NCBI GenBank assembly: GCA_023485685.1
Contig: JAMCZK010000038.1
Location: 1 to 64,000 of the forward strand
Length of the DNA stretch: 64,000 nucleotides
Direction: 5' to 3'
Origin: Chloroflexota bacterium
GTDB lineage: Bacteria > Chloroflexota > Anaerolineae > Anaerolineales > UBA11579
In this document: piece after piece, positions 1 through 64,000 of the stretch
How the letters are laid out: every line of letters begins with the position of its first letter
Numbering within the stretch: the stretch's first letter is position 1
Program-made: the position numbers and the translations under genes
Notes under the pieces: generated by a model
Database searches by the model: none
What the model saw: only the letters and a program-made list of their open reading frames with translations
Told to the model about the DNA's origin: nothing

Positions 1-99
1 ATCTTCGAATACATCGAGGGTTGGTACAATCCCAAACGTTTGCACTCCACACTCGCCTATCAGAGCCCCTTGGAGTTCGAGCAGAATTATGGACATTAA
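1..99 (+). mobile_element. C-terminal end of IS3-family transposase (OrfB/integrase core), cut by window edge
   Basis: Frame 1 reads IFEYIEGWYNPKRLHSTLAYQSPLEFEQNYGH*, the typical IS3 OrfB C-terminus (YNxxRxHSxLxYxSPxxFE); followed by TGTCCAC-type terminal sequence at about 103-125. Confidence 0.85.
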
Positions 100-416
100 T
101 CGTGTCCACAAAAATGGGGCAAGACCAGGCTTTACGTCGCCGCTTCGGAATGACAAGGGAGGAGGAGGCGGGGATTTTTCTTTAAGCAAGTCTCATAGAC
201 GAACAGACCCCTTCGTGAGTTCTTTAACAAGTTTTTGGATGAACAAGTTATTCGGAAGGACGTTATAAGGGTTTCCTCACGCTTAGCCGAAGGCTAAGCT
301 CAGGGCAGGCTCTCGCTTTCTCGGGATTTCCTGGGGTAACGACTTTTAGCGCCGCTTCGGCGAAACAATGGGAAGAGGACTAGAATGTAAATCCCGCAAG
401 CTTGGAAGGAGAAGGG

Positions 417-590
417 ATGATGGTGTTCCTGTATTTGATTGCAGTGGTCGCGGTGGTAGCGATGTGGCGAGGTTTGTGGGGGTTGATGGATTTGTATTTG
501 TGGCGCAACAATCCGAAGTTAAGCTATTGGGTCTCCTTCGTAATTGGCTTTGTCATAATCGCCATTGTACTTTTGCAAGTGATGAAGTAA
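417..590 (+). CDS. small two-TM membrane protein, unknown function
   Basis: ORF MMVFLYLIAVVAVVAMWRGLW...SFVIGFVIIAIVLLQVMK with two hydrophobic helices and purine-rich upstream sequence. Confidence 0.4.
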   Translation: MMVFLYLIAVVAVVAMWRGLWGLMDLYLWRNNPKLSYWVSFVIGFVIIAIVLLQVMK

Positions 591-651
591 AAGAGAATCC
601 GCAAATAAGCAGATTTTGGAATCGCGGTCACCCGCGGTCATTGTCCGAGCG

Positions 652-1419
652 CTAATCGCCGGCCTCGCCGGCGCGCATCGGCACCGCTACCACGACCACG
701 CGGTGAGTGTTGCTCTCGTAAGGCCAGCAGGTAATCAGTGTGATGCGTTCATCTTCGGTGGTCTGGATCCATTCCGCATTCGCCAGACGAACCTCGAGCG
801 GCTGATTGCGCTCGGGCAGGACAGCTGTGAAAACCACGAGGTAACGGAATTCCTGGTCGCCGGAAAACACAATGATTTCGTCGCCAGTCTGCAGGCGGTA
901 AACGTCGCGGAAGACCTCACCCTTGATATTGTGGTGGCCGTTAAGCACGGTGTTGCCTGGGACGCCAAGACCCACCGAGGTATTGTGCCAGCCCACGGCG
1001 CGGTAATCGGGTGCCAGCCACTGTTGGTAAATCTTGCCTTCAAATTGCACCGGCTCTGATTCAACAGGAATGATGCTGGAATCCAATTCAATGGCCGGGA
1101 TCACGATGCGGTCGGGCGGCAAGCCGGGATCGGCTGTGGGCTGAACGTCCTCCAATTCGGCTTCGGGAGTGGGAAAGGGTTGCGCCTGCTGATCATCGAC
1201 AGCAACCAGCGCCGGGTCGGCCGTTCCTTCTTCTTCATAGACCGGCAAGAAGCCCGCCTCCAGTTGATCGTCTGCAGCCAGGTCCAAGGTGCGGGGCAAG
1301 ACAATTACGTCAACGATGCTCTTCCCAAAGGCGAACAGCACTACCAGGAATCCGAAGAACACCAGCAAGACGACGGCTTGGTTGGAGTGACTCTTGGGTT
1401 GAGGAGAGGAGGATTGCAT
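652..1419 (-). CDS. sortase (class D/E-like)
   Basis: N-terminal TM; IPAIELDSSIIPV, GVPGNTVLNGHHN and catalytic TLITCWPYESNTHRVVV (TLxTC) motifs. Confidence 0.9.
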   Translation of the reverse strand: MQSSSPQPKSHSNQAVVLLVFFGFLVVLFAFGKSIVDVIVLPRTLDLAADDQLEAGFLPVYEEEGTADPALVAVDDQQAQPFPTPEAELEDVQPTADPGLPPDRIVIPAIELDSSIIPVESEPVQFEGKIYQQWLAPDYRAVGWHNTSVGLGVPGNTVLNGHHNIKGEVFRDVYRLQTGDEIIVFSGDQEFRYLVVFTAVLPERNQPLEVRLANAEWIQTTEDERITLITCWPYESNTHRVVVVAVPMRAGEAGD

Positions 1420-1646
1420 GTGTTAGAGCTGGAACGTAAACGCCTCAGAATATAACTTTTTTGTCACTCCTCGCTTCGCTCGGAGTCCCTTTAGTCAAAG
1501 AAATCCAATGTTATGCCTTCGAATGCCTCAAGGCATTCCTCCCATTCGCTGCGCTCAGGGCATGCTTCGGTCAGCGCCGTTAAAAAGCGGCGCTAGGCGC
1601 CCTTGTCGGAATGACATACGAAGGATTATTTTACGTCACCGAAAAC

Positions 1647-1690
1647 AAAACGGGGCATCTGATAAATCAGGATGCCCCGAATTTTTTATC
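1647..1690 (-). terminator. intrinsic terminator hairpin (possibly bidirectional)
   Basis: Inverted repeat CGGGGCATC (1651-1659) / GATGCCCCG (1671-1679) flanked by T-rich tracts on both strands, just downstream of the 1704-3821 gene. Confidence 0.7.
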
Positions 1691-1703
1691 CAACCCGGCT
1701 GAC

Positions 1704-3821
1704 TCAGTCCTCGTATTCCTCTTCTTCTTCCTCGTCCTCAGGGCTGCGGTCCATCTTGATACCGATGCCGAGCAGGATGAGGGCGAAGCCGAAGATGCCG
1801 AGGCCCAGATTGAGGAACATGCTGTCCCGGAAGATGGCGGGCAACTCGATGCCGGTGACCGGGATCAGTACTTCGGGCGTGGAGGTCGGCGTCGGCGTCG
1901 GGCTGGGTTGCTCGCCGCAAGCCACGCCACTGTTAGTCCCGGTGATAGTCTTGGTGGCGCCATCCACGGGGTCGATCCACATGATGGCCAGCGTGTTGGG
2001 CAGCAGCCCGTCGATCGGCTGGTCAAAGTTGACGACGCTGTTGGCGGGCACTACCAGCGGGCCGCCGGAGGCAGATCCGCCCACCACCCACCAGACGATG
2101 TTCACTGGGTAGGCATTGGCGTTGCTTACCTGCCAGTTCAGCGCGACGCCTGGGTTGTTGGTGCACGGACCGAAGAGTGTCAGGCCACCGGTTACCGGGA
2201 TGAATACAGTGGCTGTAGGTGTGAAGGTGAAGGTAGCCGTTGGCGTGTTGGACGGTGTAAAGGTGCTTGATGGCGTAAAGGTAATGGACGGGGTCAGCGA
2301 CGCGGTTGGGGTGTTGCTCGGAGTAAATGTATTGGTCGGCGTATTGGTAGGAGTGAAGGTATTGGTTGATGTCGGCGTATTGCTGGGTGTCGGCGTGAAA
2401 GTTGGCGTGTTGCTCGGCGTCGGGGTATGTGAAGGAGTAAGTGTATTGGTAGGCGTATTGGAGGGGGTCGGCGTGTTCGACGACGTGGGTGTGTTCGACG
2501 GGGTGAACGTGTTGGTCGGCGTCGAGGTGCTGGACGGCGTTGGCGTCGGGCTCAATGTTCCCGTGGGTGTATTAGTCGAGGTGGATGTATTCGTCGGCGT
2601 TGGAGTATTGCTTGGCGTCGGCGTGTTGGTTGGAGTATCAGTGGGCGTGTGTGTGTTGGTAGGCGTTGGCGTGTTGCTCGGCGTAGGTGTGTTAGTCGGC
2701 GTATTGGATGGTGTGGGAGTGTTCGACGGCGTTGGCGTATTGGATGGCGTGAACGTACTCGTCGGCGTATTGGTCGGCGTGTGAGTATTAGTTGGCGTCG
2801 GCGTATTGCTTGGCGTCAAAGTGTTCGTCGGAGTGTTGGTAGGCGTGAAGGTATTAGTCGGCGTCGGTGTGTTACTGGGTGTCGGCGTGAAAGTTGGCGT
2901 GTTGCTCGGCGTCGGGGTATTGCTGGGTGTCGGCGTGAAGGTCGGTGTATTGCTCGGGGTCGGGGTGTTCGACGAAGTGGGTGTATTGGTAGGCGTGTTC
3001 GTTGGAGTCGGATACCCGTAGCAGAAGGTGACGTGACTCAACCCATAAGGCTGACCATTGTTGGGATTAATTGGGGCATGCAACCCGGTATCTGAAGTGG
3101 CAGGCGGCGAATAAGTGTAAATGTTTACGCTAGGACCGCCTTTGACAATCACGGCGTTTATTCCAAGAGTTGCGCTCCAGTCGAAGTAGGCGCCGCTCAC
3201 GGAAAGCGTCACAGAATAACCGTTGCCAAGATCATAGGTGCCGCTGTTAACCGGCTCGATCTTCTTTCCCACCGGACCATAACCTAAATCCACGCAACTG
3301 GGATTGAATTCGGTCGGGGTAATCGACGGAGTAGGAGTATTGGTCGGGGTATTGCTGGGAGTGGGGGTGTTCGATGGCGTAGGGGTGTTCAACGATGTGG
3401 GTGTATTACTCACCGTCGGCGTATTGGTTGGCGAGTTCGTCTTTGTAGGCGTACTCGTAGGCGTTTTGGTTGGACTTGGTGTCATGGTTGGTTCAGGTGT
3501 ATTAGTTGGTTTTGGGGTCTCAGTTGGCTTTGGGATCTCAGTCGGCGAAGGAGTCTGACAGTGATCCTCATTCACGCCCCCTTTAGAAGGGCCGTGTTCC
3601 TCGCAGTCTTTCCCACTGGCAGGCGCCGGGTCTGTGCGGCACGGTTCCCCGTTATTGCCATGCGCACATTCGCCTTGCCCAGGCGGGGCAGTCGTCGGAG
3701 ACAGATCAGTCCCAGCTGTGGCAGAAAAAAATTGAACAACAAGCAAAACAGAAACCAGGCCAAAAGCGGCCAAAGCTATCAATCCGAAATTTAAGAACTT
3801 GGTGAAGGAGAGCTGTTTCAT
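1704..3821 (-). CDS. Thr/Pro-rich repeat surface protein with IPVTG motif, C-terminal TM helix and acidic tail; putative sortase substrate
   Basis: Signal/TM N-terminus; long TPTPSNTPT repeats; [12 protein letters not shown] followed by hydrophobic helix and [17 protein letters not shown]. Confidence 0.8.
2215..3015. repeat. intragenic minisatellite encoding [20 protein letters not shown] units
   Basis: Degenerate tandem units such as gtattggtcggcgtcggcgtgttgctcggcgtc through the region; a second shorter block at about 3310-3555. Confidence 0.85.
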
Positions 3822-4625
3822 TTATTCCGCCGCCAACTGGTACCCGTAACGAGTCTTGTTCAAAATCAACTCAGGCTTGCCGGGGTTTTTCTCCATCTTC
3901 TGCCGCAGTAAATACACAATCCACTTGATGCGTTCACGAATCTTTTCGTTGTCGTCTCCCCAAACCTCTTTCGCCAACATCTCATAAGAAACGGGCTTGG
4001 GATGTTGCCTGGCCAGCACTTCGAGCACGGCGAATTCACGCGGGGTCAAATCAATCAGGCGCTCGCGATAGGTGACCTGGCGTGTTTCCAAATCCAGGGA
4101 GAGACCGTTGTCCGGAAAGACTAATTTGGATACCGGCGTCTTAGGCCCCGAGCGGCGCAGAGCGGCCTCCACGCGGGCCACGACTTCGTCGCCGATGAAT
4201 GGCTTGGCGACGTAATCATCGGCGCCCTCCCTCAGTCCACGTACCACGCTTTCTTTTTGCGTCAGGGCCGAGAGGATGATGATGGGCGCGTCGGTGATGG
4301 CGCGCAGTTGGCTTAGCGTCTCCCAGCCGTCCATCTGTGGCATCATCAGATCCAGCAGGACGATATTGGGGTTGGTTTCCATCCACTTGCGGATGGCCTG
4401 TTTGCCATCCATGGCGCCCACGACGTTCATACCGGCGCGGCGCAAGGTGAGCTTGAGTAAATCCAGCGTGTCAGGATCGTCTTCGACGACCAGCACCACG
4501 CGCTGGTCGCCCAGTTCCTGGACAGTGTCCAAGTCCAAGCCGGCGGCCTGGACCGCGCCGTTTGAGCCAAATGCGCCTGTAAGTTCCTTTTCGGCTGCCA
4601 TTCTTGTATTTACGATCGTTACCAA
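3822..4625 (-). CDS. OmpR/PhoB-family response regulator
   Basis: Receiver VVLVVEDDPDTLDLL...IVLLDLMMPQMDGW...ADDYVAKPF plus winged-helix LTPREFAVLEVLARQ...VYLLRQKM..RYGYQL. Confidence 0.93.
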   Translation of the reverse strand: MVTIVNTRMAAEKELTGAFGSNGAVQAAGLDLDTVQELGDQRVVLVVEDDPDTLDLLKLTLRRAGMNVVGAMDGKQAIRKWMETNPNIVLLDLMMPQMDGWETLSQLRAITDAPIIILSALTQKESVVRGLREGADDYVAKPFIGDEVVARVEAALRRSGPKTPVSKLVFPDNGLSLDLETRQVTYRERLIDLTPREFAVLEVLARQHPKPVSYEMLAKEVWGDDNEKIRERIKWIVYLLRQKMEKNPGKPELILNKTRYGYQLAAE

Positions 4626-4821
4626 ATCTTTCCTTTTTGCAAAGAACCCCCCATATAAGGGAGGATCATCGAAAATTAGCTTATATCTGGCGATAATTTC
4701 TACTAATTTTCAACTGTTTTTCGACTATTTCTAACCAACATAATACCATAAACTTGCGAAAATGCAAGGTGTTAGCTGAATTGCTTGCAATTTTTTAAGG
4801 TGAAAGCAGGGTGAGCCAGAT

Positions 4822-6051
4822 TTATTCTTCTAGTGAAACGACTGGTTTGTTGCCGCCCCCGTAGATTTGGTCGGGGTCGTAATTCAAGGCAAGCTCCCCA
4901 TTTCCGGTCACATTGAGTGTGTTGACAATCAGCTGGGCATTCAAGACCGTATTGGCGCCGTTTCCGGTTAAATTCCCCGTGGAAAGGGCCCCATAGATCG
5001 TTCCGGTGGTGCTGACCATTCCGTTGCCTGTGATTGAAATTGTGCTGACATTGGCCTGAGCCATAAACAGCATCATTCCCTGATAGTCGCCGGACGCTGG
5101 GGCGCTGATGTCGAAATTCCCATTTCCGCTAATGCTGAAATCACCATCTTCCATATAGATCATGACTTCATTTGCAGTTAAGCTCGCATTGCCCGAAACA
5201 CTGAAATTGCCGCCATCCACATAATAGATCCCCGGATTCAAGGTCAGAATTGCATTGCCCGACGCAGAGATCGAACAATACAATCCGGGATCGATGGTGG
5301 CTGAATTGTTCGAGCCGATGGAAAAAGAGGTGCAGCTTCCGCCGGGTTTGAGCGGCGCAGCCAGCCCGCTGAGGGGATCACCCAATGCCGGGGCGCCGGT
5401 GGTCGGCGTGGGATCGAAATCGGCATTCCCCGTGGTTCGCACCCCTCCCACAATGGAGATGGACGTAGCCGCGTTCACTTGCGCATTGCCGGTGGCGCAG
5501 GCGGCGCTGGTGAAATTGTTCGAGTCGACCTGGATACCGCCACCGTTCACCGTGATGCTGCCGTTGCCCGTGGCGTTGAATGCGCAGGAATTATCGCTGT
5601 CCAAAACGATGATGCCGTTATTCCCTCCGGGCGGGCCGCCGGCCCCGGAACAATGCCCTACAGCGCGCGCCGAAGCTTCAAGCAGACCTGGATAAATAAC
5701 TTGCGAAAAGGCCCCATCGACACTTGAAGTAATGATCACCTCAATAAATTCGTCATCGCCTGCCTTGGGGCCGGAAAGCGGCGGATGGTTTATTTCCACC
5801 GTATTGGTGGCGCCATCATTATTGAACCCGTTGTCGCCGGCGGAATCCAATGCCGCCGCATTGGGATCGGCGCCTAAACAGAGCGCCAGGGCAGCCGCCA
5901 GGGCAGAGTTATCCGCGCCGTTTTGGGTAGTGCGTCGCGCAGCGTACAGTCTGGTGCCATCCACTACAACCGCGGCAACCCCAAAGATGGCAATAAGCAA
6001 CAAGGCAATGATTATGATTACTTGCCCGTTTTCTTTCTTCCTGTAATTCAT
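4822..6051 (-). CDS. TadG-like (TadE/G N-terminal domain) protein with GNG-rich beta-repeat region
   Basis: GQVIIIIALLLIAIFGVAAVVVDGTRLYAARRTTQNGADNSALAAALAL N-terminus; repeated TGNGxxxx motifs. Confidence 0.8.
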   Translation of the reverse strand: MNYRKKENGQVIIIIALLLIAIFGVAAVVVDGTRLYAARRTTQNGADNSALAAALALCLGADPNAAALDSAGDNGFNNDGATNTVEINHPPLSGPKAGDDEFIEVIITSSVDGAFSQVIYPGLLEASARAVGHCSGAGGPPGGNNGIIVLDSDNSCAFNATGNGSITVNGGGIQVDSNNFTSAACATGNAQVNAATSISIVGGVRTTGNADFDPTPTTGAPALGDPLSGLAAPLKPGGSCTSFSIGSNNSATIDPGLYCSISASGNAILTLNPGIYYVDGGNFSVSGNASLTANEVMIYMEDGDFSISGNGNFDISAPASGDYQGMMLFMAQANVSTISITGNGMVSTTGTIYGALSTGNLTGNGANTVLNAQLIVNTLNVTGNGELALNYDPDQIYGGGNKPVVSLEE

Positions 6052-6213
6052 GGATTCTCTTAGAATAGGGTAAATTCTACATGAAAATTTTAGCTATCAA
6101 TCTTGTTAGTACCTATCAACCAAAAGTACTACCTGGCCTCAGCCAAATCCTTGACCGCCCTTTTAAAGGATTGCCCCAACCCCAGAGGCTTGAGCGTTTT
6201 TTGTTCGCGGAGA

Positions 6214-7434
6214 TTAATCGACGAGGCTGACAGTAGCAGGGGGTGTGACGTTCAAGCCCGGGTCGTAGTTGACCACGACGCTGCTGTTGCCGCCCAATCG
6301 GATCGTGTCGGCGATGATCATGGAACTGAGATTGTTGACCGCACCATTGCCCGAAAGGTCTAGAAATGAACTAGGGGCATAGATGGTCCCCACGGCATTC
6401 CAGGTAGCATTGCCGGTCATACTGATGGACTGGGTAAAAGCCCGATCTGCATAGAAAAGCATCCCGGCATAACCAGGGTCGCCGCAAGACGAGATAGTAC
6501 AGCCTGAAATATTCACGTTTGCATTGCCGGTCATATCTACAGCTCCGGCGGTGGGGCTCAGGTATATCATTACGCCAGAGCCCGTGATGGTGCTGTTGGA
6601 AGTCACCGCGAAACTACCCGGGCCATCAATGTAATAAATCCCGGGGTTCAAGACAAAGCTCACGTTACTGTCTCCAACGATTTCGCAATACAAGCCGGGG
6701 TTAAGCGTAATGGTTTGGCTGCCACTGTAATTGGCATTGATGCAAGTGCCCCCAGGGTTCGTTGGCGGGGGAACCGAAGCTAGCGGATCAGGGACAGGCG
6801 GTATGCCGGCCACCGGCGCCGGCACGCAGCCGCTGCAGGACGTACCTCCATTGGCATGAATATCATCGGCAGAGATACTTCCACTGCCATCTTCATAAAT
6901 GGACTGAGTGGGATGGCCGGAATTGGACATGATGGCCCCATTATTAACATCCAAATTGCCGTCGCCAACCACCTCGATGCCTCTCACCGTCGTATCGGTG
7001 TTCAAAGCGAGCACCGCATAATCAAAACTCTTGCGACAGCGGGCTACGGCGCGCGTGGTGACTTCCAGGCTGCTCTGGCCGATCAACTGCGAAAAGAACG
7101 TATCGCGAACGCTATGGATAATGACTTCCGCATATTCATTGTCACCGGCGTTGGGGCCGCCGGCAGGCGGGTTATGCATCACCACCGTATTCGTAGCGCC
7201 GTTATTATCGAAGCCATTGTCAGCCGCAGAAGCCAAAGCCGCCGCGCCGGGAACGCTATTTTTGCATAAGGCCTGGGCAGCAGCCAGGGCGGCGTTATCC
7301 GCAGCATTTTGCGCTGTGCGGCGCTCCGCAAATAATTGCCCGCCATCCACAGCCAGGGCAACCAAAGCCACGATAGCCGACAGACCCAGAATGATGAATA
7401 TAAGGACCTGCCCCTTCTCGGATCTGAGGCTCAT
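6214..7434 (-). CDS. TadG-like protein, tandem paralogue of 4822-6051
   Basis: GQVLIFIILGLSAIVALVALAVDGGQLFAERRTAQNAADNAALAAAQALC; same architecture as neighbour. Confidence 0.8.
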   Translation of the reverse strand: MSLRSEKGQVLIFIILGLSAIVALVALAVDGGQLFAERRTAQNAADNAALAAAQALCKNSVPGAAALASAADNGFDNNGATNTVVMHNPPAGGPNAGDNEYAEVIIHSVRDTFFSQLIGQSSLEVTTRAVARCRKSFDYAVLALNTDTTVRGIEVVGDGNLDVNNGAIMSNSGHPTQSIYEDGSGSISADDIHANGGTSCSGCVPAPVAGIPPVPDPLASVPPPTNPGGTCINANYSGSQTITLNPGLYCEIVGDSNVSFVLNPGIYYIDGPGSFAVTSNSTITGSGVMIYLSPTAGAVDMTGNANVNISGCTISSCGDPGYAGMLFYADRAFTQSISMTGNATWNAVGTIYAPSSFLDLSGNGAVNNLSSMIIADTIRLGGNSSVVVNYDPGLNVTPPATVSLVD

Positions 7435-7901
7435 TCGACGATCACCTCCTGAAGCAGGGTGCGACGGTTGACCGAAGTGATATCAAAAGTAGGGATGTCG
7501 AGTAAAGGTACGAAAGCAGCCGGCGTAAAGTGCCCTACCACCTGCACGACGATCCGGTCTCCGGAAGCCAGATCGTTGGGATTCACGGGGCAAGTGCCGA
7601 TGGAGGGGGTGCCTGGACCTCCATCGTAAGAAATCGTGACGTCCGCATCCGCGACCTGGCCGGGGCCGCCAAAGGATTTGGCCACCTCTCTGATGCCCGC
7701 ACAATCCAGGTAATGGGGCGTTCCGCCTCCCGTAGTTCCAAAGGTAAGCGCGTAGCGGCTGGCTTCACGGCTGGCGGTGTACACGGAGGACAACACCCAC
7801 ACTACCCGCCCAAATTCGAATAAACCGACAATCACAGCCAGCAAGACCGGGAAGGTCAGGGCAAATTCCACTATATTCTGGCCGCGTTCTTTTCGTTTCA
7901 C
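7431..7901 (-). CDS. TadE-family pseudopilin-like protein
   Basis: MKRKERGQNIVEFALTFPVLLAVIVGLFEFGRVVWVLSSVYTASREASRYA; overlaps downstream TadG-like start by 4 nt. Confidence 0.9.
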   Translation of the reverse strand: MKRKERGQNIVEFALTFPVLLAVIVGLFEFGRVVWVLSSVYTASREASRYALTFGTTGGGTPHYLDCAGIREVAKSFGGPGQVADADVTISYDGGPGTPSIGTCPVNPNDLASGDRIVVQVVGHFTPAAFVPLLDIPTFDITSVNRRTLLQEVIVE

Positions 7902-8288
7902 AGCAAAAATCTAAGCATTCCCAATGCTTCCGCGCAACAAGCTATAGCCAACTTATACGTTGGCTTCCCTAAAGTATAACCATTCCAGATAAAGGGGCTA
8001 GGGGACTTAAGGGCTACGCCACCGGGCCGCAGCACCCCGGGGAAAGTAAAACCACAGGGTCATTACGCGGATCGGGTGTTGGTTAGCCACATCGAATGGC
8101 GAGAAGGCAGCAAGATGATCAACAAATATCTGTTTGGCTCATTTGTGTTCCTTTCCAATTATTTAGCTACCATAGGTTGGCGCAATAGCTGTACAATGCT
8201 TTGTTTGGAACTACACTGCCGCGATTGCGTATATGCGGGCAATGGGCGGTACACAGCGATGAAAAACATTCCATAAAGGAAAGCAATT

Positions 8289-9239
8289 GTGAGCGAAACA
8301 ATCCTCAAAGCCCAAGACCTGCATAAACGATTCGACAAAGTCCACGCCGTGCAAGGCGTGAGCTTCGACATCCGGCAAGGCGAGATCTTTAGCCTATTGG
8401 GGCCCAACGGGGCAGGCAAGACTACTACCATTTCCATGCTTAGCTGCCTGTTGACACCTACCAAAGGCGACGCGCAAATAGACGGTTATTCCGTGCGGAC
8501 CCAGGCCGACAAGGTAAAACAAGTCATCGGCGTGGTGCCGCAGGAGATCTCCCTGTACCCGGACCTAAGCGCCCGTGAAAACCTGGCCTTCTGGGGGCGC
8601 ATGTATGGCATGGGCGGCGCACAACTCAAAGAACGCATCGAGGCCGTGCTGGATATCGTCGGCCTCAGCCAACGCGCCAAAGAAAAAGTGGAAACCTACT
8701 CCGGCGGCATGAAGCGGCGCATCAACATCGCCGTAGGCCTGTTGCATCAACCCAAAATCTTATTCATGGACGAGCCCACTGTGGGCATCGACCCGCAAAG
8801 CCGCCGCCGGATTCTGGATACTGTGCTGGAGTTGAATAAAAAGGGGCTCACCGTCCTGTACACCACCCACTATATGGAAGAGGCAGCCGAACTCAGCCAT
8901 CGCATCGGCATCATCGATCACGGAAAGCTGATCGCACTGGGCACGCAAGAGGAGCTGACCAGAACGGTGGGCGAATACGACACACTGCACATCAGTGTCG
9001 ACGGCAGCAAGACGGATCCTGGTGCATTGGTCGAACCGATCGGGAAGATCAAGGGAGTGCACCGCGCTTCGCTGGAAGACAGCAGTTTCATCATTCAGGC
9101 AGAGGACGCCAACACGGTGTTGGCCGGGATCATTGCTCAACTCGATAAAGCGGGCGCTCGAGTGCTCAACCTGAGAGTAGATGAACCCAATCTGGAAGCA
9201 GTATTTCTGCACCTGACTGGCCGGGCGTTGCGGGATTGA
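8289..9239 (+). CDS. ABC transporter ATP-binding protein (DrrA/CcmA type)
   Basis: Walker A GPNGAGKTT, signature YSGGMKRRINIA, Walker B ILFMDEPTVGID. Confidence 0.96.
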   Translation: MSETILKAQDLHKRFDKVHAVQGVSFDIRQGEIFSLLGPNGAGKTTTISMLSCLLTPTKGDAQIDGYSVRTQADKVKQVIGVVPQEISLYPDLSARENLAFWGRMYGMGGAQLKERIEAVLDIVGLSQRAKEKVETYSGGMKRRINIAVGLLHQPKILFMDEPTVGIDPQSRRRILDTVLELNKKGLTVLYTTHYMEEAAELSHRIGIIDHGKLIALGTQEELTRTVGEYDTLHISVDGSKTDPGALVEPIGKIKGVHRASLEDSSFIIQAEDANTVLAGIIAQLDKAGARVLNLRVDEPNLEAVFLHLTGRALRD

Positions 9240-9326
9240 CAAAATGATGACCCTCACCTTGTCATTGCTTCGCTCCGCGTGCAATGACGGGCGGGTCTGA
9301 GACCCGCCCCACCGGATGTTGAACTC

Positions 9327-10583
9327 GTGAAAGTTCTTCGCATCGCCTGGAAAGACACCCTGACGCGCTTTCGCGACCGCAAAGCATTAATCGGCCTGCT
9401 GGCCGCGCCGCTCATCATTTCGGCTCTCATCGGCCTGGCCTTCGGCAATATCAATTTCGGCGGCAGCGAGCCGCCACTTAGCCATATCCCCATCATTTTG
9501 GTCAATGAAGATGACGGCCAGCTTGGGCAAGTCTACGAAGACGTGCTCACCTCGGATGCGCTCGCGGATCTGCTGGACGTCACAAAAATGGATGACCTGC
9601 AGGCCGCCCGTATTCAAATCGAGCAAGGCGAGGCTCGCGCGGTGGTGCACATCCCTACCGGGTTCAGCAACCAGATTATTCCGGCATCCACGGGCGCCAG
9701 TGTAGGGCAGGCTTCTATTAAAATTTTTACCGATCCAACCTCCACTGTAGCCCCAGTCATCGTAAAAAGCATCATTGAGCAGATCAGCGCGGGGATCAAC
9801 ACCGTCAACCTAGCTGCTGAGATCAGCGCCCAGCAGGCCATGGAGTATGCAGGCATCCTGGGACCCGAACTGGCGCGATTGGCGGAGATCCTGCCGGAGG
9901 AATTGAGCCAGGAAAACTTCGATTTCGAGACACAGAAACTGAGCCTAAACAAATCTCAGGTGGGCGAAGTGCAGCAAGACATCAACGCTTTTGCCTACTT
10001 CGTGCCGGGTATGGCGGTCTACTTCCTGATGTTCTCGATGTTCGGCGGTGCGCGTTCAATCCTTGACGAGGAAAGCCGCGGCACCCTGCCGCGCTTGATG
10101 ACCACTCCCACCCCTATCAGCGAGATCATCCTGGGCAAAATGGGAGGCACTTTCCTAACCGGGGTGCTGCAATTCACGATCCTCATGCTGGCATCTCGTT
10201 ATATTTTTCAGTTGAGTTGGGGCAATTCGCTCCTCGGGCTGGCGATGATTGTGCTCCTCACCGTGTTCGCCGCTAGCGGATTGGGCGCCCTGCTGACCAG
10301 CTTCACCAGGAACCAATTGCAGGCGAACGTTGTGGGAATGACGGTTTCCCTTGTGTTCGGCGCGCTGGGCGGTTCGTTCTTCTCGACACAAAATCTCACC
10401 GGCGCTTTGGATTTCGCCAGCCGCCTCACCATTAATCGCTGGGCCATGGATGGGCTGACCAAGCTGACCATTTCAGGCGCTGGATTCAACGAGGTTCTCA
10501 CTGAGGCCGCGGTACTGGGCGTCATTGGCCTGGTCACCTATGCCCTGGCCATTCCCGCCTTTCAGCGCCGCTTTGTGAAATAA
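9327..10583 (+). CDS. ABC-2 type permease
   Basis: N-terminal TM, extracellular segment and C-terminal TM cluster; downstream of ATPase. Confidence 0.9.
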   Translation: MKVLRIAWKDTLTRFRDRKALIGLLAAPLIISALIGLAFGNINFGGSEPPLSHIPIILVNEDDGQLGQVYEDVLTSDALADLLDVTKMDDLQAARIQIEQGEARAVVHIPTGFSNQIIPASTGASVGQASIKIFTDPTSTVAPVIVKSIIEQISAGINTVNLAAEISAQQAMEYAGILGPELARLAEILPEELSQENFDFETQKLSLNKSQVGEVQQDINAFAYFVPGMAVYFLMFSMFGGARSILDEESRGTLPRLMTTPTPISEIILGKMGGTFLTGVLQFTILMLASRYIFQLSWGNSLLGLAMIVLLTVFAASGLGALLTSFTRNQLQANVVGMTVSLVFGALGGSFFSTQNLTGALDFASRLTINRWAMDGLTKLTISGAGFNEVLTEAAVLGVIGLVTYALAIPAFQRRFVK

Positions 10584-10584
10584 G

Positions 10585-11817
10585 ATGTTGCGCAAAATCT
10601 TTGCCATTGCCGCGTTGCACCTCAAGACCACGTATCAAAGCCGCTCCGCGTTACTTTTCGGCTTGGCCATGCCGGTTGTTTTCACCCTGGTGATCGGAGC
10701 GGCGATAGGCCAGCAAGAAGGCCCAGCGGCAGAGGCCTGGGAATTATTTGTAGTCAATGAGGATCGCGGCGAGTTGGGCTCACAGTTGGTTCAGAATCTC
10801 GAAGCTAATCCAGTTCTCGAAGTGAGGTTGGAAGACGCAGAAACCACCCGCGCCGAACTGGATGCGGAGGAAATCTCTGCCGGTCTGTTCATCCCGGAAG
10901 ACTTCAGCGCCCGTCTGTTGGACGGAGAATCGCTTTCCCTTGATTTCATCGCCAACATAAAGGATGCTTTATCGGGCCAGGTGGTGGAGCAGGCTGTACA
11001 AGCTGCGCTCAACGAATTGGCCAGTTCGATAGACATTGCCGCTGCCAGCTTGCGAGTCGCCACACGCCTGGGCCTTTTCGAACCCGGTTTGGCAGGCGCG
11101 CCGAGCGAGGCTGATTACCAGCGAGAAGCAATCGACTCTGCTCGGGCTCGCATGCAATCGGGTCCGCCGATCACGGTGCAAGCCATACAGCAAACTCAAC
11201 GGAAAGAACCCGGGGACGCCATCCCGCTCGGGTTCAACCAATCCTCGCCAGGAATAGCAGTCATCTTCGCCATGTTCTTCGTCATGGCGGGAACCAGCTC
11301 CCTCGTCGTGGAGCGCGAACGAGGAACCCTATCCCGCCTAATGACTGCCCCGGTGAGCAAAGGCATCATCATGGCTGGCAAGCTGCTGGGGGTTTACATC
11401 TCCGCCAGCGTCCAATTCGCCATCATGGTGCTTTTCGGGGTTTTCGCGCTTGGCGTCGATTGGGGGGCCGAGCCGCCGGGAATCATCCTTATGATCCTGG
11501 CATTCACCTTCAGCATCACCGGCTTGGGGATTCTGGTGGCTTCTATGGTTCGCACATCCAGCCAGATCGACGCGGTAAGCACCATATTGATCATGCCGCT
11601 GGCCGGGCTGGGCGGCGCTATGTGGCCGCTGGAGATCGTGCCGCAATGGATGCAGCAGCTCGCCGTATTCCTGCCCAGTGGCCTGGCGATGCGCGGCTTC
11701 CACGACCTCATCACCCGCGGCTTGGGATTGCAGGATGTGCTATTGGAGGCCGGAGCGCTGGTGGCGTTTGGAGTTGTATTCTTGGCTGTCGGGGCGTGGC
11801 GATTCAAGTACGAATAA
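10585..11817 (+). CDS. ABC-2 type permease
   Basis: Same architecture, 1-nt spacing from previous gene; SSLVVERERGTLSRLMTAPVSKG motif. Confidence 0.9.
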   Translation: MLRKIFAIAALHLKTTYQSRSALLFGLAMPVVFTLVIGAAIGQQEGPAAEAWELFVVNEDRGELGSQLVQNLEANPVLEVRLEDAETTRAELDAEEISAGLFIPEDFSARLLDGESLSLDFIANIKDALSGQVVEQAVQAALNELASSIDIAAASLRVATRLGLFEPGLAGAPSEADYQREAIDSARARMQSGPPITVQAIQQTQRKEPGDAIPLGFNQSSPGIAVIFAMFFVMAGTSSLVVERERGTLSRLMTAPVSKGIIMAGKLLGVYISASVQFAIMVLFGVFALGVDWGAEPPGIILMILAFTFSITGLGILVASMVRTSSQIDAVSTILIMPLAGLGGAMWPLEIVPQWMQQLAVFLPSGLAMRGFHDLITRGLGLQDVLLEAGALVAFGVVFLAVGAWRFKYE

Positions 11818-12128
11818 TGCTGGTTTACTTCCCCTTCACTGCATTTGAAGAAGGTGGGTATATTGGTCAGTACGAATTGGCTTAAAATATCGCGCGCTGG
11901 AAATGGATGAAGGCTTGCTCTGGTTCTGGATCAGGACTCATGCCGAATATGACAGGATGCGGGAATAGCAAGCGCCTTGCGAAGGTTGGACTTGTAATCA
12001 CCACTGCCTTAAAACAAACCTTCGCAAGGCTGACTTTCGCTCTACTGCTGGCCCTGCTGCTGGCCGCCTGCAGCCCGGCTGCCGTGCCCGCGGCTCCTCC
12101 CTTCCAGAATTGGCTATAATGAGCGGAA

Positions 12129-12383
12129 ATGAGCAACGATAAAAAAACAAAGGTTTTGGAATATAACGCCATCTTTACTCAAGAAGAAGAGGGTGGCTAT
12201 TCGGTGCACGTTCCCGATTTACCGGGTTGTTATTCGCAAGGCGAAACGTTTGAAGAGGCCAAGGCGAATATTAGCGAGGCTATTGAGCTTTACCTGGAGG
12301 GCGCCGACGAAGCGCTTTATCACATACCGGAAAAGACCAGAAGAGAATTTATGGCTCCGGTTTCAGTGCGCATCATTGAGTAA
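12129..12383 (+). CDS. hicB: HicB-family antitoxin
   Basis: EYNAIFTQEEEGGYSVHVPDLPGCYSQGETFEEAKANISEAIELYLEG. Confidence 0.9.
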   Translation: MSNDKKTKVLEYNAIFTQEEEGGYSVHVPDLPGCYSQGETFEEAKANISEAIELYLEGADEALYHIPEKTRREFMAPVSVRIIE

Positions 12384-12610
12384 TGCCGCGCCTGCCTCAG
12401 GTCTCTGGCAAAGAACTGGTCAAGGCGTTCTTAAAGGATGGGTGGACGGTGATTGGCCAAAAAGGGAGCCACGTAAAGCTTAGAAGGGTTCTTGAAGGGC
12501 AGGAGAAAACAATCATCATCCCGCAGCATAAGACAGTCAAGAAAGGGACCCTCGCAGGCATCTTGAAGGACAGTGGGATAAGTTTGGACAGGCTCAGGGA
12601 AATTCTGTAA
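12383..12610 (+). CDS. hicA: HicA-family mRNA interferase toxin
   Basis: VSGKELVKAFLKDGWTVIGQKGSHVKLRR...IIPQHKTVKKGTLAGILKDSGIS; start overlaps hicB stop. Confidence 0.93.
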   Translation: MPRLPQVSGKELVKAFLKDGWTVIGQKGSHVKLRRVLEGQEKTIIIPQHKTVKKGTLAGILKDSGISLDRLREIL

Positions 12611-12776
12611 CCAGCGGACTAGCAATCAATGCGAGCGCGCGTTTTATCATTTCTCACATTACTCGCCCTGCTGCTGGCCGCCTGCAGCCCGGCCGCCGCG
12701 CCCGCGACGTTTCTTTTTTACACAAAAAGCTTTGGCAATTTCGGATCTTAACAGTCAACCGTCTACTGTCTACTAT

Positions 12777-13289
12777 CTACTGCTTCACCCCCACCCACAA
12801 AAACCAATACTTCCCTTTCGGAAACGCCTTCTCGGATTCTTTCCCCCACACAAAGTCACCGCTGGTCGTCATCTCTTTTAGCTTGCTGTCGAGCGCGGCT
12901 AGCTGGCTGCTGAGCCCGGGCGCCTCGCCGGCTAACAATTCCAGCAACGTGCGCACGCGCACTTCGGTCTTGTATTGCGCCGCATAACGCGAGGGGTGCT
13001 CAGATAATTCAGCCAGGTATTGGGTCCACTGTCGCAGCCTCGAGCCAAACTCGCGCTCGGCTTTCTTCTGCCAGGCGCTGGGCCATTCCTTTTTCTGGGC
13101 GGCAATTTCCGTCAACAGCCTCCTGTCGCCGCCAGCGGCTTTCACCTGCGTCTCGGCCAGAAGCAGGTTACCGAGAGTTAGTTGCGGATCGATGCCGATA
13201 TTCCAGAAGATCTCGTTGGAGAGCAAATAATCTTTGAGTTGGGGGACGGCGGCCTGGAGCCAGCGGAGATCGTTAGAAGCCATAGTCAC
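12777..13289 (-). CDS. conserved-looking hypothetical protein, 170 aa
   Basis: Long ORF with plausible soluble composition; no recognised family. Confidence 0.6.
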   Translation of the reverse strand: MTMASNDLRWLQAAVPQLKDYLLSNEIFWNIGIDPQLTLGNLLLAETQVKAAGGDRRLLTEIAAQKKEWPSAWQKKAEREFGSRLRQWTQYLAELSEHPSRYAAQYKTEVRVRTLLELLAGEAPGLSSQLAALDSKLKEMTTSGDFVWGKESEKAFPKGKYWFLWVGVKQ

Positions 13290-13432
13290 CCGTCATTGCG
13301 AGCGAGTAAGCCTGCTGCCAGGCAGGCGTGACGACGCGAAGCAAACTCGAAAAATCATCATAGTTGCCTATAAACCTCGACGTATATTAACAGCAAACGA
13401 CGAATAAGAATTGTAAACAATATTTCAAGTAC

Positions 13433-13491
13433 GAGATTGCCACGTCGGCTGCACCGTTAAAAGCGGTGCAAAACGCCTCCTCGCAATGACG
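13433..13491. repeat. dispersed repeat (GAGATTGCCACGTCGG...CTCGCAATGACG)
   Basis: Nearly identical to 15081-15139; inverted-repeat structure. Confidence 0.85.
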
Positions 13492-13547
13492 ATAGTCGTC
13501 GGGGTACGGCGGCCTGGAGCCAGCGGAGATCGGATGAGCAATACATC

Positions 13548-14057
13548 TTAGAAATTCCTAGGGTTTTCCTTGTCCAATTCCCACTTGAGTGGATTATTCA
13601 CAATGTATTCGCGAATACTATCTAGATCTTTGTCGTCTCTGATAACGTGATCGTAAAAGGATCTCTGCCAAAGAGGAACGCCGACCTTCCTTCCCCGTTC
13701 ATTAACACGACGAGCAGACCAGGTTTTAAAACCGCGGATGATTTCCGAGAGATTATGATTTTTTCGTAGGGACAGGTTTCCAAACCTGTCCTCATCGCCT
13801 TGCTTCAAGATAGCAATGGCGTGAAAATGATTCGGCATGACGATGAATTCGTCTAATTGGAGGTTGGGATAATGGTTTGGCAGATCCCGCCAAGCGTCCT
13901 TGACAATATTTCCAGATTCATTCAAGACCATTTGGCCATTATTTATAGATCCGAAGCGCAGTCCTTTGTCCGCAGTGCAAATAGTAACGAAATAGTAACC
14001 GGTTGTACTGTAATCAAATCCCTGCAAGCGCGGCGAGGATTTTCGTTGAAGGGTCAT
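13548..14057 (-). CDS. REP-associated tyrosine transposase (RAYT, Y1_Tnp)
   Basis: YYFVTICT, HUH-type motif FIVMPNHFHAIAIL, YDHVIRDDKDLDSIREYIVNNPLKW. Confidence 0.93.
   Translation of the reverse strand: MTLQRKSSPRLQGFDYSTTGYYFVTICTADKGLRFGSINNGQMVLNESGNIVKDAWRDLPNHYPNLQLDEFIVMPNHFHAIAILKQGDEDRFGNLSLRKNHNLSEIIRGFKTWSARRVNERGRKVGVPLWQRSFYDHVIRDDKDLDSIREYIVNNPLKWELDKENPRNF
13770..13791. repeat. REP-like palindrome inside RAYT coding sequence
   Basis: GGACAGGTTT-CC-AAACCTGTCC, 10-bp arms; same core as 14110-14139. Confidence 0.85.
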
Positions 14058-14109
14058 ATGCCTTCATTGTAAATGATGTTTTGGGATGGTTGGCGGGATT
14101 GCAGATAGA

Positions 14110-14139
14110 GTAGGGACAGGTTTAGAAACCTGTCCCTAC
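14110..14139. repeat. REP-like perfect palindrome upstream of RAYT
   Basis: GTAGGGACAGGTTT-AG-AAACCTGTCCCTAC, 14-bp perfect arms. Confidence 0.9.
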
Positions 14140-14186
14140 GTTTTCAACTTTTATGGGAAATTGTACAATGGTGATTGCGAAATTTC

Positions 14187-15056
14187 ATGCGCAGCGAAAA
14201 AGAAATACTTGATCTGATCTTGGAAATCGCCCGCAAGGAAGACGCCGTCCGCGTGGTGGTGATGAACGGCTCGCGGGTAAACCCAAATACTCCCCGTGAC
14301 CCATTTCAAGACTTCGACATCATTTACTTTGTCACTGACGTTGCCCCTTTCGTAGAAAACCGCGGTTGGCTCACGCCCTTTGGCGAACTCATGATCCTGC
14401 AGACACCGGAGGCCATGAGGGAACCGGCGCCAGAAGACGATGGACATTTTTCGTACCTGATGCAATTCACGGATGGAAATCGAATCGATCTGTCACTGCG
14501 CCCGCTTTCACAGCTTTACAAGGTTTACGAAGACCGCCTGGCCGTTCTGCTGCTAGACAAAGACGGCGTTGTCGAAGCTTTGCCTGCGCCATCCGAAAAG
14601 GGATACCTGCCAAAACCGCCCACGCCCAAGGCTTTCGAAGATTGCTCCAATGAATTTTGGTGGGTATCCATTTATGTAGCCAAAGCCCTATGGCGGGGAA
14701 ACCTTTTCCACGCGAAAGATCTGCTCGATTGCACCGTGCGGGATCAACTAATGAAGATGCTAACCTGGCATTTCGGGATCCAAACCGATTTCCGAGTCAA
14801 TCCGGGTAAAGGAGGCAAATATTTTCGAACCTATCTTGATTCCGAGTTGGTCAAGATGCTGGATCAGACTTATACAGGTTTGGATGAGGACGAGAATTGG
14901 AAGGCCCTGTTCACAATGTGTGACTTGTTTAGAAAGATAGCCGGGCAAATTGCGGACAAATATGGTTTCGATTATCCCGGCGAAGATGACAAACAAGTCA
15001 TGGAGCACTTGAAACACATATACCAGCTACCCCGTAATGCAAATGAGATTTATTAG
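14187..15056 (+). CDS. aminoglycoside 6-adenylyltransferase-like protein (ANT(6)/AadK family)
   Basis: RSEKEILDLILEIARKEDAVRVVVMNGSRVNPNTPRDPFQDFDIIYFVTDV...GELMILQTPE; GSR and DFDI nucleotidyltransferase motifs. Confidence 0.9.
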   Translation: MRSEKEILDLILEIARKEDAVRVVVMNGSRVNPNTPRDPFQDFDIIYFVTDVAPFVENRGWLTPFGELMILQTPEAMREPAPEDDGHFSYLMQFTDGNRIDLSLRPLSQLYKVYEDRLAVLLLDKDGVVEALPAPSEKGYLPKPPTPKAFEDCSNEFWWVSIYVAKALWRGNLFHAKDLLDCTVRDQLMKMLTWHFGIQTDFRVNPGKGGKYFRTYLDSELVKMLDQTYTGLDEDENWKALFTMCDLFRKIAGQIADKYGFDYPGEDDKQVMEHLKHIYQLPRNANEIY

Positions 15057-15080
15057 TGAGCTATTTTTCATTCATTGGTG

Positions 15081-15139
15081 GAGATTGCCACGTCGGCTGC
15101 GCCGTTAAAAGCGGCGCAAGGCGCCTCCTCGCAATGACG
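15081..15139. repeat. dispersed repeat, copy of 13433-13491
   Basis: gagattgccacgtcggctgcgccgttaaaagcggcgcaaggcgcctcctcgcaatgac. Confidence 0.85.
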
Positions 15140-15314
15140 AAAAAAAGCGGGCGGGGTACCATTCGCTTCGCTCAGGGCAAGCTTAGACCCGTCCCTACGG
15201 ATTAATCAATGTCTCTTTGCAAATTGGCTTGGGGATTGCCACGCTCGCTTCGCTCGCTCGCAATGGTTTTCGGAGTTTTGTGAAAGCTAATAGCTAAACG
15301 CTAACAGCTATCAG

Positions 15315-16625
15315 CTATTGCATAAACAGCGAGACAGGATTCTCTAAATACTGCCCCATTGCCTGCAAATACTGCGCCGCTTCGGCGCCGTCGCTGACGC
15401 GGTGGTCCACCGAGATGGTGGCGCGCATGCGCCAGCCGGGCGCCACCTGCCCGTCCTTCACCACTGCCTGCTGCAGCGCGGAACCGAGCGCCAGGATGGC
15501 GGCTTCAGGCGGGTTGATGATGGCGACGAATTCGAATACATCATACATGCCCAGGTTGCTGATGGTGAAGGTGGAGCCTTCGATATCTTCGGACTGTACT
15601 TTGCCTGAGCGGACGCGCTCGGCCATCTGTTTGACTTCCATTGAGATCTGTCGCAGCGGTTTGCGATCGGCGTCCTTACACACTACGGTGAGCAGGCCAT
15701 TATCCGCCGCCACTGCCACACCGATATTGACTCGGCCGAATTGCAGCACCGCGTCGCCATCCAGTTTGGCGTTGAGATTCGGGAACTGGCGCAATGCCAA
15801 CGCGGCTGCTTTGATCACGAAATCATTCACCGAGAGTTTTTCGCCGCCGCCTTCCAGCGCCATGTTCGCTTGCTCGCGGGCATCCATTACGCGATCCATG
15901 TCGTATTCATGGGTCACGTAGAAATGGGGGACTTCCTGGCGCGACTGCGTCATGCGTCGCCCGATTGCAGACCGCAGGCGGCTCAGCGGCAAGCGCTGGT
16001 CAGCTGGCGGCGGGCCCAGCGCGACCTTCTGCAGGCCGGGTAAGCCAACAGCCCCGGACTTGGCGCTCTCGATGTCTTTCCTGGTAATGCGGCCTTGCGG
16101 CCCGCTGCCGCGCACAGATTGCAGATTGATGCCGCGCTCGCGCGCCAGGCGCCGAGCCAATGGAGACACGCGTACACCGGCGGGAAGATGACCGTTGCCC
16201 TCGGATGTCTTGATGTCCTGAGGTTTGGAGGTCTTGATGTCGGGACGTCGCGCAGGTCCCTCTTTGACTTCCGGACTTCGAGACCTCTCGACTTCCTGAC
16301 TTCTAGACTTCTGGACCTCCTGACTTTCTTTTTTCTGCTCCCCAGCACCCGCGCTCACCAATACAGATTCATCCACCTTTTCACCCGCTTCACCCACGGC
16401 GGCGATCGGTTGGCTCACGGGGACAGCAGTGCCCTCTTTGACCAGATGTTTGAGCACTACGCCGCTGAATTGTGATTCCACTTCAACGGTGGCCTTGTCG
16501 GTTTCGATCTCGGCCAATAGTTCGCCTTTTTCGACTTTGTCGCCTTCTTTTTTGGCCCAACGCAGCAGGGTGCCTTCGGCCATGTCAAAGCCCAGCTTGG
16601 GCATGATCACAATCTCGGCCATCAC
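15315..16625 (-). CDS. dihydrolipoamide acyltransferase (E2) of pyruvate/2-oxo-acid/acetoin dehydrogenase complex
   Basis: Lipoyl domain LLAEIETDKATVEVES, E3-binding domain VSPLARRLARERGINL..GSGPQGRITRKDI, catalytic domain SVDHRVSDGAEAAQ. Confidence 0.95.
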   Translation of the reverse strand: MMAEIVIMPKLGFDMAEGTLLRWAKKEGDKVEKGELLAEIETDKATVEVESQFSGVVLKHLVKEGTAVPVSQPIAAVGEAGEKVDESVLVSAGAGEQKKESQEVQKSRSQEVERSRSPEVKEGPARRPDIKTSKPQDIKTSEGNGHLPAGVRVSPLARRLARERGINLQSVRGSGPQGRITRKDIESAKSGAVGLPGLQKVALGPPPADQRLPLSRLRSAIGRRMTQSRQEVPHFYVTHEYDMDRVMDAREQANMALEGGGEKLSVNDFVIKAAALALRQFPNLNAKLDGDAVLQFGRVNIGVAVAADNGLLTVVCKDADRKPLRQISMEVKQMAERVRSGKVQSEDIEGSTFTISNLGMYDVFEFVAIINPPEAAILALGSALQQAVVKDGQVAPGWRMRATISVDHRVSDGAEAAQYLQAMGQYLENPVSLFMQ

Positions 16626-17593
16626 AGCACCTCTTTGACCGCGGCGATCACGTCGGCCACTTGCGGCAAGGCGGATTGTTCCAGTTCGCGGTTGTAAGGC
16701 AGCGGCACTTCTTTCTGCCCAACGCGCTTGATGGGCGCATCCGCATAGTCGAAGGCTTCTTCATATAAACGCGTGGAAACTTCCGCGCCGACGCCATAGC
16801 TGGGCCAACCCTCTTCCACGACCACGGCGCGGTTGGTCTTCTTGAACGATTCGATCACCGGACCCATGTCCAGCGGGCGCAGGGAGCGCAGGTCCACCAC
16901 TTCGGCGCTGATGCCTTCGACAGCCAACTGCTCGGCAGCCAGCATGGAGAGCTGCAGCCCGCGGCAATAACTCACGATAGTCACGTCGCTGCCTTCGCGC
17001 TGCACTTTGGAAACTCCGATGGGTACGGTGAAGTCCCCGGTGGGGACTTCACCTTTGACCTGGTACATGGCGGCGTGCTCGATGTAAAGAACCGGGTCAT
17101 CATCGCGGATGGCCGCTTTCAGCAGACCCTTGGCGTCTGCCGGGGTTCCGGGGGAAACGACCTTCAATCCGGGAAAATGAGCAAAAATTGCGTCGGGAGT
17201 CTGCGAATGCGTAGCGCCCAGTTGGCGCCCGCCGCCGCCCGCCGTGCGTATCACCAGCGGCACTTTCATCTGCCCGCCGAACATGGTGTGCAGCTTGGGC
17301 GCTTCATTGACGATGTGGTCCATAGCCACAAAGGCGAAGTTGATCGTCATTAGCTCTGCGACCGGTCGCAGGCCTACCAGCGCGGCGCCGATGCCGGCGC
17401 CCACGATGGCGGCCTCCGCAATGGGTGTGTCTTTCACGCGTTTGGCGCCGAAATGATCATAGAAACCCTTGGTAACCGCGTAGGTGCCGCCCCACACGCC
17501 GACTTCTTCGCCCATGATGAAAACTTTTTCATCACGCTCCATCTCCTCCCACAGCGCGTCGGAGATGGCCTGGCGCATGTTGATCTCAGCCAT
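16622..17593 (-). CDS. 2-oxo-acid dehydrogenase E1 component, beta subunit
   Basis: INMRQAISDALWEEMERDEKVFIMGEEVGVWGGTYAVTKGF... transketolase Pyr/C-terminal domains. Confidence 0.95.
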   Translation of the reverse strand: MAEINMRQAISDALWEEMERDEKVFIMGEEVGVWGGTYAVTKGFYDHFGAKRVKDTPIAEAAIVGAGIGAALVGLRPVAELMTINFAFVAMDHIVNEAPKLHTMFGGQMKVPLVIRTAGGGGRQLGATHSQTPDAIFAHFPGLKVVSPGTPADAKGLLKAAIRDDDPVLYIEHAAMYQVKGEVPTGDFTVPIGVSKVQREGSDVTIVSYCRGLQLSMLAAEQLAVEGISAEVVDLRSLRPLDMGPVIESFKKTNRAVVVEEGWPSYGVGAEVSTRLYEEAFDYADAPIKRVGQKEVPLPYNRELEQSALPQVADVIAAVKEVL

Positions 17594-18626
17594 GGTTCTG
17601 CTCCTTGTCCGTGTACATGTAATCGAACAAGGTATCCAGAGCCGGGTCCGGACTGGTCTCGGCGAATTCCACTGCTTCCTTTACTTCAGCTTCAACTGCT
17701 TCTTCCACCTTCTCCAAATCCGCCTTGGTGGCAATTTCTTGTTCCACCAGATAGCGATTGTAAATGCCAATGGGGTCGGTCTTCTCCCATTGGGTGACTT
17801 CTTCTTTTTGGCGGTAGCGCTGCGGATCGCCCATGGAGTGGCCCTGGAAGCGATAGGTGACGATCTCAAGGAAATAAGGGCCTTTGCCGCTGCGCACCTG
17901 CTCCAGCGCAGCCGCGCTGGCCTCGCGTACTTTCATAATGTCCATGCCATCGTCCAATCGGGAGTGCGGGATGCCGTAGCCTTCGGCCTTCTTATGGATC
18001 TCGCCGACAGCAGAGGCGCGTTCCACGGCGGTGCCCATGCCGTATTGGTTGTTCTCGCAAACCCAAAGGACCGGCAGGTTCCAGACTTTGGAAAGGTTGA
18101 CGCCTTCGTGGAAGAAACCGATGTTGGTAGCCCCGTCGCCAAACATGCAGATGGTGACGCCTTTATTGCCCTGGTACTGGTCGCCCAGCGCCATGCCGGC
18201 GGCGATAGGCAGATGCGCGCCCACAATGGCGTGCCCACCCCAATAATTCTTGCTCACGTCAGCCATATGCATCGAGCCGCCGCGGCCTTTGGAGATGCCG
18301 GTTTCTTTACCGAGGAGTTCAGCCAACACCTGCTTGGCAGGAATGCCAACGTTGATCGCCACGCCATGGTCGCGGTACGCGGTAATGACGCGGTCCTCCG
18401 GCCTGCGCACGGAGATCAGGCCAGTGCTGACCGCTTCCTGGCCGATATACAAATGTAAAAAACCGCCGATCTTTCCCTGCTGGTAAAGCTCGGCAGAGCG
18501 TTCTTCCACGCGGCGGATCAGCACCATCTGGCGGTAAAACTCCAAATGGTCATTCTTCTTCAACGTCATTGCATGCTCCCGCGTGGCAGCCTTCTTTGGC
18601 TGTGTATTGCGAACTTTCGTTTTCAT
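17586..18626 (-). CDS. 2-oxo-acid dehydrogenase E1 component, alpha subunit
   Basis: YRQMVLIRRVEERSAELYQQGKIGGFLHLYIGQEAVSTG; ThDP motif GDGATNIGFFHEGVNLSKVWNLPVLWVCENN. Confidence 0.95.
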   Translation of the reverse strand: MKTKVRNTQPKKAATREHAMTLKKNDHLEFYRQMVLIRRVEERSAELYQQGKIGGFLHLYIGQEAVSTGLISVRRPEDRVITAYRDHGVAINVGIPAKQVLAELLGKETGISKGRGGSMHMADVSKNYWGGHAIVGAHLPIAAGMALGDQYQGNKGVTICMFGDGATNIGFFHEGVNLSKVWNLPVLWVCENNQYGMGTAVERASAVGEIHKKAEGYGIPHSRLDDGMDIMKVREASAAALEQVRSGKGPYFLEIVTYRFQGHSMGDPQRYRQKEEVTQWEKTDPIGIYNRYLVEQEIATKADLEKVEEAVEAEVKEAVEFAETSPDPALDTLFDYMYTDKEQNHG

Positions 18627-18665
18627 AGGCGAAGGCCGATTATACCAATGGCAAGTTACGGAAAT

Positions 18666-19085
18666 TTATTTCCGTTTTGCTTCCGACTTTTTCTTCAGTT
18701 TCGGCTTGAATGTTTTCTCAAGCTTCAGTTTGCCGTTCTTGTCATAGGTCTTCCATAAACCAACCTTGTGCCCATCCACGTACTCGCCTTCATCATATAG
18801 CACCCCGTTGGCCAGCCAGCGCCGCCAAAAGCCAACCTGCAATCCATCTTTGAATTTTCCCTGCTGGCGCAATTGTCCGTTCTCCCCCCACCATTTCCAT
18901 AAGCCGGTGAACTTGCCCTGGTCCAGGTTGCCAGTCGCCTTCAGCTTCCCGTTGCGGTAATAAAACTTCCACAGTCCGTGTTTCTTGCCATCCTTGAAAT
19001 CCCCTTCGCTGTCTAGCTTTCCATCAGTGAAGTAGCTTTTCCACGGTCCGTTGTGTGGAGGCCTGATATTTTTCTTGGGCGGCAT
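18666..19085 (-). CDS. MORN-variant repeat protein
   Basis: About five 23-aa repeats: G-LWKFYYRNGKLKATGNLDQGKFTG-LWKWWGENGQLRQQGKF... Confidence 0.88.
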   Translation of the reverse strand: MPPKKNIRPPHNGPWKSYFTDGKLDSEGDFKDGKKHGLWKFYYRNGKLKATGNLDQGKFTGLWKWWGENGQLRQQGKFKDGLQVGFWRRWLANGVLYDEGEYVDGHKVGLWKTYDKNGKLKLEKTFKPKLKKKSEAKRK

Positions 19086-19114
19086 TTTGGTTCTCTCCTT
19101 GCTTCAATCTTACA

Positions 19115-20548
19115 TCAGCGCTCGATGGAAGCCGGGTCAAAGCAGGGCTGATAGTCCTCGCCCAATATCAACCGATACTGGGCGGCGCTGCCGCGTTCAG
19201 GTTCGTGCTCGAAGCGGTCAACCGATAGGCCCAGGCTCTGGAGCAGAAAATCGACTTCCTCTTCGTCCACCTCCGTGGCCAAGCCGACCAGGACGGTCTG
19301 ATGGATGGCGCCGCCTTGATATTCGGCGACCAGGGAGTCGAAACCTGCATAGCTCAGGCGCTCGCCGGCCAATTCGGACCAACTGCTATTGTCGGTTCCG
19401 TTTAATATCTCGACCAGATTTTCGGAAGCGGCCGCGGCCGGACCCGGCGGTCCCAGCGCCCTGCCGAGCAGCGCGCCCAGTTTCTCGCTATCCGGGAGCA
19501 GCACGGCCGCTCCCTGGGGTGTGCGCCAGCTGATCAGCACATCTTTATTGATGTACACGCTGCGCACGTGGGCACGGCTTAATTCGGCTGCATGAGGCAG
19601 CAGTTCCAGCAAATAGCGCAGGTCTAAATCCGTGGTGAGGCTTGAACTCAGCTGTTCATAAAGCTCCGGCGCTTTGGCCAAAGTATCCAACCGCGGGCCT
19701 GGCTGCGGAGCCGCTCTCAGCACCTCCTGCTGCCGGCGACCGCGGTCAAAGTCGCTGGATTTCTTCCGGGCGCGCACGTACCAAAAAGCCAGGTCGCCGT
19801 CCATGTGCACCACGCCGGGGTCCAGCGTGTACAAGCTCCAGTTGTCCTCGTCTTCGGGATTCCTGTTGGGGTTGATGATCTTCCAGTCGGTGTAAGCGCA
19901 GGCGACCGGGACGTCCACGCCGCCCAGGATGTCGATGATGTTCACGAAGCCGTCAAAATCGACCAGCGCCACGCGGTCCACCTGGATGCCAAGGTTGTAG
20001 AGCATGGTGTCTTTGAGCAAACCGGGGCCGCCGCCGGGATAAGGAAAAGTTTTGGACTCACCGCGATAGTAAGCCGCGTTGATGCGCTGCATCTGCCAGC
20101 CGGGAATGTAGACGTACAGGTCGCGCGGAATGGAAACCAACGTGACCAGATCAAATTCAGGCTGGAAGTTGACCAGGATCAGCGTGTCCGTGCGGAAGGA
20201 AGGCGAGGCGCGGTCTGCGCCGACCAGCAGGATGTTGAACGCATCGGAATTGCCGATCGGATCGGCGGGGAGCGGAACAGCGGTCACCTGGGTGGGGCCG
20301 GGGGTGCCAAAATTCGGAGGCAGCCAATCGCGCGGCGTAGCCGTGCTCGCAGGAGTCTGCGTCGCGGAGGACGTCGCGCTCGGAGCACTGGGAAAGAATG
20401 GGGATGGCGTGGCGGAGCGACTGACCTGGGACGGAAGCGGCCGGGTGCACCCGACCTGGAGCAGCGCCAAGGCGAAGAGGATGCTCCATGAGCGGCGAGT
20501 CTTCATGGAAGGCGCTATTTTATCTTTGGCGCGATCTAGATCAAACAA
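19115..20548 (-). CDS. LytR-CpsA-Psr (LCP) family protein with LytR C-terminal domain
   Basis: FNILLVGADRASPSFRTDTLILVNFQPEFDLVTLVSIPRDLYVYIPG...RINAAYYRG; R..RQQEVLRA. Confidence 0.93.
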   Translation of the reverse strand: MFDLDRAKDKIAPSMKTRRSWSILFALALLQVGCTRPLPSQVSRSATPSPFFPSAPSATSSATQTPASTATPRDWLPPNFGTPGPTQVTAVPLPADPIGNSDAFNILLVGADRASPSFRTDTLILVNFQPEFDLVTLVSIPRDLYVYIPGWQMQRINAAYYRGESKTFPYPGGGPGLLKDTMLYNLGIQVDRVALVDFDGFVNIIDILGGVDVPVACAYTDWKIINPNRNPEDEDNWSLYTLDPGVVHMDGDLAFWYVRARKKSSDFDRGRRQQEVLRAAPQPGPRLDTLAKAPELYEQLSSSLTTDLDLRYLLELLPHAAELSRAHVRSVYINKDVLISWRTPQGAAVLLPDSEKLGALLGRALGPPGPAAAASENLVEILNGTDNSSWSELAGERLSYAGFDSLVAEYQGGAIHQTVLVGLATEVDEEEVDFLLQSLGLSVDRFEHEPERGSAAQYRLILGEDYQPCFDPASIER

Positions 20549-20572
20549 AAATAAGCCGCACGGCCGATTTGT

Positions 20573-20854
20573 CTACTCCATCGCCTGCACAATGTTGGCG
20601 CATGGAGCACCGCAACGCTGAATCTCGTCGAAGATAGCGTCAATGGTTGGCTCAGCGGTGATCACAGTGACCCCGCTGCGCAGGGTGAGACGCACCTCCA
20701 GACTATGCAACTGCACTACCGCGGTTACCCGGCCGTCGTACAGCAATTCTATAGCGTGGCCCCAACTGATAGTTTGGCCATCGGCTGGCAGCGCCGGGCT
20801 GCAAGCGGCGAGCAAAAAAATGATCACTAAAGCGAATTTTAAAATGCGTTTCAT
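20573..20854 (-). CDS. small lipoprotein, unknown
   Basis: Lipobox LVIIFLLAACSP. Confidence 0.6.
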   Translation of the reverse strand: MKRILKFALVIIFLLAACSPALPADGQTISWGHAIELLYDGRVTAVVQLHSLEVRLTLRSGVTVITAEPTIDAIFDEIQRCGAPCANIVQAME

Positions 20855-20968
20855 TTTGCCTCCACCCTAAGAACGCTTTAGCCTCTCGGTAAGTTCCTTA
20901 CGAAGAGACTTGTTAGGGAGATCTGGGACGACCTAACTACCTACAATCAGTTCCTTGCCGCCGTGATT

Positions 20969-22402
20969 TTACGGCTGAGCCGGGTCCCATGTGATCGTCC
21001 AGTCGCCGGGAACAAGCACATCCAACCAGACAACCGCAAACGACATTGGATCGGCGGGATAATCGCCTTCGATCGCATAGCTGCTGGTAAAGGGCACATT
21101 TGTTTGCGGAGTGCCCCCTCCGCCGCCAAAGCCCATGGGCGGGTGATTGACATCGAAGATCTGCGCGCCGATAACATTCGAATCAGATGTCATCGTGAAA
21201 ACAAAGGACCAAGCGGCAGGGTCTTCTTGATATTGCGCCGAAACGATCTTCACTATATGGCCAGCAACAGGCACGTCGAGATTCAGATCCCAGGTTTGGC
21301 CATTCTGCGGATCCAGCCCTGGGTCGAACTGGAAACGCGCCTCGGAAGGAATACGCAACTGGATGTAAAAATTCAGGCTTAGCGGAACTACGAATTCCTT
21401 GGTCAAGATTCTAAAAGCCCAGCCGTTGCGAAGCTCTCTAGGCTGTGTGTTCATCTCAGGCTGAGTGCGTTCGAATTCGATCAAATGCCCTTCGGCATCT
21501 TTCACCGTGAGGAGGTCCACGAAAAGGTCCTGCGGGAGAATCGAAACGTCAATCCATTGAGCGCTGCCCATGAGGATATAGCCATCGGGCAATTCAACAG
21601 CCTTGTCGAGCGTGATCGAAATCCCATACGCCGGCTGCGCAGTTTGTTCGCCAGCGCCACCCACTATGGTGACGGTGGGCGTGGGTTCATAAGCGAACAC
21701 CGGAAAAGAGACCTGCGCCGGATCCCCCTCTTTGAATTGGATAGGGATTGTCCAATTCTCAGGCCCCGCGCCGGGCAGCATCCCCGCAAGGCGAGTGAGT
21801 TCCAGCGTCACTTCCGTGACGCCAGTGGGCAAGGGCCCGAACTCCAGAGCGTACAAAATTCCCGCGCCATCAGAGGGTTGCCGGTGTCCAACGACCACAT
21901 CTAATTTTCTCCCGTCGGGTAACCGCAAGGCCGGGCGGTCCTCGGGATAGGTCTCTGGGGCTTGATAGTTTTCGTAATCAACAGGTTCTTCGACGTGGCG
22001 ATAGACCACCACCGTTTTTTCGGAGGTGGCTACTGCCAATTCCAGCGTAAGGGTGACCCCGTCGCGTTGGATCATCACTGGTTCGGCCAAAACAAGAATG
22101 GTGGAACCCTGGTCGACGATGCCGGCTCCAGGAATGTAGCCAAAGAGCATCTGCAAGGCCCTGGCCACCGTAGGAGAGAAGGCTAGTAGCGCGACAACCA
22201 GGATCAGAATGACTGCATAGGCCAGAGTCCGACGCGCAGAGGATTTCCGCAAAAATGAAAGCGGCTTAGTTTCCGCTGCGACTCTCCCCGCAGAAACAAA
22301 TCGAGCGCGGGTTTCCTCAAGGAACTTGCTATCCGGCTCAGGGATGGCAAAAATTTTTCGCAACATTTGCTCAAATTCATCCATCGGGATGGGATTAAAC
22401 AT
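20969..22402 (-). CDS. membrane-anchored extracytoplasmic protein, probable partner/anti-sigma of the ECF sigma factor
   Basis: Short cytoplasmic N-terminus, single TM (TLAYAVILILVVALLAFSPTVARAL), large extracytoplasmic domain; start overlaps ECF stop by 8 nt. Confidence 0.65.
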   Translation of the reverse strand: MFNPIPMDEFEQMLRKIFAIPEPDSKFLEETRARFVSAGRVAAETKPLSFLRKSSARRTLAYAVILILVVALLAFSPTVARALQMLFGYIPGAGIVDQGSTILVLAEPVMIQRDGVTLTLELAVATSEKTVVVYRHVEEPVDYENYQAPETYPEDRPALRLPDGRKLDVVVGHRQPSDGAGILYALEFGPLPTGVTEVTLELTRLAGMLPGAGPENWTIPIQFKEGDPAQVSFPVFAYEPTPTVTIVGGAGEQTAQPAYGISITLDKAVELPDGYILMGSAQWIDVSILPQDLFVDLLTVKDAEGHLIEFERTQPEMNTQPRELRNGWAFRILTKEFVVPLSLNFYIQLRIPSEARFQFDPGLDPQNGQTWDLNLDVPVAGHIVKIVSAQYQEDPAAWSFVFTMTSDSNVIGAQIFDVNHPPMGFGGGGGTPQTNVPFTSSYAIEGDYPADPMSFAVVWLDVLVPGDWTITWDPAQP

Positions 22403-22955
22403 GTGGCACCTCGATCTGGCTATACAAACGCTCCAGGATGCGGCTCAGGGATTTACGCACCGCGTCTTCTCTGCGTGCGAGCATTACGGCGATCTCGACG
22501 AAAGACATTTCCGCAACATAGCGCAAGCGGATTAATTCGCGCTCGTCTTCTTCCAAAGTTTTTAGCAACGCGGAGAGTTTTGCGTAGGTTTGATCTTGAA
22601 TAATCTGATCCAGAACTCCATCGGTATGGGCAGTATCCAATGGAATGTCGATTGGATCGCGGCGTTGTTTCCGGAAAAAATCAATGATCTTGCTATAGGC
22701 GATGCGAAAAATCCAGGCCGAAAAATGGCCGCGATGGCGATAACGCGGCAGCGCCTCGATCACCGCCATAAAAGTCTGCGCGGTCAGATCTTCGGCGTCA
22801 TCTGCATTTCCCACCCGGCTGTAGCTGTACCGATAGATATCGCGCGCGTAATTGTCGTAGATCTGCGCCAGGGTAGCTGTGTTGCCCGAGACAGCTTGCG
22901 CGATGAGGGCATCGTCTATTTCAATACGTTTAGGGGTAGGTTGGTTTTTCTCCAT
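22395..22955 (-). CDS. ECF-type RNA polymerase sigma factor
   Basis: YDNYARDIYRYSYSRVGNADDAEDLTAQTFMAVIEALPRYRHRGHFSAWIFRIAYSKIIDFFRKQ; region 4 LIRLRYVAEMSFVEIAVMLARREDAVRKSLSRILERL. Confidence 0.95.
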   Translation of the reverse strand: MEKNQPTPKRIEIDDALIAQAVSGNTATLAQIYDNYARDIYRYSYSRVGNADDAEDLTAQTFMAVIEALPRYRHRGHFSAWIFRIAYSKIIDFFRKQRRDPIDIPLDTAHTDGVLDQIIQDQTYAKLSALLKTLEEDERELIRLRYVAEMSFVEIAVMLARREDAVRKSLSRILERLYSQIEVPHV

Positions 22956-23095
22956 GCGGAGTTCCCAGTAATATAACGATATCCCCCTTGAAAACGGACA
23001 ACAAACTGGAACTTTACATCATCAGGTCTGTATCGATCATGGTCAGGGATTGAGCCAACAGATCTGAGAGGAAAATGTGGTAGGTAGGCGTTAGT

Positions 23096-23689
23096 TTAGG
23101 TCTTGCTCTTAGCTTTGACGATTTGCGTTACCTTATCCGGCACCCAGCGGCCTTCCTCGTTCTGGCGTTCGGTGTACCTGGCTACCCAATGTCCCTTGGG
23201 CTTATTTTCCTTGAGCGGGTCGAGCGCCTCGGCAATGCCCGCGGCCTCCAGGGTCTCCGGCCAGCAGGTGACGCCGAACTTCTTGAACTTGCCGCCCTTC
23301 ACCACCCAACGCGGGTGCTCACCGCCGGCCGCTAGCTGGATGCTCTCCAGCTCGAAGGTTTTCCCAGGTCGGTGTCCAGTGCCGTTCGCTCCGTCGGCTA
23401 GAGAACGGGCTTCTTGTTTGGAGCCTGTCCCGAGCGAGCCACCGGGAGCCTGCCCTGACCCCGAGCGAAGCGAGGGGGAACGGGGCGACGAGGGGTTCTC
23501 CAACGCGTCCGTGTCTTCCGGACGCAACCATTCTTTCCACCCATTCTCGCCGAGCAGCTTTACGAACTGCTTCACGCGGGCGATGAACTCCTTATCCGAT
23601 TGGTTGTCAGCTTGTCGAAGGGTGAACTGATCCTTATTGCCCCCGGGGCTACGAAAGTAGCCATTGAAACTTGCCTTTGCCTCATTCAT
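23096..23689 (-). CDS. hypothetical protein with dispersed-repeat insertion in frame
   Basis: Plausible N-terminal (about 70 aa) and C-terminal domains separated by a segment reading SLRSGSGQAPGGSLGTGSKQEARSLADGANG that matches intergenic repeats elsewhere. Confidence 0.65.
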   Translation of the reverse strand: MNEAKASFNGYFRSPGGNKDQFTLRQADNQSDKEFIARVKQFVKLLGENGWKEWLRPEDTDALENPSSPRSPSLRSGSGQAPGGSLGTGSKQEARSLADGANGTGHRPGKTFELESIQLAAGGEHPRWVVKGGKFKKFGVTCWPETLEAAGIAEALDPLKENKPKGHWVARYTERQNEEGRWVPDKVTQIVKAKSKT

Positions 23690-23873
23690 CTTTACTCCTG
23701 TTCCACTTGTTTGCGAAAGTCAGGAAGTCCTGAAACCCAGTGGTCCTGAAGTCGACATCAAGACCTCAGGGCTTCCAGACTTCAAGACCTTGCCCTCTCA
23801 GCAGCAATTACAATGGCACAGTTGCGTAGAGAGGACTTCAAGGTTACAATAAAACAAGTGTTCTACGATTAGT

Positions 23874-25052
23874 ATGCCACTCGATTTCATCTCTGTCAAG
23901 CAGCAAATCCGCGAAATAGCCAAAAATGCCCCGGCCGAAGCCGAGCGCATCAACCGGCTCCGCAGCCAGGCCCGCGATCTGCTGGCCGCCAATGCCGACA
24001 AGGGCGCCGCGCTGCGCGCCAGGGTTGAGCAGGCTGCCCGCCTGGATAGCTGGCTGCGTTCCGCCAAACCCACCGACGAGCCGTTAACCTCCGCCCACCC
24101 GCTGCCCAAGGCGCCTGCGCAGGCCACCGTCGTCGCCGCCGACGGCTCGCAGATCAACCCCAATCGCCACCAGGCGGTGAACTACTTCCTGGTCAATATT
24201 GGCGCCATCACTATGCTCGCCGGCAGCGGGCAGCCGCCAAACCTGCGCACCGATAGTTACCTGCATTTCGCGGAATACTCCGCCAGCGGCACCTACAGCG
24301 ACGACCAGGTCGGCCTCGAACGCGACAAAGGCGAGCGCGTCCTGCTCGCCCAACTGGCTGCCGCAGCCAAAGAGCAGCCGGTCATCACCCTCACCGACGG
24401 TCCGCTGGAGCTTTGGGGCGGACGCAGCCGCGACCCCGAAGAGATCGCCAGCTTCGAGAAAAATCTCAACAAATATCTAGAGGCGCTCGAAGCCCTTCAC
24501 AAGACGGGCGCCGCTACCGCGGGCTACGTCGACAAACCCCGCGCCGACCTGGTCGTGCGCGCCCTGGAAGTCGCCGCCACGCCCGACACCCAGCTTGCCG
24601 ATATCCGCAAGCAGCGCCCGCTGCGCGGCGTCACCGACAACGATTTGTTCGCCGGCATCCTCAAGCCCGGCGAGCGCTCGGCGATCTTTGGATTGCAGAC
24701 CCACCTATCTGATCGCTATGCCGACTCGTTGGCGCTGCACTTCTTCTATTTAAACGTGGGCAGCGAGAAGGCGCCCTGGCTGGCCCGCGTCGAGATCCCC
24801 GCGTGGGTGATGGCTAACAGCGACTCATTGAATGCATTGCACGCAGTGCTCATGCAGCAGTGTGGCATCCTCGCCGGACGGCCGTACCCCTACGTGCTGC
24901 ACCGTGCCCACGAGATCGCCATCGTCTCGCGTGAAGAGAAGGAACAGCTTACCAATATGCTGGTCGGCGAACTGCAGGCGCAGGGCGTGCACGTTGGCAG
25001 CGCTTCGCACAAGCAAGCACTGAAAGATTTGCCGGGAAGAACGAGAAGATAA
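23874..25052 (+). CDS. nurA: NurA-domain nuclease
   Basis: ATVVAADGSQINPNRHQAVNYFLVNIGAI (NurA DGS motif), ITLTDGPLELW second acidic motif, C-terminal PYPYVLHRAHEIAIVSREEKEQL. Confidence 0.85.
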   Translation: MPLDFISVKQQIREIAKNAPAEAERINRLRSQARDLLAANADKGAALRARVEQAARLDSWLRSAKPTDEPLTSAHPLPKAPAQATVVAADGSQINPNRHQAVNYFLVNIGAITMLAGSGQPPNLRTDSYLHFAEYSASGTYSDDQVGLERDKGERVLLAQLAAAAKEQPVITLTDGPLELWGGRSRDPEEIASFEKNLNKYLEALEALHKTGAATAGYVDKPRADLVVRALEVAATPDTQLADIRKQRPLRGVTDNDLFAGILKPGERSAIFGLQTHLSDRYADSLALHFFYLNVGSEKAPWLARVEIPAWVMANSDSLNALHAVLMQQCGILAGRPYPYVLHRAHEIAIVSREEKEQLTNMLVGELQAQGVHVGSASHKQALKDLPGRTRR

Positions 25053-25126
25053 AAACGTCCAACGTCCCACGTACCAACGTCGGCGACAGACGTGGGACGT
25101 TGGACCTGGGACAAAGGAATAATTTT

Positions 25127-25744
25127 ATGGCTGAAAAAAGTTATCAAATCGGTTATCTACTGCGCTCGGGCATCACTGGCTTTGTGGCTGGCTGCCCGAT
25201 TGTTGATCAGGAGGTGCCGCGCTTCGGAGAACTGGTGCGCGCTCCGCTCGGCGAGAAGGACAGCATCTACGGCATTGTGCACGACCTCAGCATCGTGGAC
25301 GATGGCCTGGTGCGCCAACTGGTCACCAGCCAGGGTGTGGATCCCACGGTGATCGCTGATAATCGCACCAATCGCACCGTGCCGATGGAGATCAGCGTGC
25401 TGGCGGTCGGTTACCGGCGCGACGGCGCCATCCGCCATCTGCTGCCGCCGCGCGCCCCATTGAGTCTCGATCTCATTTGGCAATGCAGCCCCGAAGAACT
25501 GGTCGCCTTCACCAACGCGGGGCGCTTCGGCTACCTGCGGCATCTGTTGCGCAACCCGGATCTTCCGGTCGCAGAGCTCATCGCCGCGCACGTGCAGATG
25601 GCAACAGAAGCCAACAACGCAGCGGGCAAGAAAGAATGGCGAGAGAAGGCCACACAAGAGATCATCGCGCTGCTACGAGACGACTATGAAATGTTGATGC
25701 AGGTGCTTTCCGCGCTTTCAGATGCAATAGAAACGTCGCCATGA
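25127..25744 (+). CDS. unknown protein between nurA and herA, 205 aa from start MAEKSYQ
   Basis: ATG at 25127; GYLLRSGITGFVAGCPIVDQEVPRFGELVRAPLGEKDSIYGIVHDLSIVDDGLVRQLV; same strand as nurA and herA. Confidence 0.75.
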   Translation: MAEKSYQIGYLLRSGITGFVAGCPIVDQEVPRFGELVRAPLGEKDSIYGIVHDLSIVDDGLVRQLVTSQGVDPTVIADNRTNRTVPMEISVLAVGYRRDGAIRHLLPPRAPLSLDLIWQCSPEELVAFTNAGRFGYLRHLLRNPDLPVAELIAAHVQMATEANNAAGKKEWREKATQEIIALLRDDYEMLMQVLSALSDAIETSP

Positions 25745-25751
25745 CTCCTCC

Positions 25752-25905
25752 CGTCATTGCGAGGAGGGCGTCTAGCGCCGCTTTTAACGGCGCTGCCCGA
25801 ACGAAGCAATCTCCCCCAACAAATAGGCAATTACCCATGCTTTCTTTTAGTTTCCTAAACCCGTCATTGCGACCCCGAGCGAAGCGAGGGGGAAGCAATC
25901 TCCCC
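25752..25905. repeat. dispersed CGTCATTGCGAGGAGGGCG...GAAGCAATCTCCC repeats (two copies)
   Basis: Copies begin near 25752 and 25862; upstream of GIY-YIG gene. Confidence 0.85.
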
Positions 25906-25924
25906 TACTGAAATAGAAATTACT

Positions 25925-26221
25925 ATGCCGCGCCAAGGATTCTTCTACATTATGACCAACAAATACAACACAGTTCTATATTGTGGCGTGACCAATAACC
26001 TTGCGCGCAGAGTCGCGGAACACAAAGAGAAACCAGGCAATACGTTCGTTGGCCGATATTTATTGAACAAACTTGTCTATTACGAACTAACGGAACGCAT
26101 TATCGATGCAATAGAACGAGAAAAGCAGATTAAGGGCGGTTCGAGGCAAAAGAAGATCGACTTGATAAACAGCCTTAACCCTGCATGGAAAGACTTGTAT
26201 GATGAAGTCCTTGAGGATTAG
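25925..26221 (+). CDS. GIY-YIG domain endonuclease, stand-alone
   Basis: GFFYIMTNKYNTVLYCGVTNNLARRVAEHKEK...RYLLNKLVYYELTERIIDAIEREKQIKGGSRQKKIDLINSLNPAWKDLY. Confidence 0.93.
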   Translation: MPRQGFFYIMTNKYNTVLYCGVTNNLARRVAEHKEKPGNTFVGRYLLNKLVYYELTERIIDAIEREKQIKGGSRQKKIDLINSLNPAWKDLYDEVLED

Positions 26222-26301
26222 TAATCCGTGGTGGAGAGTGCTTCGCGGCGTCACGCCGCCTTCGGCGTCTTATCTGCTCGCAACGACGGGTTTGCTTTCA
26301 A

Positions 26302-26690
26302 CGTCATTGCGAGGAGGGCGTTTAGCGCCGCTTTTAACGGCGCTGCCCGAACGAAGCAATCTCCCGGCTGGATTCCAAGCAATGCAGGAGATTGCTTCGC
26401 GGCATCACGCCTTGCCTGACGGCAGGCTTACTGGCTCGCAATGACGAACTACACACCGAATCCGTCATTGCGAGGAGGGCGCCCAGCGCCGCCTTTAGCG
26501 GCGCTGCCTGAACGAAGCAATCTCCCGGCTGGATTCCAAGCAATGCAGGAGATTGCTTCGCGGCGTCACGCCGCCTCCGGCGTCTTACTGGCTCGCAATG
26601 ACGGGGTTGGGGTTGCTTCGTCGGGCTTGCTCCGCAAAGCCACTCCTCGCAACGGCGGAAAGCAAGCTTTCCTTGGCTCGCAATGACGGA
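26302..26690. repeat. cluster of long inverted/direct repeats, CGTCATTGCGAG family
   Basis: About 145-bp unit at 26302-26446 repeated at 26463-26605, plus partial copies to 26690. Confidence 0.88.
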
Positions 26691-26769
26691 GTGTGATCAT
26701 GGCAAATCAAATATCTGAGATCATAAATCTTAAATCATAAATTCTTTGGATTTTTTCTAGGAGCGAATA

Positions 26770-28443
26770 ATGGTTGAGGAAATACAAGGCAGAAAGCAGA
26801 TCGGCTTCGTCGTCGGCGGCACACTGAAGGACGGCCTAACGGTCCGCTTGCAGGTGCCGGCGCAAGACGTGCAGGAAGGCGCGTTCGTGGTGATCGAGTC
26901 GAATGATTGGATCTTCCATGGCCTGGTCACCGACCTGCAGCTGGGCTCCACCGATCCGCGCTTCGCCGATGAGCAGTCCGGCACGCGGCTACCCGCCGAG
27001 CTCGCCAGCCTGCTCCAGGGCCAGACGCTGTTCACCAACCTGCAAGTCCTGCCGGCGCTGATGATCACCGGCGGCGATGACCCGCAGGGTCCGCTGCCGG
27101 TCAAGACCGTGCCGTCGCATCACGCGCCGGTCATGCTCGCCTCCGAGGGCGACATCGCCGAGATCTTCGGCAAGCCGGATGCCAAGGGCAACTTCGTCAT
27201 CGGCTCCACCCGCGAACAGGGGCACCCGGTGGCCATCGACCTGCGCAAATTCATCCAGCGCTCCTCCGGCATCTTCGGCGCCACCGGCACCGGCAAGAGC
27301 TTCCTCACCCGCCTGCTGCTGGCCGGCCTCATCCACCACAACGCCGCCTCCGTGTTGGTGCTGGACATGCACAACGAGTACGCCTACAACGACCAGGACG
27401 AGAACGGCAACCCGGTCACCGGCCTCAAGACCAAGTTCGGCAATAAGATCAAAGTCGTCGGCCTGGGCGCGGGCGCCGCCATCCGCGGCTCCGTCCCAGA
27501 CTTCAACCTGGAGATCGCCATGAGCGATATCCAGCCAGAAGACATCGAGCTGCTCACCCGCGAGCTCAACCTCAAGGAGACCACGCCGGCAACGCTGGAC
27601 GCGCTGATTGCTACTTTTGGGCGCCAGAACTGGTTCAAGCAATTCAAGGAGCTCAAGAACGGCGCGGTCATCCAAACCGACGAAGGCTCGCCAGGTAAAC
27701 CTGGCGCACGCGTCCCGGCGCCCGATTCCGTGGCCGCCTGGGCAGACGAGCACGGCGTCAACGTGATGGCGGCCGAGGGCCTGCACAACAAGCTGGGCCG
27801 CGTGTTCCGCCTGCCCTACGTCACCGAGCGCCCCGCCGCCGACACCATCGGCAACATCATCGACACGCTGGAGAAGGGCAGCCACGTGGTGCTCTCCTTT
27901 GGCAACCACGAGACCGACCTGGACTACTTGCTGGTGAGCAACCTGCTCACCCGCCGCATCCGCCAGCGCTGGGAGCAGGCCACCAACGACTATCGCAGCA
28001 GCAACAAAGCCGAGCCGCGCCCGCTGGTGATCGCCGTGGAGGAGGCGCACAAGCTGCTCAACCGCGAGATGGCGGTGCAGACCACCTTCAGCACCATTGC
28101 CCGCGAGCTGCGCAAGTATTACGTCACCCTGCTGATCATCGACCAGCGCCCCAGCCAGATCTACGACGAAGTGATGTCTCAATTAGGAACAAGAGTGTCA
28201 GGGTGGCTCGGTGATGAAGATGACATTCGAGCGGTACTCTCTGGACTCGCGGGGAGAGATGCACTCCGAGGAATGCTGGCCAGATTACAACCCAAAGAAG
28301 AAGTCCTCCTACTCGGCTGGGGCGTACCAATGCCGTTGCCGGTGCGGAGCAGAAGGTACGACGATAAGTTCTGGGAGGAGTTGCTGGGCAAAGGCGGCGG
28401 GAAGAAGAGGGAGAAGGAGATCAAGGAGGAGTTGGGTTTCTGA
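26770..28443 (+). CDS. herA: HerA-like ATPase (DUF87, FtsK/HerA superfamily)
   Basis: Walker A GIFGATGTGKSFLTRLLLAG; Walker B PLVIAVEEAHKLLNRE; LRKYYVTLLIIDQRPSQIYDEVMSQLGTRVSGWLGDEDDI. Confidence 0.92.
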   Translation: MVEEIQGRKQIGFVVGGTLKDGLTVRLQVPAQDVQEGAFVVIESNDWIFHGLVTDLQLGSTDPRFADEQSGTRLPAELASLLQGQTLFTNLQVLPALMITGGDDPQGPLPVKTVPSHHAPVMLASEGDIAEIFGKPDAKGNFVIGSTREQGHPVAIDLRKFIQRSSGIFGATGTGKSFLTRLLLAGLIHHNAASVLVLDMHNEYAYNDQDENGNPVTGLKTKFGNKIKVVGLGAGAAIRGSVPDFNLEIAMSDIQPEDIELLTRELNLKETTPATLDALIATFGRQNWFKQFKELKNGAVIQTDEGSPGKPGARVPAPDSVAAWADEHGVNVMAAEGLHNKLGRVFRLPYVTERPAADTIGNIIDTLEKGSHVVLSFGNHETDLDYLLVSNLLTRRIRQRWEQATNDYRSSNKAEPRPLVIAVEEAHKLLNREMAVQTTFSTIARELRKYYVTLLIIDQRPSQIYDEVMSQLGTRVSGWLGDEDDIRAVLSGLAGRDALRGMLARLQPKEEVLLLGWGVPMPLPVRSRRYDDKFWEELLGKGGGKKREKEIKEELGF

Positions 28444-28470
28444 GTTTCTGGTATAAAGAAATAAGAACAT

Positions 28471-29327
28471 ATGGTGAAAACAAAACTTTACCTGGGCGAT
28501 TGCGCTGATATCCTCAATCAGTTGAAGACAACTCAATTGATTTGATTTTTACCTCACCGCCCTATGCTGACAGCAGGAAAGACACGTACGGAGGAATTCA
28601 TCCCGACGAGTATGTAAATTGGTTCCTACCCATCACGAAAGAATTATTCCGCGTTCTAAAACCTACAGGAACTTTTGTATTAAACATCAAGGAACGTGTC
28701 GTTGAAAGTGAACGACATACTTATGTGATTGAACTTATTCTCAATATGCGGGAACAGGGTTGGCTCTGGACCGAAGAACTAATATGGCACAAGAAGAATA
28801 GTCATCCAGGAAAATGGCCGAACCGCTTTAGGGATGCCTGGGAACGGCTCCTTCAGTTTAACAAGGCGAAGCAATTCAATATGTACCAGGAAGAGGTTAT
28901 GGTTCCAGTTGGGAAATGGGCAACGACAAGACTAAAAAATCTTAGCAAAACTGATAAAGTTCGTGATCCCTCAAGGGTGGGAAGTGGTTTTGGTAAAAAC
29001 GTTTCCAATTGGGTCGGTCGCGAAATGGTTTATCCAACAAACGTCCTGCATATGGCAACCGAAACAGGAAATAAAAACCACAGTGCGGTATTTCCAGAGG
29101 CACTACCGGAATGGTTTATAAAACTCTTTACACGAGAGGGCGACTGGGTTTTAGACCCGTTTATGGGTTCGGGGACCACGAATAAAGTTGCCCAGAGAAT
29201 AGGCAGGAATTCAATTGGCATCGAAATCCTCTCCGAGTATTTCGATGTTGCAAAGAACCGAATTGACAAGAAACAGCTTATGCTATTTGAAAAGAAGGGG
29301 AAATATGAAACCAATCAAACTAAGTGA
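28471..29327 (+). pseudogene. beta-type N4-C/N6-A DNA methyltransferase with apparent N-terminal frameshift
   Basis: ATG at 28471 reads MVKTKLYLGDCADILNQLK then frame must change near 28520-28535 to continue SIDLIFTSPPYADS...WVLDPFMGSGTTNKVAQRIGRNSIGIEI. Confidence 0.85.
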
Positions 29328-30038
29328 AGTGTCGAATTATGTTCAAAAGAATATTGGTTCGTTTCACGCAAAGAGATTGCTGCGCCTAAACAGTCTCAAC
29401 TCAAGACAGTACTAAAAAGAAAAAATCCCTATTTATTTAAGGCGAAAAATCTGGGGGTGGCTCATGGTCTGGTAAAAGTCTTAGTTGACGCACATCTTTC
29501 ATCTCAGGAAGAAACAATTTTTGGCGATTTCCTAGAAGGCTTGGCTATTTTTATATCTAGTAAGGTATACGGTGGAAAGAAATCCGCTGCAGAGGGCATA
29601 GATTTAGAATTTTCTAGAGACGGGATTGTATACATCGTCGCAATTAAATCGGGTCCGAACTGGGGAAACAGTAGCCAGATTCGAAGAATGATTAATGACT
29701 TTAATTCTGCTACGAAAAGACTACATACGAGTCTGTCGACCCTCAATGTGAGGGCTGTTAATGGATGTTGTTACGGAATTGATAACAATCCTAATAAAGG
29801 CACTTATGAAAAATTTTGCGGGCAGGCGTTTTGGGAATTTATTTCTGGAAACCCAGAACTTTATCTAGACATCATTGAACCTTTAGGACATCGGGCCAAA
29901 CAAAAGAACGCTGCTTTTCAAAAGAGATATGACCAAATTTTAAATAGGTTCACTCAGGAATTTATCGAAGAATTTTGCGACGATGGAGTAATAAATTGGG
30001 AGAGACTTGTTAAATTCAACTCGAGTACAGTTCCTTAA
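29305..30038 (+). pseudogene. type II restriction endonuclease (possibly PmeII/EcoO109I-like) with apparent N-terminal frameshift
   Basis: MKPIKLSEVSNYVQKNIGSFHAKRL in one frame, then LKTVLKRKNPYLFKAKNLGVAHGLVKVLVDAHLSSQEETIFGDFLE... and catalytic-like GIDLEFSRDGIVYIVAIKSGPNWGNSSQ in another; overlaps MTase end. Confidence 0.72.
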
Positions 30039-30053
30039 TTACGGGAGGTTGGC

Positions 30054-30281
30054 ATGGCAAGACGTCAGGGATCGCCTACATTTGGGCACAGATATGTTGG
30101 CAACAAGAACAATATGGAGGTTCACGACCTAGATAACGAGAAAACCGGCCAAAATCAATGTCAAATTGATGAGATCATAAGAGCTGGTAATGCAGTGATT
30201 TTCACACCTGACACACTATCCCAAGCTCATTCCGAGGGATACGACAATTGCGCCTATTGTCTAGGCAGTTCAACAAGATAA
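30054..30281 (+). CDS. small hypothetical protein downstream of RM genes
   Basis: 75-aa ORF with RBS (gggaggttggc) and C-terminal CAYC motif. Confidence 0.45.
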   Translation: MARRQGSPTFGHRYVGNKNNMEVHDLDNEKTGQNQCQIDEIIRAGNAVIFTPDTLSQAHSEGYDNCAYCLGSSTR

Positions 30282-30315
30282 AACAATACTGTACTGCTCT
30301 CCCAATCTACTATAA

Positions 30316-30350
30316 AAAGAGCCGTGTCCGTTGCACGGCTCTTTACTTTA
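30316..30350 (+). terminator. intrinsic terminator after RM cluster
   Basis: 11-bp stem AAAGAGCCGTG/CACGGCTCTTT with 7-nt loop. Confidence 0.8.
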
Positions 30351-30881
30351 ATCATTGCTGAGGCATCAATATCGCCAAGCCCCGGATACTTCGTCCGATT
30401 CGTGCTTTAAAGCGTGGTAGCTGTGTACATGTTGTAGCTCTAGCCGATTTGGTAACTATGGTAGCTGTGGTAATTGTGGTGAGTTTGGTTGCTCATCGGC
30501 GGCGGATTCCTCGATCAGCTTGTTCAGCAAATCATTGACGGAAACTTCAACGATTTATCAACGCGGTGGGGGACGGCGAAGTAGTAGATGCCACCGGGGC
30601 GGAAGAGTTTCATGGCAAAGCCTTTGTTCACCAAGGCGTTCAGGCGCCTATGGGTGTTGCTGCGATCCTGGAGGCAGGAGGGACTCTAAGTCAGTTCCAA
30701 CAACGGTAGATTTACGGCGGAATATTCGACATTCATCAAACCCCCACGCCATCAGTAAATGGGGATGCCTGCGTAAGTAGCCACATATTCGTCTTATTTT
30801 TGTAAACGGGGGTTCGTAATAACTTCTTCCGTGCAATATTCGCTGGAACTCAGCAACCTCGTAGGGTTGTATATGCATATG

Positions 30882-31502
30882 TTATTTGTTTAATTCAGTA
30901 TAAAGGTCGCTAAAAAAAACGTCGGCGCCCCAAGCTTGAGCTGCAGTAAATGCTACACGGCGTTGTTGATCCTTTGTCAACGGATTCGCTGGCTTGTAAC
31001 CTAAATCATGATCAGCCAGCGCCCAGGCATGCTGAAACAAGGTTTTTACTTGCAACTCAAAAAACCTCGGACAATCATCACGATCTATTTCTTTATCAAA
31101 CACATCCTCGGGAATGAACAAAATAAAATGCAATCCCTCATAGCCAAATTCAGATGGCGTGTCAGGAACTATTGTTTTCTCTTCAATAGGACCAAAATAT
31201 TTCTTTACAAATTCCTGTAGTGGCTCAATATCAGACAAGTAATATGCAACAATGCGAGCCCCCAATTGATCTTGGATTTGATTCAGCGGATCAGAGTATT
31301 TAGGCTTTCCCTCTTCAATTTTTTTGGCTTTCTCTAAAAATGAATCTAGTGCCTTAGGTCTAGCCACCACTTTGTCAATCCTAGGTAACTTTTCATCAGT
31401 AACAAGATCGAGAAGGTAACTTTCAAGTCTTTTGGCAAGGGGAATGAGACATTTCTCCAGTCTTTGTTCATACGATTCTTGTAAATTTCTGCTTTTATTC
31501 AT
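30882..31502 (-). CDS. RelA/SpoT nucleotidyltransferase domain protein (small alarmone synthetase-like, no HD domain)
   Basis: ARPKALDSFLEKAKK, QIQDQLGARIVAYY, GYEGLHFIL, FFELQVKTLFQHAWALADHDLGYK. Confidence 0.88.
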   Translation of the reverse strand: MNKSRNLQESYEQRLEKCLIPLAKRLESYLLDLVTDEKLPRIDKVVARPKALDSFLEKAKKIEEGKPKYSDPLNQIQDQLGARIVAYYLSDIEPLQEFVKKYFGPIEEKTIVPDTPSEFGYEGLHFILFIPEDVFDKEIDRDDCPRFFELQVKTLFQHAWALADHDLGYKPANPLTKDQQRRVAFTAAQAWGADVFFSDLYTELNK

Positions 31503-32518
31503 TTACGACCCCTGACTCTTTCGTCAACAATTTTCCCTTCTGTTGCAAACCTGACCACACCTTCGTTTTCATTAATTGTAGTTTTCTCAAATACGTCCTC
31601 GAACTGGTCTGATGGCGCGATCATCATTGCGCCGGTATCTAATTCAACACTGGCGAACGACGCGTGTCTTCGAAATTCTTCTGCATCAATAGCAAATACA
31701 TCGCTTGCAGTTCTTTCCCCTGGCAATACCGAGAGAATAGATTCCCGAGCGTTTTGCGGCAGATTAAATCTTTGAAAAAGTTGATTTATAGAAAAGCGTT
31801 GACCATCTAAAGCCTGAACAAAACGGGCAAAGGCTACTAAATCGTGCTTGACGTCTTTATCTTGAGAAATACCACTAGCACTTCTGATTGCCCGTGCAAT
31901 GCGTCTAGTTCCTGCTTGAGCAGTTGTGAAAAAGTCGGATGCTAAAAAATCTTTTATCCAATAATAGGCTATTTGCTGATTAGATGCGTTTACTTGTTTA
32001 TCGGTCGCACTCCCATTCCAGAAATCTGCGTCAAGAGACCTGCCCAAATAAAGTGCAGCTTTATATGACTGGGCGTTCTTCATGAATATTCGCTCTAAGA
32101 AATCAATGCGCAACCCTCCCTTTTGGGCCTCAGCTAGAATTCCCACATCTGCGGGAAATCTTGATAAAACAAATTTTCTCTGTCCTGCCTCTTGCCCTAA
32201 GATAAGAAATAATAAGCCTAATCCGGACTTATTGGTAGTAACATCTCTTAGTCTGTGCGCTATAAATCTCCCTGCCCTAACACCAGGGCTTCGGAAATAA
32301 TTAATAAAATCAGCCCTCACTACACTATGTTGAATCGCTGGGTCTGTAGTTACAAATCTAATCGGGATTTCACATTCGACCTCAGATCCCTCATAAATCC
32401 CATTTAGCATTTCAAAAAGGTGGCCCCGAAGAGCTAGCATCACGCCTAACGCTTGGTCCGGATTCTCAACGTGTTTTCCTGGTGACACTAAGAAACTACA
32501 GATTGAATTAATCGCCAT
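31499..32518 (-). CDS. unknown 339-aa protein translationally coupled to RelA/SpoT-domain gene
   Basis: Stop/start overlap of 4 nt (31499-31502) with downstream gene; no recognised domain. Confidence 0.8.
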   Translation of the reverse strand: MAINSICSFLVSPGKHVENPDQALGVMLALRGHLFEMLNGIYEGSEVECEIPIRFVTTDPAIQHSVVRADFINYFRSPGVRAGRFIAHRLRDVTTNKSGLGLLFLILGQEAGQRKFVLSRFPADVGILAEAQKGGLRIDFLERIFMKNAQSYKAALYLGRSLDADFWNGSATDKQVNASNQQIAYYWIKDFLASDFFTTAQAGTRRIARAIRSASGISQDKDVKHDLVAFARFVQALDGQRFSINQLFQRFNLPQNARESILSVLPGERTASDVFAIDAEEFRRHASFASVELDTGAMMIAPSDQFEDVFEKTTINENEGVVRFATEGKIVDERVRGRK

Positions 32519-32890
32519 TCTTTCCTCTCCTACGGCTTAAATCACATTTCAAGTTTCGCTAAGTATTATAAAGCGTAGACAGTTCTGCGGCAACGTTCTT
32601 AATCTTAATCTTCTTTTGCTGCTGCTTTGCCCTTCACCGCCCACGCCCTCGCCACCAACCGCAGCCTGCCATCCGCTTCCAGCCGGCAGCCGCCTGCGCC
32701 CGGCTTCCCGTTCGGCAGCCGGCAACCGCTTGTTTCTCCGGCGGCAAAAGGAAGCAAGACACGAAAGCACCGGTCCCCCGCCGCCTTGAACGCTTGCCAG
32801 TAATCGTCGAAATCGCGGAAGGCAGATTTTCCAAGCGCGAGCTCCTGGGCATCACCCACGGACGCGTTGACAAGTCACCCGCCATGTGCT

Positions 32891-32917
32891 AAGATATTTC
32901 CAATTTGGAAATATCTT
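32891..32917. promoter_or_regulatory. palindromic operator, probable MarR-family autoregulatory site
   Basis: Perfect AAGATATTTCCAA-T-TTGGAAATATCTT immediately upstream of the MarR gene. Confidence 0.75.
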
Positions 32918-32930
32918 AACTGGAGCTGGG

Positions 32931-33437
32931 ATGACGGGTTCTGCTCTGAAACTTTCCGCTGAAGCCACCGGCGAGTTTATCCGGCAGCTGATTAGCATTA
33001 AACCTCGCTTGAAATTAATGCTCCCCGATGACCTGGCGCGGCTCAAGCATCGCCTCAGGGAGTTACATCCTGAAGGCGGTGTTAAGAAGGCAGCCGACTA
33101 TGATCTCTTTTACCGCGTGGGCATAGTTCTCTCAGGGCAGCAAGAACCGATGACCATGAGTGAGCTGAGCGAAGCCTTGTCGGTCCCCTTTAGTTCGACT
33201 ACCCGGATGGTGGAATGGCTGATTGAAAGTGGCTACGTTAAGCGCCTCCCTGATCCTGAGGATGGCCGCATCGTCCGCGTGAGCTTAACCAAAGCCGGCC
33301 AGGCGCTGTATCAAACCATCAATGATTTTCTGACTCGGCGCCTCAAGCAGATACTTTCTAAATTTACTCCCGCGGAGCGGGAAAACCTGATTGCCCTGTT
33401 GCGAAAAGGAATGGACATCCTAAAAGAACTGGAATAG
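32931..33437 (+). CDS. MarR-family transcriptional regulator
   Basis: DYDLFYRVGIVLSGQQEPMTMSELSEALSVPFSSTTRMVEWLIESGYVKRLPDPEDGRIVRVSLTKAG; ATG at 32931. Confidence 0.92.
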   Translation: MTGSALKLSAEATGEFIRQLISIKPRLKLMLPDDLARLKHRLRELHPEGGVKKAADYDLFYRVGIVLSGQQEPMTMSELSEALSVPFSSTTRMVEWLIESGYVKRLPDPEDGRIVRVSLTKAGQALYQTINDFLTRRLKQILSKFTPAERENLIALLRKGMDILKELE

Positions 33438-33459
33438 TTCCCTCTTTTTTTAGGTATTT

Positions 33460-33476
33460 ATTTCCATTTTGGAAAT
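33460..33476. promoter_or_regulatory. second MarR-type operator half-copy upstream of MFS gene
   Basis: ATTTCCA-TTT-TGGAAAT, same arms and 3-nt spacing as the core of 32891-32917. Confidence 0.65.
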
Positions 33477-33494
33477 TTCTTCGATGGAGCTGAG

Positions 33495-35174
33495 ATGAAT
33501 TCGACTAAATTGCCTTCCCGCCTGAAAACAATCGGCCTGATGGCTGGGCTGATGATTGGGGTGTTTCTAACGCTCATGGATCAGACTGTGGTGAGCATCG
33601 CCCTGCCTTCAATTGCCGGGCAGTTAAATGGACTCAGCCTGTATGCCTGGGTTTTTTCAGGCTACATGCTGGCGCAGACCGCGTTCCTGACCATTTTCGG
33701 AAAGCTTTCCGACCTTTATGGCCGCAGGCTTATGTTTCTTATAGGTGTGGGCCTGTTCATGCTGGGTTCAATTCTTTGCGGGCAAGCTCAGACAATGGAG
33801 CAGCTGATCATTTTCCGGGCGCTGCAAGGAGTCGGGGGGGCCGGGCTAATGCCCATTGCTCTTGCCATCCTGGGTTTCCATTATGGACCCAGGGAACGGG
33901 CAAGACTTCAAGGCATTTTGGGAAGCGCAGCGGGGCTGGCGGTCGTGGTCGGTCCCACTGTGGGTTCGCTTGTCGTGGAAAATTTCTCCTGGCGCTGGGT
34001 GTTCTACATCAACCTGCCTTTAGGCATTCTTTCAGCGGTACTTGTGGTCCTGTTCCTGCGCGAATCCCGCGACACGGCGAGAACTCCATCAATAGATTAT
34101 TCGGGTGCAATTACCCTGCTGGGATGGGTAGGTTCATTGATGATCGCCTTTTTCTTCAGTCGCGACTTACCCTGGAGTTCACCTCAGATCTTGGGTCTGC
34201 TGGGCGCCTTTATATTATTTTTTGTGCTCTTCCTCTTCAACGAGTCCCGCGCTCGAGAACCCATTCTGCCCTTGCACATCTTTGCCCACCCGACCGTGGC
34301 TGCCGCCAGCGCCGTCGCATTTGTCCGGGCAGTCGCCTTTTATGCACTAATCATCTACGTACCCCTTTTAGTGCAAGGGGTCCTTGGAGGCACTCCCGAG
34401 AACGCTCGCAATGCACTAATCGCTTTCGCCGTCCCGGTTATTTTTGGTGCGGTCATCGCCGGGTTTCTTGTGGCCCGCAACATCAGTTATCGCACGTTGT
34501 TAATGGTGGGCTTAGCGCTTTTCGGAGTAGGTCTTTGGCTGGTGAGCCAGCTGGGCAGGAACTCCGATCAAGGTGTGCTTCTGCGTGACCTGGTTCTAGC
34601 AGGGTTCGGCGTGGGCATAACTCAGGTAACCATCGTCCTGGCGCTTCAAAATTCAGTTAAACGTGAACACATGGGCACAGCCTCTTCGCTGTCCCAGTTT
34701 CTTACCAACCTGGCAGGAACAGTGGGCGTAGGTTTGCTCGGTTTTTATCAGTCCAACCTGTTGATTAATCGAGTGAGCCACATCGTTACTTCGGCGACCT
34801 TGGAACAACTTTCGCCGCAGGCAGCACAAGTGCTCAATGATGCCGCCGCTTTGGGACGCGTGTTTACCAGCCCTGCAGCTGCAGCCCAGCTTCCTTCCCA
34901 GTTGTTGGACACACTTCGGGGAGCGCTGGAAAATTCCCTGACCAGTGTTTTTCAAGTAGGTTTGTTCCTGACAGCCATTGCGCTTTTTGCCAGCCTGTTC
35001 ATGCAGGTTCAGCAAGCGAAAAGGCAAACGAAGCAGCGCCGGGCGTGGCTTCTGATCTCGGTGAGCGGACTTAGTCATCTTCCATGCCAGCGAAAACGGG
35101 CTCATGGTTGTATAGAACGAGAGGTCTCTATCCGTTCCTCTCAATCCTGGCCATCCTGCTCATTAAATTTGTGA
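33495..35174 (+). CDS. MFS drug exporter, DHA2/EmrB-QacA family
   Basis: LMDQTVVSIALPSIAGQL...SGYMLAQTAFLTIFGKLSDLYGRR...FRALQGVGGAGLMP; 14-TM pattern; C-terminal tail may be out of frame. Confidence 0.93.
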   Translation: MNSTKLPSRLKTIGLMAGLMIGVFLTLMDQTVVSIALPSIAGQLNGLSLYAWVFSGYMLAQTAFLTIFGKLSDLYGRRLMFLIGVGLFMLGSILCGQAQTMEQLIIFRALQGVGGAGLMPIALAILGFHYGPRERARLQGILGSAAGLAVVVGPTVGSLVVENFSWRWVFYINLPLGILSAVLVVLFLRESRDTARTPSIDYSGAITLLGWVGSLMIAFFFSRDLPWSSPQILGLLGAFILFFVLFLFNESRAREPILPLHIFAHPTVAAASAVAFVRAVAFYALIIYVPLLVQGVLGGTPENARNALIAFAVPVIFGAVIAGFLVARNISYRTLLMVGLALFGVGLWLVSQLGRNSDQGVLLRDLVLAGFGVGITQVTIVLALQNSVKREHMGTASSLSQFLTNLAGTVGVGLLGFYQSNLLINRVSHIVTSATLEQLSPQAAQVLNDAAALGRVFTSPAAAAQLPSQLLDTLRGALENSLTSVFQVGLFLTAIALFASLFMQVQQAKRQTKQRRAWLLISVSGLSHLPCQRKRAHGCIEREVSIRSSQSWPSCSLNL

Positions 35175-35657
35175 CCTCGAGCCGTATCAGCCCAGTCATC
35201 TATCTGGCGTCGCTTATTTTGGCGCTTTGCCTCCTGGGCTTCAGGGTTTGGGCGGGCAGGCTTCATGGAAATCGCTGCCCGATCCGGAGAAAACTATAAG
35301 CACACATTAGTTACAGCCGGGCCTTACGCCTATGTTCGAAACCCTATGTATTTGGCGGCCATGTTGTTAGGCTTGCTTTATGTGGTCATATCCGGGGTGT
35401 GGTATTCACTTTTTATCTGGATCCTTGGTTACGTTTTCACCTACTCCCAGGTCATTAAGTATGAGGAGGAAGACCTGCACCTGAAGTTTGGCCGAAAGTA
35501 TGAGGAATATCGTTCAAAGGTTCCAAGGTTGATCCCGGCGCTGAGAGCATACGATGACGGGATCGGGGAATTCAAATTAGGAAGTGAGACTTTGCGCAAT
35601 GCGCTTGCTGAAATGATTATTCTTTCCGCGTTCTGGTTTCTTTACTGGTGGCTCTAA
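35084..35657 (+). pseudogene. isoprenylcysteine carboxyl methyltransferase/phospholipid N-methyltransferase-like (PEMT/ICMT) protein with apparent frameshift
   Basis: N-terminal TM ORF 35084-35299 and C-terminal ORF 35265-35657 (HTLVTAGPYAYVRNPMYLAAML...YEEEDLHLKFGRKYEEYRSKVPRLIP) in different frames. Confidence 0.7.
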
Positions 35658-35685
35658 TGCAGCACACGGTAGCAAGTGGGCATCG

Positions 35686-36327
35686 ATGAGACTGCCCCGC
35701 ATACGAGCTGAAGCTCTGCCCTATCTCGCTGGGCTGGGGCTGTTAAGCCTCGTCATGTTATTGATGCGATCCTGGTTCAGTCTTCCAGCTCTCGGACTGC
35801 TTCTTTTCGTGGCCTTCTTCTTTCGTGATCCCGACCGGCAAGTGAGGCCTTCATTGGACGCAATCCTGGCTCCCGCGGATGGTCGGATAGCTGACGTTAG
35901 CGAGGTCTTTGAAGCGCAGTTCCTAAAGCAGACCGCGGTCCGGGTGGGCATATTTCTTTCCTTATTCGATGTGCACATCAATCGTAGCCCGGTGGATGGT
36001 CGCGTAATCTATCTTAAGTACCAGAGGGGAAAGTTCAGGCCGGCATTCAGGGCCCCGGCTACCCTCGAAAACGAACGAAATCTTGTCGGCTTGGAAGGGC
36101 AGCGCGGAAAGGTATTGGTGGTTCAGATCGCCGGTATTCTGGCGAGGCGAATTGAGTGCCAGGTGATCGAAGGGGACGTTCTGGAGGCTGGGCAGAGATT
36201 TGGCATGATTCGTTTCGGATCGCGCACAGAACTATTCGTTCCTGAAAAAATGATCGAAGTGCTGGTAAATCCGGGCGATTATGTCAAGGCTGGTGAAACC
36301 GTTGTGGGGAGATGGAAATCCGTATGA
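35686..36327 (+). CDS. psd: phosphatidylserine decarboxylase proenzyme-like
   Basis: FFRDPDRQVRPSLDAILAPADGRIADV...SLFDVHINRSPVDGRV..GMIRFGSRTELFVP. Confidence 0.93.
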   Translation: MRLPRIRAEALPYLAGLGLLSLVMLLMRSWFSLPALGLLLFVAFFFRDPDRQVRPSLDAILAPADGRIADVSEVFEAQFLKQTAVRVGIFLSLFDVHINRSPVDGRVIYLKYQRGKFRPAFRAPATLENERNLVGLEGQRGKVLVVQIAGILARRIECQVIEGDVLEAGQRFGMIRFGSRTELFVPEKMIEVLVNPGDYVKAGETVVGRWKSV

Positions 36328-37028
36328 ACCGGACATGGATCCCTAATTTAATTACCTTGGGCAACCTGGCGGCAGGCTTCATTTCCGTATTGTTTACCCT
36401 CCACGCCCAATTCGAAATCGCCGCCCTGGTCATTTTAATTGCCTGCGTTTTAGACGGTCTGGATGGAAGAATTGCCAGGTGGCTCGGCGCTAGCAATCCA
36501 ATGGGAGCGGAACTGGACTCCCTGGCCGATGTAATTTCCTTCGGCGTGGCTCCCGGATTCCTGTTGTACGCCCTCGATCTACGCAATCTTGGCCTTTTAG
36601 GAGCTTTGCTCTCAGTACTTTATGTGTTAAGCGCAGCCTTCCGACTGGCACGCTTCAATCTCGGGACCATTCCCGGCTACTTCGTGGGGTTGCCAAGTAC
36701 CGTGGCGGGAGGAATTACCGCTTCCTTCGTTTTGTATGGTGCAAAGCTTCAAACCCCGTTCTATCCTCTGCTATCTTTGTTGCTGGCCGTTCTGATGGTA
36801 AGCCAATTGCCCTACAGGGACTTCAAACGTATCCACTGGTCTGAACTGCGTCTCTCCAAGTTGTTCCTGGCCGTAACCCTTGCTTCCATCTTTGCCCTGA
36901 TCAACCCGCGCAAATTGATCTTCTTGCCACTTACGATCTATCTGTTATATGGACCTAAAGACCATCTGATGGCGGCACATAAGAAGGTGGACAGGTCCAC
37001 AGAAATGACTGGCCAAACAAGGAGCTGA
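36312..37028 (+). CDS. pssA: CDP-diacylglycerol-serine O-phosphatidyltransferase
   Basis: WIPNLITLGNLAAGFISVLF...ACVLDGLDGRIARWLGASNPMGAELDSLADVISFGVAPG (CDP-alcohol phosphotransferase motif). Confidence 0.95.
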   Translation: MEIRMNRTWIPNLITLGNLAAGFISVLFTLHAQFEIAALVILIACVLDGLDGRIARWLGASNPMGAELDSLADVISFGVAPGFLLYALDLRNLGLLGALLSVLYVLSAAFRLARFNLGTIPGYFVGLPSTVAGGITASFVLYGAKLQTPFYPLLSLLLAVLMVSQLPYRDFKRIHWSELRLSKLFLAVTLASIFALINPRKLIFLPLTIYLLYGPKDHLMAAHKKVDRSTEMTGQTRS

Positions 37029-37031
37029 ATC

Positions 37032-37961
37032 ATGGATTTGTTATCGCACACCCTGATGGGAAGCCTGGTGGCTTCGATAGGGCTGCAAAAAAAATACGGC
37101 GCGGTTGCCTCAGCAACGATGATCGCCGCCAACCTCCTGCCGGATATTGATGGCACCGCGATGGCCCTGGGACCGAAGTATTTCTTTCTGTATCACCGTC
37201 ACCCTTTGACCCATTCGCTGGGCGGGGCGTTTGTGCTGTCAGCAGCACTCACGGCTGTTGTTTCCCTCGCCACTTCATTTAAGCGACCGGGTTTAGTCTT
37301 CCTCATCTCCTTTATTGGCGTTGTTTTACATCTCCTTAGTGACCTCTTGACTCCATGGCCAATACCCATCCTATGGCCCTTCTCAGCCAGGACGTATTCA
37401 TTCGATTTGATCAATTTCCTTGATCCGTTCCTTCTGGCTTTGCTGGTAGGAAGTTTCTCATCGGTTCGCCACTGGCCCGCACGAGGGTTGTTGTTCGGAA
37501 TACTTACGATCGCTATTGCCCTTGGATATCTGGGTTTCAGACTATACGGCCAGGGGACGGCCTTAAATATCGTTAGGGAAAGGTCTTCGAGCCAGGAGAT
37601 TACGACCCTGCCCCATGGGTTGAGCCTCACAAATTGGGATGTAATAACGCGCGAGCAGCAGGGCTATGCTCTCTATATAGTCGACGCCCTCCGAAGGGAT
37701 ATGCAGGGTCCACAGATTTTTCATTCTGTTTCGGACGAACGCATCCCAATCATTGCCGGCAAGTCAGACTTGGTTCAAGCATTTCTCAAGAGGGCCCGAT
37801 TCCCGCTTGTTCGCACTACTGAAATGGGCACTCTCACCACGATAGAGTGGCTGGATGTCCACCTTATTACAAGCGGTGGGGCCATAAACGGAGTGAAAGT
37901 GACTATCAATGATCAAGGCGAGATTGTCGAAGAAAAGTTTATATTCAACTCCCGGCGTTAA
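37032..37961 (+). CDS. membrane-bound metal-dependent hydrolase, YdjM-like
   Basis: MDLLSHTLMGSLVASIGL...AANLLPDIDG...YHRHPLTHSLGGAF...LLSDLLTPW. Confidence 0.88.
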   Translation: MDLLSHTLMGSLVASIGLQKKYGAVASATMIAANLLPDIDGTAMALGPKYFFLYHRHPLTHSLGGAFVLSAALTAVVSLATSFKRPGLVFLISFIGVVLHLLSDLLTPWPIPILWPFSARTYSFDLINFLDPFLLALLVGSFSSVRHWPARGLLFGILTIAIALGYLGFRLYGQGTALNIVRERSSSQEITTLPHGLSLTNWDVITREQQGYALYIVDALRRDMQGPQIFHSVSDERIPIIAGKSDLVQAFLKRARFPLVRTTEMGTLTTIEWLDVHLITSGGAINGVKVTINDQGEIVEEKFIFNSRR

Positions 37962-38495
37962 TAGGAACACCTCCAGCGAAAGCTGCAGCGTTCAGGTGCC
38001 TTTGCTTTGGCACTCTGACTTCCTTGACACGGCGCCCCAATCCCACATTTCCCCGCCAAAGCCATCCGATAATATCTGCCAGCAATCTTGAACCTTAAAA
38101 TCGGCTTTGGCTGCGGCCCACCCCCAAAACCTTGCCCTGACCCTGAGCGCAGCGAAGGGGAAATGGGGACATTATTTTTCTTCTCTCTCACCAAAGCTCG
38201 CCGCTGCAGCGGCGAGCGATTCGAAGGGCAAATCTGGAATCTTCAGAAAGCGTCATCTTTATGCGAGGGGGGATTGGGGGGCATGCAATGTCCCCCCAAC
38301 GGGGAGCCTGTCCCGAGCGAGCCGCCTCGCGGCGACGAGGGATCCGGGCCAGCGGCCCCCAAGGATAAAATGGGCAACCACCCCACATTCCTCAATGTGC
38401 CTTGTCTCCAGCAATCCCACCTCGGAGACTCGACTCTTGTCGATTGTCTTCCTTGACATCAGAATTAACCGTAATTACAATGTACCTACTTTGAG

Positions 38496-38756
38496 GTGAT
38501 CATGCCGGTGAAAACAAAAGTCATCAAAATAGGCAACTCCAAAGGAGTTCGCATTCCCAAAGCCCTCCTCGAGCAGGCCAACCTGGGCGATGAGGTCGAG
38601 ATGGAGGTGCAGGAAGGCAAACTCATAATGAGGAACGTGAAAAAACCTCGCGAAGGTTGGGAGGAGGACTTTGCCCGCATGGCGGAAGAAGACAAAGAGA
38701 TTTTGGACATTACTTCCCTTTCCAATGAATGGGACGATACGGATTGGGAATGGTGA
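38496..38756 (+). CDS. AbrB/MazE-type antitoxin
   Basis: VKTKVIKIGNSKGVRIPKALLEQANLGDEVEMEVQEGKLIMRNVKKPREGWEEDF. Confidence 0.93.
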   Translation: MIMPVKTKVIKIGNSKGVRIPKALLEQANLGDEVEMEVQEGKLIMRNVKKPREGWEEDFARMAEEDKEILDITSLSNEWDDTDWEW

Positions 38757-39073
38757 CCAAACGCTCGGAAGTCTATCTTGTCAGACTAGATCCAACTCAG
38801 GGACACGAGATGAAAAAAACGCGTCCATGTCTTGTAATTTCGCCGGACGTAATGAACCGCAATTTCAAAACCGTCATCATTGCTCCTCTAACCACAAAAA
38901 GCCACTCCCAGGTAACCCGCATTCCATGTAAATTCGAAGGGAGACCTGGCTGGGTTGTGCTTGATCAGATTCGCGCCGTAGACAAGAACCGCTTGGTCAA
39001 GTTCTTGCGCGTCATGGATGAAACGACAAACCAAAAAGTATTGCAGGCATTGGGCGAAATGTTCGCGCCATAG
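38750..39073 (+). CDS. MazF/PemK-family mRNA interferase
   Basis: SEVYLVRLDPTQGHEMKKTRPCLVISPDVMNRNFKTVIIAPLTTK...GRPGWVVLDQIRAVDKNRLVK. Confidence 0.93.
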   Translation: MVTKRSEVYLVRLDPTQGHEMKKTRPCLVISPDVMNRNFKTVIIAPLTTKSHSQVTRIPCKFEGRPGWVVLDQIRAVDKNRLVKFLRVMDETTNQKVLQALGEMFAP

Positions 39074-39160
39074 GCGTTTTCCCCGGCTCCGACTTCCCTC
39101 CCGTTGTTTGCGGGGCCTGCGTCCCGCTCTGATTCGCCTTTGATTTCCAGGAGGTTGAAA

Positions 39161-39925
39161 ATGGCAGAGACCGCATCAAAACAATTCAAGGACAAGGTCG
39201 CCCTGGTTACCGGCGGCGCTTCCGGGATCGGCGAAGCCTGCGCCCTCACCTTCGCGCGGAGCGGCGCTAAAGTGGCCGTCGTGGATCTGAACGATGAGCT
39301 CGGCGAAAAAACCGCGGCCGCCGCCAGGCGGGCGGGAGCGGACGCCATCTACCTGCGCGTCGACGTGTCCGACCCGGCCGCGGTCGAGAAGATGGTGGCG
39401 GATGCCGTAAAGGCCTTCGGCCGCGTGGATATCGCCGTGAACAACGCCGGCATCGGCGGAGAGTCGAATCCCACCGGAGCGTACAGCATCGAAGGCTGGC
39501 GCAAAGTGATCGACATCAACCTGAATGGCGTGTTCTACTGCATGCGCTACCAGATTCCCCAAATGCTCAAGCAGGGCAGCGGAGTGATCGTGAATATGAC
39601 CTCCATTCTGGGGACGGTGGGCTTTGCCAATTCCGCCGCCTATGTCGCCGCCAAACACGGCATCCTTGGGCTCACCAAGACCGCCGCGCTGGAGTATGCC
39701 AAGCAGGGCATCCGCATCAACTCGGTGGGGCCGGGATTCATCAAGACCCCGCTGCTGGATTCCCTCGACGAGCAAACCCAGGCTTACCTCAGCGGACTCC
39801 ATGCCATGGGGCGCATGGGCGAAGCGCAGGAGGTCGCCGACCTGGTCGCCTATCTCTGCTCGGACCAGGCCTCCTTCCTGACCGGCGGCTATTACCTCGT
39901 GGATGGTGGATACACCGCGCAATAA
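39161..39925 (+). CDS. short-chain dehydrogenase/reductase
   Basis: VALVTGGASGIGEACA, NNAGIGG, YVAAKHGILGLTK, VDGGYTAQ; RBS aggaggt before ATG 39161. Confidence 0.95.
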   Translation: MAETASKQFKDKVALVTGGASGIGEACALTFARSGAKVAVVDLNDELGEKTAAAARRAGADAIYLRVDVSDPAAVEKMVADAVKAFGRVDIAVNNAGIGGESNPTGAYSIEGWRKVIDINLNGVFYCMRYQIPQMLKQGSGVIVNMTSILGTVGFANSAAYVAAKHGILGLTKTAALEYAKQGIRINSVGPGFIKTPLLDSLDEQTQAYLSGLHAMGRMGEAQEVADLVAYLCSDQASFLTGGYYLVDGGYTAQ

Positions 39926-40031
39926 TTTCAGGGTGAAGCCCTCGCACTTTCGTTAGCCGCCCTTCCGCGCGCGGCTACGATGCTAGAATCAGGGTGACGA
40001 TCCGCGCCGTGTTTTCAGGAGGACTCGGTAT

Positions 40032-40777
40032 ATGAAAACTACCCGCCTGCTCACCATTCTTTTCACCCTCGCCACCATCACCGTCAACGGTCTCGCCAAC
40101 GCGCTGCCTTTCAACGGCCAGACCACTGCGGAGATCTCCAATCGCTTCCCCATCTTTTTCGTACCTGCTGGCTATGTCTTTTCCCTTTGGGGTCTCATCT
40201 ATCTCGGCCTGCTGGCCTTTGCCGTCTACCAGGCCTTGCCCGCCCAGCGCAAAACTAAATTGCTGGATGACATCGCCCTGCTGTATTGGCTTTCCTGCAT
40301 CGCCAATGCCGTGTGGATCTTCCTCTGGCACTATGAATACTTCACCCTCACCGTCTTCGTGATGGTCGTCCTGCTCCTTTCCCTCATCGCCATCTATCGT
40401 CGACTGCGCGCCGCCACGAAACCGGATGCCGGCTTCCGCTGGTGCGTCCAGCTACCATTCAGCATCTACCTCGGCTGGATCTCAGTCGCCACCATTGCCA
40501 ACGCTTCGCAATGGCTCTACTTCCTGAATTGGAATGGTTTTGGCCCCAGCGGGGACGTGTGGGCCGTGATTATGCTGCTCGTTGCGACAGCGCTCGGCAC
40601 CGCCATGCTGCTGCGCGAACGCGATTGGGCCTACGCGCTGGTCCTCGTCTGGGCATTCGCCGGAATCGCTGTCGCCCAGGCAGCATCACCCTGGTGGCCT
40701 ACAGCGCCTGGATCCTCACCGCGGCCACTGCCCTGATGATCTTAATGACTCTCGCGCGGAAACCAACCGCGGCTTGA
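40032..40777 (+). pseudogene. TspO/MBR-like tryptophan-rich membrane protein with apparent C-terminal frameshift
   Basis: Five-TM protein; frame 40032 ends QAASPWWPTAPGSS, whereas the hydrophobic end SITLVAYSAWILTAATALMILMTLARKP lies in another frame. Confidence 0.65.
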
Positions 40778-40797
40778 AGCGGGATCCGCGAAACATA

Positions 40798-40826
40798 AAA
40801 AACGAGCGACCGCATCGCTCGTTTTT
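40798..40826 (+). terminator. intrinsic terminator between convergent genes
   Basis: AAAAACGAGCGA-ccgca-TCGCTCGTTTTT. Confidence 0.85.
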
Positions 40827-40836
40827 ACTTTGAGGT

Positions 40837-42294
40837 TCAGGAAGCCCCTAAGCGCTTCCTCCGCTTGGCCTTGTACAAGGCCACGTCGGCCAGTTCGATC
40901 AGTTCGGTGATGCCGCGGATCGGCGGCTGGTGCCCATTCGTGGAGGCTAAGCCGAAGCTGCAGCTCAGCGGCAGCTGCTTTCTGCCGGCCTTCACCCGTT
41001 CCTTTTGAACCGCGCCTTCCATGCGCCCCGCGATCATCTGGGCAGCCTCCTCCGAGGCGCCCGGCAGCACGACCATGAACTCGTCTCCGCCGTAGCGCCC
41101 GAACCAATCGTAGGGCCGCTTGTGCTGGTCGACCACCCGGGCTACGGCGTTCAGCGCCTGGTCTCCAGCGTTGTGTCCATAGGTGTCATTGATCTCTTTC
41201 AACCCGTCCATATCCACCAGCATCAGGCTCATCGGCTGCTGCTCACGCGCGTAGCGTTCCCATTCCGCTCGGGCATGCTGCAAGACGGTCTCCCGGTTCA
41301 AGATTCCGGTCAGCGGGTCGGTGCTGGCTTTCACCACCATATGCACCAGAGTACTCTTCATGCGTTGCTCTTCCATCACCTTTTGCGTCACGTCGCGGCC
41401 GGTGCTCTGGTAGTGAAGCGGCTTGCCATGCTCGTCCTTCACCAGTGAGAGGTTTGTCTCCAGCATCAATTCGTCACCGGCCTTGGTGACAACCCGTCGT
41501 GTGATGGGCGCCAGAAAATCCGTGCCCTTTACCGCCTCCAAGCGCTCTTGCACGTCCCGCCACTCATCGGCCGGAAATAGTTTTTGGACGGGCAGGTCAA
41601 CCATTTCTTTTGGTTTATAGGCCAGCATCTTTGCGGCCTGCTCATTCACTTCAATGAGCCTCAGATTCAAACCAAAGATGAACACAGCATCAGTGGTTTG
41701 CTCGAACAGTGCCCGAAAGCGGTACTCACTGTTGGCTAGATTCAGCGTGAGCGCTTGAATGATGCGCTTCGAATACAGGATCGTCCCGGCAGAAATCAGC
41801 AGGAGGGCGGTTTGAATCGAGAAGCGGATGATCGGCTCGTCATTGAGCACCAGTTGTGTCAGTTGCTGTGATTCGGCAAAATAAATCAATGAAAAATTGA
41901 AGAGGGTTGTGGCTATTACCACAATCAAGGTGAACCCCGTCGTTGTGACCAGCGCGGCCACCACCACTACAAAGGCCTGGGCGACCAGCGCAACGCTGGC
42001 AATTCCCCCGGAATAGAAAATGGAGACAGAAATAAGAATACCGGAGCCCAACACCAAAAGAACGGACGCCGGATTCAGGCCAAAACGAAACCACACCAGC
42101 CAGACCCCCACCTCAAAAAGGAGAAAAGCCGCAACCAATATAACGTCGATCGAAAAGACAGGGTCGGTTAGGATAATTACGACTGCTAAACCGAGCGTGA
42201 TGGGAATACCCAGAGAGAGCATCGCCCCCAGCAAGCGCGCACGCCAATTATCCCCCAGCCCCTCGTAGTGCGGAAACAACCTTTGGAGCCTCAA
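40837..42294 (-). CDS. diguanylate cyclase with N-terminal TM domain and PAS domain
   Basis: PAS FRALFEQTTDAVFIFGLNLRLIEVNEQ; GGDEF domain with GRYGGDEFMVVLPGAS. Confidence 0.95.
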   Translation of the reverse strand: MRLQRLFPHYEGLGDNWRARLLGAMLSLGIPITLGLAVVIILTDPVFSIDVILVAAFLLFEVGVWLVWFRFGLNPASVLLVLGSGILISVSIFYSGGIASVALVAQAFVVVVAALVTTTGFTLIVVIATTLFNFSLIYFAESQQLTQLVLNDEPIIRFSIQTALLLISAGTILYSKRIIQALTLNLANSEYRFRALFEQTTDAVFIFGLNLRLIEVNEQAAKMLAYKPKEMVDLPVQKLFPADEWRDVQERLEAVKGTDFLAPITRRVVTKAGDELMLETNLSLVKDEHGKPLHYQSTGRDVTQKVMEEQRMKSTLVHMVVKASTDPLTGILNRETVLQHARAEWERYAREQQPMSLMLVDMDGLKEINDTYGHNAGDQALNAVARVVDQHKRPYDWFGRYGGDEFMVVLPGASEEAAQMIAGRMEGAVQKERVKAGRKQLPLSCSFGLASTNGHQPPIRGITELIELADVALYKAKRRKRLGAS

Positions 42295-42442
42295 GGCGAG
42301 TGGGCCCTTGCAAAAATGTTGGCCGCTATTCTAATTCATTTTCGAACCGACAAATAGTTCGGTCAGCCATCCTGGTTAGCTGCCTCAGCGACTCATCCGC
42401 ATCCAGCGGCAGGCAACCGCAGGGTCGAGGCGTCCGGATGGC

Positions 42443-43537
42443 TCACACATTCACTTTGATCACACCTTCCTCCGCCAGCTCAAATTGCGTGCCAAAGGGC
42501 TCCGAGGCGGCTTTCAGGCAACCCAGCATCCAGCGGGCATCCTCGGCGGCCGCACGCTGCAGCCGGAAACGCTGGATCTGCAACGGCACCAGTTCCAGTT
42601 TGCGCAGCTTGAACGGCGCAGAATCGAAATCCGCGAAAACCATGAACACCAGGTCATCGCGGAACTCTTCGTAGCCGCCGATGCCCTCGTAATCGTTGAT
42701 GAAGTCGCCGCAGCCATAGAAGACCAGGCGGCCATTGTAGAGCTCGACGGGCCGCGGGTGGTGCGAGGAGTGGCCATGGATGATGTCCACACCGACTTCA
42801 TCGATCAGCGCATGGGCAAAGCGCACCTGGGCCTGGGGCACCGCATAGCCCCAATTACCGCCCCAATGGATGCTGGCAACCACCACATCGCCCGGCTTGC
42901 GATGCTGCTCGATGGCTTCGCGAACCTGGCTGACGGCATCCGAAGCCAAGCTATCCAGCAACCAAACGCCAGGCGATTTGTCCGTTGTGCGCCAACTGCG
43001 CGGCACTCCGCTGGATTCCGTGCATATCGAGAAGATCAGTACCCTGTCGCTCCCGGTCTCGAAGATGGCCGGCGTCTGGGCGGCGGCAAGCGTTTCGCCC
43101 GCGCCGGCGTGCCGCACGCCGGCGCGCTCCAGCGTCGCAATCGTATCTCGCAGGCCATGCTCGCCCCAGTCCAAAACGTGGTTGTTCGCCAAGCAGCAAA
43201 TGTCGATGCCCGCCGCCGTCAACATAGCGGCGTTATCGGGGTGCATGCGATAGTTGATCCCCTTAGGCGCAAACTCGTCGCTAGACGTGATGGCCGTTTC
43301 TAAATTCACAACCTTCAGGTCTGCTTTTCTCTCCCGCCATATTTCCAACGCATCACCCCAAATATATTCGGGCGCCCCTCCGCGCGGAATGGGCCCATTG
43401 GCGCGCTCGGCCAGCATCACGTACTCGCGCGCATCCTTCACGGAATGCTCATGCAGGCGAGGATCGCTCGGATGGCGCAGAATCTGGTCGATCCCCCGCC
43501 CAGTCATCACGTCACCGCAAAGGAAGATGCGCATCAT
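42443..43537 (-). CDS. CapA-family protein (PgsA-like metallophosphatase)
   Basis: IFLCGDVMTGRGIDQIL...NLETAIT...DICCLANNHVLDWGEHGLRDTI...SIHWGGNWGY...IIHGHSSHHPRPVELYNGRLVFYGCGDFIND. Confidence 0.94.
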   Translation of the reverse strand: MMRIFLCGDVMTGRGIDQILRHPSDPRLHEHSVKDAREYVMLAERANGPIPRGGAPEYIWGDALEIWRERKADLKVVNLETAITSSDEFAPKGINYRMHPDNAAMLTAAGIDICCLANNHVLDWGEHGLRDTIATLERAGVRHAGAGETLAAAQTPAIFETGSDRVLIFSICTESSGVPRSWRTTDKSPGVWLLDSLASDAVSQVREAIEQHRKPGDVVVASIHWGGNWGYAVPQAQVRFAHALIDEVGVDIIHGHSSHHPRPVELYNGRLVFYGCGDFINDYEGIGGYEEFRDDLVFMVFADFDSAPFKLRKLELVPLQIQRFRLQRAAAEDARWMLGCLKAASEPFGTQFELAEEGVIKVNV

Positions 43538-43682
43538 AATAAAGAAGCTGTCAGCTATCAGCCGTCGGCCTTCAGCTAAACCATTTTCAGCCGCTAATTC
43601 TCAAATCAGAAATCGGCAATCAGAAATCAGCAATTTATTACAGTAGTTTCTTGCAAACCTCCGGGTGATCCAGAACCCTGTC

Positions 43683-43736
43683 CAATCCAGCGGGCATCCT
43701 CGGCTGCTGCACGCTGCAACCGGAAACGGTGGATCC
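43683..43736 (-). repeat. degenerate duplicate of the CapA gene 3' region
   Basis: aatccagcgggcatcctcggctgctgcacgctgcaaccggaaacggtggat closely matches 42530-42575. Confidence 0.75.
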
Positions 43737-43746
43737 CGTGAGATCG

Positions 43747-45105
43747 TCAAGGCGTGAAAATATGGATATAGGGCAGGAAAATTTCACCTCGGTCATTGGG
43801 TCGATGCCTCCCATTGGCTACTGTTTCCAGATCCTGCGCATCTTCCCAAGAATTGACGCCGACGCTCTCAAGCCGAGCCCTTATATCCTCGTATCGTTGG
43901 ACAGGAATCGTTGCCGCAGCAGCAAATTCACCATAAACAAAGGAGGCGTTTGCCTGGTTCCAGGTTACGCTCTGCGGATGGAGGGATTCGAGCGCAAAAA
44001 AACGAAAATACAACGAACCCGTAAACAACCAGACCAGAAGGAGGGCGGCCATGGGTTTCCCTCCATTCAGGTGAAAGAAAATCATCTCCAATTGCGCACC
44101 CAAAAACAAACAAAAAAATGTCAGCGGAAAAAACAACAAGTTTGGCCGGGTATAGCCACTTATGGCAAGGACGGTGAGTGAGATCACTGTACAAAATAAC
44201 CAGATTAACGAAACGCGACTCACTTTGAAATAAGAGACAAATATAATAAACAACAAGATAAAAGGCCAACTGATCAGGAAAAATCTTGAAAAAGCGTCAA
44301 AGCTGGTGATCCCGGTTAAACCATATCCAAGCTCGGCAATGGTCAAAAGAGCCTGCGGGAAAATGGGTTGCAATGGTTCAGGTTGAGGAACAAAAACAGT
44401 TCTTAATCCAAAATAGATCGACCCGGCCAGGAGACAAGCTGCTAAATACACGTGCATCTTCCAAGTTGACTTTCCCTTGTCCACAGTTCGCCCTGCATAG
44501 AGATAACCCAGCAGAATGATCACAAGGATTGCGGCAATCGAATCTTCCCTAACAAATAGGTTGATAACAGAAAGAAGAACGGATAGGGAATAAAAACCGA
44601 TCTGGCTTCTATCAATGGCTGTTATAAGACAGGTCAGGGAAAGTATGAAGAGAACTGCTTGCAATAAACGAGTTCCATCGGTAACCCAAACAAGGTGGGG
44701 AATGTTATATCGAGCGACAAGGATCAAGCTGGCTGCCACAAGACCGAATCCCCAGGACATGCCGAACTTATAAGCTACCCAGCACAACAACGTTAAATAA
44801 AAAGCAAACAGGGCCGCCTGAAAAACCCGATGGGCAATAACATCTTCTCCAAAAAAGAAGTACCGTAAATGATTGAATAGAGTTGTCAGGGGTCTATATC
44901 CACGAGACTCTATTCCATCCACATCCCAATTGCCAACAAAGGCCGAACGAAGTTCCTCGGGGGTAAATGCCCTGATCAAGTGCAGGTCATCATAAAAAAA
45001 GGGGTTATCAATCGCTTTCCAGGAAACCAGGATCGCCAAAATGACGAAAAATATGAAGGCAAGCAAAACCAACTGTCTTGGTTGCAGTTGCATATTTACT
45101 CGCAA
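43747..45105 (-). CDS. multipass membrane protein, glycosyltransferase (GT39/83-like) superfamily candidate
   Basis: About 10-11 TM helices; N-terminal WKAIDNPFFYDDLHLIRAF resembles polyprenol-dependent GT acidic loop. Confidence 0.6.
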   Translation of the reverse strand: MRVNMQLQPRQLVLLAFIFFVILAILVSWKAIDNPFFYDDLHLIRAFTPEELRSAFVGNWDVDGIESRGYRPLTTLFNHLRYFFFGEDVIAHRVFQAALFAFYLTLLCWVAYKFGMSWGFGLVAASLILVARYNIPHLVWVTDGTRLLQAVLFILSLTCLITAIDRSQIGFYSLSVLLSVINLFVREDSIAAILVIILLGYLYAGRTVDKGKSTWKMHVYLAACLLAGSIYFGLRTVFVPQPEPLQPIFPQALLTIAELGYGLTGITSFDAFSRFFLISWPFILLFIIFVSYFKVSRVSLIWLFCTVISLTVLAISGYTRPNLLFFPLTFFCLFLGAQLEMIFFHLNGGKPMAALLLVWLFTGSLYFRFFALESLHPQSVTWNQANASFVYGEFAAAATIPVQRYEDIRARLESVGVNSWEDAQDLETVANGRHRPNDRGEIFLPYIHIFTP

Positions 45106-45398
45106 TTCTTAATAAATATGAATCGTTCTCTCATCCAGCAGGTAACGGGTAATTGCCTATTCTCATTTCTCCTTTCTCTTGCATGTACCTCCTTATCCCC
45201 TTCCTCGGCGCTGTAACCCTGCGCCATCAACTCGATGCCCATCGGCCCAAAAGCAATGTTGGTCAGGGACTGTGTGGCCACCGCGCCCACCCCGGCGCGT
45301 ACCCAGGGCACCACCGCTCCCACGCTGGGCTGGTGCGTCTGCACACCGACGCCGAACTGCTTGGTTTCAGGATCATAAGCAACAATCGAGTAGGTCAT
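45096..45398 (-). pseudogene. truncated DUF1028 (Ntn-hydrolase-like) protein
   Basis: MTYSIVAYDPETKQFGVGVQTHQPSVGAVVPWVRAGVGAVATQSLTNIAFGPMGIELMAQGYSAEE then non-homologous tail. Confidence 0.75.
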
Positions 45399-45948
45399 GG
45401 GACACCTCGAAGGAAATTAGACCATGAAAAAAGCGGTCAGCGATCAGCTTTCAGCTATTAGCAATTAGCTTTTAGCTTTCTTCCGTTCTGCTATTCTGCG
45501 GGAGAGGGGAATTGGTGAGGGGCGACTTCCTTGACGATGCCCTTCAATTTCAAGCCGAATTCCCAAAACCGTGCATTAATAGACCCATGCAGCGCAAGAA
45601 CATCAATCAACCCTTGTCAGGCCCCGCCCTAGGCACCGCCCTGAACCCTGCCTTGACCCTGAACGTAGTGAAGGGGAAGTGAAGGGAACAGCTTGCGGAG
45701 CCTGCCCTGAACGGAGCGAATGGGACGAATGGGTAGGTCGACCCCACCCACACCTCGCGGAATAATATCCTGACTGTTACGGAAGATTTCAATGTGCAAC
45801 GTGTCAACTTGTAATGGTGCGCTCCCCCGGAAATTGCACATTGCACATAGTAGGTCGGAGAATAAGGTGCCATAAGATTTGGCATTGGGACGTCGGACTT
45901 TGGACTTTGGACGTTTGGCACAAAGCTTGCATCAACGGGTGAGTAACT

Positions 45949-47169
45949 ATGGCACTTAACGGTAAAGGTATTTACCTCTGGCAGATCCAGCGCGTAGCAA
46001 GCGGCGACCCCGCGGCCATCGCCAATATGGCGGCTGCGGCCAACCTGACCCACGTGCTGATCAAGGTCGCCGACGGCAAATATGGCTACGGCTTCTCAAA
46101 CGGCACCGACTTGGTGCCAGGCGTGGTGGCCGCCCTGCGCGCTAAAGGCATCCAGGCTTGGGGCTGGCAGTATGTCTACGGCGCCGACCACAAGGCCGAG
46201 GCCCAAAAAGCCATTGACCGCATCAAAATGCTAAAGCTGGACGGTTTCGTAGTAAATGCCGAAGGCCAATTCAAAGCCAAAAGCATGGCGGATATTGCCA
46301 GCAAGTACATGAAGCTTCTCCGTGCGGGTGTCGGCAACTTCCCCATCGGCCTCAGCACCTATCGCTATCCGACGGTCCATTATCAGTTCCCTTACGGGGT
46401 TTTCCTGGAATATTGCGATTACAACCTTCCCCAGATCTACTGGATCGAATCGGTGAACCCCGCCCAGCAGTTGAAAAAATCCTACGACGAATACAAAGCC
46501 ATAAAACCCTGGCGTCCCTTCATCCCCACCGGCGCGGCTTTCGCCCAGGGCAACTGGACAGTTACTCCGGCGCAAATCAACGAATTCCTCGCCAAAGCCC
46601 GCGCCATGCAATTGCCCGGCGCCAACTTTTGGGAGATGGGCGCGGCCAACGATAACGGCGCCCAACTCTGGAACGCCATCCGGTCTTACGACTGGGCTAC
46701 GGGGACGGCGCCTACACCAGAGCCCGGTCCCGAACCGCAACCGGTTCCAACTCCCACGCCGCCGCCCGCTACCAAGCCCGATATCCTAAACCGCTACCTG
46801 GCCGCGCTGAACAGCCAAAATGCAAACAAACCCACTTTGCTGTACGAAAAAAATACCAGCAAACTATTTGCCGGCAACAAGAAGTACAAAGGGCGCACCG
46901 AGATTTATGCCTTTTACAACAAGCTCTTCAAGAACGTCATGCCCAAAGCCACGTTTAGCTATCGAACCTGGTCCTGGAAGGGCAACGTGTATAAGGTCAA
47001 TTGGAAAGCCATATCGGGAAGTAGAAGCTGGATGGGCGCCGACACGATCATCATGAGCACAACCAACCCTAACCTGATCGATCAGCATTACACTGCGATC
47101 CCCAAGTCGAAATCCATCGACCCGGACGACGAGTCTATTTTTTCAGAAGCCGGGCCAATTCCCGTATAA
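45949..47169 (+). CDS. TIM-barrel glycoside-hydrolase-like protein with Pro-rich linker and SnoaL/NTF2-like C-terminal domain
   Basis: GIYLWQIQRVASGDPAAIANMAAAANLTHVLIKVADG...GIQAWGWQYVYG..; PTPEPGPEPQPVPTPTPPP linker; NRYLAALNSQNANKPTLLYEKNTSK. Confidence 0.7.
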   Translation: MALNGKGIYLWQIQRVASGDPAAIANMAAAANLTHVLIKVADGKYGYGFSNGTDLVPGVVAALRAKGIQAWGWQYVYGADHKAEAQKAIDRIKMLKLDGFVVNAEGQFKAKSMADIASKYMKLLRAGVGNFPIGLSTYRYPTVHYQFPYGVFLEYCDYNLPQIYWIESVNPAQQLKKSYDEYKAIKPWRPFIPTGAAFAQGNWTVTPAQINEFLAKARAMQLPGANFWEMGAANDNGAQLWNAIRSYDWATGTAPTPEPGPEPQPVPTPTPPPATKPDILNRYLAALNSQNANKPTLLYEKNTSKLFAGNKKYKGRTEIYAFYNKLFKNVMPKATFSYRTWSWKGNVYKVNWKAISGSRSWMGADTIIMSTTNPNLIDQHYTAIPKSKSIDPDDESIFSEAGPIPV

Positions 47170-47644
47170 ACCCGGCCTGCGCCGGGTTTATTTTTTCACT
47201 CCCCTCGGAAAGCGAAAACCACGCGGCCCGGTCTATTTCGGGAAATTCCCGCGTCTTCCCGGATTTCGGCGGCCACTCCATCTCGAAAGCGTTGCTCTGA
47301 ACCTGAGCCGGATCGAGATCGGCCTCCACTGTCCAAGCGTGCACGATCTTGCCGCTCTTTAGCGTTACCGGAGCCAAGGATCTGAACTCGCCACTGATGC
47401 TCAATCCGGTTTCCTCCTGGAATTCTCGCCGGGCAGCCGCCAGTGGATCCTCCTCGTCGAATTCGCCCTTAGGAATTGTCCAGGCGCCGGAACCCTTCTT
47501 GGCCCAAAACGGCCCGCCGGGGTGCACCAGAAATACCTCCGGCTGATCCCGAAATCTGTAAACCAGAATACCAGCGCTCTTTTTTGGCACGCCTTTGATT
47601 GTAATGTACCCAAAATCTGGCGTAACCCGCCTTTTTAGCCCCAA
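47135..47644 (-). CDS. NUDIX hydrolase
   Basis: GAWTIPKGEFDEEDPLAAARREFQEETGLSISGEF matches the Nudix box. Confidence 0.94.
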   Translation of the reverse strand: MGLKRRVTPDFGYITIKGVPKKSAGILVYRFRDQPEVFLVHPGGPFWAKKGSGAWTIPKGEFDEEDPLAAARREFQEETGLSISGEFRSLAPVTLKSGKIVHAWTVEADLDPAQVQSNAFEMEWPPKSGKTREFPEIDRAAWFSLSEGSEKINPAQAGFIRELARLLKK

Positions 47645-47735
47645 TACCCAGCGCTTGACTCGATTAGCACTTCTGTTCTATACTCTACCCAACTTTAGAA
47701 CACTTGTTTCTGCCCAATTCGGGTAAGGAGAAGAG

Positions 47736-48386
47736 ATGGTCAATCGAGGATTGCTAAGTCAGTTCAACTGGTCGGCCCGCCTGCAGCGCAACCTAGTCTG
47801 GGGGCTGCTGATCGCCGGCGCGCTGGTGGCGTTCGAAGCCTTCAATTACAGCACCACCGAGTTCGCCATGCGCGACCTGTTGGGCGATTTACGTTTCGGC
47901 GGCATCGGCTGGGCCACCATTTTGGCCCTGGCGTTCTGCAGCATCGATTTCGCCGGTATTGCCCACATGTTCAGCAATGGCACCAATCTGAAAGAAAAGC
48001 AGGGCCTGGAAGTTTGGTACCTGTTTGCCGCCTGGCTGCTGGCCGCCACGATGAATGCCATCCTGACCTGGTGGGGGGTCTCTGTCGCTATTTTGGAGCA
48101 CGGCAGCCTGGGCAACGCCCTATTGGGCCGTGAAACACTATTGCAGATCGTGCCTGCATTCGTTGCAGTGCTGGTCTGGCTGATTCGCGTGCTGGTCATC
48201 GGAACCCTGATCACCGCCGGCGGCAAGCTGTTCGCTGCGCCCGGCAGTACCCAGCGCACCATGCCGCCCAGCCTGCGCCGGGTCCAACCCAGCCAGAACA
48301 GTCGCGTTGCGCAACCCGCCATGCGGCATGGGTTGGTACCGAATAAAGTAGACGAGCCAGTCTACGTAGATCAGGGCGAATTCTAG
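47736..48386 (+). CDS. membrane protein, unknown
   Basis: Several TM helices, 216 aa. Confidence 0.65.
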   Translation: MVNRGLLSQFNWSARLQRNLVWGLLIAGALVAFEAFNYSTTEFAMRDLLGDLRFGGIGWATILALAFCSIDFAGIAHMFSNGTNLKEKQGLEVWYLFAAWLLAATMNAILTWWGVSVAILEHGSLGNALLGRETLLQIVPAFVAVLVWLIRVLVIGTLITAGGKLFAAPGSTQRTMPPSLRRVQPSQNSRVAQPAMRHGLVPNKVDEPVYVDQGEF

Positions 48387-48404
48387 TCCGGGCAACACAC
48401 ATCT

Positions 48405-49091
48405 GTGCAAAGAGCGATTCTTCTCTCCGAAGACTTGCATCAAGATGGAGAGGCAGCCCAAAGAGGTGGTTGCCTCTCCATCTTATTATTCCCGCCCTTT
48501 TCCTCAATCCTATTCAGCGCGTTGTTGTTTTTGGGTCTAACGAAAATCACGTTGCCTCCCACGGCGAGCAACGAGATTGAAAGCCAATCCGGGCGACCCG
48601 CTCAACTCTTTACGCAGCAAGTACTGTACTGGAAGCCAGAAATCATCCGGTGGGCCGCTGACAACAATCTCGATCCCAACTTGGTCGCCACGGTCATGCA
48701 AATTGAATCCTGCGGGAACCCGAATGCAGTTTCCAGCGCCGGCGCGATGGGATTGTTCCAAGTCATGCCGTATCACTTTGCCGAAGGCGAAAATCCGTTT
48801 TCGCCAAATACCAATGCGGCGCGCGGGCTGAATTATTTGCGGAATTCGCTGGAAGCATTCCATGGAGATTCGGGATTGGCGCTGGCCGGATACAACGGCG
48901 GCATCAACGGCGCCAGACGCCCGCAATCCGAGTGGGCGCAGGAAACGCGGGATTACCAATTTTGGGGAGAGAATATTTATGCCGATGCAGCGGCCGGGCG
49001 CCAAAGCAGCCCGGTTCTGGAGCAATGGTTGGCGGCGGGCGGAGCTAGCCTATGCGCTCAGGCTGAGCAGCGAGAGGCTTACGCTCGCTGA
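48405..49091 (+). CDS. lytic transglycosylase (SLT domain); true start uncertain
   Basis: ATVMQIESCGNPNAVSSAGAMGLFQVMPYHFAEGENPFSPNTNAARGLNYL...ALAGYNGG. Confidence 0.93.
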   Translation: MQRAILLSEDLHQDGEAAQRGGCLSILLFPPFSSILFSALLFLGLTKITLPPTASNEIESQSGRPAQLFTQQVLYWKPEIIRWAADNNLDPNLVATVMQIESCGNPNAVSSAGAMGLFQVMPYHFAEGENPFSPNTNAARGLNYLRNSLEAFHGDSGLALAGYNGGINGARRPQSEWAQETRDYQFWGENIYADAAAGRQSSPVLEQWLAAGGASLCAQAEQREAYAR

Positions 49092-50490
49092 GTTCGCCGG
49101 TTGCATCGGCGCAATCTTTATCAGCCAGGGGGAGGCGCACAGTAAAGGTGCTGCCGCGATTCAACTTCGATTTGACCTCGATTTCACCGCCGTGATTGCG
49201 AACAATCCAGTAGGCGATCGAGAGTCCCAAACCAAAGCCTGCCCCATCCTTGCTGCGCGAGCGCGACTTGTCGCCGCGATAAAAGCGCTCGAACACATGA
49301 GGCAAATCCCCGGAGGGAATGCCCATGCCGGTATCTTTCACGGAGAAAACCCCTTGACCCGTTTCTTTGGATAAGCTCACGGTTACCTTGCCGCCCTCCG
49401 TCGTGTATTTGATGGCGTTGGCGACTAAATTCAGCACCACCTGCTTCAAGCGATCACGGTCTCCACACACCAAGACCTGATCGATCTGGCCAATTTCCAA
49501 CCGGACCTGTTCGCCCGCCAAAATATGAGCCTGGCTAAAAACTTCCAGCAGCAACGTGTCGAGTTCGACCCGGCGACGATCCATGGGCAATTTTCCGGAT
49601 TCGGCTTGCGCCAGAATCAGCAAATCCTCCACCAGGCGCGACAGGCGATCCACCTCAAGCTCGATGCTGTGCAACGATTGTTCATCTTCGATCCCCACTC
49701 GGCGCATCAAATCGATGTTACCCCGGATCACCGTAAGCGGCGTGCGTAGCTCGTGGCCGATGTCGGCCACGAAACGGCGCTGAGTGGCGAACAACTTCTC
49801 TAAGCGACCCATGGTGTCGTTGAAGGCCGTGATCAGCTTACCAACTTCATCATCCACAATGCCCCGCGTCGGAATGCGCTTCGACAAGTCATCAGCGCGA
49901 GTGATCTGCAGCGCGGTGTCGGTCGCCGCTGCCAGCGGCGACAAAGCCCTCCGACCGGAAACCAACCCGAACATGCCGGCCAGTATGACCGCAATTAAAC
50001 TGAGCACTACCAGGTAACGCACAATCTCATCGCGTAGGGCGTCAAGGATGGTGAGCGAAGTCCCGCTTTGCAGAACGCCGATAGGAGTTCCTTGCGTATA
50101 CAATGGCACCGTCAGGACCCGGAAATGAACACCGCCCACTGTGACCGAGTTGTAAACGGGCAGGGTCGCGGAAAAGTTGGTGGAATCCAAAGGTTGCCGC
50201 AGCGGACTATCAGGCTCGGCGGAAGGCGTCAGGCCTACTAAACGATTATTGGTATCCCAGATTTGGACGATGACGCTGGAATCAAGCGAAACCCGCTCCG
50301 AAAGCACGAAGTCCCCTTCGTCGTTGATACGGGTCACCAGGATGAGGTCGCGGGCAGTGCGCTCCAGAGTAGCGTCAACCTGGCGCAACTGCACGACAGA
50401 CACCAGGCCATATACGGCAAGGCCAAAGAGCACCAGAACGGCGCCCAGCACAACCGTATAGAACAGGGTCAGGCGCGCCCTTAGGGACAT
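49045..50490 (-). CDS. HAMP-containing sensor histidine kinase
   Basis: FVADIGHELRTPLTVIRGNIDLM (H-box), VLNLVANAIKYTTEGG (N-box), DTGMGIPSGDLPHVFERFYRGD, GFGLGLSIAYWIV. Confidence 0.95.
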   Translation of the reverse strand: MSLRARLTLFYTVVLGAVLVLFGLAVYGLVSVVQLRQVDATLERTARDLILVTRINDEGDFVLSERVSLDSSVIVQIWDTNNRLVGLTPSAEPDSPLRQPLDSTNFSATLPVYNSVTVGGVHFRVLTVPLYTQGTPIGVLQSGTSLTILDALRDEIVRYLVVLSLIAVILAGMFGLVSGRRALSPLAAATDTALQITRADDLSKRIPTRGIVDDEVGKLITAFNDTMGRLEKLFATQRRFVADIGHELRTPLTVIRGNIDLMRRVGIEDEQSLHSIELEVDRLSRLVEDLLILAQAESGKLPMDRRRVELDTLLLEVFSQAHILAGEQVRLEIGQIDQVLVCGDRDRLKQVVLNLVANAIKYTTEGGKVTVSLSKETGQGVFSVKDTGMGIPSGDLPHVFERFYRGDKSRSRSKDGAGFGLGLSIAYWIVRNHGGEIEVKSKLNRGSTFTVRLPLADKDCADATGELSERKPLAAQPERIG

Positions 50491-50494
50491 TTAG

Positions 50495-51172
50495 TTATTC
50501 GTCTTCGCGAAGCACATAACCCATGCCCCGCACTGTGTACAATAATCGTGGCTCTTTGCCGTCTTCCAGTTTCTGGCGAAGGTAACGGATATACACTTCG
50601 ATAATATTGCTCTCTCCCCCGAAGTCATAGCCCCACACGTCGTCATAGATCATTTCGCGAGTGAGCACCTGGCGCGGGTTGCGCAGGAACAGTTCCAATA
50701 ACTCGTATTCCTTGGCGGTCAAATCGATGACCCGTTCCCCCCGCTGTGCCCTGCGGGTACCTGTATCCAAGGTCAGATCCGCAAAGGTGTACGACTTCTG
50801 CTTGGGCGTTTGAGTGCGGCGCAACAGCGCCCGAATGCGCGCCAGCAACTCATCGAGGTTGAATGGCTTGACCATGTAGTCATCCGCGCCCGCGTCCAGC
50901 CCCAACACCCGGTCGCTTACCGAGTCCTTGGCCGTCAGCATCAGGATCGGAACTTTGCCCGTAGCCCGCAGCCGCTTGCAGACTTCGAGGCCGTCCATGC
51001 CGGGAAGCATCCAATCCAGGACAACCAGATCAGGACGGTTGCCTCCTGCCAGCGCCAGGCCTTTCTGGCCGGTCTCGGCTGTGTCCACCTCGTACCCCTC
51101 GAAACCCAGGCCGCGTCGCAAAAAGGCCAGAATTGCTTCATCATCTTCAATGATCAGTATCCTAGCAGCCAT
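50495..51172 (-). CDS. OmpR-family response regulator
   Basis: [18 protein letters not shown]...[14 protein letters not shown]...[19 protein letters not shown]; winged helix C-terminus. Confidence 0.95.
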
Positions 51173-51240
51173 GTTTTGCTCTCCAACTATTGCGAATTGA
51201 CTATATCATAGCCTCAAACTGAGCGAATTGAAGCTGTTAA

Positions 51241-51275
51241 AAACGAAGGCCGCCCGTAGGCGGCCACGTTTTTTC
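51241..51275 (-). terminator. rplL downstream terminator
   Basis: GGCCGCC-cgta/GGCGGCC hairpin followed by U-run on the minus strand. Confidence 0.8.
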
Positions 51276-51288
51276 ACAGGGTTTCTGC

Positions 51289-51669
51289 TTACTTCAGCTC
51301 GACCACAGCGCCGGCGGCCTCTAGTTTGGCTTTGGCGTCATTGGCAACTTCCTTGCTAACGGCTTCCAGCATCTTAGCATTGCCCGCCTCGACCTGAGCC
51401 TTAGCCTCGCCGAGGCCCAGGTTGGTGAATTGGCGCATCACCTTGATCACTTCGATCTTCTTGGGACCGGCGTCCTTGATGATTACGTCAAATTCGGTCT
51501 TTTCTTCGACAGCGGGAGCAGCGCCAGCGCCGGCCGCGGGGGCAGCGGCCATCGCCACCGGGGCAGCGGCAGAGACGCCCCACGCCTCTTCCAGTTTGGA
51601 CACGAGTTCAGCCGCCTCAACGACGCTGAGCTTGCCCAGTTCTTCCACTAACTTTTCCAGATCAGCCAT
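51289..51669 (-). CDS. rplL: 50S ribosomal protein L7/L12
   Basis: [18 protein letters not shown]...[35 protein letters not shown]. Confidence 0.97.
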
Positions 51670-51705
51670 TTCTTTTCTCCTATTCGTTTTCTTTTTTGAT
51701 TCAGG

Positions 51706-52233
51706 CTAAGCCGCCGCGGCTTTGTCCGCGTAGGCCTTCAAGACTTGTGCCACCCGGCGGCCGGGTTCGGCCAGCAAACGAGTGAGCTGAGTCGCCGGCG
51801 TATTGAGCAGCGCCAGGAATTGTGCGCGCACCACAGGCAGCGAGGGCAGGCTGGCCAGGCGCACGACTTCTTGCGAAGTCAGGTGCTTGGTGCCCAGGAA
51901 CCCGCCTTTGATCTTGACGGCTTCTTTACCCTTCGCAAAATCCGCAATGGCTTTTGCCACGCCGGGCGCGTCGGAAAACGCCAGGCCCAGCGCGGTGCTC
52001 CCGAGCAAATGGTCCGCGGGAACGTCCAGGCCAGCCGCCTTGAACGCTAGTTTGCTGAGCGTGTTCTTCACCACGTGGTATTCACCACCCGCTTCCCGCA
52101 CGCGTTTGCGCAGTTCATCGAACGCGGGCATGGTAAGTCCGGTGTACTCAGTGAGGAAGACAGCCTCCGACTTGTTCAGCCAGTCTTCATACTCAGCGAC
52201 GATGGTTTGTTTTTCTTCCTTCGAAAGCGCCAA
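51706..52233 (-). CDS. rplJ: 50S ribosomal protein L10
   Basis: Position plus YTGLTMPAFDELRKRVREAGGEYHVVKNTL. Confidence 0.96.
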   Translation of the reverse strand: MALSKEEKQTIVAEYEDWLNKSEAVFLTEYTGLTMPAFDELRKRVREAGGEYHVVKNTLSKLAFKAAGLDVPADHLLGSTALGLAFSDAPGVAKAIADFAKGKEAVKIKGGFLGTKHLTSQEVVRLASLPSLPVVRAQFLALLNTPATQLTRLLAEPGRRVAQVLKAYADKAAAA

Positions 52234-52259
52234 GGGCTTTCACCTCCTATACAAAAAGT

Positions 52260-52390
52260 CTTTGCCTCAGAGACGAAGCAAAGACTTCTAACGCAGGTGG
52301 AATGATTCTGCGATCAGTTGCCTTTACCTCGGCAGGCGATTAAGCGGCTATCGAGCCGCACCTGCTGTCTCGGGTAAAGTACCGCCGTCC
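52260..52390 (-). promoter_or_regulatory. ribosomal protein L10 leader (autoregulatory mRNA structure)
   Basis: Minus strand upstream of rplJ reads GAGACAGCAGGTGCGG...GCCTGCCGAGGTAAAGGC, resembling the L10 leader core. Confidence 0.75.
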
Positions 52391-52569
52391 GGCGGGGCCG
52401 CCTTTTATGCCGGCGGCAAGCAAGGGCCAGATTTTACTACAGGATCATCCTCTCGCATAGATAATCATTTCCGAAGCAAATCAGTTGCTTTCAATCGGGG
52501 GGATTGCTTCGGCGCACCCCATAGGGTGCTTCTCGCAACTGCGGTTGGGCAAGGCACCCAACCTTGATC

Positions 52570-53289
52570 CTACTCCTTGACATTCATGGTTTGCGCCTGC
52601 ATCGGATCCACACGCACGCCAGGTCCCATGGTAGCGGAAAGGGTCAGGGTGCGGATGAATTGCCCCTTGGCTGCCGCGGGGCGAGCCTTCACCACAGCCT
52701 CCATGAGGGCGGCAAAGTTCTCGGAAAGTTGTGTGATATCGAACGAAGCTTTGCCGATAGCGACGTGCAGGTTGGCGGTCTTATCCAGGCGGAATTCCAC
52801 CCGGCCGGCTTTCGCTTCTTTGACCGCACGAGGCAAATCCTTCTCAGGAACCACCGTGCCGGCCTTTGGGTTAGGCATCAACCCGCGGGGACCGAGCACG
52901 CGACCCAGGCGGCCAACCGCTCCCATCATGTCGGGCGTTGCGATGGCGACGTCGAAATCCATCCATCCGCCCTCGATCTTCTTAAGTGTAGCGTCATCAT
53001 CCGCCACGGCATCAGCGCCGGCTTCACGAGCCAAGCGGCTGCCTTCGCCCTTGGCAAAGACCAGAACACGCACCGTTTTGCCCAGGCCATGAGGCAGGAC
53101 AACCACATCGCGCACTTGCTCATCCGCTTTGCGGGGATCTACACCCAGGCGCATGTGGACTTCAATGGTTGAGTCGAACTTGGTGTAGGCGGTCTCTTTT
53201 ACGAGAGCAACAGCTTCTGCCGGTGAATACTGGCGGCCCGCTTCAATCTTAGCTGCCGCCTCTTTATACTTTTTTCCTCGGTGTGCCAT
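52570..53289 (-). CDS. rplA: 50S ribosomal protein L1
   Basis: [56 protein letters not shown]. Confidence 0.97.
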
Positions 53290-53339
53290 TCCATTCTCCT
53301 CGTGGTGCTATCGAGTCCTCAATCGACTCTCCCACATGA

Positions 53340-53765
53340 CTAGTCTTTAACGACAATGCCCATGTTGCGAGCGGTGCCTTCGATCTGTTTCATCGCCGCT
53401 TCAATGTCATTGGCATTCAGGTCGGGCATTTTGATTTCCGCAATCTCGCGGACCTGGGCGCGGGTTACCTCGCCCACTTTTTGGCGATTGGGTTCACCTG
53501 ATCCTTTTTCAACCCCCGCCGCTTTGGCGAGCAAGGTCGCCGCGGGGGGAGTCTTGAGAATGAAAGTAAACGAACCGTCGCTGTAAATGGACACTTCTGC
53601 GGGGATCACATCGCCTATCTTGTTGGCGGTGCGAGCGTTGTACTCTTTGCAGAAGCCCATCAAGTTGATGCCATGGCCGGCCAGAGCCGGGCCGATGGGC
53701 GGCGCCGGGCTGGCCTTGCCAGCCTCGATCCGCACTGTAACTACTGCCTTTAACTTCTTTGCCAT
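53340..53765 (-). CDS. rplK: 50S ribosomal protein L11
   Basis: [34 protein letters not shown]. Confidence 0.97.
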
Positions 53766-53826
53766 ATTTTCTCCTTTGCGGTGTTATCGGACTGCTGTTG
53801 GGTTTCGCAATCCTCCCGCGAATGCA

Positions 53827-54807
53827 CTAGGCTTTTTCTACTTGCAGGAAATCCAACTCGACCGGAGTTTCGCGGCCGAAGAAATTCACCATCACGCGCA
53901 CTTTGGCGCGCTCCATATCAATCTCCGAAACCGTACCGCGGAAATCGTTGAAGGGGCCGTCCACAATGCGAACGCGCTCGCCTTGCTTGAAGGTCACCTT
54001 AATGCGCGGCGCTTCCGCTTCCATGCGCTTCACAATTTGGGAGACTTCCTCCGGACGCAGTGGCAGCGGAGTGTTACCCTGGCCAACAAAACTGGTCACG
54101 CCAGGGGTATTGCGCACTACGTACCAGGATTCCTCGGTGAGGCGCATATTAACCAGAATATAGCCGGGAAACACGCGGCGCTCTACGGTGCGGCGCTTAC
54201 CTTCTTTGACTTCGATCTCTTCTTCGGTGGGGACGACCACATCGAAGATTTGATCCTTCATACCCATGGATTCGATGCGCTGCTCGAGGTTATGGCGCAC
54301 TTTGTTCTCGTAACCCGAATAGCAGTGCACCACATACCAGGCGCGTCCGTCCCCGTGTTCGCTATCTACTTGGGGAACCTGGCTTAGGTCGGGGATGCCT
54401 TCTTCGCTGCGACGGGCGGCGGTCTCTTCCACCTTTTCCGGTGTGGGCGGCTCGCCCTTGGCTTCTTCCTCCAGAGCAACTTGTTCCTCTGCTTCAGGGG
54501 GCATGTCCTCTGCCAGTTCTTCCTGGACAGGCGGTTGTTCTTCGATCAACTCGCCTTCACCAAGGCGCGCAGACACTTCCGTTTCCTGGTCAGCCGCTTG
54601 TGATTCGTCCTTTTCGTCGGGCATAGCCGTTTCGCCTGCATCGACCGCCGGGGATTCAGCTAGTGGCACTTCGGCTTCAGGCTCTATGGGCTCACTGTGC
54701 TCCCGCGCGGCGAGGTTGGCGTCTTGGATCGCCTCATCCGCCGATGGTCCTTCGGCAACTTGGTTTGCCTGTTCCTCAGGCGCTATGCTTTCGTTCTCTT
54801 CAGCCAT
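53827..54807 (-). CDS. nusG: transcription termination/antitermination protein NusG with about 150-aa acidic N-terminal extension
   Basis: NGN domain RAWYVVHCYSGYENKVRHNLEQRIESMGM...FPGYILVNM; KOW FKQGERVRIVDGPFNDFRGTVSEID. Confidence 0.95.
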   Translation of the reverse strand: MAEENESIAPEEQANQVAEGPSADEAIQDANLAAREHSEPIEPEAEVPLAESPAVDAGETAMPDEKDESQAADQETEVSARLGEGELIEEQPPVQEELAEDMPPEAEEQVALEEEAKGEPPTPEKVEETAARRSEEGIPDLSQVPQVDSEHGDGRAWYVVHCYSGYENKVRHNLEQRIESMGMKDQIFDVVVPTEEEIEVKEGKRRTVERRVFPGYILVNMRLTEESWYVVRNTPGVTSFVGQGNTPLPLRPEEVSQIVKRMEAEAPRIKVTFKQGERVRIVDGPFNDFRGTVSEIDMERAKVRVMVNFFGRETPVELDFLQVEKA

Positions 54808-54829
54808 TCACACTCACTAATTAATTCCT

Positions 54830-55045
54830 TTAACGACCCAGCAAGGTTCCAAAGAACCGGAAGAACACCCAGTCCAGTCCGCCAAGAATAATAGCCATAA
54901 TCACCATCACGATAATCACAATCCAGGTCAGGCTAACCGCTTCAGCGCGACTCGGCCAAGACACACGGCGCAATTCACTAATCGTTTCGCGGCCCCAGCG
55001 TTGCAAAGCATTGGGTTCTCGCTGGCGCACTGGTTTGATCGTCAT
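54830..55045 (-). CDS. secE: preprotein translocase subunit SecE
   Basis: Start at MTIKPVRQ; WGRETISELRRVSWPSRAEAVSLTWIVIIVMVIMAIILGGLDW. Confidence 0.93.
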   Translation of the reverse strand: MTIKPVRQREPNALQRWGRETISELRRVSWPSRAEAVSLTWIVIIVMVIMAIILGGLDWVFFRFFGTLLGR

Positions 55046-55105
55046 AAACACCTCGTTTTCACCGGTTAAAAAGCCGCTTGACAGCGGCCTTTCCGGACCA
55101 TCAGG

Positions 55106-55178
55106 CAGGCGAGGCAGGAATCGAACCCACAACCCCCGGTTTTGGAGACCGGTGCTCTACCAGTTGAGCTACTCGCCT
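55106..55178 (-). tRNA. tRNA-Trp (CCA)
   Basis: Cloverleaf AGGCGAGTAGCTCAACTGGTAGAGCACCGGTCTCCAAAACCGGGGGTTGTGGGTTCGATTCCTGCCTCGCCTG. Confidence 0.95.
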
Positions 55179-55249
55179 GTGACAACTACAACCTTGCGAA
55201 GGGTTGGGCTTGAAGTCATATTAATCTTTTCGTCAACCTTCGCAAGGTT

Positions 55250-55417
55250 TTACTTCGTCTCGCGATGCAAACGATGCACTTTGCAGCGCGGGCAGAACTT
55301 GGTCATCTCCAGCCGGTTCTGGTCGTTGCGGCGGCTTTTCTCTGAAGTGTAGTTGCGCTCATGGCACTCCGTACACTCCAGGGTAATGATGACACGCACA
55401 CCTTTTTTGCCAGCCAT
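55250..55417 (-). CDS. rpmG: 50S ribosomal protein L33
   Basis: [55 protein letters not shown]. Confidence 0.96.
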
Positions 55418-55445
55418 TTGTAATCCTTATGCCTTCAATACTACC

Positions 55446-56648
55446 TTATTCCAAGATCTTAGTGATCACGCCGGCGCCCACGGTCAGGCCGCCTTCGCGA
55501 ATGGCGAACTTGGAGCCTTGCTCCAGCGCCACCAAGGACCCCAGTTCCACCTGCAGGTTCACGTTGTCTCCCGGCATCACCATCTCCACGCCCTCCGGCA
55601 GGGTGATCTCCCCGGTCACGTCCATGGTGCGAATGTAAAACTGCGGCTTGTAGCCCGTGAAGAAGGCTTTGTGCCGCCCGCCTTCCTCTTTCTTCAGCAC
55701 GTACACTTCGCTCATGAATTTTTTGTGCGGTTTGATCGAGCCCGGCTTGGCCAGCACCATGCCGCGCTCTACCTGGTCGCGGTCGATGCCGCGCAACAGC
55801 AAGCCGGCGTTGTCGCCTGCCAGGCCCTCATCCAGTTGTTTGTGGAACATTTCGATCCCCGTCACCACGGTCGAGCCCACTTTGTCGCGCAGGCCCACGA
55901 TGTCCACGGTGTCGTTCAGTTTCACCCGGCCCCGGTCGATGCGCCCGGTCACCACGGTGCCGCGCCCTTTGATGGAGAAGACGTCTTCAATCGACATCAT
56001 GAAGGGCTTCTCCACTTCGCGCACCGGCTCCGGGATGTATTCGTCCACCACCCGCAGCAGTTCCCGGATGGAGGCATAGTCCTCGTGGTTCGGGTCGGTC
56101 TCTTTGCTCTCCAGGGCCTTCAACGCCGAGCCGCGCACGATGGGGGTCTCGTCCCCGGGGAAGCCGTAGCCGTTCAGCAGCTCACGCAGTTCCAGTTCCA
56201 CCAGTTCCAGCAGTTCCGGGTCGTCCATCTGGTCCACTTTGTTCAAGTACACCACGATGCTGGGCACTTCCACCTGGCGGGCCAGCAGCACGTGCTCCCG
56301 GGTCTGCGGCATGGGGCCGTCGGGCGCCGCCACCACCAGGATGGCGCCGTCTACCTGGGCCGCTCCCGTGATCATGTTTTTGATGTAGTCCCGGTGCCCC
56401 GGCATGTCCACGTGGGCGTAGTGGCGCTTGTCCGTGGAGTATTCGACGTGGGTGATGTTGATGGTGATGCCGCGCTCGCGCTCTTCCGGGGCGTTGTCGA
56501 TCGTGTCGTACGCCCGGTACTCGCCTTTGCCCAGCATGGCCGCCACTTTGGTGATCGCAGCCGTCAGGGTGGTCTTGCCATGGTCAATGTGCCCCATGGT
56601 GCCCACGTTCAGGTGCGGCTTGCTGCGATCAAATTTTTCCTTCGACAT
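55446..56648 (-). CDS. tuf: elongation factor Tu
   Basis: [43 protein letters not shown]. Confidence 0.99.
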
Positions 56649-56690
56649 GAATCCTTCTCCTTAGTGAATCAATGTTGTCGTTTTTTTCAG

Positions 56691-56762
56691 AGCCCTCAAT
56701 GGGATTTGAACCCATGACCTCATTCTTACCAAGAATGCGCTCTACCCCTGAGCTATGAGGGC
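56691..56762 (-). tRNA. tRNA-Thr (GGT)
   Basis: GCCCTCATAGCTCAGGGGTAGAGCGCATTCTTGGTAAGAATGAGGTCATGGGTTCAAATCCCATTGAGGGCT. Confidence 0.95.
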
Positions 56763-56764
56763 TT

Positions 56765-56806
56765 GCGAACATCAAAACCGTCCTTGCGAACGGTTTTGAT
56801 GTTCGC
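56765..56806. repeat. perfect 17-bp-arm hairpin between two tRNA genes
   Basis: GCGAACATCAAAACCGT-ccttgcga-ACGGTTTTGATGTTCGC. Confidence 0.9.
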
Positions 56807-56913
56807 GTTGGAGTTTGCTTGATATTTAATCGACAACCTTTTTCTACCGGGTTTCAACCCAATAGACTTGCTTTCAATGCGATTGCGCAAACTCCAGTCT
56901 GCATTCGCATCAG

Positions 56914-56996
56914 TGGGCAGGGAGGGATTCGAACCCCCGAAGGCGTATGCCATCTGATTTACAGTCAGACCCCTTTGGCCACTTGGGTACCTGCCC
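56914..56996 (-). tRNA. tRNA-Tyr (GTA)
   Basis: GGGCAGGTACCCAAGTGGCCAAAGGGGTCTGACTGTAAATCAGATGGCATACGCCTTCGGGGGTTCGAATCCCTCCCTGCCCA with long variable arm. Confidence 0.95.
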
Positions 56997-57023
56997 TTGT
57001 TCCGCTGCTTGCTTCGCGGCGGA

Positions 57024-57095
57024 AGCCGACGACGGGAATCGAACCCATAACCTACCGCTTACAAGGCGGTTGCTCTGCCGTTGAGCTACGTCGGC
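57024..57095 (-). tRNA. tRNA-Thr (TGT)
   Basis: GCCGACGTAGCTCAACGGCAGAGCAACCGCCTTGTAAGCGGTAGGTTATGGGTTCGATTCCCGTCGTCGGCT. Confidence 0.95.
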
Positions 57096-57185
57096 ACATA
57101 ACTATGTTAAAGAAGCCGCGGCTAGGCGCGCAACAACTTACCCAGGCGAACCATCAACCATTGGCCGCTTGGGCGATTGGCAAGT

Positions 57186-57485
57186 TTATCCGCGATGAGC
57201 GGGGGAGTCAATAGAACCGGAGCTGACCGAGCGGCATGACGTTGCAACATCGGCAGGGACAAGTCGCATTGCCAGCCAGATCAGCCCTGGGATAATCAAC
57301 ACATCATCCAGATGTCCCAAGATAGGAATGAAATCCGGGATAATGTCGATTGGAGTAAGGAAATAGGCTATTGCGGCTCCAAGAAGAACGCGAGACAGTT
57401 TTGGGGTTCCAGGGTGAGCGATCAAACATTTGTAATAGGCCAGTTCAAGTTTTAGCCTCCCAGCGATCCGACTCAGAGTGGTCAT
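57186..57485 (-). CDS. YkvA/DUF1232 family membrane protein
   Basis: LLGAAIAYFLTPIDIIPDFIPILGHLDDVLIIPGLIWLA. Confidence 0.92.
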   Translation of the reverse strand: MTTLSRIAGRLKLELAYYKCLIAHPGTPKLSRVLLGAAIAYFLTPIDIIPDFIPILGHLDDVLIIPGLIWLAMRLVPADVATSCRSVSSGSIDSPAHRG

Positions 57486-58222
57486 TTAATAAACCCACGC
57501 GCCTGCCAGGCAAGATAAAGAGCGATGGATCCGGCGACTGCCGCATTGAGTGATTCGATCTTGCCCTGCATCGGGAGCCGCAGCAAGGCATCGCAGGACT
57601 CCCGCACCAGACGCCGCATCCCCTCGCCTTCGCTGCCCACGACCAAAGCCAAGGCTCCGTCCAAGCGAACCTGGTCCAGAGGCTGGGCATTTTCGCCGCC
57701 TTCGAGGCCAATAACCCAGACGTTGGCTTTCTTTAGCTCCTCAATAGCCTGTGCCAGGTTGTGTTGGGCAATGAGAAGGTGTTCGCTGGCGCCCGAAGAA
57801 GCGTTTACCACCGCTGGGCTGACTGTCGCGGTGCGCCGCTGAGGCAGGATAACCCCGTGCACGCCGACCGCCTCGGCGGTGCGTAACAAAGTGCCCAAGT
57901 TTTGCGGATCCTGCAAGGTATCTAATAGAAGAAAAAAGGGTGGGACTGAGGAATTCCTGGCCTGATCCAATAGCTGCGAAAAGTGAGCATAGGGATATTC
58001 GTCGGCTTGCAAGGCAACACCCTGGTGACCTTCCGCCAAACCATCCAGCTCGCGGCGCGGCACCTGCTCTATTGGTAATTTCTTCTCAGTTGCGTACCGT
58101 TGAGTTTGCTCCAGGCGAGAGCTTGATTGAATCCCTTGGGCAACTTTCAGGCGATAAGCCCGCCGCTTGCCTGCGCGCAATGTCTCATAGACCGCGTTGC
58201 GGCCATAGATCCATTCTTTCAA
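57482..58222 (-). CDS. rlmB: 23S rRNA (guanosine-2'-O-)-methyltransferase RlmB-like (SpoU)
   Basis: IYGRNAVYETLRAGKRRAYRL; LLDTLQDPQNLGTLLRTAEAVGVHGVILP; ALVVGSEGEGMRRLV; LNAAVAGSIALY. Confidence 0.95.
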   Translation of the reverse strand: MKEWIYGRNAVYETLRAGKRRAYRLKVAQGIQSSSRLEQTQRYATEKKLPIEQVPRRELDGLAEGHQGVALQADEYPYAHFSQLLDQARNSSVPPFFLLLDTLQDPQNLGTLLRTAEAVGVHGVILPQRRTATVSPAVVNASSGASEHLLIAQHNLAQAIEELKKANVWVIGLEGGENAQPLDQVRLDGALALVVGSEGEGMRRLVRESCDALLRLPMQGKIESLNAAVAGSIALYLAWQARGFIK

Positions 58223-58225
58223 GGA

Positions 58226-59725
58226 CTATTCCCAGCGCCAGGAGGAGCCACCGGCGCTATCTTCCACCAGCACACCAAGTTTTGCCAACCCATCACGAAT
58301 CTGATCCGTCAGTTTCCAAAGTTTTTTGGCGCGCAGAACATCACGAATATCCAACAGCATGTCAATCAATTGGGGAGTATTTCCATTTTCTCCGCCAGCG
58401 GTCGGCCACCGTATTTCTTGCGACATTTCCGCGTCTATTTCTTTTCGCAGCTCATCGAATATTTTGAGCACCAGCCCGGCATCGAGATTCTTTTCCTGGC
58501 GTTTCAACCGAAGACCAAGCACGCCACTCAACTCGAACAAAACCGCCTGAGTACCCTGCATCTGTTCATTCGTTGCGCCTACTTCGCGCACCTGGTTAAT
58601 TTGTCGCACTAATTCAAACAGCAGCCCCAGGACTGCTGCGGTATTGAAATCGTCATCCATCGCCTCGATGAAACGGGTCCGTGTCTCCTCGGCCAGCTTA
58701 GCGAGGGCAGCCGTCTCCGTTTTCGGCGCGCCCGTGGCACCCGGTAGTGCGGGCCGCAACCCGCTGCGCAATCGCTCCAGGCCCCGCGCGGCTCCCTCGA
58801 CAATTTCGTCTCCATAGGTGAGGGGATGCCTGTAGCTGCTGTTCAACACCATCATGCGCAGCACGTCGGGTTCGTGTTTTTCCAAGAATGCCTTAATCGA
58901 AATGAGATTCCCCAATGACCGCGACATCTTCTCGCCGGAAAATTGCATCAGGCCGTTGTGCATCCAGTAGCGCGCAAACGGCTTGCCTGTGAGGCTTTCG
59001 CTTTGGGCGATTTCGTTTTCATGGTGCGGGAAAATGAGATCGTTTCCGCCGCCGTGGATATCGATCTGTTGCCCTAAATGATGGAAGACCATGGCAGAGC
59101 ATTCGATGTGCCAGCCGGGGCGGCCAGGCCCCCACGGGCTGTCCCAGGCGGGCTCGCCGGGTTTGGCGGCTTTCCACACGGCGAAATCCATGGGGTGTTC
59201 TTTGCGTTCATCCACATCGATACGAGCACCGGCATGCATGTCTTCCAAACGACGGCCGGAAAGTTTTCCGTAGTCATCGTCTTTCTCGACACGGTAGTAC
59301 ACATCCCCATCGACGACATAAGCCGCGTCATCTTCCAACAGTCGCGCCACCATGTCGATGATGTAGGGAATTTCGGCAGTTGCGCGCGGGTATACCGTTG
59401 CCGGCAGCACGCTGAGCGCTTTTAGCTGCTGGTCGTATTCTTCAATGTAACGCTCAGCCAACTCCAGAGGCGGCTCACCTTCCTGCTTGGCGCGCTGGAT
59501 GATCTTGTCATCCACGTCGGTGTAATTCATGGCGTACCTGACCTCATAGCCGCGATAAACCAGGTAGCGCCGCACGATATCGAAGACCAGGCTGGACATC
59601 CCGTGCCCGACATGCGCACCACCATAGACCGTCGGTCCGCAGACGTACATGGTGACCCTGCCTGGTTCCAGCGGTTGAAAATCTTCCGTTCGGCGCGTGA
59701 GCGTGTTGTAGATGCGCAGTGTCAT
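58226..59725 (-). CDS. cysS: cysteinyl-tRNA synthetase
   Basis: [51 protein letters not shown]. Confidence 0.97.
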
Positions 59726-59749
59726 GGTAGTCCTGTCAGATATTGGAAC

Positions 59750-60907
59750 TTACTTCGCCTTACGTGAATGGCTGGGCTTGGAATCCCCTTCAGGTTTGGC
59801 AAAGATCATGCGGCCCGCGGCCGTCTGCAGCACCTTCGTCACCGAGGTTTGCACGTCCTGCCCCAACAATTCGCTGCCGTCCTGCACCACCACCATGGTG
59901 CCATCATCCAGGTAACCCACACCCTGGCGGGCCTCGCGCCCTTCTTGAATAATCCGCACGGTCAATTCTTCACCTGGCAGAAAGACCGCTTTTACAGCGT
60001 TTGCCAAATCATTGATGTTAAGAATCGTCACGCCCTGCAATTCCGCCACCCGATTCAAATTGAAATCGTTAGTAAGGATTGGCGCATGCATTTGCCGCGC
60101 CAGAATGACCAGCTTGTCATCCACCTCGCGCGTGCCCTCGACATCGATGTCACTGATGTACACCGGCAGCCGCGGATCCTTCTGCAAATTGGCTAACACC
60201 TCCAAGCCGCGGCGCCCGCGCTGGCGGCGCAGCTTGTCTCCAGAATCGGCGATGTGCTGCAACTCAGCGAGCACAAAACGCGGAATGAGTAGTGAGCCGG
60301 CCAGGAAACCTGTTCGCACGATGTCCGTAATGCGGCCATCAATAATGACGCTGGTGTCCATCAAGATGCTGCGGGTATTGTCTCCGGATTTGACGCGCGA
60401 ATCTCCACCACGGGAAGGGAGGAAACTAAACACAGAAAGGATATCGTTTTGGCGAGTGATAAAGATGGCCACCCCAAAGTAAGCCAGGATAATGGCAACA
60501 GCTATTGGTAGGATTTGGCTGAAAGGCCGCGGAAGCAAAGACAAAGGGAACGCCAGAAGACCGGCGATGACCAGACTGAGGATCAGACCAAACAGTCCAG
60601 CCAGCAAGGTCCGCGAGGACAATTGGCCCAACAGGCGCCGGGCGGCACGGATAGGGCGGAGAGTCAGCCAGGGAGTAAGCACCAACCCGGCCAGCACCCC
60701 TACCAGCGCAAACACCAGCACCCAACGTTCTGCATCAGCGGCATCCGCCATGCGGGCCAGGTTTGCCCCCAGATACAGGCCCCCCACTCCCAATACGATC
60801 ATGCCAATCAGGCGGGATACAAATTCGACGCTCATAACACTCCTGAGGACCTCGGGGCCTGCGTTAAACAATTCGCGCAGACAGAGGTCTGCGCTCAAGC
60901 CAAGCAC
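59750..60907 (-). CDS. PIN/TRAM domain membrane protein (YacL-like)
   Basis: N-terminal TMs; ILMDTSVIIDGRITDIVRTGFLAGSLLIPRFVLAELQHIADS...LPGEELTVRIIQEGREARQGVGYLDDGTMVVV. Confidence 0.95.
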   Translation of the reverse strand: MLGLSADLCLRELFNAGPEVLRSVMSVEFVSRLIGMIVLGVGGLYLGANLARMADAADAERWVLVFALVGVLAGLVLTPWLTLRPIRAARRLLGQLSSRTLLAGLFGLILSLVIAGLLAFPLSLLPRPFSQILPIAVAIILAYFGVAIFITRQNDILSVFSFLPSRGGDSRVKSGDNTRSILMDTSVIIDGRITDIVRTGFLAGSLLIPRFVLAELQHIADSGDKLRRQRGRRGLEVLANLQKDPRLPVYISDIDVEGTREVDDKLVILARQMHAPILTNDFNLNRVAELQGVTILNINDLANAVKAVFLPGEELTVRIIQEGREARQGVGYLDDGTMVVVQDGSELLGQDVQTSVTKVLQTAAGRMIFAKPEGDSKPSHSRKAK

Positions 60908-61054
60908 CGGGCAATTGTCCGGAGTCCCTTAGGATGACGCCTTCTGGCTCACCGCTGTTTCGTGGATGTAAAATCCATCCTAATAAGTGCTGTGCCAGCC
61001 CAAGGGCCTTGGCGTGAGGCAATAAATGCGTGTGACAATAGAAACGAAACAGCA

Positions 61055-61089
61055 GCAATGATCGTATCATAGTAATGATCGATCATTGC
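61055..61089. promoter_or_regulatory. inverted/iterated GCAATGATCG operator-like element in divergent intergenic region
   Basis: GCAATGATCG (61055-61064) and CGATCATTGC (61080-61089); AATGATCGATCATT palindrome 61074-61087. Confidence 0.5.
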
Positions 61090-61197
61090 AATAATCGTAA
61101 CATGTAGGAAGGCGAGCGTCAAACAGACCCACGAAACCCAAGCTCTTATGCTGCATTGACGTAATTCTGGTAGGATAAACCCAATACGCACAAACTG

Positions 61198-62031
61198 ATG
61201 TCGAACCATATTATCAACGTAAACGAGACGGATTTCCAATCAGAGGTACTTCTTTACTCCAGCCAGCGGCCGGTAGTGGTCGACTTTTGGGCGGAGTGGT
61301 GCCTTCCTTGCCGCACCCTGGGACCCATCCTGGAAAAAATCGCCGAGGAATCCAACGGCGCTTTCCGTCTCGCAAAGTTAGACGTGGACTCCAACCCCAA
61401 AGTAGCCAACGATTACGGCGTGCGCGGCATCCCCGCAGTGAAAGCATTCCGCAATGGGCAAGTAGTTGCCGAATTCAGCGGCTTGCGGCCCGAGCCACAC
61501 GTTCGTGAGTTCCTGAACGCATTGGCGCCAGCCACCAGCGACCTGGCCGTGGGGCGTGCAGACAGCCTTCTGGCCGCCGAACACTGGTCCAAAGGCGAAG
61601 AAATCTACCGCCAAGTGCTCGACGAAAGTCCAGACCATCCTGGTGCGCTGTTGGGTCTGGCCCGCAGTCTGCTGGCGCAGGGAGCCGCCAGCCAAGCGCT
61701 GCCCATCCTGCGGGTTTTCCCAGTCAGCAAGCAATACGCCAAAGCGGAGCAACTCATTTCACTGGCCCAGGCCATAGCTGATCTGGAAAATAGCGAAACG
61801 GTCGATGAAAGCGAAGAACCACTGTCCGCGCAATACCATTCTGCGGTGCACTTGGCTAAGCGCGGCCAAATCTTCGCAGCCATGGACGGCTTGCTGGATA
61901 TTTTGCGGCAGAACAAGAAATACAAGCAAGGAGAGATCCGCAGCCTGACGCTTGGCTTATTGGGGGTGTTGGGCGACGAGAATCCACAAACACGAGCATA
62001 CCGTTCTGAATTAACAAGTTTGCTTTTTTAA
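61198..62031 (+). CDS. thioredoxin-domain protein with C-terminal TPR (CnoX/YbbN-like)
   Basis: PVVVDFWAEWCLPCRTLGPILEKIAEE...GVRGIPAVKAFRNGQVV; TPR-like C-terminus. Confidence 0.93.
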   Translation: MSNHIINVNETDFQSEVLLYSSQRPVVVDFWAEWCLPCRTLGPILEKIAEESNGAFRLAKLDVDSNPKVANDYGVRGIPAVKAFRNGQVVAEFSGLRPEPHVREFLNALAPATSDLAVGRADSLLAAEHWSKGEEIYRQVLDESPDHPGALLGLARSLLAQGAASQALPILRVFPVSKQYAKAEQLISLAQAIADLENSETVDESEEPLSAQYHSAVHLAKRGQIFAAMDGLLDILRQNKKYKQGEIRSLTLGLLGVLGDENPQTRAYRSELTSLLF

Positions 62032-62059
62032 TTCGCACACATTCATCTATCATCGCCAC

Positions 62060-63301
62060 ATGACGGAAACCATGACAGAATCCTTCGAAGCCCAAGACGA
62101 CCTCGGCCTGCTCGTGGCTCGCTATTTCGATATCCAAAAGACCATCAGAGGCGGAGGCAAGTACCCCTTCCTCATTCGCTTTGTAGGCCGCTTGACCGCG
62201 GACTCCGAGCGAGCCTATACGTCGTTGAGCCGCGATCTGAAGCGTTACAAGATCACGCCGCTGTTCCTCGAGGAAAAAGATCAGCAAGTCATTCAATTGA
62301 TGCCGGCCCTGGTCAAGCCGAAGAAATCCAATCCCTGGATCAACCTGATTTTTTTCTTGCTCACCCTGGTGAGCATGCTAATGGCCGGCGCCTTATATAG
62401 CTACCAGGGCCCCGAACCCGACAGCACTTTAGGATATTTCCAGCTTGTGTGGGAGAACCTGGCCAGCGGCATCCCATTCGCCGTCAGCCTGCTGGCTATT
62501 TTGCTGGCTCACGAGTTTGGACATTATCTGGCGGCTCGCTATCACAAGACGGAAGTTACCTTACCTTATTTCCTTCCATTCCCGTTTAGCCCATTCGGAA
62601 CCTTGGGCGCATTTATTCAATTGAAGGAACCGCCGCGCAATAAGCGCGTGCTGCTAGATATCGGTATCGCCGGCCCGTTGGCGGGGCTCGTCGTCGCCAT
62701 CCCGGTATTGCTGATTGGCTTGTCGCTTTCCGAGGTGAGCCAGATTCCGGAATTCCTCCGCGCTGGGCAGGCTTATAGCTTGGAAGGAAACTCTATCCTG
62801 TATCTCTTGGCGAAATTTTTCGTCCACGGTCAGTGGCTTCCTGCTCCTGCCAGCTTCGGAAACGTTTCGCCTTTGATGTATTGGCTGCGCTACGTGTTCA
62901 CCGGGTTGCCAAGTCCCATCGGCGGCATGGATGTCATGCTGCATCCCATAGCCTGGGCTGGGTGGGCAGGTTTGCTGGTTACCGCGCTGAACCTGATCCC
63001 CGCCGGTCAATTGGATGGCGGGCACGTGTTGTATTCGTTGTTCGGCAAGAACGCCAGGTACATCCTGCCTGTCATCCTGGTGGGGCTGGGCTTATTGGGC
63101 TTCTTCTGGTCGGGCTGGTGGCTGTGGGTATTCTTAATATTAATGCTTGGCAGTTCCCACGCCCAGCCACTGGATCAGATCACCAAACTGGATGCAAGTC
63201 GCACTGCACTGGCCGTTTTCGGATTGATCGTATTTATCCTGGTGTTTGTCCCCGTCCCCCTGCAAATCATTCAAGGCCCTTCCGCAGGATTAATTCCCTA
63301 A
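62060..63301 (+). CDS. site-2 protease family (M50) membrane metalloprotease
   Basis: LLAILLAHEFGHYLAARYH (HExxH) and NLIPAGQLDGGHVLYSLFG. Confidence 0.95.
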   Translation: MTETMTESFEAQDDLGLLVARYFDIQKTIRGGGKYPFLIRFVGRLTADSERAYTSLSRDLKRYKITPLFLEEKDQQVIQLMPALVKPKKSNPWINLIFFLLTLVSMLMAGALYSYQGPEPDSTLGYFQLVWENLASGIPFAVSLLAILLAHEFGHYLAARYHKTEVTLPYFLPFPFSPFGTLGAFIQLKEPPRNKRVLLDIGIAGPLAGLVVAIPVLLIGLSLSEVSQIPEFLRAGQAYSLEGNSILYLLAKFFVHGQWLPAPASFGNVSPLMYWLRYVFTGLPSPIGGMDVMLHPIAWAGWAGLLVTALNLIPAGQLDGGHVLYSLFGKNARYILPVILVGLGLLGFFWSGWWLWVFLILMLGSSHAQPLDQITKLDASRTALAVFGLIVFILVFVPVPLQIIQGPSAGLIP

Positions 63302-64000
63302 GGACGAACCTCGACTAACAAATCCACATTGACAATATCCGGACCCAGGCTGTAAACGATGAAATCGAATTCCGTTTCGCCTTCGCTTTCCCACCGCCGG
63401 AAGCCGACCATGCGGCCTTCTGCGTCGTAAGCAACTGCTAACACCCAAACGGTCGCAGCTTCCCCTTCCTGAATCTCGACGCGGCCTACAACCCTGGCGG
63501 CCAGGCCATCTTCCGAGATGTCGAAACTGGATCCCTGGATCGTCGCCGCTAAGTAATAATTCGATTCCTCCGCCAATGAAAATGCGCTCAGCAATTGTCC
63601 GCGGGCAGCCCTCCATTCTTCTGGCAGGCTGGATGAATAAGCTACCAGTGGCATCGCCCCTCCTGCTCCCAGAAGATTGAGCGGCGCGGTGGCCTCCATC
63701 GTGGTCACCAGTTCTCCATTAGCCGTAAGCAACTGGACCACCGCGGTAAGGTTTTCTACGCTGACGGCCAGCGTATTCTCAACAGGGAGAAAACACCACA
63801 ACTCCCCTGCAGCCGAGGCATAGCACCTGGTTTCGCCAACTGCTAAAGGGACAGGGGTCGGGGTTGGGATGCTGGCTACGGCGGTTCCACCCGCCACCGG
63901 CAGCAACAATGTGGTACCGGGCGTAAGCAGCTGTGGATCCGCATCGGGATTGGCGGCCATCAAAGCGTCCAGGCTGATGCCTAATCGGGCGGCGATAGTA
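63298..64000 (-). CDS. LysM-domain protein, 5' end beyond window
   Basis: TIAARLGISLDALMAANPDADPQLLTPGTTLLLPV LysM motif at the window edge. Confidence 0.75.
   Translation of the reverse strand, partial: TIAARLGISLDALMAANPDADPQLLTPGTTLLLPVAGGTAVASIPTPTPVPLAVGETRCYASAAGELWCFLPVENTLAVSVENLTAVVQLLTANGELVTTMEATAPLNLLGAGGAMPLVAYSSSLPEEWRAARGQLLSAFSLAEESNYYLAATIQGSSFDISEDGLAARVVGRVEIQEGEAATVWVLAVAYDAEGRMVGFRRWESEGETEFDFIVYSLGPDIVNVDLLVEVRP

Follow-up and report, generated by a model that had tools for sequence, protein, structure and literature searches.

The two overlapping minus-strand genes at 30882-32518 of the window (the whole 64,000-nt stretch of Chloroflexota DNA analyzed here) are a real unit, in which a small RelA/SpoT-type synthetase (P0002) is preceded by a 339-aa partner protein (P0001), and the pair is a mobile, horizontally acquired cassette. 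By profile comparison and predicted fold, the partner is remotely homologous to the NA37/YejK family, lying outside its Pfam-defined membership. We consider the chances somewhat better than even that the pair is a self-contained mobile two-gene growth-arrest module, of an anti-phage abortive-infection or toxin-antitoxin-like kind, in which the NA37-like protein would restrain and trigger the synthetase.

The gene pair and its synthetase

The features of the pair are as follows:

31499..32518, minus strand: P0001, first gene, encoding the 339-aa partner, a putative NA37/YejK-like protein (open reading frame)
30882..31502, minus strand: P0002, second gene, encoding a 206-aa small alarmone synthetase of the HD-less RelA/SpoT type (PF04607)
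31499..31502, minus strand: ATGA overlap of the gene 1 stop and the gene 2 start, read from the sequence (putative translational coupling)
32565..32593, minus strand: candidate operon promoter TTGCCG-17-TATAAT (10/12 consensus match)

An earlier note on this DNA had described two AT-rich minus-strand genes with a 4-nt overlap, the second encoding a RelA/SpoT protein devoid of an HD domain, and this description holds throughout: the open reading frames confirm the positions, the strand, and the ATGA overlap; the G+C content is 0.39 for the P0002 gene and 0.43 for the P0001 gene against 0.55 for the window; and the only Pfam domain present in P0002 is RelA_SpoT (PF04607, residues 48-171, E 8.7e-13), the domain search returning no HD domain. 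Third-position G+C is about 0.34 in the pair versus 0.57-0.85 in the flanking HerA, MarR, and MFS genes. The promoter remains an unproven candidate, promoter-like sites being as numerous in the region as expected from shuffled sequence, and no Rfam element was found between positions 25 and 38 kb. The host assembly is 1.71 Mb long and 76% complete, with the window on contig 50.

P0002 resembles the housekeeping synthetases RelQ and RelP in fold and length. Its AlphaFold model (pLDDT 89, pTM 0.84) has Bacillus subtilis RelQ (5dec) as its best fold match (E 3.3e-11; TM 0.74 and E 4.5e-11 against chain B), whereas the match to CapRel is poorer (E 1e-8), and sequence profiles rank the two in the same order (RelQ 2e-13, CapRel 0.009). 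Both its sequence and its predicted fold thus place P0002 nearer to RelQ/RelP than to CapRel, and a place among the toxSAS, which the earlier note had brought up together with CapRel, would be tentative. The PADLOC model PDC-S33 also matches P0002, over the SYNTH domain only.

Within a 30-member family alignment, residues R48, K50, K58, D78, R83, Y121, H125, E149, and Q151 of P0002 are invariant. In the toxSAS enzyme FaRel2, R64, K66, K74, D90, and R95 hold ATP and Mg, and Y128 is the acceptor tyrosine (PMC11782079); by motif, these six residues correspond to R48, K50, K58, D78, R83, and Y121 of P0002. P0002 therefore shares with toxSAS enzymes a SYNTH domain whose catalytic and ATP-donor residues appear intact by sequence and predicted fold, and because the FaRel2-equivalent donor and acceptor residues are invariant in all 30 members, it is expected to be an active pyrophosphotransferase. 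The P0002 family differs from RelQ/RelP in its G-loop (GYxGxH instead of GYRSYH), in a C-terminal last helix carrying an invariant AQAWGAD segment, which we propose may be a partner or oligomer contact, in its near-obligate gene partner, and in its patchy mobile distribution.

The partner protein and the NA37/YejK family

The earlier note recognized no domain in the 339-aa protein, and indeed no Pfam, NCBIfam, PADLOC, or PHROG model matches P0001, nor does any sequence among those of the PDB; relatives do exist, however. A tblastn search of plasmids with P0001 retrieved close relatives (37-38% identity) on Rhizobium and Agrobacterium plasmids, together with one distant Streptomyces protein that is annotated as nucleoid-associated, matches Pfam NA37 with E 7.2e-14, and aligns colinearly with P0001 (27% over 234 aa). 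The alignment of the 30-member P0001 family with a 5-member NA37 alignment by hhalign gave a probability of 97.3% (E 2.1e-11, 238 columns). Residues A87, L90, G101, Y152, K153, D173, F191, T204, and A301 are invariant across the P0001 family and all five NA37 proteins, and the positions of P0001 listed as shared with NA37 proteins are A87, L90, G101, YK152-153, D173/Q175, F191-L192, T204, and A301. The AlphaFold model of P0001 (pLDDT 83, pTM 0.63) has a single significant fold match in the PDB by Foldseek, namely Escherichia coli YejK (9be2, E 1.1e-7, prob 1.00), covering 353 alignment columns and approximately the full length of both chains, at ~10% identity and a TM of only 0.41, from which we conclude that the placement of the domains differs between the two proteins. 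The profile-profile match, the shared invariant residues, and the sole PDB fold match together support a remote homology, although P0001 does not reach the gathering score of Pfam NA37 (PF04245), with no match at E 1 for P0001 itself and none at E 10 for four close homologues.

The likeness of P0001 to E. coli YejK and Streptococcus pneumoniae StaR, both of the NA37 family, therefore consists of a whole-length fold match and shared residues; in contrast to these, P0001 lies below Pfam detection, has another predicted domain arrangement, adjoins a synthetase gene, and is mobile rather than core. YejK and StaR are nucleoid-associated chromosome-topology factors that modulate topoisomerases, not antitoxins (PMC10053502). 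The computed net charge of P0001 is near zero, which speaks neither for nor against an association with DNA or the nucleoid.

The partner also sets the pair apart from described toxSAS systems such as FaRel2-ATfaRel2 and CapRel-SJ46. These resemble the window pair in combining an HD-less RelA/SpoT synthetase with a partner, in being mobile, and in the catalytic residues discussed above, and the window partner gene comes first and overlaps the next, as in many toxin-antitoxin operons. Known toxSAS antitoxins, however, are small pseudo-zinc-finger, Tis1-like, Panacea, or hydrolase proteins, and P0001, being NA37/YejK-like by profile and predicted fold, falls in none of these families. No published description joining toxSAS or small alarmone synthetases with NA37/YejK was found in open papers.

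Coupling, mobility, and genomic context

A genome scan seeded with the synthetase alone retrieved 36 loci, spanning Alphaproteobacteria, Desulfobacterota, Acidobacteria, Phycisphaerae, Eremiobacterota, and unassigned bacteria, with homologues at related loci being 35-55% identical to the window proteins. The partner lies directly upstream on the same strand in 34 of the 36 loci (truncated in some by contig ends or damage), and the two loci devoid of it carry broken synthetases, one with an internal stop (L034) and the other truncated beside an IS3-type transposase (L043). The coupling suspected earlier is thus conserved across genomes, both genes keeping their order, and synthetase homologues do not normally stand alone; a stable arrangement with a partner gene is also what characterizes toxSAS. 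In the reverse direction, five of six close partner homologues on plasmids directly precede a synthetase gene, the sixth having one ~1 kb away across the record start. The 4-nt overlap recurs in 28 of 40 related loci, the remaining spacings ranging from -26 to +4 nt, and the distances between partners correlate with those between synthetases (Mantel r 0.80, 0/2000 permutations), which indicates that the two travel together. A third conserved gene was sought around loci of the window subfamily and none was found, the immediate neighbors varying from locus to locus; among the Rhizobium-type loci alone, a ~200-aa gene recurs downstream. Searches of genome and viral contigs with P0001 alone gave no matches because the conserved stretches differ, and the synthetase alignment was used instead. 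Weak phylum-level P0001 matches (L003-L005, E ~1e-4) were discarded; no adjacent synthetase was apparent among the listed open reading frames, and the matching frame in L005 looks spurious.

The synthetase is absent from all 100 relatives of the host genome that were searched, ten congeners included. Elsewhere the pair is carried on conjugative plasmids, where it lies beside Hachiman (HamB E < 1e-240, DUF1837) and DarT in L007, beside TIR and ImmA/IrrE genes in L006, and beside AbiJ-NTD4 in L009. On a phage contig (L051, 851-12359), it sits, moron-like, with the portal gene on one side and the capsid-protease and major-head genes on the other; this position in the head-gene cluster often hosts accessory "moron" genes, including superinfection-defense genes. 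Neighbors around 18 chromosomal or contig loci include integrases (4), resolvases (3), HTH_3 genes (4), and methylases, whereas no recombinase occurs among families with at least two members in 18 control regions. The excess of defense genes in these loci over the controls is suggestive, but a large share of it comes from methylases and from UvrA-like false matches to mad3, and the PADLOC neighbor tally was set aside as an enrichment statistic, being too redundant for a claim. The context evidence therefore resides in conjugative plasmids with other defense genes, in the phage head-gene cluster, and in the lack of a third conserved gene, not in the proximity of the pair to a restriction-modification (RM) system.

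That proximity had been taken earlier as a clue that the 339-aa protein may be a sensor or antitoxin. The RM genes are real (N4/N6 methylase, E 1.1e-45; EcoO109I-type nuclease, E 1.5e-64), but a congener locus (L101) carries HerA, methylase, and EcoO109I together without the pair, so that the RM site belongs to the host lineage and we reject the idea of a single island comprising RM system and pair. What survives of the proposed defense or toxin-antitoxin-like system is a coupled, conserved, mobile module for which such a role is plausible, with no support from the RM neighbors. In the window, the three genes occupy 26770-30038, in the order HerA-like ATPase, N4/N6 methylase (with an uncertain TTG start), and EcoO109I-type nuclease. 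At 26199-26686, the peptide LRGGRxAPxLxALPERSNLPAGFQAMQEIASR recurs in two short open reading frames, which points to a DNA repeat, dispersed or tandem, on the downstream side of a GIY-YIG gene (25925-26221).

Damaged copies bear on how dangerous the synthetase may be. In L041, a type III Mod fragment has taken the place of partner residues 1-128, in frame, and in L035 partner residues 1-224 have been lost to a transposon that may also have cut the promoter; the synthetase is intact in both, which suggests that the enzyme has no obvious lethal effect when its partner is incomplete. Either the C-terminal half of the partner suffices for restraint, or the enzyme does no harm before it is activated, or, in L035, it is no longer expressed. 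The L041 chimera (4907-6013) joins an apparent type III Mod methylase N terminus to partner residues 129-339, upstream of the intact synthetase. Lone synthetases occur on two phage contigs, beside a terminase (L052) and near a helicase (L053), both frameshifted or cut short. In Desulfospira joergensenii, the pair occurs twice, on separate contigs (L014 and L015) and with equal match scores, which suggests a recent transposition or duplication.

The tolerance of truncated partners weighs against a simple addiction or maintenance cassette serving plasmids and prophages, in which P0001 would be an antitoxin only, stabilizing the element with no phage sensing. Such a cassette would fit the partner-first order, the overlap, and the conjugative plasmids and phages among the carriers, but a folded 339-aa NA37-like protein is far larger than known toxSAS antitoxins and many copies of the pair are chromosomal or on large contigs, so that we regard this explanation as unlikely. 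Less probable still is a regulatory module in which the NA37-like protein would tether a (p)ppGpp-producing enzyme to the nucleoid or topoisomerases and tune replication or transcription of the host or the element; although YejK and StaR have the matching properties (PMC10053502) and the synthetase is RelQ-like, the patchy horizontal distribution (0/100 relatives), the changing neighbors, and the pseudogenized copies are unlike a regulatory core function.

Proposed function and a second lineage

The growth-arrest module that we favor can be outlined as follows. P0002 would be a pyrophosphotransferase with ATP as donor that, once unleashed, would halt growth by producing an alarmone, either (p)ppGpp or (p)ppApp, or by pyrophosphorylating tRNA, and would thereby shield the cell or the mobile element from phages. 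P0001, made first and translationally coupled, would bind and restrain P0002 and double as a sensor, and the restraint would be lifted by a phage product or by a change in DNA or topoisomerase state. The latter is a natural idea because members of the NA37 family associate with the nucleoid and act on topoisomerases (PMC10053502), but direct sensing of a phage protein by P0001 would be just as conceivable. toxSAS modules are phage-defense effectors (PMC9712102, PMC11782079), and the partner-first order, the overlap, the co-inheritance, and the defense company of the pair argue for a restrained enzyme that is released by a trigger, like CapRel (PMC9712102) and FaRel2 (PMC11782079); binding between P0001 and P0002, restraint, triggering, product, and protection are inferred. 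Against this reading, P0002 most resembles the non-toxic RelQ/RelP, and YejK and StaR are topology factors; the intact synthetases beside shortened partners in L041 and L035 and the mixed make-up of the neighboring defense genes also count against it.

NA37 and RelA/SpoT are also paired in a second, separate lineage, and this recurrence lends support to the NA37 assignment of P0001. With the Streptomyces NA37 protein as the query, all three plasmid matches (its own record, Klebsiella, and Ochrobactrum) directly precede a ~330-aa RelA/SpoT gene, and in E. coli this second lineage is found as two sequence types in 4 of 5426 genomes, at tRNA-Thr/proA islands. The short and long synthetase families are homologous (hhalign, 99.4%). 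The long-lineage pairs of E. coli, Klebsiella, Ochrobactrum, and Streptomyces thus combine the same two families in the same order as the window pair, with a 4-nt overlap in Klebsiella and Ochrobactrum, but differ from it in a synthetase with an extra C-terminal part, in a Pfam-recognized NA37 protein, and, in enterics, in an extra membrane gene.

This extra gene, encoding a two-helix DUF4231/SLATT-type membrane protein directly upstream of NA37 and RelA/SpoT in E. coli and Klebsiella, brings in a signal-making system, in which the NA37-like protein would sense an invader and activate the synthetase, the product being a second messenger for a separate effector in the manner of CBASS; the SLATT-like protein would fill this role in enterics. 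According to a published prediction, SLATT is a nucleotide-responsive pore effector (PMC7159879), and the RelQ-like active site of P0002 would also suit such a role. The Ochrobactrum pair, however, has no SLATT gene upstream and the window subfamily has no conserved third gene, although an effector may lie elsewhere in the genome, and we hold this explanation to be rather unlikely. The three-gene modules (L062, 9528-12078; L063, 7145-9719; L056, 6096-8659), carried by the E. coli tRNA-Thr/proA island and a Klebsiella IncFIB plasmid, carry no annotation beyond "nucleoid-associated protein" and "GTP pyrophosphokinase."

More broadly, we tentatively raise the possibility that an NA37/YejK-type protein serves as the sensor of a widespread immune module, watching the nucleoid, topoisomerases, or phage DNA and directly gating a pyrophosphotransferase of the alarmone family. 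The short RelQ-like and the long RelA/SpoT lineages would then be variants of one undescribed defense type across many phyla. The NA37/YejK family has so far been known for chromosome-topology factors, and the sensors described so far for toxic alarmone-family synthetases are small antitoxin domains; a YejK/NA37 partner would tie nucleoid or DNA state to growth arrest and would provide the accessory "nucleoid-associated protein" genes of plasmids and islands, which carry housekeeping annotations, with a function that can be tested. It may also explain the defensive score of a YejK-domain gene in E. coli, in which both lineages can be tested. The DefensePredictor study newly validated a YejK-domain system as anti-phage in E. 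coli, with no partner named in its main text (PMC13092281); as far as that main text allows comparison, the likeness to the window pair is the YejK-type domain. If this system is the E. coli NA37 and RelA/SpoT island, the long lineage would already be protective and the window pair would be a short, unrecognized variant of it.

In Neisseria gonorrhoeae, two unannotated stretches (NZ_CP119142.1:1051942-1052508 and NZ_CP119140.1:1054214-1054780) align with the long RelA/SpoT protein over its residues 127-311 (32.8% identity) and are possibly a remnant of the second lineage.
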